Part shown: positions 1-34,735 of the stretch, one piece after another
Position numbering within the stretch: the stretch's first letter is position 1
Layout of the letters: every line of letters starts with the position of its first letter
Virus record (IMG/VR): IMGVR_UViG_3300049733_000059
Coordinates: 1-34,735 of that record
Length of the DNA stretch: 34,735 bases
From: a virus
Direction: 5' to 3' (one strand)
Notes under the pieces: generated by a model
What the model was told of the DNA's origin: nothing
Seen by the model: the letters and a program-made list of their open reading frames with translations, nothing else
Databases searched by the model: none
Translations under genes and position numbers: made by a program

Positions 1-1097
1 CGTCGTGGCATCCAGCGTGGCAGCGGCACGAGGTACCACCCCAGGTCGCCAGGCTGCCGTGTGCGGTCGAACTCGTGCCAGATCGACTCGGTATCGAACG
101 ACCACCATTCGGCGTACGCCGCGTCCGTGTCGGACTTGATGAACGTCGCGCAGTCCGGCCGCGCCATCGCGGGATACGGCCCGAGCAGATGCGGCAGCGT
201 GTCCTCGATGACGCCTGTCGGGTCGACGACGAAGGGCTCGTCGACCGGCGGCTTGAGCTCCACGAGCGCCCCGTCGATCCTGAACCGTGCATCGTGCTGC
301 ACGCCCTTGACCGACCACACCACGCGGATCGTCTCGGTGAAGCGGTCCCAGCGCGCATCGTGCGGCCCGTCCGAATCGCCGGCGAAAACGATGTACCCGC
401 GGCTCGAGCCCCATGGCCGCAGCAGCACGCGCGTCTGGTCGTGCGAGAGCAGCCACCAGCCGCCGGGCGTGCGAATCGGAATCGGCTTGGCTTCCCACTC
501 CGCGAGCGTGAGGTCCTCGGTGGCCGCGTCCACGGTGCGTCGGCCGTAGACGCGCGACTCGGCTTCCCAGCACAGCGCCCCATAGCGGAAGGCCGGTTCG
601 CGCGCGCTGAGTACGGCCCGTCCGTCAGGGCCGCCCACCACCGCCATGCCGTAGGTGTGCCCAGCGTAGAGCAGCCCGGTCGCGTAGTCCGTGCAGGCGA
701 AGAGCGCGCCGTGATCGTCCCAGGCTGGCGCGGCGAAGCCCGGCCAGACTGTGCCGTCATCGAAGCGTAGACGCGGCCCGTCGTCGACCACCTCGAAGAC
801 GGTCCACCGTCCGCCCCCAGCGGCGATCACATTGCCGCTGCGCCCGATGATCTGCGGGATGTAGTCCGGCCCACGCGCCTCCATCAGCGCGCCGTCGTGT
901 TCGCCGCCCTGGTAGGTGTAGAGGAGGATGTTGCTCTCGGCCTGGATGTCGCTGCCGCGCAGCCACACGGGCGAGGTGCCGTGCGGGAACTGATCGCCCT
1001 CGAGCGGGGCGATCGGCTGGCCGTCTACCTCGATGATGTCGTGTCCGCTGGCGACGTGATTCGCGGGGGGCGTCAGACGCGGGAACCAGCCGGACAT
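1..1097 (-). CDS. Large unrecognised virion/adsorption-type protein, 3' end cut by window
   Basis: An open frame of 365 codons runs off the left edge, so the C-terminus is missing. The start is the ATG at 1097 because an in-frame TGA lies just upstream; no convincing Shine-Dalgarno (SD) site is visible. The protein opens MSGWFPRLTPPANHV and is rich in Gly, Trp, Asp and Tyr. Residues about 60-200 look like repeated short beta-strands of a propeller or beta-sandwich type, and no catalytic motif is recognisable. It is the last gene of the structural cluster, after the giant ejection-type protein, where podoviruses often carry a tail spike, lysin or receptor-binding protein. That role is inferred from position only. 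It sits 39 nt downstream of one copy of the 16-bp repeat. Confidence 0.7.
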   Translation of the reverse strand, partial: MSGWFPRLTPPANHVASGHDIIEVDGQPIAPLEGDQFPHGTSPVWLRGSDIQAESNILLYTYQGGEHDGALMEARGPDYIPQIIGRSGNVIAAGGGRWTVFEVVDDGPRLRFDDGTVWPGFAAPAWDDHGALFACTDYATGLLYAGHTYGMAVVGGPDGRAVLSAREPAFRYGALCWEAESRVYGRRTVDAATEDLTLAEWEAKPIPIRTPGGWWLLSHDQTRVLLRPWGSSRGYIVFAGDSDGPHDARWDRFTETIRVVWSVKGVQHDARFRIDGALVELKPPVDEPFVVDPTGVIEDTLPHLLGPYPAMARPDCATFIKSDTDAAYAEWWSFDTESIWHEFDRTRQPGDLGWYLVPLPRWMPR

Positions 1098-1130
1098 CGC
1101 TGCTCAGGCTATGCGCCCGTGCGCGGTCCG

Positions 1131-1146
1131 GTCCATGCAGAGATTG
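1131..1146 (-). repeat. 16-bp intergenic repeat, copy 1 (possible phage promoter or processing site)
   Basis: On the minus strand this reads CAATCTCTGCATGGAC. The identical 16 bases occur at 28637-28652. This copy begins two bases after the stop codon of the 1939-residue protein, in a 51-nt gap before the next gene. It is less GC-rich than its surroundings. Both copies sit in gaps at apparent transcription-unit boundaries, which suggests a regulatory element. It resembles no consensus I recognise, and the function is inference. Confidence 0.5.
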
Positions 1147-1148
1147 CC

Positions 1149-4100
1149 TTATCGGCGTGCGGGTTGCGAGGTCGGCGTGGCCTCAAACGTCCGCATCAGG
1201 TCGGCCGAGACGGGCGCGTCAAACCGCGAGGCGAGCGCCGGCTTGCCGAGCGCCTGCCGGGCGATGTTGACCATGCGCTCGTAGGTGCGATCGAGCATCT
1301 CGCGCTTCTCGTCCGGCGTCAGCGTGGGGTGCGCGTAGACCTTGGCGATCACGTCGCGCAGGTCCCCGATGTCGTTCGCCGCCCTGTTCAGGATCTTCGC
1401 CTGGCGGTCGCGGTCTGGGAACTTCGCCTTGTGAGCGGCCGCCTGCTCGGGTCGGCCTTCCGCCTCGTAGAGCCGGATCGTGCGCGGCACATCGCGCAGC
1501 GCGTCGCGGCGCCGATAGAGTTCCTGCATGCTCTCGGCGTCGCTCCCGGCGAGGTTCCGATAGAACGCGCTCACACCGGACCACCGGGCCGGGCCCATCG
1601 TGGGCTTCTTCGGGCCCGTCTCAAGGAAGCCGAGCGCCGTGTCCGTCGCGGTGATCGCCTCTTTCGCCAGCCCGGCGCCGTAGCCGGTGATGACGTGGTC
1701 GATCATGGCTGGCGGGAGGCCGAGCCGGCGCCCGAGGATCTTCGCCGTCTCGCTGGTCCAGCGGTTGTATTGGAGCTCGGCCGGGAGTCCAGTGTCGTAG
1801 TCGCTCACAATCGACTTCCGGCGGAAGAGATCGTAGTTCGTCAAGCTCTCCACGATCGGCAGCAGTCCCGTTGGAATGATCGTCTCGAGCACGCCGCGCG
1901 CCTGACTCTTGGCCGTGTCCGAGGCGATGGCGTCAGACGCCGGATCGTCTACGAAGAGCCGCTTCCAGGCGTGCGGGTCCGTCTCTGAGATCGTGTCGAG
2001 CGCCTTCTCGAAGGTATTGCCGAAGACGGCACCGAGCGGGCCCTGCGGCTTGGGGATCTTGATGAACCCGGTCCCGTCGCGCCGCTTGATGTGCCAGTAG
2101 GTGTCCTTCTCCCACTGTGGGAGTTCGCGGTATTCCTCGTCGTCGTGGTTGAGCGCCCACAGCGCGATGGACAGCAGCGTCACGGTGCTCGTCGCGCGGA
2201 TCGTGGCGCCCACCGGGTCGCGTCGGAACGTCTCAGCCGTGCGGGCCGCGCCTTGGACGGTGGCGTTCAAGAAGGCGACGAACTGGTTGGCCCACTTCGA
2301 CAGCGTGCCCCCGCGTGAGAAGTCCACGGTGACATCGCGCGCGGCCAGCGCGGCCCGTGTCGTCGCCTCTTCCGCCGTGCGCCCGGCCGCGCGTTCGGTC
2401 GTCAGGCCCTTGCTAAATTCCCCGATGCGTGTGGCAGACTCGCTCGCTTCACTGAGCGCACGCAGCAGGTCAATCGGGTGGAGGACGACGTCCTGTAGGT
2501 GTTGGCGTATCGTGCCCGCCCGCGTGAGGCTGCGCAGCTCCTTCCGCAGCACGTCCCGGTCACCCGACACGAGCGCGGCCCCGCCTGCCCCGCTGTTGAG
2601 GAACTGTTGATAGAGGTCGTCGGCCTTCAGGTAGTGGAAGAGCCCGCGCAGGGTGTCCACTCCAACCGTGAACCCGTAGCGAGACTGTGTGTGCGCGGCC
2701 AGCGTGTCGCGGATCGGGTTGCGCCCGATGAATCCGAGCGTCAGGGTTGCGCCCGCTCGCAGCACGCGCGCCGGCGCCCCGAACAGCTTGGCGGCGAGCT
2801 CCATGCCACGCGGCCCGATGGCGGTGATGGCGTCGTAGAGCGCGGCGTCCTTCACCTCGTAGAACTGGCGTTCCCCCTGGTCGGTGAACGTGATCACGCG
2901 GTCCTTGCCGCTGGCCTGCGTGGCTGGCGTGAAGATGGTCGCCAGCGTGTTCAGGTCGACGACCTTCCCCTCGACTTCCAGTGCCGGCCCGTTCGGGGTC
3001 ATCACGGTCTGCACCGTGAGCCCGGCGTCCTCGATCATCTGGCGAACGTCCTGCCGCACCTGGTCGAGATTGAAGCGCGTCGCGATCTGCGGAGTCGGAA
3101 TCTTGTCGAGAAAGCGCCCGCCGCCTTCGGTCGACATCGCCTGCTGCACAAACGCTTGCATCGCCCGGTTCTTCTCGACCATGTCCACGAGTGCATGCGT
3201 GTTGCGGATGATGCTCTCCAGGGGGTCGACGATGTCGCGGCCGGAGCCCTTGATTCGCCACACCGGCACTTTGCGTTGTGCGATGCGCCGCGCCGCGATC
3301 GCCCGGCTCTCGCCCATCACGCGCCAGAACGGCACGTAAGCCTGATTCAAGGCGTGCATGGCGTTTGCCTGGTCGCGGGTCAGCACGCCGGCCCGTACGG
3401 CGTAGTCGATCATTCCGCGCTGGAAGGCATAGAGCGCGGAGGCCGCCTGCTGGAACTCGGGACTGTCGAACTTCGCGATCACCTCGCGCGCTTCGCCCTC
3501 GGTCATGCCGGGTTCGATGTCTCGGCCGCGCAGCTCTTGTGCCCGTTTGGCGACGAGGTAGTCTCCGAAGTCTGTCAGGCGTGTTCGCACGGGCGCCAGC
3601 GCCGCCTTGAAGGACGGGCCGAGGAACCGGCCGCCCTCATCGCGGAGGCCGTAGCGCAGGAAGCCGGAGGCTTTCTCGGCGGCGCCGCGTGCCAGTCGGG
3701 CGAGGATGTAGGCGTGCTGCCGCGCGTCCACCGGACGGCGTTCGTCGAGGTCCTCGACGGCACGTCGCAGGGCTGCGAGGTCATCGACGAGTGTCGTCTC
3801 CAGCTTTTGCACGACGGTGGACGTGTCGTCAGACGGCGTCACGCCGCTGCGGTCGATCCGGGCCCGGGCGCGTGTCGGCAGGTCTTGCGCGAGGTAGGAC
3901 TGCACCAGCCGGCGCCCGCGGGCGAACTGGTCGGCCATCTCCGCGTTGCGTGAGAGAACCTGCTCGAAAGCGGCGTAGAACTGCGGGGCCTCTCGCTGCG
4001 CCTCCTGCTCGTTGGCGAAGTAGATCCGGAAGAACTCCGCGATGCCCTCCGCGCGGCGATAGCCCGGCTTGGCGCTCGGGGGACTCGTCGCGTCGCCGAG

Positions 4101-6968
4101 GCGCTGCAGCTCGGCGTCGAACGCGCCGACCGGCCGGTTGCCCACGAAGATTCGATGGTCGATGTCGTGCCCGAGCTCGTGGGCGAACGTGGCGAGGTCC
4201 CCGAACTTCTTCAGCCGGATGACCTGCGGTCGCACTTTGTAAATGCCGAACGCCTTGCTCGTGCCCATACGGCCGGTGCCAACGGGAATCGGCGAGCGGT
4301 CCCGCAGCGTCAGGCCGAGGAACTTCAGTGGCTCGCCGTGCCCGAAGATGCGGGCCAGCTTGCCGACCACTTGGGACTCGGACATCGGGCGCCGCGGCGG
4401 CGTGGCCGTGTTTGGCGGCTGGGGCGGGGCGGTGTAGATGCGCCTGGTCGGCGATCCTGCGGTGTCGGCCGTGGCGGGCAACTGTCGCACGGCAGCGGTG
4501 GGCGCGTCTGCTGCGCGTGGGGGGGCCTGGCTCGGCGCCGGAGCCACGGGTGGCGGGAACGTGGGCGGTGTTCCTGGCGTGGTGGGCTCGGCGTAGGTGG
4601 CGCGGGGGATCTTCATGCCGCTCGCGCGCCGCTGCTCGTCGGCCAGCTCTTGAATCAGGATGTTCGCATCGCGGATGTGCCCGAAGATCCCAGGGTAGCG
4701 GTCGCGGAGATGCTCGGCCATGTATTCGAGCGACTTCCCGTGCTTGCGGAAGACGCCGCGCACGCCGGCAAACTCCCCGAAGCGACCGACAGCCTTCGGC
4801 ACTTCGCGCAACCAGCGCACCTCGCCGCCGAGGTCCTTGTCGGTGAGGGCGACGCCGCCAGCCTGCGCGATGGCGGACGCGATCGATGGCACGTCGGCCT
4901 CTTCCGCTTCGCCGGCACGCCGCAATTGCCGCTCTTCTTCTGCGGAGAGTGGTGCCGGCGCCGGTGTGGGCGCTTCTGGGACGTTCTGACCGAAGGCGAA
5001 TTCGGTGTCCTCGTCCGCGGCTGGTGATGTGGGTGTCTGGGCTTGGGCCGGTGGCGCCTCGTCGAAGATGGACGTCTGCCGCCCGCTGCGGAAGGCTTCG
5101 GAGCTGCCGCCGGTCAGGCTGAAGGGCGCCTCGAACTCCGGCGTCGCGACGTCTTGCTCGCGCACGGCGCCGACTTCTGGCAACCGTGGCTGGGCCTCGC
5201 CGGTGTCGAGGATGTCCTCGACGCGCGCCGTTTGCATGGGGCCGGGCGGCGCTGCCGGAGCGGCGCTAGGTGGCTCGCCGTCTTCCGGTCCTGTCCATTC
5301 GACATCGGGCGTCGGGTCAGTGGCCGCCTTGCGGACATAGCGCGGCGTGCCGTCTTCGTCCCACGCGGCGATGCGGAGCCAGCCTTCCTGTTTCAGTTCG
5401 TGCAGGAGTCGTGTCGTATCGCCGCGTCCATACTTCACTTCTTTGTGGCGGCGATAGTAGGCGTCCGTGATCTCTCGGTAGGTCAGCGGTTTCGATGGCG
5501 AGGCGTACTTCAGCAGTTCCCGGTATGGTCCGGTCCCGACGTCTTCCCCACGTAGGCGCATCTGTCCCAAGAGCGGGGGCAAGGTCGGATCCGCCGTTTT
5601 CTGTGGTTGTGATGTCGGCGCGGCCGTCGGCGGCTCCGGTGTGGGCGCTGGCGGAAGTGCGGCCTGCTGGCGCCGCTGCAACTCCACGCGGATCGCGATC
5701 TGTTCGGGGTCGCTCTTCGCCCCGCGGCGGATCGGCCGAAGCTGGCTCTGAAGTTCCTCCGTCGTGCGGGCCTCGACCGGCCGCATGCGGATCGCATTGC
5801 GTGCTGCGGCCTCGGCCCACGGCCACGGTGCCGTGGGGCGTGGCCCTTCCGGAGCAGCCGACGTGACGTCCACGAACGCCTCTGCTGGCGCGGTCTGAGG
5901 CGGTGCGGCTGGTGCCGCGACGGGCGCCACGGGCGGGCGCCAGCCTTCACTGACGGGTGTCGGCAGGCCAAGTGGCCGGCCCGGTGTCAGCGTCGCGCCC
6001 TGGGCATCCTGCGCGGTCCTGGGGGCTGTCGCCGCGCCGCCCATCAGCACGTGCGCCCCGCCACCAGCCACGCCGCCGACGAGGCCAGCCTCGAGCAGTC
6101 CTTCGGTCATCGGCCGGTCGGTGGCGACGTTCGACACGGCCTGCTGGCCGACTTCCTGCCCGCCTTCGAGCAGCGCCCGGCGGAACAGGCCGGCGCCCTG
6201 CTCGAAGAACGGCCGGTTCGTCACGCCGAGCAGCGCGAGGTTGCTCAGGAAGACGCCGGTCGCCCGCTCGACGGCGGTCTGATGGTCCATCCCGCTCAAC
6301 CGAAGCTGGTTGTAGACCGAGGCGCCTTCCGCCATCGACTCCGGTAAGGCGGCGAGCAGCGTCTTCGAGGTTGCGCCTCCTCCGCTCAAGGCACCGACCG
6401 CGGCGAGTCCCGCCATCGACCCGCCGGCCTTGCTGAGCGTGTGCGCCCACCATTCCGGGTTCGTCCACTGCTCGCTGATGGGTCCGAGGTTCGGGGCGAT
6501 GATGCCAGCCTGCTCGAGCCCGGCGCGTCCGGCCGCCTGCGCCTCGACGAACGTGCGCCCCTGCTGCGGGTAGGCGATGGACGCCGCGGCGGTCCCCAGG
6601 TCTTGCATCGGCTGCGCGAAGCCTTCGAGCGCGCCCTGTGCCGTGCGCCGCAGGACGCCGCCGAGGGACGGCGTCGGCATCGGTGCCGTCACCCGGATGG
6701 ATTCCTCGAACCGTGGCACCGGCTGCCGCCGCGGGTCGGGCACGACGACCGGCTGCCGGAGGTCCGGCTGCGCCGTGATGCGCACCGGCGGCAAGCTGTC
6801 GAGGAGGTCGAAGTCGTCGGCCGTGGCGAAGCGCGTCTCGGCCGGATGCGTGGTGCCTGGCAGTCGGTGGCGGGCCGGGCTCGCCGACCAGGCCTGTTGC
6901 CGCGCGAGCTCGTCGTCGGTGTCGAGGAAGTCCTCAGCCGTGGCGAACGACCCCCGCTGCTGCGGCAT
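1149..6968 (-). CDS. Giant polyvalent internal-virion/ejection-type protein with HELGH zincin motif
   Basis: This 1939-residue protein has the composition of the large polyvalent proteins that podoviruses carry in the capsid and inject with the DNA. Two copies of a FATA(E/D)DF motif lie near residues 8 and 47. An Ala/Gly-rich, partly hydrophobic region follows at about 150-320, then long Pro/Ala linkers. A zinc metallopeptidase signature HELGH is at residues 930-934 with acidic candidates for the third ligand at E974 or E978 in AEGIAEFF. The last third (about 1290-1750) contains FIGRNPIRDT, NATVQGAARTAETF and KIPKPQGPLG stretches that I associate with the large polyvalent protein-associated domain LPD38. 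I see no transglycosylase motif. Its start overlaps the stop of the preceding gene (TGATG). Ejection is inferred from family and context; peptidase activity is predicted from the motif only. Confidence 0.9.
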   Translation of the reverse strand: MPQQRGSFATAEDFLDTDDELARQQAWSASPARHRLPGTTHPAETRFATADDFDLLDSLPPVRITAQPDLRQPVVVPDPRRQPVPRFEESIRVTAPMPTPSLGGVLRRTAQGALEGFAQPMQDLGTAAASIAYPQQGRTFVEAQAAGRAGLEQAGIIAPNLGPISEQWTNPEWWAHTLSKAGGSMAGLAAVGALSGGGATSKTLLAALPESMAEGASVYNQLRLSGMDHQTAVERATGVFLSNLALLGVTNRPFFEQGAGLFRRALLEGGQEVGQQAVSNVATDRPMTEGLLEAGLVGGVAGGGAHVLMGGAATAPRTAQDAQGATLTPGRPLGLPTPVSEGWRPPVAPVAAPAAPPQTAPAEAFVDVTSAAPEGPRPTAPWPWAEAAARNAIRMRPVEARTTEELQSQLRPIRRGAKSDPEQIAIRVELQRRQQAALPPAPTPEPPTAAPTSQPQKTADPTLPPLLGQMRLRGEDVGTGPYRELLKYASPSKPLTYREITDAYYRRHKEVKYGRGDTTRLLHELKQEGWLRIAAWDEDGTPRYVRKAATDPTPDVEWTGPEDGEPPSAAPAAPPGPMQTARVEDILDTGEAQPRLPEVGAVREQDVATPEFEAPFSLTGGSSEAFRSGRQTSIFDEAPPAQAQTPTSPAADEDTEFAFGQNVPEAPTPAPAPLSAEEERQLRRAGEAEEADVPSIASAIAQAGGVALTDKDLGGEVRWLREVPKAVGRFGEFAGVRGVFRKHGKSLEYMAEHLRDRYPGIFGHIRDANILIQELADEQRRASGMKIPRATYAEPTTPGTPPTFPPPVAPAPSQAPPRAADAPTAAVRQLPATADTAGSPTRRIYTAPPQPPNTATPPRRPMSESQVVGKLARIFGHGEPLKFLGLTLRDRSPIPVGTGRMGTSKAFGIYKVRPQVIRLKKFGDLATFAHELGHDIDHRIFVGNRPVGAFDAELQRLGDATSPPSAKPGYRRAEGIAEFFRIYFANEQEAQREAPQFYAAFEQVLSRNAEMADQFARGRRLVQSYLAQDLPTRARARIDRSGVTPSDDTSTVVQKLETTLVDDLAALRRAVEDLDERRPVDARQHAYILARLARGAAEKASGFLRYGLRDEGGRFLGPSFKAALAPVRTRLTDFGDYLVAKRAQELRGRDIEPGMTEGEAREVIAKFDSPEFQQAASALYAFQRGMIDYAVRAGVLTRDQANAMHALNQAYVPFWRVMGESRAIAARRIAQRKVPVWRIKGSGRDIVDPLESIIRNTHALVDMVEKNRAMQAFVQQAMSTEGGGRFLDKIPTPQIATRFNLDQVRQDVRQMIEDAGLTVQTVMTPNGPALEVEGKVVDLNTLATIFTPATQASGKDRVITFTDQGERQFYEVKDAALYDAITAIGPRGMELAAKLFGAPARVLRAGATLTLGFIGRNPIRDTLAAHTQSRYGFTVGVDTLRGLFHYLKADDLYQQFLNSGAGGAALVSGDRDVLRKELRSLTRAGTIRQHLQDVVLHPIDLLRALSEASESATRIGEFSKGLTTERAAGRTAEEATTRAALAARDVTVDFSRGGTLSKWANQFVAFLNATVQGAARTAETFRRDPVGATIRATSTVTLLSIALWALNHDDEEYRELPQWEKDTYWHIKRRDGTGFIKIPKPQGPLGAVFGNTFEKALDTISETDPHAWKRLFVDDPASDAIASDTAKSQARGVLETIIPTGLLPIVESLTNYDLFRRKSIVSDYDTGLPAELQYNRWTSETAKILGRRLGLPPAMIDHVITGYGAGLAKEAITATDTALGFLETGPKKPTMGPARWSGVSAFYRNLAGSDAESMQELYRRRDALRDVPRTIRLYEAEGRPEQAAAHKAKFPDRDRQAKILNRAANDIGDLRDVIAKVYAHPTLTPDEKREMLDRTYERMVNIARQALGKPALASRFDAPVSADLMRTFEATPTSQPARR

Positions 6969-7852
6969 CAGCGGTACTCGATGCGGCCGTCTGGGTGGAC
7001 CTTGACGATGGTGACGACCCGGCCGTCCTTCATCCGGCGCCGCTGACCTGGCTTGAGTGGGCCGGTGGCCGTCGGCTCGTCACGCGCGGCTGGCGTGGCC
7101 TTGGCTGGCGCTGCGGCGGGCTTCGCCTGTGCGGCCGGTGCTGTCGATGGCTGGAACGCGACGCCCTTCAGTTCGCCGAAGCCGGATGCCGGCGTGGTGG
7201 CTGGAGCAGGGGTCGCGCCAGTGGGCGCCGGGGCGACCGGCGCGGGGCGTGTCGGGACCGGGAAGGGCACCGTGGCCGACGGCGGCCGGTCGGTCACGCC
7301 GCCAGGGCGCAGAAAGTCGAGCGTGTCATTGAAGATGTCGCGGTCGAACCGCATGTCCTGGCCGCGCTGCGTCGTGCGGATGCGCGCGTCGCCGAGGCTG
7401 AAGTTGAGATCCTGACCGCGCCTCGCCGTGCCAGCGGTGAGGTCCTGCCCGCGACGCGTCGTCTCGGCCTGCTGGTCGGCGATGTCGAGGCGCGTCTGAT
7501 TGCCGAACGTGGCGCCCTCGAGCCGCCGGTCCGCGCCATACTTCGAGGCTTCTGCGGCGAAGCTGGCGGCGTCCCGACGCGCGCCGGCCCCGATGTCCGC
7601 CACCTGGACCCTGGAGTCCGCGCCGATCTGCGCGACGTCCCGCGCCGTTTGTCCGCGCGTCTCGGCCGCACCCAGCAAACCGGCGTTCCGCAACTCCTGC
7701 ACGATGAGCGCGATCCGGTTGCGTTCCTCGGCGATCCGTGCCGACTCGTCGATCCGGCGCTCGGCGAGGTCCTGCTGTCGCTGCGCCATCCAGCCTTCGC
7801 CGAACCGCTCGAGTCCGGCGCCGATCCCGCTGAGCCATGTGGTCGACGGCAT
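6968..7852 (-). CDS. Putative internal virion/ejection protein with RGQD coiled-coil repeats
   Basis: This protein has 294 residues. It starts MPSTTWLSGIGAGLERFGEGW and continues as long, charged, Ala/Arg-rich helix, about residues 20-170. Three copies of a T(T/A)xRGQD motif occur near residues 128-165, a spacing typical of coiled-coil virion proteins. A low-complexity Pro/Ala/Thr linker follows, and the tail is basic (PGQRRRMKDGR, ending DGRIEYR), resembling a small beta domain. It lies between the 701-residue protein (10-nt gap) and the giant polyvalent protein (overlapping TGATG), so it probably belongs to the same ejection complex. No enzyme motif is seen. Assignment as an internal virion protein rests on neighbours and architecture. 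Confidence 0.85.
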   Translation of the reverse strand: MPSTTWLSGIGAGLERFGEGWMAQRQQDLAERRIDESARIAEERNRIALIVQELRNAGLLGAAETRGQTARDVAQIGADSRVQVADIGAGARRDAASFAAEASKYGADRRLEGATFGNQTRLDIADQQAETTRRGQDLTAGTARRGQDLNFSLGDARIRTTQRGQDMRFDRDIFNDTLDFLRPGGVTDRPPSATVPFPVPTRPAPVAPAPTGATPAPATTPASGFGELKGVAFQPSTAPAAQAKPAAAPAKATPAARDEPTATGPLKPGQRRRMKDGRVVTIVKVHPDGRIEYR

Positions 7853-7861
7853 ACGGCGTCC

Positions 7862-9967
7862 TCAGAGCCCAGCGGCCCGGAAATAGTTGTCGATGCCCTG
7901 CTGCTCGGCGGTGTTCGACAGCGATGCGTAGCCGAGGCCGAGCTGTGACAACTGTAGTTCGCGCTCTTGTGCGAGCGCCTGAATCCGAAACGCGAGTTCT
8001 TCCTTGAACTCGCGCCCCGCCTGTGCCAGCTTTTCGCGGTCGATCGCGAAGCCTTCCCGCTGCAGAGCCGCGCCGACGTCGATCCCGTAGCGATCGGTGG
8101 CGTCGTCCATCTGCGCGAGCACGTAATCGGTGAGGAGCTTGTCCCGGGAGATCCCGAGCTCGGTCGCCTTCTGGTTGACCGCTTCGCGCAGGGCCAGCCG
8201 GTCGCCTTGCGCGGCGGCGGCATCGAGCGTCGTCTTCGCGGCGGCCGTCACGTTGTCGCTGCGGAGCCGGGCGGCGTTGAAGGCGTTCTGGCTGTTGAGG
8301 GTCGCGGCCGACTGGCGCAGGGCTTCCTCGCCGCGCCGGCGCGCGCCCTTGCTTTCGACGTAGGCCGCCCCGAGCTGCCCCGCCGCTCGCCGGTCGGCAG
8401 CGTTCGTCTGCGCGGCCGCGACTTCGACGTCCCGGTTGCCACGCATGACCGCCTCGTCCCGCGCGCGGCGCTGCGACGAGCGTTCGGAGGCGAGCCACGG
8501 CGACCCGGCAATCCCCGCGTCGTAGCCCATGCCGATGAGGTCCTCGTCCGCCTGGCGCAAGAGGTCGGCCTGCTCTTCGCGGTTGCGCGCCTGGAGCTGC
8601 GCAATCGTCTTCGCGTCCATCGACTCCGGGTTCCGCAGAATCGACGCGATGAGGCTCTCGGTATCGCCCTCGAGCGGGCCGACGCCCATGTCCCCGGTGG
8701 CGTACGTCTCCGGCGTGTAGGTGCCCATCGACCCGAGCAGTTGGTTGTAGTCGAAGGACGGGACGTCCGTCGGAATCTCCCCCGGGGTGTAGGTCGGCGC
8801 GGTCATCCAGGCCGGCGCGGCACCAGCGCCACCACCAGGCCCGGCCGGCGTGCCCGTGGTGCTCCCGCCGCCGGTCGCGAGGGGGTGGTTGTAGGGCACC
8901 TGTTGGCCGTTGCTGAGGGTGACCCAGAAGCCCGGGTCGGACGGGCCAAGCGTCACGCCGGCCGCCCCCTGTGCGGTCCCTGGTGCGGCGAGGTCTGTGC
9001 CGCCAGTCACGCGCATCGCCCCTGCATCGTCGGCTCCAGGCTCGATCCACTGCGGCAGGGCTGAGCCCTCGATGTCTTGAATCGTGTCAATCCAGAGTGG
9101 GCCCTTCCCGTCGCCCGCGTCGAAGAGGATCTTTTCCCCTCGCACCTCGAGCACGTCCCCGCCCATCGATTCGAGCTCGGGAATCATCGCCGTGAGCGTC
9201 TGCTCGGCCAGCGCCTTCCGGCTCGCTTCGTCAGGGATGCTCTGCAATTGCGCGGAAAGGGTCTGCAGGTTGTCGAGCGCGGCATACTTCGGGCTCTGAT
9301 GTCCGGCCGCCACCTTGGCCGCATCCCAGCCCGACGGCACGCTCCCGGTGCTCGAGGCGCTCACGGTGCCGGTCGGTGTCGTCACCGCGCCGCCAGGGCC
9401 CGCGATGCCGGCGCCGAGCAGGTCCGACCCGACGACGCCACTGTTCAGGCCACCCGTGCGCGCGTCCACGCCCCCGCCGACGGTGTAGCGGCGCCCATCC
9501 ACGACGAGGACGTCCCCGTCCCACTTCACGTCATGGCCGGCTGCCGAGAACTCGCTGTACAGGCTGCGGGCCAGCGCGTCGCGCGCCTGCGCCTGCTGCA
9601 TCGGGTCGCTCGTCGCCCGGATGGCGTCGAGGAACTGCGTGTACTTGCTGCTCGTGTCCCCTGCGCCACCGGTCGCGGTGCCGGTCTGCGTGCCCACGGT
9701 CGCCGTGCCCGTGCTGGGCGGCTGATAGGTGGGCTGATACGTGGACTCGGCCACGCCGGACCCTGGGCCCACGCTGTAGGGGGTCGCCTGCGGCTGGTCG
9801 ACGCGGTCTGAAAAGTCGAGCAGGTCCGTGCCACCCGGTTGCTTTGTCGAGGACAGCGACGTCACCGACGGCGCGAGCGTGGCGGCGCTCGTCTGGCTGC
9901 CGAAGAATCCGGAGGCGTACGGGTCCTCCAGTTCGTCATCGTCGCCGGGCTGCCGATAGGCGAGCAT
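7862..9967 (-). CDS. Putative internal virion/ejection protein, 701 aa
   Basis: The N-terminal half (about 1-400) is Gly/Thr/Ser-rich linker holding two small folded units that look related. Each has a helix followed by a strand pattern: VKWDGDVLVVDGRRYTV near residue 145, and GGDVLEVRGEKILFDAG near residue 265. The C-terminal half (about 450-701) is almost entirely charged, Ala-rich helix. This layout is common in podovirus core or ejection proteins. The gene follows another such protein by 17 nt and precedes the RGQD-repeat protein by 10 nt. No membrane segment or catalytic motif is visible. A longer-than-average open frame on the same strand (7326-9050) overlaps it but has shadow-like Arg-rich composition. 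Confidence 0.85.
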   Translation of the reverse strand: MLAYRQPGDDDELEDPYASGFFGSQTSAATLAPSVTSLSSTKQPGGTDLLDFSDRVDQPQATPYSVGPGSGVAESTYQPTYQPPSTGTATVGTQTGTATGGAGDTSSKYTQFLDAIRATSDPMQQAQARDALARSLYSEFSAAGHDVKWDGDVLVVDGRRYTVGGGVDARTGGLNSGVVGSDLLGAGIAGPGGAVTTPTGTVSASSTGSVPSGWDAAKVAAGHQSPKYAALDNLQTLSAQLQSIPDEASRKALAEQTLTAMIPELESMGGDVLEVRGEKILFDAGDGKGPLWIDTIQDIEGSALPQWIEPGADDAGAMRVTGGTDLAAPGTAQGAAGVTLGPSDPGFWVTLSNGQQVPYNHPLATGGGSTTGTPAGPGGGAGAAPAWMTAPTYTPGEIPTDVPSFDYNQLLGSMGTYTPETYATGDMGVGPLEGDTESLIASILRNPESMDAKTIAQLQARNREEQADLLRQADEDLIGMGYDAGIAGSPWLASERSSQRRARDEAVMRGNRDVEVAAAQTNAADRRAAGQLGAAYVESKGARRRGEEALRQSAATLNSQNAFNAARLRSDNVTAAAKTTLDAAAAQGDRLALREAVNQKATELGISRDKLLTDYVLAQMDDATDRYGIDVGAALQREGFAIDREKLAQAGREFKEELAFRIQALAQERELQLSQLGLGYASLSNTAEQQGIDNYFRAAGL

Positions 9968-9983
9968 GGGTCCTGCTCCGTTC

Positions 9984-10691
9984 TCAGGCCGCGCCCTGGC
10001 GCGCGCCGCGAATGCTGTTCAGGATGGCATACAGCCCGGCTTCGCCGACGTAGCGATGCCCTGGCCGCCATCCGATGTTCTGCAAGTGGGTCGACACTTC
10101 CTCGTCGCTCGGCGTGCGACCGAGCTCCTGCTCGTAGGCGTTGCGGATGACTTGCCGGGCGTCTGCGATGCTCAGATCACCGTGCTCGTTGGCGCGATCG
10201 AGGCCGAGCGCGTAGTTCGTCACCGGCGCCGCCGCGCTCGTCGCTGCGGTCGGCTGCTTCGTCGCGGCCGACGTCACCAGGTCGAGTACGCCTGTCTGGC
10301 CGTAGTTCGCGGGGTTCGTCATCGTCGGCGCCGTGCGCCCGCTGGCGACGTCCTTGAAGAGCAGGCCGGCATAGTCGCGCATCGTCTGCGACGGCTGGAA
10401 CGCCCCGCCGACCGACCCGGTGTAGGGCGCCACGTTCGACGGCGGGCTGATGGTCCGCCGGCCGTAGTTCTGCAGGAAGTCCAGGGCCGCGAGGTTCTTG
10501 CCCTGTGCGGCCTGAGCGCGGAACGGATCGAGCTGACTTTCGGCGAGCGCCGTCCGCCGGATGTCCTGCGCCTCGGTCAGCGCGCGGTCATCCGTCGCGA
10601 GCTGCTGCTGCGTCTTGCGGTCCTTGGCACTCGACGCCGCCGAGAGGCCGGCGCCAGCCGCCATGATGAGAGGAATCAGCCATGCAGGCAT
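9984..10691 (-). CDS. Putative ejection/core protein with N-terminal hydrophobic segment
   Basis: I place the start at the ATG at 10691 (MPAWLIPLIMAAGAG), because GGAG lies nine bases upstream. A GTG at 10715 would add eight residues and overlap the previous gene. The 235-residue product has a hydrophobic segment at residues 3-18, then a charged helix with KTQQQLATDDRALTEAQ. The C-terminal region has a YEQELGRTPSDEE motif followed by YVGEAGLYAILNSIRG, a helical module of a type often seen in podovirus ejection proteins. It precedes the 701-residue ejection-type protein by 17 nt. Its role is inferred from these features and position. The hydrophobic segment could insert in the host membrane during DNA delivery. 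Confidence 0.8.
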   Translation of the reverse strand: MPAWLIPLIMAAGAGLSAASSAKDRKTQQQLATDDRALTEAQDIRRTALAESQLDPFRAQAAQGKNLAALDFLQNYGRRTISPPSNVAPYTGSVGGAFQPSQTMRDYAGLLFKDVASGRTAPTMTNPANYGQTGVLDLVTSAATKQPTAATSAAAPVTNYALGLDRANEHGDLSIADARQVIRNAYEQELGRTPSDEEVSTHLQNIGWRPGHRYVGEAGLYAILNSIRGARQGAA

Positions 10692-10707
10692 GGGAGTCGT
10701 CTCCGTG

Positions 10708-10926
10708 TCATCCACCGAACGGACGCGCCTTCGGGCGTACCGCGCGCCCGTTGTCGCCGTCTTCGAGCTTCTCGACGCGATCGAGGATCGTCGCGAGGCG
10801 CTCGTTGAGCAGATCGAGGCGGCCTTCGAGGCGCGTGATGAACCGCGTCACCATTGTCAGATTGGCGATGAGCGCCAGCACCACCCCAACCATACCGAAG
10901 ATCGCAAGGACTGTCGGCATCTCCAT
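10708..10926 (-). CDS. Small membrane protein with coiled coil; holin-like candidate
   Basis: This protein has 72 residues: one transmembrane segment at about 5-27 (VLAIFGMVGVVLALIANLTMV), then an amphipathic helix rich in Leu, Arg and Glu that looks like a coiled coil, and a basic tail. A GGGGGA sequence six bases before the ATG at 10926 supports the start. One membrane span plus a charged helix fits small phage lysis proteins or membrane-anchored accessory proteins. No endolysin is in the window, so a lysis function is only a suggestion. The stop is close to the next gene's start, which implies co-translation. Confidence 0.7.
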   Translation of the reverse strand: MEMPTVLAIFGMVGVVLALIANLTMVTRFITRLEGRLDLLNERLATILDRVEKLEDGDNGRAVRPKARPFGG

Positions 10927-10954
10927 GATCCATCCCCCGGCGAGAAGGAAGCCG

Positions 10955-11254
10955 TCAGGGCTTCGCTACGCCGGTCGCTGGCTTCGCCTCGAGCGCGCCG
11001 GTCTGCCCGTTGAACGTATAGCCCGGATGCGCCCGCTCGAGGTCCCGTGTCAGGCCCTCGAGGTCGGCGCGTAATGCCTCCGTGTTGATGCGCGTCCGCA
11101 GAGGCGCGAGCTCGACGCGGCAGGCGTCGGCCTGCGCGATGGCCTGCACGAGCTGCGACTTCAAGCGGTAGTTCTCCCACCGCAGCGCCTCGACGTCTGA
11201 GAGCGCCGGCGCTGGGGCCACTTGAAGCATCAGGAACAAGAGCAGGGCGCCCAT
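10955..11254 (-). CDS. Small coiled-coil protein with N-terminal signal or anchor; spanin-like candidate
   Basis: The product is 99 residues. The first 18 (MGALLLFLMLQVAPAPAL) form a short hydrophobic leader or anchor. Residues 20-75 are a heptad-like charged helix with one Cys, and the C-terminus contains HPGYTFNGQTG, then an Ala/Lys/Pro tail. The layout, an N-terminal anchor followed by a periplasmic-type coiled coil, resembles inner-membrane spanin components, but no partner outer-membrane lipoprotein (lipobox) is seen nearby. The ATG overlaps the stop of the fibre-like gene (TGATG). It lies between that gene and the holin-like candidate, so a lysis pair is possible but unproven. Confidence 0.7.
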   Translation of the reverse strand: MGALLLFLMLQVAPAPALSDVEALRWENYRLKSQLVQAIAQADACRVELAPLRTRINTEALRADLEGLTRDLERAHPGYTFNGQTGALEAKPATGVAKP

Positions 11255-12276
11255 CAGTTACAGACCCATCCTCCGTTGATGCGCTTGGCGATTGCCCCCG
11301 TGCTGCTTCCAGCGCAGGGGTTCGCGATCGTGCAGTCCGTGCAGTAATACAGGGTCCCGTTCGCCGGCGAGCCAAGACCGGCGAAGCTCTGCGTCGCGAG
11401 CGTGATCTTCTCCGTGAGCAGGAATCCGGTGCTGCTGTCCACGCTCGCGACCGTCACGCCGTTTTCCGACAGCGTCATCACCCCGCCGCTGTAGGTGAGG
11501 CCGGAGGTCGTTGCACTCGCGAACCGGACGGAGTCGGGCAGATAGAGCCCGTTCGCCGCCACGATGCCGAGGATGTCCGCCGACACCCGATACAGGCCGA
11601 GGTTCGTGTCGCTGCTGAAGCTGATGCCCGGGGTGCCGGACGAGCCGTCCGCCGCGAGAATCTGTCCGCTCGGCGTGATCGTGCCGGTGACGGCGACCGA
11701 ATCGGACAGCGTGAAGCCGGCGCTCGCGCCCACGGCATCAAACGTCACGCCGCCGGCCGATCCGATCCCGATGTTGACGTAGTTGCTCCCGTCGTAGCGG
11801 AACGTCGCCTGCGGATTGGTCGTGCTGGTCACCGTCAGCGTGCCTGTGAGAGCCGTCGCGCCCGTCAGGGTCGTCGTGCCGGTCACGGCCAGCGTGCTAG
11901 ACAGCGTCACCGCGCCGGTGACGGCGAGGGTGCTCGAGAGGGTCGACGCGCCCGTCACGCCGAGTGTGCCGCCGATGGTCGCGTTGCGGCCGAGGAAGAG
12001 GTCCCGCGGCCTGGTCGTGCCGCTCGCACCGAGGTCGTACGTGTTGTCGGGCGAAAACACGAGCGCCCCGGCCATCGTCCCGCCCTGCCGGTTCAGCGCA
12101 GCGCCGTAGATGACGGAGAAGTTGGAGTTGACCTGCGTCGGCGAAATGACGGTGCCGGCCGTGAACGTGTAGGTCGGGCCGGACACTTGTGCCGCGACGA
12201 GCGCCGGCGGGGTCAGCATGCCCAGCAGCAGCAGGCCGATCCGCTTACACGATGTCCGCACGGTCGCTCGAGACAT
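11254..12276 (-). CDS. Tail-fibre-like protein with Sec signal peptide and 12-residue repeats
   Basis: The 340-residue product begins with a basic then hydrophobic leader (MSRATVRTSCKRIGLLLLG), with a plausible signal peptidase I site VAA-Q after residue 29. Residues 80-100 (DLGASGTTRPRDLFLGRNA) match a segment common in phage tail fibres. Residues about 108-155 are four 12-residue repeats of the type TGAxTLSSTLAV, probably a repetitive beta fold. The C-terminus is Cys-rich (YCTDCTIANPCAG, ending GGWVCN). The start overlaps the previous gene by 32 nt, and the SD site is weak; a later ATG at 12219 would remove most of the leader. A fibre with a secretion signal is unusual for a phage. Function is inferred from the repeats and position. 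Confidence 0.8.
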   Translation of the reverse strand: MSRATVRTSCKRIGLLLLGMLTPPALVAAQVSGPTYTFTAGTVISPTQVNSNFSVIYGAALNRQGGTMAGALVFSPDNTYDLGASGTTRPRDLFLGRNATIGGTLGVTGASTLSSTLAVTGAVTLSSTLAVTGTTTLTGATALTGTLTVTSTTNPQATFRYDGSNYVNIGIGSAGGVTFDAVGASAGFTLSDSVAVTGTITPSGQILAADGSSGTPGISFSSDTNLGLYRVSADILGIVAANGLYLPDSVRFASATTSGLTYSGGVMTLSENGVTVASVDSSTGFLLTEKITLATQSFAGLGSPANGTLYYCTDCTIANPCAGSSTGAIAKRINGGWVCN

Positions 12277-12559
12277 AGAACTGCACTCCGATCTGAGTAT
12301 TCGCGTCTGGCGCCGTCATCAGCGCAATGTCAGCGGTCCACGAGGCCATGTCGATATCGTAGGCCGCGCCAGTCTGCCAACAGACGTCGTGTCCGGTCGG
12401 CACGACCCCGAGCCCGTGGGCAATCTGCCGCGTCGCGCCCGCGGTTGGGAACGTCACCGACAGGAGCGGGCCGTACTGCCGCCGGGGCTGCTGCCCAAAT
12501 TCGTTCCGCCGCAGGGCTTCTGCGGTCGGCTGGCTGACGAACGGGTCAGGCCGAGGCAC
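12245..12559 (-). CDS. Small virion-type beta protein (104 aa)
   Basis: I start this gene at the GTG at 12559, where AAAGG lies six bases upstream; longer versions of the frame run through the tail nozzle gene and are shadow sequence. The product begins PRPDPFVSQPTAEALRRNEFG after the initiator. It contains VTFPTAGATRQIAHGLGVVPTG and ends in short strands (IGVQFYVSSDRADIV). An AHGLG-VPTG motif of this kind occurs in small phage tail-associated proteins. It overlaps the end of the nozzle gene by 14 nt and the start of the fibre-like gene by 32 nt, so all three are probably translated together. It may be a tail tip or fibre-attachment component; that is inference. Confidence 0.75.
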   Translation of the reverse strand: MPRPDPFVSQPTAEALRRNEFGQQPRRQYGPLLSVTFPTAGATRQIAHGLGVVPTGHDVCWQTGAAYDIDMASWTADIALMTAPDANTQIGVQFYVSSDRADIV

Positions 12560-14687
12560 TGAGCGCCTTTCGTCGTCGGAGCCAATCGCAGCCGATGCTA
12601 TAGCCAGTGATCTCTGTCGCCTGGTCCGGCTCGTAATTCGAGAATCCGACCTGCACAGCGCGGAAGGCACGCCCCACGCGCACCTTGCGTTGCCGGCGCA
12701 CGACCGTCGACCAGACGCTCGTGCCCCAGATGGCCGAATTCCACAGGGACGCGCCGGTCGCCGCGCTGAAGTCCGCCGTCCGTGATGTGATCGGGCCCTC
12801 GCCTTCGTCGAACCGTAGCACGACCTGAATGGTATGCGACGGGAGGATCGTCGTCGTCTCGTCTCCGGCCGGCTTCCATTGCAGGTCGAACCAGCCGGCG
12901 CGTTTGCGCACGCCCGGCGCCCCGCCATCGAGCACAGGGCTCCACCAGTACCAGTCGATCCCGCCGACGAAGATCCGTGCCCCGACGGCCGGAGTCGCGG
13001 CGAGGGGCGGATGGTAGGTGGTGTCGAGGGTCAGGACGGTCGCCGTATTCGAGGCGATACGGTGCCACACCCACGAACCGTCTGCCTGTTGGATGGCGAC
13101 GGGCAGGCCCGCGAGCCCTGCGCCGGTCGTGTAGAACGCGGCACTGTCGCCCGTGATCTGCGTGGTGCTTGGCGGCGTCGGCAGGGCGGCAACTGAGGTC
13201 ATCACTGTGCCGCTCGGCACGCTCTGCCGATCCGTTTCGAAGAGTCGATGGACGCGCCCCCAGAGGTCGCCACAGAACAGGCCGGACGCCGCATTGTTCG
13301 GCGTGTAGTGCGTCAGCGCCCCGTACTCCAGGCCGGTGATCGGCGGGAGCCACGTCTCGAGCCCGTAGTGATAGGCGAGCAGCGTCCGGTTCCGGCCGAC
13401 GTACTCGGTCCCGATGGACCACACGATCAAGCTGTGTGCCTCGTCGTGTGCGACGCGAATCTGCCGGGTATTCGTCACACGCTCGAGGGTTGCGTCGATG
13501 CGGTAGTCGGCCAGCCCTTCCCAGACGTTGAGGTTCGTCCGATAGGGTCCTTTCACCTCGTCCCAGGCGTAGAGGTAGTCGCCGACGGCGATCGTCGCCT
13601 CAACGCTGACGGTCCCGTAATCCGGGCTGAGCTCGCGAATCTCGAAGGGGAGCCGCGACCCTTCCAGGTAGAAGCTCCGCGTCGGCTTCATGATCACGCA
13701 ATAGGTGCCGAAGCTCACGACCGCGCGCACGCCTTTGCCATCGCCCGGAGACACCTTAAAGATGTCCTTCGGGTTCCACGACTCGCAATCGTGCTGTTTC
13801 GACACGTGCATGTCGGAGCCGTCCTCGACGAATCCGACCACGAAGCCCTTCCACACGCCCATGGCGGCAAAGTTGACAGTCGGCGGGTCGTTCGCGCTGT
13901 TGAGCGGGAGGGGGTCGACGCGTGTCCCATCCGTCACCGCCTCGGTGTAGGTGGGCACGCCGTAGATCACCGTCGCGACACGCATCCAGTAGGCTTCGGA
14001 CGTGTCCTCCCGGCGCACGTAGATCCGGTAGTGCGTCACGTTGGACGGTGGCGACCCTGTCGGTGCGGTGTGTGTGCGCGTCTGATTGGTCAGGACGAGG
14101 CTCGCCGTGGCGTCCGTCGATGGGCTGCTCTCGTGGTCGTGCGTCTGGTCGTACCAGGTGTAGCGCGCGCTGTAGGTGCCGGTGACGCCGGGCCCGGTCC
14201 CGGCGGTCATCGCCGTGACGCCGGTGGGCTTCACGAAGCCGACGTCTCGGACGGTCGCCCCGTCCCAGAGCTGCTGTTTCGACCCGTCGTGCAGGAACGC
14301 CTGATTCTTGAACAGCACCGCGCGCCCGGGGTTGCCGGCGACGTAGCCCGTCGCGCCGCTGATGGCCGTGAAGCTGTCGATTTCGTCGTAGCGATACCAG
14401 GCGCCGCCCCACTTCCCGAGCAGTTGGCTTGTGCCGGCCTCGCGCGTGTAGGGGATGAGCCCGTCGCAGCCCGTGCTCGCCACCACCGCAGACGGCGTCA
14501 CGAGGCGCGAGCCTGGCGCGCGCCGAAGGGTCGCCCGCCGCTTGCCGTGCAGTTCCACCGACCCGAAGAAGCAGTTCCGCGCATCCGGCGACGCGCCTGG
14601 ATCGAGCGTGTCGCTCTCCGGGCTGTCCAGATAGCCCGGCGAAAAGTCGCGCGTGCCGAGCGTCAGGTCGGGCACGTCGTAGCTCAT
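12546..14687 (-). CDS. Putative tail nozzle protein (tail tubular protein B-like)
   Basis: This 713-residue protein is beta-rich throughout, with repeated blade-like segments, for example ATGYVAGNPGRAVLFKNQ, VWKGFVVGFVEDGSD and TYCVIMKPTRSFYLEG. Between residues 150 and 260 it carries a fibronectin-like stretch (YSARYTWYDQTHDHESSPS, then VTHYRIYVRREDT). This combination is typical of the nozzle protein that closes podovirus tails. It directly follows the tail adaptor candidate with a 4-nt ATGA overlap, the same order as tail tubular proteins A and B in T7-like phages. I rely on architecture and order, not on a recognised signature. Confidence 0.75.
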   Translation of the reverse strand: MSYDVPDLTLGTRDFSPGYLDSPESDTLDPGASPDARNCFFGSVELHGKRRATLRRAPGSRLVTPSAVVASTGCDGLIPYTREAGTSQLLGKWGGAWYRYDEIDSFTAISGATGYVAGNPGRAVLFKNQAFLHDGSKQQLWDGATVRDVGFVKPTGVTAMTAGTGPGVTGTYSARYTWYDQTHDHESSPSTDATASLVLTNQTRTHTAPTGSPPSNVTHYRIYVRREDTSEAYWMRVATVIYGVPTYTEAVTDGTRVDPLPLNSANDPPTVNFAAMGVWKGFVVGFVEDGSDMHVSKQHDCESWNPKDIFKVSPGDGKGVRAVVSFGTYCVIMKPTRSFYLEGSRLPFEIRELSPDYGTVSVEATIAVGDYLYAWDEVKGPYRTNLNVWEGLADYRIDATLERVTNTRQIRVAHDEAHSLIVWSIGTEYVGRNRTLLAYHYGLETWLPPITGLEYGALTHYTPNNAASGLFCGDLWGRVHRLFETDRQSVPSGTVMTSVAALPTPPSTTQITGDSAAFYTTGAGLAGLPVAIQQADGSWVWHRIASNTATVLTLDTTYHPPLAATPAVGARIFVGGIDWYWWSPVLDGGAPGVRKRAGWFDLQWKPAGDETTTILPSHTIQVVLRFDEGEGPITSRTADFSAATGASLWNSAIWGTSVWSTVVRRQRKVRVGRAFRAVQVGFSNYEPDQATEITGYSIGCDWLRRRKALSASA

Positions 14688-15643
14688 CGCGTGAGCACTC
14701 CGAACGGCCGCACCGTCCGCCGGGGCCGGTTGGCGTTGTCGTTACACACCAGATCGACGAGGTGTGGCCGCGGTACCACGCTATCGACCGCGAGGTCGCC
14801 TGTGTTGACGCGCCACTGAATCAACATTTCCTCGAAAATAGCGTTCCACCAGTCATTGGGCAGGGGGTCGGCGTCGTAGAGGAGGCGCTTCGGCCGGCGC
14901 ATGACGGGCACCGCGATCGTGTCTGTCTCGGACGGTTTCGGGTAGACCGTGATCATCCGATGTTCGCGTGCGCTTTCCTCGGGAAACAGCGTTTGGAGCA
15001 CCGTGTCGCTGCTGGTGATGTTCAGCGTGACGGAGCCCACGCTGCTCGTGAACTCCGTCGTCGGGTCGGTGCCGGTCGGATAACTCTTGCCGATACTGTC
15101 CACCCACGACCACGTGCCCACGCTGATGGGTGTCGTGCCGGTCAGCGTCACCTGGTGCCGGCGCTCGTTGCCATTTGCATCGGCCCCCTCGATGGAGACG
15201 AGCACGGTCGTATCGGTATCGCTTGAGGAGACGACTTCGAGGGCTTCTCCATCGACGTCCGGCTGACGACGCACGCCGACGATCCCGCCGAGCTCGTAGC
15301 GGCAGGGCGTGCCGGCCACTTCAAGCGACGTGCCCGCCGAGGGGAAGAGGGCCTGCGCGTCCTCGGTGTCCAGGGGCGTGAGGATGGTCCCGCGCGTGAG
15401 GTTCCTGACCTGTCCCTGTCCCAGCCGGCCGAAGAACTCCGGCATCGCGTAGGACCGCTGGTTAACCACGAGGGTCAGCTCGAGCGGGGCCGGCGATTGG
15501 AAGTCGCGCCAGGGATGCTTCTGCCAAATGGCCTCGACGGCTCGGACGAGGGCGCGCTCGGCGACGTTGCGCGCCGTCGTGTCGCCGTCCTCGCCAACAA
15601 ACCCGAGGAACTCATCGAGGGCCTCGCGCCGGGTTTTGAGCAT
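14684..15643 (-). CDS. Putative tail adaptor protein (tail tubular protein A-like)
   Basis: The product has 319 residues. An N-terminal helical region (MLKTRREALDEFLGFVG, then RALVRAVEAIWQKHPWRDF) leads into LTLVVNQRSYAMPEFFGRLG, a pattern I associate with podovirus head-tail adaptors. The middle, about residues 125-215, is a Thr/Ser/Val-rich beta insertion. The C-terminus returns to helix (DWWNAIFEEMLIQWRVNTGD). It is translationally coupled to the nozzle candidate downstream and follows the 43-residue micro-protein by three bases. Adaptor function is inferred from these features and gene order. Confidence 0.75.
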   Translation of the reverse strand: MLKTRREALDEFLGFVGEDGDTTARNVAERALVRAVEAIWQKHPWRDFQSPAPLELTLVVNQRSYAMPEFFGRLGQGQVRNLTRGTILTPLDTEDAQALFPSAGTSLEVAGTPCRYELGGIVGVRRQPDVDGEALEVVSSSDTDTTVLVSIEGADANGNERRHQVTLTGTTPISVGTWSWVDSIGKSYPTGTDPTTEFTSSVGSVTLNITSSDTVLQTLFPEESAREHRMITVYPKPSETDTIAVPVMRRPKRLLYDADPLPNDWWNAIFEEMLIQWRVNTGDLAVDSVVPRPHLVDLVCNDNANRPRRTVRPFGVLTR

Positions 15644-15646
15644 CCG

Positions 15647-15778
15647 CTAGCCTCGCCGTCTGAACACGGGAATACTCGTCACGTCACGCCCGTCGCGCTT
15701 GAAGCCGGGCGTCGTGTCGGCTGGCGGTCCCGCCCCGCCCGTGTCGCCACCGAGCCACAACAGGAGCCACCAGATCAT
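15647..15778 (-). CDS. 43-residue micro-protein with hydrophobic N-terminus
   Basis: A short frame runs from the ATG at 15778 to the TAG at 15647. It reads MIWWLLLWLGGDTGG at its start, then a Pro/Asp-rich linker, and ends basic (IPVFRRRG). The start overlaps the stop of the upstream signal-peptide protein by ATGA, and the adaptor gene starts three bases after its stop, so it fills the only gap between them exactly. That fit and the coupling are the main evidence that it is real. The first ten residues could be a short membrane segment. I do not recognise a family. Confidence 0.5.
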   Translation of the reverse strand: MIWWLLLWLGGDTGGAGPPADTTPGFKRDGRDVTSIPVFRRRG

Positions 15779-17448
15779 GGCTGTGGGCCTGCCTCCATCG
15801 TGCGGAATGGCTTACTTACCGGGCCCGAGGACACGACGGCCGACAGCATGTGACCCTTCGGCGTGCCCGAGTTGGGGCCGTCGCTGGTCAAGTACGGCTC
15901 GTTCAAGTTGCCGTCGGCACCGACGATGTTGTCGGCGGTCGTGCCCTTCAGGTTGTTCGCATCGGTGAGCTGGCCCGTATCGGTGACTCCGCTGTCGAAG
16001 ATGTGTGTCCAGGGTGACTGTGATCCGCCATCGTTGATGATCACGTTGTGCGTGTAGGTGATCGGGCCGTCGCCGGCGCCGAGTGTGCGGACCCACACGC
16101 GTCCCTGGAAGGTGTTCCGGTACACGTAGAGCGGCCCCACGAATGGCGCTTCGATGTCCTGCGCACCATAGAACCCGAACGCGGATCCACTGCTGCCAGC
16201 GGACTTGACGTTGTTGAAGCGGATCTCGCCTGTGGATTGGTCGGTCACCTGGTTCAGATTGCCGCCGATGGCGAAGTGCTCGATCCCGTAGAACACATTT
16301 TCTCGGAAGTCGATCTCGGTGTTGTCGCTCTTGATGGCGACGATCGCTTCCTCCATGTCCTCGGCCGTGTGGAATGTGTTGCGTGCGACGACGGCCTTCA
16401 GGGTGGAGTAGAACTTCAGCGAGCAGTTATTGCCATCGGTCGCCCCTTCCGCGAGCAGCCCATAGAACTCGCTGTCAATGACCACATCGCCGTACGTCTG
16501 CGTGTCAGGGATCCCACCGCCTCCGTACTGGGCTTGCCACATCAGGTGTGCCGAGTTGCCCTCGTCGATGCCGGGACCGTGCGAGCCCATCGTCATCCCG
16601 TCCACGTACACCCCGTGACGATTGCCGACCGTGGCGCCAAATTGGAAAGCCATCGTCATCGACCGTGTCGTGCTCAGGCCGATGAGGACGATCGTGTCCC
16701 CATTGAACCGGAACCGTGGGCGAGGTGTTCCGGTCGAATCGTAGGGGTACCCCGTGCCGGTGTACTCATAATCGATGACCGCAGACCCGACGTGGGCCGG
16801 GTGCACAATCCACTGCGTAGACCGCGTCGAACTGTTCCAGGTCACGCGGTGTTCGCCGTTCTGCTGGGCCGTCGCGCTGATGGAGTCTTGCGGTAGGTTC
16901 GCGGTGGTGTAGGTCCCCGAGAGAAAATAGACGATGTCCGTGCCGCTCGACCCGTCGTAGATGTCGTCGAGGGTTTTCCAGGGGGTGCCAATCGCCCCGG
17001 TGCCGCTGCCACCATTCGTCGAGTGCGGGCTGCCGTTCACGGCGTCGACAAACTTGAATCGCCCGGTCTGGACGTCGACGCCCCAAACCCGTGAAGCCGT
17101 CGATCCGTCACAATCCGTCACGGTTGCGGTAATCGACGCGTCATCATCCGTCGTGGTATCGGTCGGCGTCCCAGAAATGAGTCCAGTACTGGCGTCGACG
17201 CTCATCCACGCGGGATTCCCGGTCAGCGAGTACGTGAACGGCAGACACCCGCCACCCGCCGCGATCTTGATCCGGTACTCAATGCCGGGATAGGCAAAAA
17301 ACGCGCGGTTGTCCGCGTCGAGCGTGTCGAGGCCAGAGCCGGCTGGCATCGGATAGACCATGCGCAGCGTGAAGACGTTCTGTTGTGCGAACGCCACGCC
17401 TGAAAGCAGCCACGCGACGATGACGGCGAGAACGCTTGCGCGGCGCAA
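15775..17448 (-). CDS. Secreted or spike-like beta-helix protein with signal peptide
   Basis: The product has 557 residues and starts with TTG at 17448: GGAG lies nine bases upstream, and the resulting leader (MRRASVLAVIVAWLLSGVAFA) is a near-ideal Sec signal peptide with cleavage AFA-Q after residue 21. Residues about 52-127 resemble a putative Ig-like domain (YSLTGNPAWMSVDASTGLIS), with Cys 68 and Cys 113 able to pair. From about 132 on, the pattern SGTGAIGTPWKTLDDIYDG, then many short strands with Gly/Asn/Asp turns, suggests a right-handed beta-helix as in tail spikes and polysaccharide lyases. No catalytic residues can be assigned. It lies between another signal-peptide protein (2-nt gap) and the micro-protein (overlap). 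Whether it is a virion spike or an exported protein is open. Confidence 0.8.
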   Translation of the reverse strand: MRRASVLAVIVAWLLSGVAFAQQNVFTLRMVYPMPAGSGLDTLDADNRAFFAYPGIEYRIKIAAGGGCLPFTYSLTGNPAWMSVDASTGLISGTPTDTTTDDDASITATVTDCDGSTASRVWGVDVQTGRFKFVDAVNGSPHSTNGGSGTGAIGTPWKTLDDIYDGSSGTDIVYFLSGTYTTANLPQDSISATAQQNGEHRVTWNSSTRSTQWIVHPAHVGSAVIDYEYTGTGYPYDSTGTPRPRFRFNGDTIVLIGLSTTRSMTMAFQFGATVGNRHGVYVDGMTMGSHGPGIDEGNSAHLMWQAQYGGGGIPDTQTYGDVVIDSEFYGLLAEGATDGNNCSLKFYSTLKAVVARNTFHTAEDMEEAIVAIKSDNTEIDFRENVFYGIEHFAIGGNLNQVTDQSTGEIRFNNVKSAGSSGSAFGFYGAQDIEAPFVGPLYVYRNTFQGRVWVRTLGAGDGPITYTHNVIINDGGSQSPWTHIFDSGVTDTGQLTDANNLKGTTADNIVGADGNLNEPYLTSDGPNSGTPKGHMLSAVVSSGPVSKPFRTMEAGPQP

Positions 17449-17450
17449 TG

Positions 17451-18617
17451 CTAGTTGCTCCCCAGCACGCGCGGCGTGCTGCCGCCAGTCGGCTCTGTCA
17501 CGTCAGAGAGAATCAGATCGATGGTGTAGCGCGAGCTCGTGTCCGTCGTCCATGACCCGGCATCTGCCCGTGACACCGCGTACCAGGCCGTGCCGAGCGG
17601 AAGGGCGGTCACGTCGTTCGCCGCATCGAATGTGAACCATCGCACCGCCAAGTTCGATGACGTCTCCTGCGGGGCCACGGCGACGATGTATTCGGTGCCA
17701 CAGGTCAGCGTCGACAGCGTCGTTTCATCGAACAAAATCCGAATCGGGGTATTTTCCGTCGTCGCCGCTGCCCCTGCGACGTCACTATCCCAGGTCACCG
17801 TCTGGAGCGCGGTCGTGTTGCTGTAGAGCGAGACGAGGACCGTCTTGCCGGTCGCTGGAATGCGCGGGAACATCCGAATCCCGGCAATCTTGAAGCTCGC
17901 GCACATGCCCGCCGGAATGGTGATGGCATTCCCGCGTTCGTCCGGCGTGGAATCGCTCGAGAACTGCGTCGCCGTCATGGTTTCGACGGGGAAGCCATAG
18001 ACCGCAGACCCGTCACCGTAGCCGTAAATCGGTGCCCCGGTCTGCTTCGTGCCGCTGCCGCCATCCACGCGCACGGCGTAGGGCAACGCCGATGTGGAGT
18101 TGGTGACGTGCGTGGTAAATGTGGAGCCGTTCGAGGTGTCGAGGGTGCCGGACGAGTACGCGATCACCAGCGCGACGAACTCACCGGGGTCACACCCGTA
18201 CGTGACGTCGAAGGTCAGCGTACGAAGCGTGCCATCCCAGGTGGTGTCGGCTGGGGGGGTGAAGGTGATGCTCGTGTCGTTCGGCGCTGGACCGTTGTCG
18301 TCCTTGATCGCGCCGTCCGCGCGCCCGTTCCCATCGACGCCCTGAAGCGAGAGCTTGTAGGTCGGCGGCGTGCCGACACGCGCCCCATACCGAAACTTCC
18401 CCGTCGTAATCGTCAGGCTCTTAGGACATTGGAAGATGTATTCGGCAGCGTCCGTTGGGCCATCGAACGTGAAGTTCGACAGCGCCGGCGCTGAACCAGT
18501 GGCCTGCACTTCGTTGACCGCGACGAGGATCGTGCGGGTCAGGTCCGAGGCCCCGCCCTGTGCCACTGGCAACAGAACGGCCACGCCAATCAGCAGCCAG
18601 CGCAACGCGCGTGCCAT
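17451..18617 (-). CDS. Secreted or virion beta-sandwich protein with signal peptide
   Basis: The 388-residue product opens with MARALRWLLIGVAVLLPVAQ and a possible cleavage after GGA at residue 23. GAGGA eight bases before the ATG supports the start. The mature part is beta-rich in two apparent halves, with aromatic and Thr/Ser-rich strands. It carries four Cys (in FQCPKS, TYGCDP, GMCASF, LTCGTE), two per half, consistent with disulfides formed outside the cytoplasm. I recognise no enzyme motif. It follows the signal-peptide protein at 18621-19505 by three bases and precedes the beta-helix protein by two, so the three form a compact unit. It is probably a structural or surface-binding protein; this is inference. 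Confidence 0.75.
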   Translation of the reverse strand: MARALRWLLIGVAVLLPVAQGGASDLTRTILVAVNEVQATGSAPALSNFTFDGPTDAAEYIFQCPKSLTITTGKFRYGARVGTPPTYKLSLQGVDGNGRADGAIKDDNGPAPNDTSITFTPPADTTWDGTLRTLTFDVTYGCDPGEFVALVIAYSSGTLDTSNGSTFTTHVTNSTSALPYAVRVDGGSGTKQTGAPIYGYGDGSAVYGFPVETMTATQFSSDSTPDERGNAITIPAGMCASFKIAGIRMFPRIPATGKTVLVSLYSNTTALQTVTWDSDVAGAAATTENTPIRILFDETTLSTLTCGTEYIVAVAPQETSSNLAVRWFTFDAANDVTALPLGTAWYAVSRADAGSWTTDTSSRYTIDLILSDVTEPTGGSTPRVLGSN

Positions 18618-18620
18618 GGG

Positions 18621-19505
18621 TCAGATCCTCGACTTGAACGCGAGCACGGTCACCTTCAATCCCGTACTCGCGGCGCTCGGATCCACGGCGACCGCCGTAT
18701 TCGCCGTGAACCCACTGATCGGCGTCGGTGGGTTGTAAATGGCGCCTGCGACGGGACACGGCACCGTCGCGATGACACTCCCTCCTGTGCCATCGCGGAT
18801 GTCGAGATAGACCTCGGTGCTCGTCGTCGGATTCGTGCAGACAACGCTCGTCACGTAGTACTTGATCGACGACCCCGCTGCTGCGAGCACGCTCGTCGAC
18901 GATCCCGCCGAGACATCGACCGATCCGCTGTTGGCGAGGTCTTCCAGGTTGGCGTGCGGCCGAGTGATGAGAATGCGATCGACGCCGGAGACGAGCGCGG
19001 TGCGCTGGCCCGCTGAAACAACCGCCGTGCCGCTCACCCCGGCGCGGGCGTAGCCGCCCAGGCCAACCGGGTTTCCCGTTTCGGAGGCCCCATCGGCCGC
19101 CGTGCCCCCGATGGTGTATGCGGACCCATTGATCGGACTGGTCAGGAGCCGCAGCTTCGCGTTGAGCGAGCCCGTGCTGCCGGCGGTCGCGGCGCTGTCG
19201 GTGGTGGCGCCGATGCCAGCGGACATCTGTGAGTCGGTCGCTTCGACCGTGCGCAGGGTCGTCGAGTCTGACGCGCCACTCCCGCGCGAGTCTGAGACGT
19301 AGTCGACCGCCGCGTTCGTGTCTGGGTCGACGAGGATGACGTGTAGCCCTCGCAGCGACCCCTCGAGCGCGCTTGTCAGCACGTTGCCTGAGCCGTCGGC
19401 GTTCCAGACTATGCGGTTGGCGAGCTGCGCCACCGCGGCCGGCTGGACCGCCGCTGTGAGGAGGACCGAGAGCAGACAGAGTTGCGCGAACCGTCGCCAG
19501 GTCAT
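18621..19505 (-). CDS. Signal-peptide-bearing paralogue of neighbouring virion protein
   Basis: The product has 294 residues. Its N-terminus (MTWRRFAQLCLLSVLLTAAV) is a Sec signal peptide with cleavage AVA-Q after residue 26. Residues 83-119 (EATDSQMSAGIGATTDSAA, then GSTGSLNAKLRLL) closely match residues 175-212 of the preceding gene product (EATDSQLSAGIGATGDAAI, then GSTGSVSAKLR), which has no signal peptide. The C-terminal 120 residues are a beta-sandwich with two Cys (SVVCTNP, TVPCPV). Its start overlaps the upstream stop by ATGA. It is probably a virion-type structural protein; the leader is hard to explain for a cytoplasmically assembled particle. Confidence 0.8.
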   Translation of the reverse strand: MTWRRFAQLCLLSVLLTAAVQPAAVAQLANRIVWNADGSGNVLTSALEGSLRGLHVILVDPDTNAAVDYVSDSRGSGASDSTTLRTVEATDSQMSAGIGATTDSAATAGSTGSLNAKLRLLTSPINGSAYTIGGTAADGASETGNPVGLGGYARAGVSGTAVVSAGQRTALVSGVDRILITRPHANLEDLANSGSVDVSAGSSTSVLAAAGSSIKYYVTSVVCTNPTTSTEVYLDIRDGTGGSVIATVPCPVAGAIYNPPTPISGFTANTAVAVDPSAASTGLKVTVLAFKSRI

Positions 19506-20431
19506 ACGTAAGTCAACTCCGTCATCCGGGCGGTGCCCGAACCAGAGGCGAGGATGCCGTCGACTCGGCCGGTGTAGCCGGTGGGATCGCGCCAGAACCC
19601 ACCGGGATCAATGGCGACCGTGAAGCTCGTCGCCGAGGCGGTCGTCCCATACTTCACGTAGAGGACGGTCGTCGCGTCGTTGTAGATCGTCAGGTCCAGG
19701 CGTCCCGTGTTCGACGCCTGCAGCGTGGCCGACGCCGTGGATGTCGAGACGTTGGCGAGCGTCGCGGTGTTGGGCGCTTCCTGCTGCAACCGGGTCCGGA
19801 GCTTGGCGCTCACGCTCCCCGTGCTGCCCTGCGTGATGGCGGCATCGCCGGTCGCGCCGATCCCGGCCGAGAGTTGGGAGTCGGTCGCCTCGGCGGTCCG
19901 AATGACCGTGGCGCCCACGGTGCCGGAGCCGGCCGCGACGCCAGCCTGTCCGACGATGAGATTGACCTTCGCTCGGTCAGACTCGTCCCAATCGTCGACG
20001 ATCTCGACCGCCGTCTTGACGGAGTCGGTGTCAGTCGTCAGACGCCGCAGCTTCGCGCTGATGGAGCCCGCCGCGCCGGCCGCGACGACGGAGTCCGCGT
20101 TCGCGCCGAGGGGGTCGGCCGGCAGCGTCAGCACGTCGACATCGCCGATGTTGTTGGTGCCAGCGGCGAGCGCCGGCATGGTCACGACATCGACGTTGCC
20201 GATGTTGTTGTCCCCCGCCGGCAGCGCACTCGGCAGCGTGATCGGCAGGGGGTTCGACGAGTCGACGAGCGTGCCCGAGCGGCTGCCCTCCGACCCGCTG
20301 GCCGTCATCAGGATCGCGGCGGCGGCGTGCGTCGTCTGCCCGGAAAAGTCCACTTCGACGAGGCACGGCACCACGTCATCAGGCAATGCCGCGCGATCGT
20401 CGCCGGTGACGAGTGATGGGTTGTCAGCCAA
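19502..20431 (-). CDS. Phage structural beta protein with internal repeats (309 aa)
   Basis: It begins MADNPSLVTGDDRAALPDDV, with no signal peptide. Residues 66-104 hold two copies of an LPxxLPAGxNNIG(N/D)VDV repeat. Residues 112-131 and 175-212 hold a degenerate and a full copy of the SAGIGATGD...GSTGS(V/I)SAKLR block shared with the next gene. The last 85 residues (LTIYNDATTVLYVKYGT, IDPGGFWRDPTGYTGRVDG) form a C-terminal beta-sandwich of a type common in phage virion proteins. It overlaps the small protein at 20424 by eight bases and the next gene by four. It is probably a spike, fibre or capsid-surface component; the exact location is unknown. Confidence 0.75.
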   Translation of the reverse strand: MADNPSLVTGDDRAALPDDVVPCLVEVDFSGQTTHAAAAILMTASGSEGSRSGTLVDSSNPLPITLPSALPAGDNNIGNVDVVTMPALAAGTNNIGDVDVLTLPADPLGANADSVVAAGAAGSISAKLRRLTTDTDSVKTAVEIVDDWDESDRAKVNLIVGQAGVAAGSGTVGATVIRTAEATDSQLSAGIGATGDAAITQGSTGSVSAKLRTRLQQEAPNTATLANVSTSTASATLQASNTGRLDLTIYNDATTVLYVKYGTTASATSFTVAIDPGGFWRDPTGYTGRVDGILASGSGTARMTELTYV

Positions 20432-20669
20432 GAGAAACCGCCTCGCTGGCCCGAATCAGGACCCGTGTCCCTTCGACATGAATGACGCCCACGCCGGTGA
20501 TGCTCCAGGCTTTCTCATGCTGGGGGTCGTGGCCCGTTTCGCACACGCCTTCGATCACGACCGCATCCGCCAACCGGAGGGGCTCGCCGTCTACGGCCAC
20601 GCCCCACGGCGCCCCGCCGAGCGTCTTCCGCTCGAGGAAGACGCGATACCGCTGTCGCAGGCTCGCCAT
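20424..20669 (-). CDS. Small conserved-looking phage protein of unknown function (81 aa)
   Basis: The product begins MASLRQRYRVFLERKTLGGAP and has alternating strand-like segments (WGVAVDGEPLRLADAVVIEGV, AWSITGVGVIHVEGTRVLI). It has one Cys and no membrane segment. It starts one base after the stop of the spike-base-like gene and overlaps the next gene by eight bases, so it is clearly part of the structural operon. The pattern suggests a small beta barrel. I do not recognise the family. Confidence 0.65.
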   Translation of the reverse strand: MASLRQRYRVFLERKTLGGAPWGVAVDGEPLRLADAVVIEGVCETGHDPQHEKAWSITGVGVIHVEGTRVLIRASEAVSLG

Positions 20670-20670
20670 C

Positions 20671-20910
20671 CTACGCGCCGAAGAGCGCCACGAGGTTCGT
20701 GGCCGTCGTGTTCGTCGAGTTGACCCGGTTCGCCTTCACGTAGAGCACCGTGCCCACGGGCACCGCGGCAAACGTCAGGGTCGTCCCGCCTGGTGTCAGG
20801 ACCACGACCGCCCCGGCGCCCCCGACGTAGATCGCCTCGCACGGTTTCGTGAAAACCACCGTGTCGCTCGGCGTGATTGCGAACCCGTCTCGAAACCCGT
20901 GCTGAATCAT
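20671..20910 (-). CDS. Spike-base-like protein (RCAP_Rcc01079-type)
   Basis: This 79-residue protein has DGFAITPSDTVVFTKPCEAIYVGG, then VVVLTPGGTTLTFAAVPVGTVL, then a C-terminal NSTNTTATNLVALFG. This succession matches what I know of the small spike-base protein family named after a Rhodobacter gene transfer agent component, usually about 75-90 residues, found near capsid and tail genes. In that particle it forms the base of head spikes. Here it lies among other small beta proteins between capsid and tail genes, which fits. The assignment is from remembered sequence pattern. Confidence 0.7.
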   Translation of the reverse strand: MIQHGFRDGFAITPSDTVVFTKPCEAIYVGGAGAVVVLTPGGTTLTFAAVPVGTVLYVKANRVNSTNTTATNLVALFGA

Positions 20911-20958
20911 GATGGGCGCGCCTTTCCCGTCTCGCCGGAGCCGTCTCCCGCGTTCGCC

Positions 20959-21396
20959 TTACGTGGCGAGGGTGAACGTGTGCCCGACCGACAGACCGGC
21001 GCCCGCCCACGCGGTGCCGTCGCAGATGAAGACCATCAGTCCGCCGATGATCTCCATCGACGTGGAGAGCGTGAGACTGTCGCCCGCCGCGTCGTTCTTG
21101 CTGACCAGGGTGTCGGCCGTGGCGGTCGCGACCGTGACGGTTTGCGCGGCGATTGCCAGGACGTAGTAGAACGTCCCGCTCGGCACCGCGGTCGGTGCGG
21201 GCAGCGTGAGCACGACCGTGCCCGTGGCGCCCCGGTTGGTGAACAGGGTCCCGCACGCATCGTTCGCCTTGATGGTGTAGTCCGCGGTCTTCGCGGAGAC
21301 GTTGAACGGCGGCGGATAGAGCTGGCCGTCGCTCGTGCGCGCGAGGCCGTTCTTCTGCAGCAGCCGCGAGAAGTCGTTGGTCGACAGATTCGGCAT
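20959..21396 (-). CDS. Virion beta-sandwich protein, tandem paralogue 2
   Basis: The product has 145 residues. After a short N-terminal helix (MPNLSTNDFSRLLQKNGLAR), the pattern DYTIKANDACGTLFTNRGATG, LTLPAPTAVP, VATATADTLVSKNDAAGDSL and a terminal VGHTFTLAT aligns over about 110 residues with the product of the neighbouring gene at 21451-21834. These repeating strands are typical of small phage decoration or fibre-domain proteins. AAGGA lies about 12 bases before the ATG, a long but possible spacing. It is likely a virion surface protein. The N-terminal helix, absent from its paralogue, may be an anchoring device. Confidence 0.75.
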   Translation of the reverse strand: MPNLSTNDFSRLLQKNGLARTSDGQLYPPPFNVSAKTADYTIKANDACGTLFTNRGATGTVVLTLPAPTAVPSGTFYYVLAIAAQTVTVATATADTLVSKNDAAGDSLTLSTSMEIIGGLMVFICDGTAWAGAGLSVGHTFTLAT

Positions 21397-21450
21397 GGTG
21401 ACGTCGGTCCTTTCGGGGAAAAGTCGTGTGCGGCTCGGTGCGCCCTCGCG

Positions 21451-21834
21451 CTACGTGGCGATCGTGTAGGTATGGCCCACGGCCAGGCCGCTGGCCGCCC
21501 AACGGAAGGTGCCCGCTGCCGTCTCGATGATCTCGGCTTCGATGAGCGCGCCGATCTTCTGGCTGCTTGTGGACACGGCGAGGCTATCGCCAGCGGCATC
21601 GTTGAGCACGAGCAGCGTGTCGGCGGTCGCCGTGGCGACGACGACGTCCTGATCCGCGACCACCTTGAAGCGGTAGTACCAGCCCTTCAGGTCCTTGGTC
21701 GGTGCCGGCAGGGTGAAGGTCACCGAGCCGGACGCCCCCAGGTTGGTGAAGGTCGTCCCGGGCCGGTCCTTGTAGGGGTCAATCGTGTACGCCGACGACT
21801 TCGGAATGTAGCGGCGTTCCAGGCGGGTGCTCAT
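21451..21834 (-). CDS. Virion beta-sandwich protein, tandem paralogue 1
   Basis: The product has 127 residues: MSTRLERRYIPKSSAYTIDP, then GTTFTNLGASGSVTFTLPAP, VATATADTLLVLNDAAGDSL and a terminal VGHTYTIAT. It shares its core and end with the next gene, so the pair arose by tandem duplication. The start ATG has GGAG seven bases upstream, although this places the first 56 nt inside the end of the previous gene in another frame. It is probably a decoration or fibre-like protein. No enzymatic features are seen. Confidence 0.75.
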   Translation of the reverse strand: MSTRLERRYIPKSSAYTIDPYKDRPGTTFTNLGASGSVTFTLPAPTKDLKGWYYRFKVVADQDVVVATATADTLLVLNDAAGDSLAVSTSSQKIGALIEAEIIETAAGTFRWAASGLAVGHTYTIAT

Positions 21835-22441
21835 CGCTCAGCTCCAGAGCCGGGATCTCCCCGGCGGATGAGAGGTCGTCTTCGGGCCGGACCCGGCGGC
21901 GGTCGACGACGTTGAATCGCTCTTCGCCTCCGGCGTTGTTCACGCGCATGCGCTCGGCGTGCGAGCTCGTATCCCCGACGCGGTCGAGCAGGTCGAAGCT
22001 CTCGCGGAAGTAGTCTTTGAACTCGTCGTAACTCGTGGCCTTGGCGCGGTCGTCTTCGGCCTGCTGGTCCGCGACCAGCGCGTGGAAGAACTGATCACCG
22101 TTCGCATAGTCGGCGAGGTCGGCGCGCTTCAGCTCGGCGATGATCTCGGCCGGCTTGTCCATCAGCAGCACATGGACCGGGCTGATGATGAGATACCCGT
22201 CGCGCGTCGCGACGGCCGTGTCCGTCAAGCCGCGCTTCTGCGTGCGCTCGGGGAGCACGTCGGGGGGCTTCGTGTGCCAGCTCCGGCGCTCGAGGATGAA
22301 GCCGCAGCCCTTCCGAATCAGTGCCCGGTCGACACTCTTGCGGAGCCGGAGCATCGGGTCGAACAGCCGGAGCGTCGCCTCCGTGGGGCGGAAGTGCCCC
22401 GGCAACGCCAGCGCCGGATCGACCGCGACGTAGTGGCTCAT
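21779..22441 (-). CDS. Unrecognised phage protein downstream of capsid (220 aa)
   Basis: It begins MSHYVAVDPALALPGHFRPTE and is a mixed alpha/beta, charged protein: KSVDRALIRKGCGFILERR, then SPVHVLLMDKPAEIIAELKR, then a long helix with YDEFKDYFRESFDLLDRVGD. The last 19 residues are encoded where the next gene has already begun in another frame. It follows the 215-residue unknown by ten bases. Its position between the capsid gene and small decoration-type genes suggests a head-completion or structural role, but no family is recognised. Confidence 0.7.
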   Translation of the reverse strand: MSHYVAVDPALALPGHFRPTEATLRLFDPMLRLRKSVDRALIRKGCGFILERRSWHTKPPDVLPERTQKRGLTDTAVATRDGYLIISPVHVLLMDKPAEIIAELKRADLADYANGDQFFHALVADQQAEDDRAKATSYDEFKDYFRESFDLLDRVGDTSSHAERMRVNNAGGEERFNVVDRRRVRPEDDLSSAGEIPALELSDEHPPGTPLHSEVVGVHD

Positions 22442-22451
22442 GGCGCGGTGC

Positions 22452-23099
22452 CTACGGGAGCTCCATCTTCGGTTCCGGCTTGAACTGCGTGCGCCCGCGT
22501 CGGGTGCGGCTCACCGTCTCGCCTTCGGCCTGGGCGGCGCGCTCCCCGTGTGCGGCTTCGCGCAACCCTTCCCCGGCATCCGGCGCGAAGGCGGCCGGGT
22601 CGTGCGCGAACGTCACGTCCACGCCTTGGCTCAGCACGCCGCTGACCGGGACGAGCTTGACCGCCTGGTCGGCCGCCGGCAGTTTCGAGCGGTCGATGGC
22701 TTCGTGGTAGCCGAACTTCGCGATCTCCTCGCGCGTGAACGGTGCCCACCGGGTTTCCGGGTCGAGCTGCTTGCCGGTCGGCGTCCAGATGATCGCCAGC
22801 CGTGAGATCGTCTTCCCGCCGCCCCACGGTTCGCGCGTGCCGGGCACGAAGTTGCGCCGGCGCAAGTGCTGCGCGAGCGCGAAGGGCAAGCGCCAATCGC
22901 TGGCCGGCTGGATGGTCTTGAGCCAGTCGTCCGCGCGCCATCCGGCTGGCACGGGCGGAAGGATGTATTCCTTGGCGTCGTACTGGTCGTGAATCGGCGG
23001 CCCGCCGCGGAACCGCACCCCGACCATCGTCTCCGGCCCGAGGTCGACCTTCTGCAGTACGGCCCCCAACTCGGGAGCGTCGAATGTGGAGCTCGGCAT
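22452..23099 (-). CDS. Unrecognised phage protein directly after capsid gene (215 aa)
   Basis: I start at the ATG at 23099 (MPSSTFDAPELGAVLQKVDL), where GAAGGA stands six bases upstream; the longer open frame runs back through the capsid gene and is shadow. The protein contains RFRGGPPIHDQYDAKEYILPP and WRADDWLKTIQPASDWRLPF, then an alpha/beta section (WAPFTREEIAKFGYHEAIDR), and a basic C-terminus (RTRRGRTQFKPEPKMELP). No domain is recognised. It is the first gene after a strong hairpin that follows the capsid gene, so it may be made in lower amounts than capsid. Confidence 0.7.
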   Translation of the reverse strand: MPSSTFDAPELGAVLQKVDLGPETMVGVRFRGGPPIHDQYDAKEYILPPVPAGWRADDWLKTIQPASDWRLPFALAQHLRRRNFVPGTREPWGGGKTISRLAIIWTPTGKQLDPETRWAPFTREEIAKFGYHEAIDRSKLPAADQAVKLVPVSGVLSQGVDVTFAHDPAAFAPDAGEGLREAAHGERAAQAEGETVSRTRRGRTQFKPEPKMELP

Positions 23100-23128
23100 G
23101 TCGCGTCCTTCGTGTCTTTCCTGCCGTG

Positions 23129-23170
23129 GGAGCCGGCCCACCCGTATCTGGGGGGGGTGCAGCCGGCTCC
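23129..23170 (-). terminator. Strong stem-loop after the capsid gene (possible terminator or attenuator)
   Basis: The 89-nt gap after the capsid stop contains a perfect 9-bp inverted repeat, GGAGCCGGC (23129-23137) with GCCGGCTCC (23162-23170), and an inner CACCC/GGGTG pairing. The loop includes a run of eight C on the minus strand. There is no T-run after the stem, so it is not a classical intrinsic terminator. It could attenuate transcription, protect the capsid mRNA 3' end, or mark a processing site. Confidence 0.5.
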
Positions 23171-23188
23171 GATGGTGCGTGCGCGTCC

Positions 23189-24478
23189 TCAGTAGGAGTG
23201 CGCCGTCACCTGGGTCGTGGTGATGCCTGTCCCGATGAAGTTCCGGGCCGGGTACAGGTTGTGGTAGTTCTCGAAGAGCATCCAGTAGGCGGTAAACTCG
23301 TCGAACCCGTCCACCCATTTCATGACGCCCCCGCCCTCTTCGGCCCACCCGGTGTCGGGCCAGGTCAGACGGAGCCAGCCGCTCTGCTTCAGCCCGAACC
23401 AGTGGCCGTATGGCGCGTCGCGCTCGACGAGGCAGGGCTTCCCGCCATGCACGAGCGCCCGTTTGCCGCTGGGCTTCTTGTTGCGGGTCGTGCCGATGTC
23501 CGGCCGCTGCAGGTCGGCGCCCACGTAGCGCCGGTCGACTTCGCTCAGCGCGATGAGCGCGCGCGCCACGCCGTGCTCGAAGGCGTAGGTGTCGGGCCCG
23601 TCGCCCACCTTGATGTCGACAGCGTCATCGAGCTGCTGAATCGCGTCCTGCGACAGCGTCCCGATGCTCGTCACGACCGTGCTGTTCTCGATCGGCACGG
23701 CCGACCGTGTGATGTTGTGATAGGCCGCGACGTAGGTCGCGTCGTCGACACCGGCCAGCAGCCCTTCTGGCTCCTTGTTGTAGCTGTTCTGCGTGGCCGT
23801 CTGCGCGATGACGACGAGGTCGCCGTCGGCCGCCGTGATGGCCGAGTCGATGGTGACGTCGGTGCCATCGCTGTTGACCGCCGTGATCGTCGCGGTCCCT
23901 TTGATGGTCGTCGGCGTGGTCCCGTCGAGGACGGCGATGAACATGCCGCCGTCCGCGTCACCGTGTAGATAGCGGTTCGGCAGGGTGGTGCCGGTCACGC
24001 CGCCGGGCGCCTTCACCTCGAGGGTGGTGGCCGCCGTGTGCGTGCCGTTGACCTTGGCGAGTACGCCGGCGCCGTACCCCCAGACCATCCGGTTGCGATG
24101 GAAGGCGGCGTCTTCGACGGCCGATTCCATCTCGAGCGCCCACGCTTCCCCGAAGGCGCCCTTGTCGTTGCGCGCCCGGTTCATTGTGTAGCGGTCGATG
24201 CCGACGCGCATGTAGCAGTCGCGCATGTCGATGAGCGACTTCTTGAACGCGGACCGGCCGGCCTGCGGGAGCGCGCCGCGCGCGCCGATCGAGCCGAAGG
24301 AATGGTTCCGTCCGGTGCGCTTGGCGATGACGTGCTGACGGCCCTGTGTCGGGTCGGCTTCCACTTCCTCCATCCACGCCTGCACGTGGTTGAGACTCTG
24401 CAGGCTGTTCAGGATGGCGCGAGAGTGGTACTGATCCTTCAGCATCGGGTCGTAACTGGTGCTGTCGGTCGCGGGCAT
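23189..24478 (-). CDS. Major capsid protein
   Basis: The start is the ATG at 24478 (MPATDSTSYDPMLKDQYHS) with AAGGAG ten bases upstream, giving 429 residues. The N-terminal region is helical (RAILNSLQSLNHVQAWMEEV). A long helix follows (KKSLIDMRDCYMRVGIDRYT), then a Thr/Gly-rich beta region near 150-230 (TTIKGTATITAVNSDGTDVT), and strands towards the C-terminus (LRLTWPDTGW, AYWMLFENYHNLYPARNFIG). This order suits HK97-fold capsid proteins. Placement directly after a scaffold-like gene and before small decoration-type genes strongly supports the call. The protein forms the icosahedral shell. No protease gene is seen upstream, so assembly probably relies on the separate scaffold. Confidence 0.85.
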   Translation of the reverse strand: MPATDSTSYDPMLKDQYHSRAILNSLQSLNHVQAWMEEVEADPTQGRQHVIAKRTGRNHSFGSIGARGALPQAGRSAFKKSLIDMRDCYMRVGIDRYTMNRARNDKGAFGEAWALEMESAVEDAAFHRNRMVWGYGAGVLAKVNGTHTAATTLEVKAPGGVTGTTLPNRYLHGDADGGMFIAVLDGTTPTTIKGTATITAVNSDGTDVTIDSAITAADGDLVVIAQTATQNSYNKEPEGLLAGVDDATYVAAYHNITRSAVPIENSTVVTSIGTLSQDAIQQLDDAVDIKVGDGPDTYAFEHGVARALIALSEVDRRYVGADLQRPDIGTTRNKKPSGKRALVHGGKPCLVERDAPYGHWFGLKQSGWLRLTWPDTGWAEEGGGVMKWVDGFDEFTAYWMLFENYHNLYPARNFIGTGITTTQVTAHSY

Positions 24479-24494
24479 GGGGATGCGGCTCCTT

Positions 24495-25610
24495 CTACCG
24501 GCTGCCCACGTAGCGCTTGCCGAGCGCGCGACGATTGATGTCCCAGATCGTCTCGTCGTCTCGGCGCACGTTCGCGGCGGCCGGCGCCCCACCGACCATC
24601 GAGGCCGGGCGAGGCAGTGAGCGATTGCGTTCGGCGGTCTGCTGCTGGCTGGCGGCGACGCGTACGGCGTCCCGTGAGGACATCTGGCCCGTCTTCGTGA
24701 ACCGCTTCACGACCAGGTTGACGGCGTCGGCGACCGACAGCCGCTTCCCCTGCGCCTTCGCCGCCTGGAGCCGGCCGTAGACCGCGTAGCGGAACTCCTC
24801 TTGCAGTTCCGGGTCCGTGATCTTCTGCGCGGCCGTATCGACGACGCTGCGCCCCTGCTCGCCGTCGTGGCGTGCCCGGTCGGAGTCGTACTGCTTCCAG
24901 CGCGTCGCGTTGTCCGACGCATGCGCCCGAAGCGCGTTGACGATGCGGTTCAAGTCCATGCGCAGCCCGTGAATCGTCTGGGCCGAGCCTCGCAGATGGT
25001 CGACGAGCGCGCGCGCGCCGGGGTCGTTGCGGTCCCACGGCAGCGACGCTTCGTCGAACTGGAACGGGTCGTCCTCGGGGAGCGCCGCCGCGCGCCGGTC
25101 AGGCTGTCGCCCGCCGGCCGCGCCGTCGTCGGCCCCGCCATGCAAAATCGCCCGCAGTCGCGGGTTATCGGCTGCAGCACGCTCGAAGTTGTCAAACGAG
25201 CGCGCCTTGTGAATCAGGTCGGCCAGCGCGTTCGGCTGCCGTGGGTCGATGCCGAGTTGGCGCATGGCCTGCATGACCGGCCGCGCGAACTTGGCGAATT
25301 TGGTGAGCTTCTTGTTCGTGCGAAGCACACGACGACCTTCGGGGTCAGCTTCCAGCCTCGCCGTTTGGTCCGGCTCGAGCGCGTCGAACTCGTCGTCATC
25401 GTCGCCCGTGTCGCCGGCATGGGCACCGGCCTGAGCGTCCGACGCGAGCTCGGCAGACTCGTCGCCTGCGGACGGTCCGGCATCGGCACCGGACTCGCCC
25501 CCTGCAGCACCGCCTGCCGGCGCCGCGCCTCCGCTCCCAGCCGCATCGGGGGTTTCCCGCATCAGCACGGGTCGCCACCCCACGGCGAAGAGCCACTCGT
25601 TGATCAGCAT
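24495..25610 (-). CDS. Putative scaffolding protein
   Basis: The 371-residue product starts at the ATG at 25610, with GGAG eight bases upstream. After a short hydrophobic start (MLINEWLFAVGWRPVLM), residues 20-85 are highly acidic low-complexity sequence (Ala/Gly/Asp/Glu). Charged helices follow (RRVLRTNKKLTKFAKFARPV, RQLGIDPRQPNALADLIHKA), and the C-terminal third is basic, with helices and a short tail. Acidic, helix-rich proteins immediately before the capsid gene are typically scaffolds that guide shell assembly and are removed later. The gene follows a 196-nt structured gap. Function is inferred from composition and position. Confidence 0.7.
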   Translation of the reverse strand: MLINEWLFAVGWRPVLMRETPDAAGSGGAAPAGGAAGGESGADAGPSAGDESAELASDAQAGAHAGDTGDDDDEFDALEPDQTARLEADPEGRRVLRTNKKLTKFAKFARPVMQAMRQLGIDPRQPNALADLIHKARSFDNFERAAADNPRLRAILHGGADDGAAGGRQPDRRAAALPEDDPFQFDEASLPWDRNDPGARALVDHLRGSAQTIHGLRMDLNRIVNALRAHASDNATRWKQYDSDRARHDGEQGRSVVDTAAQKITDPELQEEFRYAVYGRLQAAKAQGKRLSVADAVNLVVKRFTKTGQMSSRDAVRVAASQQQTAERNRSLPRPASMVGGAPAAANVRRDDETIWDINRRALGKRYVGSR

Positions 25611-25632
25611 TGCGTGTTCTCCGGTCTCTCTC

Positions 25633-25658
25633 CCCTTCGGCCATCACAACCGAAAGGG
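25633..25658 (-). promoter_or_regulatory. Hairpin next to the scaffold ribosome binding site
   Basis: CCC at 25633-25635 with TTCGG at 25636-25640 can pair with CCGAA at 25650-25654 and GGG at 25656-25658, leaving one bulged base and a nine-base loop. The stem ends about ten bases upstream of the scaffold SD site (GGAG, at 25619-25622). Its last two bases are also used by the neighbouring 11-bp stem, so the two folds compete slightly. It could tune scaffold and capsid translation; this is inference. Confidence 0.35.
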
Positions 25659-25736
25659 TTCGCGCCTCACTCCACGGGCCGCGGTCCCCGTCTTGGGCCC
25701 GGCAGCCGGCCCGCTCTCCCAGAGCAGGCGCGAACC
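25657..25736 (-). ncRNA. Cloverleaf-like structured leader upstream of scaffold/capsid genes
   Basis: The 196-nt gap between portal and scaffold genes (25611-25806) has no plausible gene. On the minus strand its centre can fold into an 80-nt four-way junction. A perfect 11-bp closing stem (GGTTCGCGCCT with AGGCGCGAACC) encloses three hairpins: GCTCT-GGG-AGAGC, GGGCCGGCTGCCGGGCCC (seven pairs with one bulged G), and ACGGG/CCCGT with an eight-base loop. It is not a tRNA: there is no seven-base anticodon loop or T-loop. It may be a cis-acting leader, a transcript processing or termination element, or a DNA structure. The fold was derived by hand. Confidence 0.4.
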
Positions 25737-25806
25737 TCGTTCACTAGTCCCCGTCCGCCGGCGCAGGCTCCCGAATCCACGGGGCCGAGGCCGGTTCCCA
25801 GCGGCG

Positions 25807-28242
25807 CTACGCCGGCGGGGCGGGGCTCTGTGCCTCCGGCAGCACAGGCAGAAGCACCTGTTGCGCCATGAGGGCATCGATCGACGGACCCGGGGCCGGC
25901 GGCTGCACGACTTCGGGGCTCAAGGCCCCGGCGCTCAACGCACCGTCCAGGGGATCCGCCGGCTGCGGCGCGGCACCTTCGGGTACCAGCGCGCCACTGT
26001 TCACGGCCGCGTCGACTGCCGACCCGTCAGGACCAGCCGGCTTCCCGCCCTCGACGGGCGCCGGCGCCGGCTGCATCGCTAGGTCGAGCATCTGCACGTG
26101 CGCGAGCATCGCCGCGTAGACCGGCGGGTTGATCCCCGCGAGCTGTTCGGCTTCCTCCGTCTTGAGGAACTGCCGCTTGAGGTGCGCGTGCAGCGGCACC
26201 GCCGGCCCGATGACCGCGAAGTTCGGCGGGGCAATCTCCTGCGGGAGCGTGGCCGCCTTCCAGCGGTCGAGTTCTCGTGCAATCGCCTTACGGTCGACGT
26301 CGAGCGACGGCTTCAGGTCCTCGAGGCCCCAGGATTCGAGCAGCTTGCCGCCAATTTCGGGGTCCTGCGGCGGCACCACCACGCCCATCTCGACGGCCTG
26401 ACGCAGCCGCATGTCCTGCATGAGCGGGCTCTTCGGCCAGGCGGTCAGCGGGTCGATGACGATGTCGACGTTCCCGCGCAGGTCGGCGCCGGCGAACTGC
26501 GACACCTGCCATTGCCCGTTCTCACCCATCACCCGGCGGAAGCGCGGGCTCCACATTGACTGCCGCGCGATGTCGAGCAGCAGCAGCGATTGTGCGCGCT
26601 CGAAGTCTGCCGAGCACGCTAGGGGCGTCGAGAACGACGCCATGCCGCGTTCCTGCAAGATTTGCACTTCCCCGAGCGTCGGGGTCCCGCCGTCCTTCGG
26701 CCGCGCGCCCTGGAGCACGGCGTTCAGCCCGGAGAGCTCGTCCATCTTCGCGGCGTAGCGGTCGAGGAGCTGAAACAGCGACGGATGCACGCCGGTGCCG
26801 CTCTCGATCGTCGGACGTGCGGACGGGTCGAGCGACCGATACCGCACCGTCGCCCCGGGCATCCCGGTCATCTCGTCCTCGAGCGTGACGGACGTCGGCA
26901 AGAACACGGTCGGCGCGGCGTGGTGCATCGCCGTCATGAACGCGAGCGTCTCGCAGAGGTTCTGCTGCTGCTGCAGGGGCACCAGGTCGTCGGCCGGCGG
27001 CTTCCCGAACTGCGAGCCGGCAATCTCGCGGTAGGTGCGGAGCAGGATCCCCTTGCGGTGCTGGCCCGTCAGTGCATCCACCACCGGCAGCGGCCCGCGG
27101 TCGATGACTCGGTCGGCAATGACCACCGCCAGCAACCCATCGGGGAAGTTGAACTCGTCATCGACGAGGGGTTCGTGCTGCAGCCGCCACACGATGACGC
27201 CGTCGCGTCCGGTGCCGCTGCCCCCGCCGTAGCCCATCCCGCGCAGCCGGCCCGTGCTCGTGGGCGCCGACAGCGCGCGTCGCGAGGCCGCGAACTGCTT
27301 GCTGACCGCCTTGTCGCCACGGGAGGCATGTTCACGCACGTAGGCCGCCTCACTAGGCCAGTAGGCGGCCGCCGCGGTCACGTCCATCTGGTTGTGGAGC
27401 AGGATCCAGGGCAGTTTCACCGGGTCCAGGCTGGTCGCGCTCGAGGGGATCGAGAACTCGTCACTCGCCACGAGCTCCGCGCACAGGCGCCCCACGGGAT
27501 ACGGCTTGCCCACGGCCAGCCCGTCAGGGCCCGTCGCTTCGACGACCGTCTCGCTGCCGCACTGCGGGCAGTAGCCATCCGCCGCCTCGACGTCTGGCGC
27601 CTCGAGCAGCGACGCCTCGGGGTCGTCCGGTGATGTCTGCGCGCACGTCAGGCAGCGGTAGAGCGGGATGTCCTCCGTGCCGTATTTCGGGTCGTTGTCG
27701 TAGAAGTAAACCACCGCGACCTTGTCCATCAGCGCGGTGAACAGCGCGAGCTGGCGCTTGAGCGCCGGCCAGCGGATCTCGTCCTCGAGCACGGGCAGGG
27801 CTTGCTGACAGACGTCGGCCGCGGCGATGTCGCTGTCGTCGTCCGTCCCGGGGCGAGCCGTCTTCGCGGGGTCGCTCTGCACGAAGATCGAGACGATGCC
27901 TTCGATCTTGTTCGCGAAGTCGTTGCTCACGCAGCGCGGGACCCACGGCGGCAGGCCGTCGGCGCCGTCGTAGGGGCGCTCTTCGTAGAGACCTGTCTGC
28001 GGATTCCGCCAGACCCACTGGTTGCGGGGCCCGCCGCGGAACATCATCCAGTTGAGGCTGTCTTGGGAGTCGCGCTCGAAGCGCGCGGGGTTGTGCGCGG
28101 CGTCCTGCCGGCAGCGCTCGAGCAGCGCGAGGATCTTCTCGTCGTTGTCGTAGTCGGTCGGACGCTCCGCAGCACCCGCGCCTGTCGCGCGTGCGGAGGC
28201 GCTCGTCAAGGGCTCCGCAACGGGGTCCCGGGGGGGCGTCAC
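25807..28242 (-). CDS. Portal protein
   Basis: The product has 811 residues. Early motifs LNWMMFRGGPRNQWVWRN and PPWVPRCVSNDFANKIEGIV, a helical stretch near 155-180 (WPALKRQLALFTALMDKVA), and a late region with LQGARPKDGGTPTLGEVQIL and FERAQSLLLLDIARQS fit large podovirus portals. An unusual insertion carries C197-x2-C200 and C225-x2-C228, like a zinc ribbon. The C-terminal 100 residues are a Pro/Ala-rich tail. The ring-forming portal is the DNA entry channel and terminase docking site. It overlaps the upstream coiled-coil gene by ATGA. Position after the terminase and before scaffold and capsid supports the call. Confidence 0.85.
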   Translation of the reverse strand: MTPPRDPVAEPLTSASARATGAGAAERPTDYDNDEKILALLERCRQDAAHNPARFERDSQDSLNWMMFRGGPRNQWVWRNPQTGLYEERPYDGADGLPPWVPRCVSNDFANKIEGIVSIFVQSDPAKTARPGTDDDSDIAAADVCQQALPVLEDEIRWPALKRQLALFTALMDKVAVVYFYDNDPKYGTEDIPLYRCLTCAQTSPDDPEASLLEAPDVEAADGYCPQCGSETVVEATGPDGLAVGKPYPVGRLCAELVASDEFSIPSSATSLDPVKLPWILLHNQMDVTAAAAYWPSEAAYVREHASRGDKAVSKQFAASRRALSAPTSTGRLRGMGYGGGSGTGRDGVIVWRLQHEPLVDDEFNFPDGLLAVVIADRVIDRGPLPVVDALTGQHRKGILLRTYREIAGSQFGKPPADDLVPLQQQQNLCETLAFMTAMHHAAPTVFLPTSVTLEDEMTGMPGATVRYRSLDPSARPTIESGTGVHPSLFQLLDRYAAKMDELSGLNAVLQGARPKDGGTPTLGEVQILQERGMASFSTPLACSADFERAQSLLLLDIARQSMWSPRFRRVMGENGQWQVSQFAGADLRGNVDIVIDPLTAWPKSPLMQDMRLRQAVEMGVVVPPQDPEIGGKLLESWGLEDLKPSLDVDRKAIARELDRWKAATLPQEIAPPNFAVIGPAVPLHAHLKRQFLKTEEAEQLAGINPPVYAAMLAHVQMLDLAMQPAPAPVEGGKPAGPDGSAVDAAVNSGALVPEGAAPQPADPLDGALSAGALSPEVVQPPAPGPSIDALMAQQVLLPVLPEAQSPAPPA

Positions 28243-28565
28243 GGGGTCATGTCGTCACCGGGCAGAATTCGGGCCTCGCGGGCAGACCCATTGACGGGGA
28301 CTGGAGCATCCATGCGACCGAGCGCGCCGAATAGCGTCGTGAGAGGCGACGCGGGAGGCTTCGGCGGATCGGCCAGGGGTCCGGCAATGTCGCCCTGCCG
28401 GAAGAGGCGTTGCTCGACGAGGCGATCGTGCTTGCGCTGGAGCGTCGCGAGGTCGACGACGAGCTGTGTGCAGCGCTCGGAGACGAGGCGGTCGCGCTCG
28501 CGCAGGACGGCGCAGTCGCGCTCGAGCTCGGCGACACGCGGCGACACCCAGAGGGGCCAGGTCAT
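28239..28565 (-). CDS. Small coiled-coil protein between terminase and portal (108 aa)
   Basis: I start at the ATG at 28565 (MTWPLWVSPRVAELERDCAV), with GGAAAG about six bases upstream. Residues 10-65 are a strongly charged heptad helix (ERDRLVSERCTQLVVDLATL, QRKHDRLVEQRLFRQG). The rest is a Pro/Ala linker ending GDDMTP. The stop overlaps the portal start by ATGA, so the two are co-translated. It may be a portal-associated or head-completion factor; no family is recognised. The longer open frame upstream runs into the terminase gene and is rejected. Confidence 0.65.
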   Translation of the reverse strand: MTWPLWVSPRVAELERDCAVLRERDRLVSERCTQLVVDLATLQRKHDRLVEQRLFRQGDIAGPLADPPKPPASPLTTLFGALGRMDAPVPVNGSAREARILPGDDMTP

Positions 28566-28642
28566 CGACGCTTTCCGCCCCGGCCCTTGGACTTGCACGG
28601 CATGGCTGAACAGCCTAGAAGCTGGGCCGCGCGGGCGTCCAT
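28562..28642 (-). CDS. Possible 26-residue basic micro-protein in the portal leader
   Basis: A frame opens at the ATG inside the 16-bp repeat (28642) and stops with TGA at 28562, overlapping the next gene's ATG by ATGA. The peptide is MDARAAQLLGCSAMPCKSKG, then a run of Gly, Arg and Lys. A shorter version would start at 28603. There is no clear SD site, so it may be untranslated leader. The exact ATGA fit is the reason to record it. Confidence 0.25.
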   Translation of the reverse strand: MDARAAQLLGCSAMPCKSKGRGGKRR

Positions 28643-28652
28643 GCAGAGATTG
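28637..28652 (-). repeat. 16-bp intergenic repeat, copy 2 (possible phage promoter or processing site)
   Basis: CAATCTCTGCATGGAC on the minus strand, identical to 1131-1146. It lies 13 bases after the large terminase stop, behind a small GC hairpin (CCGC/GCGG within 28655-28665), at the head of the 100-nt gap before the portal gene cluster. Gaps this long are rare in this genome, so a promoter or RNA processing signal for the structural genes is plausible. Function is inference. Confidence 0.5.
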
Positions 28653-28665
28653 ATCCGCCCGGCGG

Positions 28666-30195
28666 TCAGGCGAGCGGGCGCAGGTTCCGGATGTCGAACT
28701 TCCCGGGCTGTCTGGCGCGCGCCTTGTCGAGTGCCTGATGGTGCGCCCGGCTCGCCTCGTCGAGTCCGGCGTACGGGTCGCTGGCCGGCGCCTTGGGGAT
28801 GTGCGGCCGTGCCTCAAAGAACCGGCCCCCGTCCTCGAAGCTGTGATTCTCTGAGTCGTCGTCTTCGACTTCGAGGTCGTCCGGATCCCACGGCACCCGC
28901 GGCACCGTGCGAATCAGCTCGGGACACGCCGTCGTCACGCTGTGCCACGGCAGGCCGTCGCCGGCCACCTCGAGCGCCGCCATCCAGCGCTGCGGACGCG
29001 AGACGCGAGCCGGCCTGCCGGCCGCACCAGGCACGAGCGGGATGTTCAGCGGGCGCCCGAGCTCGTCGTCGTAGACTTCGGCGATCGACTTCGCGAGGCC
29101 CATTTCGCGGCGGCTGTTCCACATCGACGGATCCATCACGATCCACTCGGGGCGCGCCATGCCCTGCGCCATCAGTTCCTCGATGCCGGCGCGGATGCGC
29201 CGCGCCTGCTCGTAGTCCTTCACCTCCCGGGCATACCACTCGCGAAAGGTGCGCGTATGCCCACCGACGAGGGCGGCGTGCAGATGCGCCGACCACGGGG
29301 CGCCGAAGCCGTAGTCGACGCTGCCGTAGATGAGCGCCGAGCTCGGCGGGCGCCACTGCGGGTTGTCGAGCACATGCCAGGGGATGACCTGCCCCGGCTG
29401 CAGGCCGGCCGCCACGAGCGCGACGTCCTCGAGCGTCACCGTGTGCGAGGGTTGCCAGATGGCGCCGAGGATGTATCCCGCGTTCGATTCGAAGCTGGCC
29501 TCGAACTCCTGTTGGTAGAGCCGGAGCTGCCCGCGCTGCTCGTATTGCCGGCGCAGGGCGGCGAGCTTCTCGGGCTTGATGTGTGGGGCGTCGGCCGTCT
29601 TGAACTGCCACCCGACCCACTCGGGGAACGCTGCGTTCTTCCCCTGCCCGAACAGGTCGTAGAAGTGGTCGAAGCCCTTCGGCGTGCCCAGGAAACACGC
29701 CCAGCCGTCCTTGTCGAGCAGGGCCGGCGCGAGGATCTCATCCCACAGGTTCGCCTTGATGTCCGCGTATTCGTCGACCACGCACCCGCGCAGGCCGCGC
29801 CCGCGCAGGCTGTCGGGATCGTCGGCGCCCTTCAAGCTGATGAGCGACCCGTTCTTGAGCTCAATCTCGAGGCGCGTTTCGTTCGGGGCCCGCTTCAGCC
29901 ATGACCGCGGGACCATGTCGACGAGCAGGCGCCAGGCGATGTCGCGCGCGTCCTTCAGGGTGGGCGCGACATACCAGTAGCGGCCCGGCTTGCGCCCAGC
30001 GGACCACACGATCATCGTGCAGCCGAGGATCGTCTTGCCCCATCGGCGCCCGCAGGCGACGACGAAGTAGCGCAGCGCCGTGAAGGCGACCGTCAGCCAC
30101 GCCTTGAAGACGACGCCCTGCTGCGTGTGGAGCTTGATATGCTTGACCGGCGCAGGGCCACCATGCAGACGGTCCAGGTCAACGGCTGCGCCCAT
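28666..30195 (-). CDS. terL: Terminase large subunit
   Basis: This 509-residue protein is the ATP-driven DNA packaging motor and genome-cutting nuclease. The Walker A loop CGRRWGKT is at residues 48-55, with Lys 54 and Thr 55. Walker B is GCVVDEYADI, with D141 and E142. The coupling motif FLGTPKG is at 168-174, and RLYQQEFEASF ends the ATPase domain near 235. The nuclease domain follows, opening with GSVDYGFGAPWS, where D294 is a likely metal ligand. The length is usual for the family. The ATG at 30195 lies nine bases after the small terminase stop, with no strong SD site, so coupling to the upstream gene is likely. Confidence 0.95.
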   Translation of the reverse strand: MGAAVDLDRLHGGPAPVKHIKLHTQQGVVFKAWLTVAFTALRYFVVACGRRWGKTILGCTMIVWSAGRKPGRYWYVAPTLKDARDIAWRLLVDMVPRSWLKRAPNETRLEIELKNGSLISLKGADDPDSLRGRGLRGCVVDEYADIKANLWDEILAPALLDKDGWACFLGTPKGFDHFYDLFGQGKNAAFPEWVGWQFKTADAPHIKPEKLAALRRQYEQRGQLRLYQQEFEASFESNAGYILGAIWQPSHTVTLEDVALVAAGLQPGQVIPWHVLDNPQWRPPSSALIYGSVDYGFGAPWSAHLHAALVGGHTRTFREWYAREVKDYEQARRIRAGIEELMAQGMARPEWIVMDPSMWNSRREMGLAKSIAEVYDDELGRPLNIPLVPGAAGRPARVSRPQRWMAALEVAGDGLPWHSVTTACPELIRTVPRVPWDPDDLEVEDDDSENHSFEDGGRFFEARPHIPKAPASDPYAGLDEASRAHHQALDKARARQPGKFDIRNLRPLA

Positions 30196-30204
30196 TACGG
30201 TGAT

Positions 30205-30612
30205 CTACGTAACGCTGTCGTCATCGTCGGTGCGTGGCGCCTGCGGCTCGACGTCTTCGCCGAGGTCGTCAGTGATCTTCAGGACGAGCGCCTCCATCAC
30301 CTCGAGCTCGACGCGCTCCTTGGGCTTACCCCACGCATAGCTCATGAGAAGCGTGACCACTGGCGGCGGGAGTCGGCCTCGGCGTGCGTCCTCGGCCATG
30401 CGGGCTTGGACCACGGGATCATGCAGGATGCCTTCAGCGAATGCCTTCGCCTCGCGCGTCACCCTGTTGGGGATGCCTTTCTTCCGGCCGGGCCCACCGC
30501 GACGAAGATTCGGATGACCCTTGATCGCCGCTTTTCCGGCGCTTTGTTTTTTCGGCGTTCCGCCCCCCTTGCGCAGGTTGGGGTAGAGCTGCTGCCGGTC
30601 TTTGCTGCTCAT
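30205..30612 (-). CDS. Putative terminase small subunit
   Basis: I start at the ATG at 30612 (MSSKDRQQLYPNLRKGGG), which overlaps the preceding stop by ATGA. The N-terminal 50 residues are basic and contain two related motifs, PNLRKGGGTPKK and PNLRRGGPGRKKG, likely DNA-binding arms. The core (NRVTREAKAFAEGILHDP, then PPVVTLLMSYAWGKPKERVE) matches a type of small DNA-binding protein often encoded just before the large terminase. Ser/Asp-rich residues end the protein. DNA recognition for packaging is inferred from this pattern and the position nine bases before terL. Confidence 0.75.
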   Translation of the reverse strand: MSSKDRQQLYPNLRKGGGTPKKQSAGKAAIKGHPNLRRGGPGRKKGIPNRVTREAKAFAEGILHDPVVQARMAEDARRGRLPPPVVTLLMSYAWGKPKERVELEVMEALVLKITDDLGEDVEPQAPRTDDDDSVT

Positions 30613-30818
30613 GACGCCACGTCTTTCAGCTCGAGCGGCTGTTGCTCTGGTGGCACGCTGCGCACGGGGCGCCACGTGCGGCGTCGGACGGCGGCTTTGG
30701 CCTGGTCGCTGTCCCACTCGCGGCAGTAGGGCCGACCGAGCGCGTGGCCTTTGCGTGCGGCGGCGGCGGCGGCGCCTGGACGCGCGAAGCCGCTGGTGAC
30801 AGGCTGTGAGAGTTTCAC
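30609..30818 (-). CDS. Small basic protein upstream of the small terminase (69 aa)
   Basis: The start is a GTG at 30818 that overlaps the previous stop as GTGA, and the stop overlaps the small terminase start as ATGA. The product (KLSQPVTSGFARPGAAAA, then RKGHALGRPYCREWDSDQA) is Ala- and Arg-rich with one Cys, and the middle could be a short helix-turn-helix. The double coupling supports that it is translated. No family is recognised; a DNA-binding accessory role is a guess. Confidence 0.55.
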   Translation of the reverse strand: MKLSQPVTSGFARPGAAAAAARKGHALGRPYCREWDSDQAKAAVRRRTWRPVRSVPPEQQPLELKDVAS

Positions 30819-31042
30819 GCGCCTCCCTCCTTCGCGCGCATCCGCGCGAGCGACAGGTCGAGCATGGCCGACTTGAGTTGCTTCAGCACGGCGTCGAGGT
30901 CGTCCATCGACTGCGGGTCAGCCGAGACGAGTGCGCGTTGGATGTGCAGGCTCATCACGGTCTGCATCACGCGCACGGCGTCTTTCGCGCGCCACACGGC
31001 GGCGGAGCGTGCGGCGGTAATTTCGGCGTTCGGTGTCACCAT
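30815..31042 (-). CDS. Small helical protein of unknown function (75 aa)
   Basis: The product MVTPNAEITAARSAAVWRAK continues as a run of amphipathic helices (AVRVMQTVMSLHIQRALVSA, then MDDLDAVLKQLKSAMLDLSL) and ends RMRAKEGGA. No Cys or membrane segment is present. Its ATG overlaps the stop of the RusA-like gene by seven bases and its own stop overlaps the next GTG. It probably forms a small helical bundle. Function unknown. Confidence 0.6.
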   Translation of the reverse strand: MVTPNAEITAARSAAVWRAKDAVRVMQTVMSLHIQRALVSADPQSMDDLDAVLKQLKSAMLDLSLARMRAKEGGA

Positions 31043-31527
31043 GGCAGCGCCTCCCGTGCGGTCACTGGCGTGTGCTGCACCCTTGCGGGCTCAGGCGCGA
31101 GCGATGCCGGCTCCGGCGTCTCGAGAGTGACGTGCACCCCAGGCGCCTCGCCGTCCTTCGCGTAGCGCTTCGACGCCTCGAGCGCCACGACCTGGCCGTC
31201 ATCGACGAAGAGGACACCGGTGAGCGCATCGAGGCAGGCGCGGACCAACTTGTCGAGGTCTGGGCGCGTCATGTGCGCGCGCTCACGGCGCTTGGTGAGG
31301 CTCTGCGGCCGTGGGAGGGCGAAACGCAGCGTGACGATGACTGGCACGCCAGCGATGAGCCCGTGCGCGGCCGCGGCGGGCTGGGCGGCGCTGGCGACGA
31401 GCAAGCGCCAGTCCTTGAGGTTGGGGTTGTCGCTGGTCACGACGGGAAAGCGCGAGCCACGCGGGAGGAAGGCTCTCGCGCTGCCTTGGGGTTGGGGGAT
31501 GCCGTGGACGCTGAACATGATGGTCAT
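31036..31527 (-). CDS. rusA: RusA-family Holliday junction resolvase
   Basis: The start is the ATG at 31527 (MTIMFSVHGIPQPQGSARAF) with AAGGAGG ten bases upstream, giving 163 residues. The family signature lies at MTRPDLDKLVRACLDALTG with D90 and D92, followed by VLFVDDGQVV (D109, D110) and a short C-terminal extension rich in Pro and Glu. RusA enzymes are small dimeric nucleases that cut four-way DNA junctions, resolving phage recombination and replication intermediates before packaging. It overlaps the preceding gene by ATGA, in the replication-linked operon. The C-terminal 35 residues look disordered. The acidic residues and spacing agree with the family. Confidence 0.9.
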   Translation of the reverse strand: MTIMFSVHGIPQPQGSARAFLPRGSRFPVVTSDNPNLKDWRLLVASAAQPAAAAHGLIAGVPVIVTLRFALPRPQSLTKRRERAHMTRPDLDKLVRACLDALTGVLFVDDGQVVALEASKRYAKDGEAPGVHVTLETPEPASLAPEPARVQHTPVTAREALPW

Positions 31528-31958
31528 GCGCGCCGTTCCTCCTTCGGGCCATACGACCGCTGCGCGACGAGCTTTGGATTCGTGGTGTGGCAGTGGCAGC
31601 GTCGGACGACGTTCGCCATGCCTTCGGCCCGCCACTCGTCGATGAACACCCACCCTGAATCGGCGCACGACCCGCAGTTGACGAGCACGCGTGGGTCGGT
31701 GTCGTCGACCACGCCGAGTGCGAGTTGCTGGGTCGTGCGCGCCGCATCCACGGCGGTTCGGAGCTCGGCTGGCGAGGGCATGAACCGATGCGAGCGCATC
31801 GCGTGCTGGACGCCGGAGCGGAGCGCCTCGAGCGGGATGTCGGCGGTGGCCTCGAGGTAGCCGGCGGTGCGTGTGCTCGAGGGCCGCCGGCCGAAGACTT
31901 CAGCCAGCGAGGCCAGCAGGGTTTCCCGGGCCTGTGCGTCGAGGAGCGGCGCGCTCAT
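31524..31958 (-). CDS. Putative helicase-loader-like protein with zinc-ribbon-type Cys pairs
   Basis: This protein has 144 residues. The N-terminal 70 are helical (RETLLASLAEVFGRRPSSTR, GYLEATADIPLEALRSGVQH, then RFMPSPAELRTAVDAA), resembling the helical domain of small phage helicase-loading or inhibiting proteins (G39P-like). C95-x2-C98 and C121-x-C123 flank a short beta section and could bind zinc. It lies directly after the replication-initiator-like gene (ATGA overlap), where a helicase loader would be expected. Classification is by pattern and context, and a nucleic-acid-binding regulator is an alternative. Confidence 0.6.
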   Translation of the reverse strand: MSAPLLDAQARETLLASLAEVFGRRPSSTRTAGYLEATADIPLEALRSGVQHAMRSHRFMPSPAELRTAVDAARTTQQLALGVVDDTDPRVLVNCGSCADSGWVFIDEWRAEGMANVVRRCHCHTTNPKLVAQRSYGPKEERRA

Positions 31959-32941
31959 GACGGGCCTCCGAAGATGGCGCGAGCTTCAGCCACGGTGACG
32001 GTGCGCTCGTGCGGCCGATCGGGCGTGGCGCGGTCGGTGTAGCGCCCGGAACGAATCTCGTCCAAGTGCTCGAGCACCCACCAGAAGTCGGCCGCGAACG
32101 TCGCCCCGTCGCGCCCTGGTTTACGCCCGGTCAGCCATGCCGAGGCGTGGACGGCGTCGAACAGCGCGGCCCACGTGGCGAGCCCCCAGCCGCGCTGTTG
32201 GACCGCCTTGACCACTCGCGGCAGGCTGGCCGGCTCGTGCGCCACGGCCGGCAGGCGCCCGTTGCAGCCCTGATTCCACAGGGCGATGACCGACCGGGCC
32301 ACGGTGCGCGCTTGGCCGAGGGCGAGGTCGATTCGGGGCGCGTCGGGCTCTCCGGTGTCGGGTTCTGGGCCGTGTCCGGGGTCGTGTGGGGGGGGCACCG
32401 GCCCATTGGCCGGGATGATCGCCGTACCGGACCCCCCACTCCCCGGGTTTTGGTGTTGATCTTTCGGGACGGGACGGGACGGGACGGGTACCGCGCGACT
32501 GCTACTCTTTGCGGAGTCCACCTCGGATTCCGCATGGCTTTCCGAGCGGAACTCCTGTTGGACGTCCTTCGGCCTGTCCGCATGGACGGCGCCATGGAAT
32601 CCGTCGCGCTTCCGCTTCCGGTCACGGTCCCTGGAGCGACGGAACTTGACGTCGGACCCGCTCGGATTCCAGTCGAGAAAGTCATGCACGAGGAAGCCTC
32701 CGTCGTCGGTGCGATGCCAGAGCTGCTCGGCCACGAGCGCCTCAATGGTCGCGGCGGTGATGCCACGCCTCCGAACGGCGCGCGCGGTCAGGACGCCGTC
32801 GGTCAGCAGCCGAGTCGAGTGGACGATGCCCCAGGCGACAGCGCCGAGCACGCGCTCGTAGCCGTGGGCCCCACCGAGGCGCTCGGCGGCGGCCTCGAGC
32901 TTTTCGTGGTCGATGATCCCGTCGTCGAGTCGAGCCCACAT
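31955..32941 (-). CDS. Replication-initiator-like protein (winged helix plus C-terminal domain)
   Basis: The 328-residue product starts MWARLDDGIIDHEKLEAAAE. Residues 1-110 fit a winged-helix replisome-organiser domain with LWHRTDDGGFLVHDFLDWNP. Residues 110-215 form a Lys/Arg then Pro/Ser/Asp-rich low-complexity linker. The C-terminal third (RSVIALWNQGCNGRLPAVAH, RVVKAVQQRGWGLATWAALF, then FAADFWWVLEHLDEI) resembles the helical end of phage initiator or loader proteins. The linker DNA carries a pentanucleotide repeat and a run of eight C, and recurring short sequences that might mark an origin. It follows the small coiled-coil gene by two bases and precedes the helicase-loader-like gene. Function is inferred from the domain layout. 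Confidence 0.7.
   Translation of the reverse strand: MWARLDDGIIDHEKLEAAAERLGGAHGYERVLGAVAWGIVHSTRLLTDGVLTARAVRRRGITAATIEALVAEQLWHRTDDGGFLVHDFLDWNPSGSDVKFRRSRDRDRKRKRDGFHGAVHADRPKDVQQEFRSESHAESEVDSAKSSSRAVPVPSRPVPKDQHQNPGSGGSGTAIIPANGPVPPPHDPGHGPEPDTGEPDAPRIDLALGQARTVARSVIALWNQGCNGRLPAVAHEPASLPRVVKAVQQRGWGLATWAALFDAVHASAWLTGRKPGRDGATFAADFWWVLEHLDEIRSGRYTDRATPDRPHERTVTVAEARAIFGGPS
32388..32395 (+). repeat. Homopolymer run of eight G (plus strand) in initiator linker
   Basis: Eight consecutive G on the plus strand (eight C on the coding strand) encode a Pro-Pro-Pro stretch near residues 182-185 of the initiator-like protein. Such tracts can slip during replication and shift the frame. No other evidence is present that this happens here. 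Confidence 0.5.
32466..32490 (+). repeat. Pentanucleotide tandem repeat GGGAC in initiator linker
   Basis: Four exact copies of GGGAC (32466-32485) followed by a partial copy. On the coding strand they encode alternating Val, Pro, Ser and Arg near residues 151-159 of the initiator-like protein. A five-base unit is not a multiple of three, so gain or loss of a copy would shift the reading frame and remove the C-terminal domain. A chance repeat in a low-complexity linker is also possible. Confidence 0.7.
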
Positions 32942-32943
32942 GG

Positions 32944-33120
32944 TCAGGCCACCGCCTTTGTCTGACCCGCGAGGAGTACCGCCAGTTGGATCTGGAGTGC
33001 CGCGTTCTCGGCCCTCAGCTCGGCGTTCTGGCGACGCAGCAGCCGGACGTAGTCCGCAGCCCTGGACAGGTGCGTGAGCGCGTCCTGCGCCACCGAGCGC
33101 CGTTTCTGGGCCTGTTTCAT
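32944..33120 (-). CDS. Small coiled-coil protein (58 aa)
   Basis: The start is the ATG at 33120 (MKQAQKRRSVAQDALTHLSR), overlapping the preceding stop by ATGA. The helix continues through DYVRLLRRQNAELRAENAAL to a C-terminus QTKAVA. The leucine spacing is that of a short coiled coil, with a basic N-terminal end. A nucleic-acid-binding or regulatory partner role is possible but not supported by a recognised family. The longer upstream extension is shadow. Confidence 0.65.
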   Translation of the reverse strand: MKQAQKRRSVAQDALTHLSRAADYVRLLRRQNAELRAENAALQIQLAVLLAGQTKAVA

Positions 33121-33242
33121 CGCAGCCCCCACACGAGCGCGACGCCCACGACGAAGAGGACCAGGGCGACGACGAGCCAGCCGATCACGGTCATCGCGTA
33201 GGCGATCGTGTCTTCCCAGGAGTCCCCGCTGTAGTCGGTCAC
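33117..33242 (-). CDS. 41-residue single-span membrane protein
   Basis: A GTG start at 33242 overlaps the upstream stop as GTGA, and the stop at 33117 overlaps the next ATG as ATGA. The peptide has an acidic N-terminus (TDYSGDSWEDTIAYAM) followed by a 20-residue hydrophobic span (IGWLVVALVLFVVGVALVWG) and a final Leu-Arg. It is too short for most ORF finders. The double coupling and clear membrane span argue that it is a real gene. It might tether phage proteins to the membrane or modify the host envelope early in infection; both are guesses. Confidence 0.6.
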   Translation of the reverse strand: MTDYSGDSWEDTIAYAMTVIGWLVVALVLFVVGVALVWGLR

Positions 33243-33652
33243 GCGACACCCCCTGGTAGTTGTTCGTGCGGCTGCGGCACATAGCGAAATCGCTGCAGCG
33301 GTCGGCCCCCGATGCCGTTCCCGCGTTGGAGGATGCCGGCGGACTCGACCACACCCTGCTCCTGCAGGCGATAGCGCGACTGGCCGACCGCGTAGAGCGT
33401 GTGATCGTCGCGGTGCAGACCGAGGGCGTCGGCGATCTGCGAGTGCGTGAGCGCCAGTGGATAGGCGCGCCGCAGCACCTCGAGCACGCGCAGCGTCGAG
33501 CGTGCGATCGGCCGGCCCCCGAGGGTCACGCCGCTGGTCACGTAGGCGCCTGGTGGCGGTTTCGGACGTGTCGAGTTGTGCGGTGAGTCGGGACCGTCGA
33601 ACGTCCCGTTCCACACGACGACGAGGTCGAGGGCCTCATCAGGGCTCATCAT
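33239..33652 (-). CDS. Putative winged-helix DNA-binding protein (137 aa)
   Basis: After a Pro-rich N-terminal section (FDGPDSPHNSTRPKPP), residues 55-120 form a recognisable winged-helix pattern: STLRVLEVLRRAYPLALTHS, then QIADALGLHRDDHTLYAV, then SRYRLQEQGVVESAG with a wing. The C-terminus is RFRYVPQPHEQLPGGVA. It is likely a transcription or replication regulator in the early operon. The family is not identified. The start is ATGATG at 33652, overlapping the previous stop. Confidence 0.7.
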   Translation of the reverse strand: MMSPDEALDLVVVWNGTFDGPDSPHNSTRPKPPPGAYVTSGVTLGGRPIARSTLRVLEVLRRAYPLALTHSQIADALGLHRDDHTLYAVGQSRYRLQEQGVVESAGILQRGNGIGGRPLQRFRYVPQPHEQLPGGVA

Positions 33653-34323
33653 GCCGTCACCCGCTCGCCCTTCACCGCGAACACGCGGATCCCGGGAATG
33701 CGCGTCTCCCCCTTCATGGCGCGCACGACCGCGCCGACCTTCTTCTCGTCGACCATGAGGTACTCGGCCGGCACCAGGCGCGCGTTGAGGACTTCGAAGT
33801 CCCAGCGCTCGACGATGGCGACGCCGTCCGTCTTGGGGAGGTCGGACGGGATCACGATGGGCGCCGGTGTCGCGGTGAGCGCAGCCTCGACGACGGAGGC
33901 GGCGAGCTCGGGCTGCCCCTGTTGCTCGAGGAGCGCGGCGTCGGCGAGGGCGCGCGCCTGTTCCTCGGCTTGGATGGCGGCTTGCGCCGCGCGCTCGGCC
34001 TCACGGCGCAGTCGCTCTTGTTCGGCCTGGTAGGCCGTGCGCTGGGCCGTCAGGTAGGCACGTGCCGTGGTCACGGCGGTCAGGGCGGCCGTGCGCTTGG
34101 AGGTCAGCGACTTGTGCAGCTTGTGGGCCGTGGCGCAGTCCTCGTCGTAGTGCTCCTTGATGCACTGCTCGAGCTGCTTCAGCGCGACGAGGTCCTCGCC
34201 GGCCTGCGCGTAGGTGGCGTGGTCGGTGACGGTCACCAGCGCGACGTGCTCGACGGTGCGCGTGATCTGCGCGGTGATCGTGGCGTCGTCTCTGGCGGCG
34301 AACGTGGTAACAGGGGCGGTCAT
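33649..34323 (-). CDS. Conserved phage coiled-coil protein of early region (224 aa)
   Basis: The N-terminus (TTFAARDDATITAQITRTVE) is followed by a long helix, residues about 40-135, with Ala, Glu and Arg heptads (QEQARALADAALLEQQG region). The C-terminal 80 residues contain VERWDFEVLNARLVPAEYLM and VDEKKVGAVVRAMKGETRIP, a domain I have seen at the end of many phage proteins lying near recombination genes. Its exact role is unknown to me; a nucleic-acid-related function is plausible. It is coupled by ATGA to genes on both sides. Confidence 0.75.
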   Translation of the reverse strand: MTAPVTTFAARDDATITAQITRTVEHVALVTVTDHATYAQAGEDLVALKQLEQCIKEHYDEDCATAHKLHKSLTSKRTAALTAVTTARAYLTAQRTAYQAEQERLRREAERAAQAAIQAEEQARALADAALLEQQGQPELAASVVEAALTATPAPIVIPSDLPKTDGVAIVERWDFEVLNARLVPAEYLMVDEKKVGAVVRAMKGETRIPGIRVFAVKGERVTA

Positions 34324-34478
34324 CGGGGCGACTCCGTGAGCGCGATCATGCGGTCGAGGAGATCCGACGCGCTGATCTGCAAGGCGAGCACCGTCGGTGC
34401 GAGCGCGGCCCAGGCGGCGTCCCTGGCGGCGGCGCCAACTGCGGCAATCGGTCTTCGAGTAATGGGCTCATCGGTCAC
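34320..34478 (-). CDS. Small helical protein of unknown function (52 aa)
   Basis: I start at the GTG at 34478, overlapping the upstream stop as GTGA; AAGG lies about four bases before it. An ATG at 34520 would add 14 residues that overlap the previous gene. The peptide contains DEPITRRPIAAVGAAARDAA and LQISASDLLDRMIALTESPR. It is helical, Ala-rich and without Cys. No family is recognised. Its stop overlaps the next ATG. Confidence 0.5.
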   Translation of the reverse strand: MTDEPITRRPIAAVGAAARDAAWAALAPTVLALQISASDLLDRMIALTESPR

Positions 34479-34735
34479 GCCACCTTCTTTCGTTTGACGC
34501 CTCGTCGTTCCTGCTCCCACGTCACCGCGAGGGCGGCAGCGAAGCGGTCGAAGTCTTGCGGATCTCGATAGGGCTCAGGCTGGGCAATGGCGCCGCTCTT
34601 GAGCAGGCGCACCCCGAGTCGCACGATTCCCACGCCACGACGCAGGGCGGCCTCGGACGGGGCGAAGTCGGGCCACTCCGGCGGCGGGGTGACCCGGAGG
34701 GCTTCGGCATAGCCGGCCGTCTGCAGGTCTTTCGC
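34475..34735 (-). CDS. Partial gene at right edge, 5' end outside the window
   Basis: An open frame enters from the right edge and ends with TGA at 34475. The visible 86 residues (AKDLQTAGYAEALRVTPPPE, then WPDFAPSEAALRRGVGIVRL, RDPQDFDRFAAALAVTWEQE) end in a very basic tail, RRGVKRKKVA. It is coupled by GTGA to the next small gene. No domain is recognised in the visible part. A 62-residue frame in another phase (34522-34710) is shadow. Confidence 0.6.
   Translation of the reverse strand, partial: AKDLQTAGYAEALRVTPPPEWPDFAPSEAALRRGVGIVRLGVRLLKSGAIAQPEPYRDPQDFDRFAAALAVTWEQERRGVKRKKVA

Follow-up and report, generated by a model that had tools for sequence, protein, structure and literature searches.

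Four exterior fibre- and spike-type proteins encoded in the window, by which we mean the whole 34,735-nt stretch of DNA analysed here, are very probably exported from the host cytoplasm. Export is proposed because a predicted Sec leader is present in 13/13 orthologues of the fibre gene, because homologues elsewhere lack the leader at exactly its predicted boundary, and because leader-bearing proteins show a bias toward even numbers of cysteines. The window is a 34.7-kb uncultivated phage record of 68% GC, with its genes read on the minus strand in the order terminase, portal, scaffold-like, capsid, small head-type genes, spike-like genes, adaptor, nozzle and fibre. Small lysis-like genes come next, then internal proteins and finally a giant protein of 1939 aa that has an LPD38 domain. 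The major capsid protein (23189..24478, minus strand; phrog_14242, 8e-31) is leaderless in the window, as is the head-tail adaptor (14684..15643, minus strand), assigned from synteny together with a PF24175 SU10_adaptor match of 21.9 bits, which is below the cut-off. The tail nozzle-like protein (12546..14687, minus strand) served as the marker of the phage family; its homologues (E < 1e-70) lie in L002, L003, L055-L058, L088, L090, L092, L093, L104 and L105. No relatives were found among isolated phages when these were searched with the window DNA and the nozzle.

Predicted leaders of the four window genes

N-termini were assessed with a home-made heuristic scorer of Sec/SPI signals, for which 82 annotated E. 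coli K-12 genes served as calibration. At a score of 9, exported proteins passed in 8/8 cases (all at least 9.18), cytoplasmic proteins in 0/55 and membrane proteins in 4/19. A preliminary description of this DNA had placed Sec signal peptides on three adjacent spike-like genes and on a fibre-like gene; the four open reading frames, all on the minus strand, were confirmed, and the leaders were borne out. The genes at 15775, 17451, 18621 and 11254 scored 11.5, 10.8, 10.7 and 9.9, respectively, compared with at most 3.8 for the other window genes (26 window genes scored); proven E. coli signal peptides score in the same range as these four. Each N-terminus combines a positive n-region, a hydrophobic core and a small-x-small site within the first ~30 residues, and the mature parts are free of transmembrane-like stretches (best Kyte-Doolittle mean over 19 residues, 1.0-1.4). 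Predicted cleavage falls at AFA-Q (21/22) for 15775, AVA-Q (26/27) for 18621 and VAA-Q (29/30) for 11254, in agreement with the sites proposed earlier; for 17451, AQG-G (21/22) is as possible as the GGA-S site (23/24) given before. The predicted +1 residue is Gln in 15775, in 18621 and in 13/13 fibres, and Ser or Gly in 17451. Shine-Dalgarno matches lie 9-11 nt 5' of all four leader starts. Moreover, the start of 18621 shares an ATGA with the stop of the gene upstream, and those of 17451 and 15775 come 2-3 nt after such a stop; given this tight coupling, later starts are unlikely for the three adjacent genes, since they would leave unlikely gaps.

The spike-like gene at 15775..17448 (minus strand, 557 aa) opens with a 21-aa leader ending in SGVAFA-QQN (17386..17448, minus strand), its start lying 2 nt past the upstream stop with the Shine-Dalgarno GGGAG 9 nt upstream. 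A He_PIG Ig-like domain (PF05345, 1e-8), the only Pfam match, and a repeat-fold-like stretch follow; that this stretch is a beta-helix is a guess. The AlphaFold model (pLDDT 31) was too poor for a fold search, no homologues were found in viral contigs or phage records, and the only PDB sequence matches, to cytochrome b559, were taken as chance. In the spike-like gene at 17451..18617 (minus strand, 388 aa), a leader of 21-23 aa (18549..18617, minus strand; VAQG-GA-SDL) precedes a mature region with four Cys (64, 142, 239, 306). A PDB sequence search with this protein gave no match, and its AlphaFold model (pLDDT 47) was likewise too poor for a fold search. An internal repeat with matching Cys pairs was considered and not accepted (score 56, shuffle maximum 60).

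The third adjacent gene (18621..19505, minus strand, 294 aa), spike- or fibre-like, has a 26-aa leader ending in PAAVA-QLA (19428..19505, minus strand), with GGAG as Shine-Dalgarno 11 nt upstream. Its mature region is partly paralogous to the product of the leaderless neighbouring gene (19502..20431, minus strand; phrog_9224), whose likely start is 20374 or 20431 (local alignment 160 vs shuffles 63 +- 10). The stretch 18621-20431 on the minus strand hence holds tandem partial paralogues, ATGA-joined, one with and one without a signal peptide. A homologue of 18621 in L082 (1910-4389) likewise carries a leader; in that short contig it stands directly 3' of a terminase-like gene. No Pfam barrel match was obtained for any of the four proteins, and their leaders end in the A-x-A-Q manner and not at Cys. 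Neither the position nor the sequence of the three spike-like genes is conserved within the phage family, and, judged by sequence, their products may equally be virion spikes or envelope-acting proteins.

The fibre gene and leaders across phage genomes

The fibre gene (11254..12276, minus strand) encodes 340 aa comprising a 29-aa leader (12190..12276, minus strand; PALVAA-QVSGP), a conserved N-terminal domain and a variable tip with four Cys; the Shine-Dalgarno GGAG (12286..12289, minus strand) lies 9 nt 5' of the start. The protein weakly matches the tail fibre family phrog_4549 (9e-6). Relatives were reached by a nozzle search (L002 and L003) and through the fibre N-domain (L055-L058); in each of these, capsid, adaptor and nozzle are homologous. 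A second scan, using a leader-stripped fibre query (alignment A5), added six phages (L088, L090, L092 [one phage, four contigs], L093, L104 and L105). A homologous nozzle (E < 1e-70) marks 13 distinct phages; in each of them the fibre gene comes after the nozzle and a ~100-aa gene, and in 13/13 it carries a leader. Examples are MRRLLTFFVFLLLSAAPAWA in L003, MKHKLLLLLAMLVLLATPAQA in L058 and MRRKAVWGGLVLVLALAVPAAA in L105, each followed by Gln; the L104 leader is less typical, having a long n-region and reaching 9.05 only at a start without a Shine-Dalgarno sequence. The cleavage region and the +1 Gln are conserved across aligned relatives. That the leader sequences vary while the n-h-c plan and the +1 Gln are kept is as expected under selection for export and cleavage.

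The 11254 protein also has the traits of a podovirus tail fibre: its gene adjoins tail-tube genes and is kept across the clade, and its N-domain is conserved and its tip variable (alignments A2 and A5). A Peptidase_S74 C-terminal tip occurs in L002 only. From its place behind the nozzle, its universality and its conserved-N/variable-tip plan, we lean toward reading 11254 as a virion tail fibre that uses an export route. The gene adjoining the fibre at 10955..11254 (minus strand; homologues in L055-L058) encodes a small protein that is coiled-coil-like and hydrophobic at its N-terminus. Its homologues are leader-like, scoring at least 9 in several relatives, and no leader scored in the window copy; it is possibly a spanin-like lysis protein.

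Leaders are concentrated in one part of the genome. In seven related phages, they were found at Shine-Dalgarno-supported starts in 21/122 genes of the block from the capsid to the giant gene vs 4/199 genes elsewhere (Fisher p 1.3e-6, the genomes being related and so not independent). Leaders stand on fibres, on spike-like proteins, on small post-capsid proteins and on the small coiled-coil gene that follows the fibre; there are none on the adaptor, nozzle, portal, terminase or internal proteins of the family. Among capsids, L058/G008 is an exception in reaching the threshold, with L003 at 8.7 and others lower. In the capsid genes of L058 (39-1385; G008 12445-13791), L057 (985-2331) and L003 (1131-2489), the only Shine-Dalgarno-supported start adds 22-24 N-terminal residues. 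The L058 extension reads as a signal peptide (MKNRMSLAGTLVLLMSGQASA, then H) and is absent from the window and L056 capsids; treating it as a plain start artefact was abandoned, given the Shine-Dalgarno support.

The leader behaves, on sequence comparison, as a module. The fibre N-domain occurs without it in L059, L060, L100 and L103, where the proteins begin at the domain itself: L060 starts MASLTITNTFTNGT, and L058 reads AQ-ITITYTFTNGT across its predicted cleavage site. Similarly, L081 encodes a leaderless homologue of 17451 (42% identity) without any of the four Cys (64, 142, 239, 306), and the distance to the shared SN(F/Y)TF motif is 26 residues from the L081 start and 28 from the predicted mature start of the window protein. 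Of the small post-capsid protein, the L055 and L057 copies have a leader and the L056 copy does not. As evidence that would count against its proposal, the preliminary description had named relatives in which the leader is missing and the start lies further downstream. Inside the family the fibre leader is always present, and it is in other phages that the protein begins, leaderless, at the mature start; this mixed outcome, as we read the alignments, helps the case for export. The fibre N-domain with a leader or anchor was also found outside any phage, in exported bacterial proteins of Spirochaetales, Halobacteriovoraceae and Deltaproteobacteria MAGs (L050 5659-6246, L051 9890-10576 and L052 7911-9131), the L050 protein apparently ending in a tail-collar-like domain. 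A prophage search for a host in the phylum of the Deltaproteobacteria MAG found the nozzle in 0/195 genomes.

Leaders were also seen in other phage lineages. In the distant podovirus MW202554 (capsid 33% identical; depositor's gene calls), a 'tail collar domain' gene adjoining the nozzle has a leader-like N-terminus, as do three more structural-region genes. In MW202444, a leader opens a 1253-aa protein that matches the window fibre tip with 66% identity at its C-terminus, and none was found among the structural genes checked in MW202795 (whiB genes present). Among ~33 other phage loci with domain-sharing fibres, such leaders occurred only in the L037/L038 phage. G001, an unrelated phage, has six leader-bearing structural-region genes with 2 to 18 Cys, all even in number. 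In this tape-measure-bearing phage (L037 3952-12138, L045 2-1714 and 6202-6735), the leader-bearers include a glycoside-hydrolase-like and a beta-helix-like protein with 12 and 18 Cys.

The preliminary description had also spoken of paired or clustered Cys. Clustering holds for the fibre (312, 315, 321, 339), whereas one gene has an odd number: the counts are 3, 4, 2 and 4 in 15775, 17451, 18621 and the fibre, respectively, with 15775 an exception to an otherwise even pattern. Among Cys-containing proteins, an even number was found in 24/27 leader-bearing vs 51/130 leaderless proteins (p 3e-6), in a test conceived post hoc from the data and with homologues that are not independent. In a fresh set of six later-fetched phages, the difference was weaker (9/12 vs 11/31, p 0.04). 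Fibres have an even number in 13/13, non-zero in 11. Overall Cys density did not differ between leader-bearing and leaderless proteins (p 0.14); parity alone did. For exported proteins of Gram-negative bacteria, even Cys numbers are already on record as a characteristic feature (PMC7678975). The bias, which is separate from the leader sequence, supports an oxidising compartment.

Proposed export and assembly, and competing explanations

We propose that each of the four exterior proteins is first synthesised as a precursor whose Sec signal peptide can be cleaved off. Late in infection, the host Sec machinery would export them, and signal peptidase I would remove the leader, mostly leaving Gln at +1. 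The mature proteins would then fold outside the cytoplasm, several with disulfides. The proteins of the particle core (portal, adaptor, nozzle, internal proteins and, in the window, the capsid) carry no leader. If the fibre is both exported and part of the virion, the two would need to come together around lysis: the holin would open the inner membrane, virions would meet periplasmic contents, and the exported, trimerised 11254 fibre would be fitted to them. Translocation, cleavage, a diderm host, virion attachment and any role ascribed to the spike-like trio are all inferred here. The full course from Sec export to a fibre joining the virion around lysis falls just short of what we would call probable. 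The generalisation that the clade sends its exterior adhesion proteins (fibre, spikes, some decoration-type) through Sec, with periplasmic folding, disulfides and two-compartment assembly around lysis, is offered somewhat more tentatively.

Several points weigh against this mechanism. Some membrane proteins also clear the scorer's threshold. The N-domain, being present in non-phage exported proteins, need not be a virion-attachment domain. Fibres fitted once the inner membrane has opened would be up against dilution. Finally, receptor binding could instead be the task of a leaderless protein encoded past the lysis genes (window 3-1097, G005, G008), and a claim that any leaderless receptor-binding candidate is absent was dropped given these loci. 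The window 3-1097 product (minus strand), cut by the window edge, has a start resembling that of G008 41973-43709 and is possibly a beta-propeller and candidate receptor-binding protein. G008 has a 4287-aa giant virion-type gene (27402-40265) where the window has the 1939-aa gene.

Of the two possibilities in the preliminary description, one took the proteins as secreted accessories and the other as spikes joining particles late. Export, common to both, was well supported, and for the three spike-like genes the sequence does not separate the two. It is conceivable, if somewhat doubtful, that the exported proteins stay in the host envelope or medium and never enter particles, the leaders being of the envelope 'moron' type. 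Roles in receptor blocking, as decoy fibres, in surface-glycan cleavage or binding, or in superinfection exclusion would then come into question, with the same reserve. Exported phage proteins encoded in the tail region are indeed known, such as lambda Lom (PMC12309495), and P. gingivalis phages encode Q-rule secreted proteins (PMC10367356). An exported partial paralogue of a leaderless neighbour, as 18621 is, would suit a decoy, and the N-domain's occurrence in exported bacterial proteins and the lack of conservation of the three spike-like genes point the same way. However, accessory genes are usually patchy, whereas the fibre is found in 13/13 phages, adjoins the nozzle and has tail-fibre architecture; its leaderless homologues elsewhere resemble ordinary virion fibres.

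A different possibility, which we consider unlikely, is that the N-termini do not serve export and act as an inner-membrane anchor during assembly or as a segment matured by a phage protease, with the proteins going straight into virions. The signal-peptide-like, Shine-Dalgarno-supported extension of the G008/L058 capsid fits this, a capsid not being usefully exportable, and capsid signal peptides of P. gingivalis phages have been ascribed to prohead-protease cleavage (PMC10367356). Yet only L058 reaches the threshold among capsids, and 13/13 fibres combine the n-h-c plan and A-x-A-Q site with even Cys, while an anchor needs no signal-peptidase site. Very unlikely, in turn, is a start-site or composition artefact of GC-rich DNA with the real starts downstream. 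The 68% GC, the TTG start of the 15775 leader and the later start picked there by a codon-based caller would favour it, but Shine-Dalgarno sites and tight coupling mark the leader starts. Moreover, the leaders are kept in relatives of 57-69% GC and in the phage L102 (47% GC), and other genes of these genomes lack them.

Implications and comparison with known systems

Conserved fibre leaders would mean either a second assembly compartment or exported 'free fibres' acting on the host surface, and either outcome would alter the annotation of receptor-binding proteins in environmental phages. Some 'auxiliary' secreted enzymes of soil viruses could be re-read as spikes (compare the six leader-bearing genes of G001). 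Because homologues exist with and without a leader, single proteins would suffice to test the question.

Phage genes with signal peptides are already known; for conserved leaders on the tail-fibre genes of a clade, no report was found in the open-access literature. Signal peptides are rare (under 5%) among phage membrane proteins (PMC4641393), and phage DGR target proteins were without them in one study (PMC6199706). The P. gingivalis phages (proposed Nixviridae, PMC10367356) share with the present clade Sec/SPI leaders, Gln at +1 and signal-peptide-like capsid N-termini. There, however, five genes whose function is unknown are concerned, whereas here the leaders lie on tail-fibre genes, in 13/13 of the clade, and on neighbouring spike- and decoration-type genes. 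That paper ties the Q-rule (Gln at +1 of SPI substrates) to Bacteroidetes; with GC up to 70%, the hosts of the present clade are probably not all Bacteroidota.

Lom-type morons are likewise Sec-exported phage proteins, some of them encoded among tail genes. However, they are outer-membrane barrels or small lipoproteins, not fibre- or spike-type proteins, and are not known to be clade-universal. Cor and T5 Llp are envelope morons like Lom. Tailed phage particles are taught to be assembled in the cytoplasm. T7 gp17, assembled there, is not known to have a signal peptide, in contrast to the leader-bearing fibre of this clade. The two otherwise agree in a gene behind the tail-tube genes and near the lysis genes, and in a conserved N-domain with a variable tip. 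Virion proteins with cleavable signal peptides are familiar from the coat proteins of filamentous phages. These have leader-bearing virion proteins in common with the proposal made here, but they are ssDNA phages assembled at the membrane, with no tail and no capsid shell filled in the cytoplasm.
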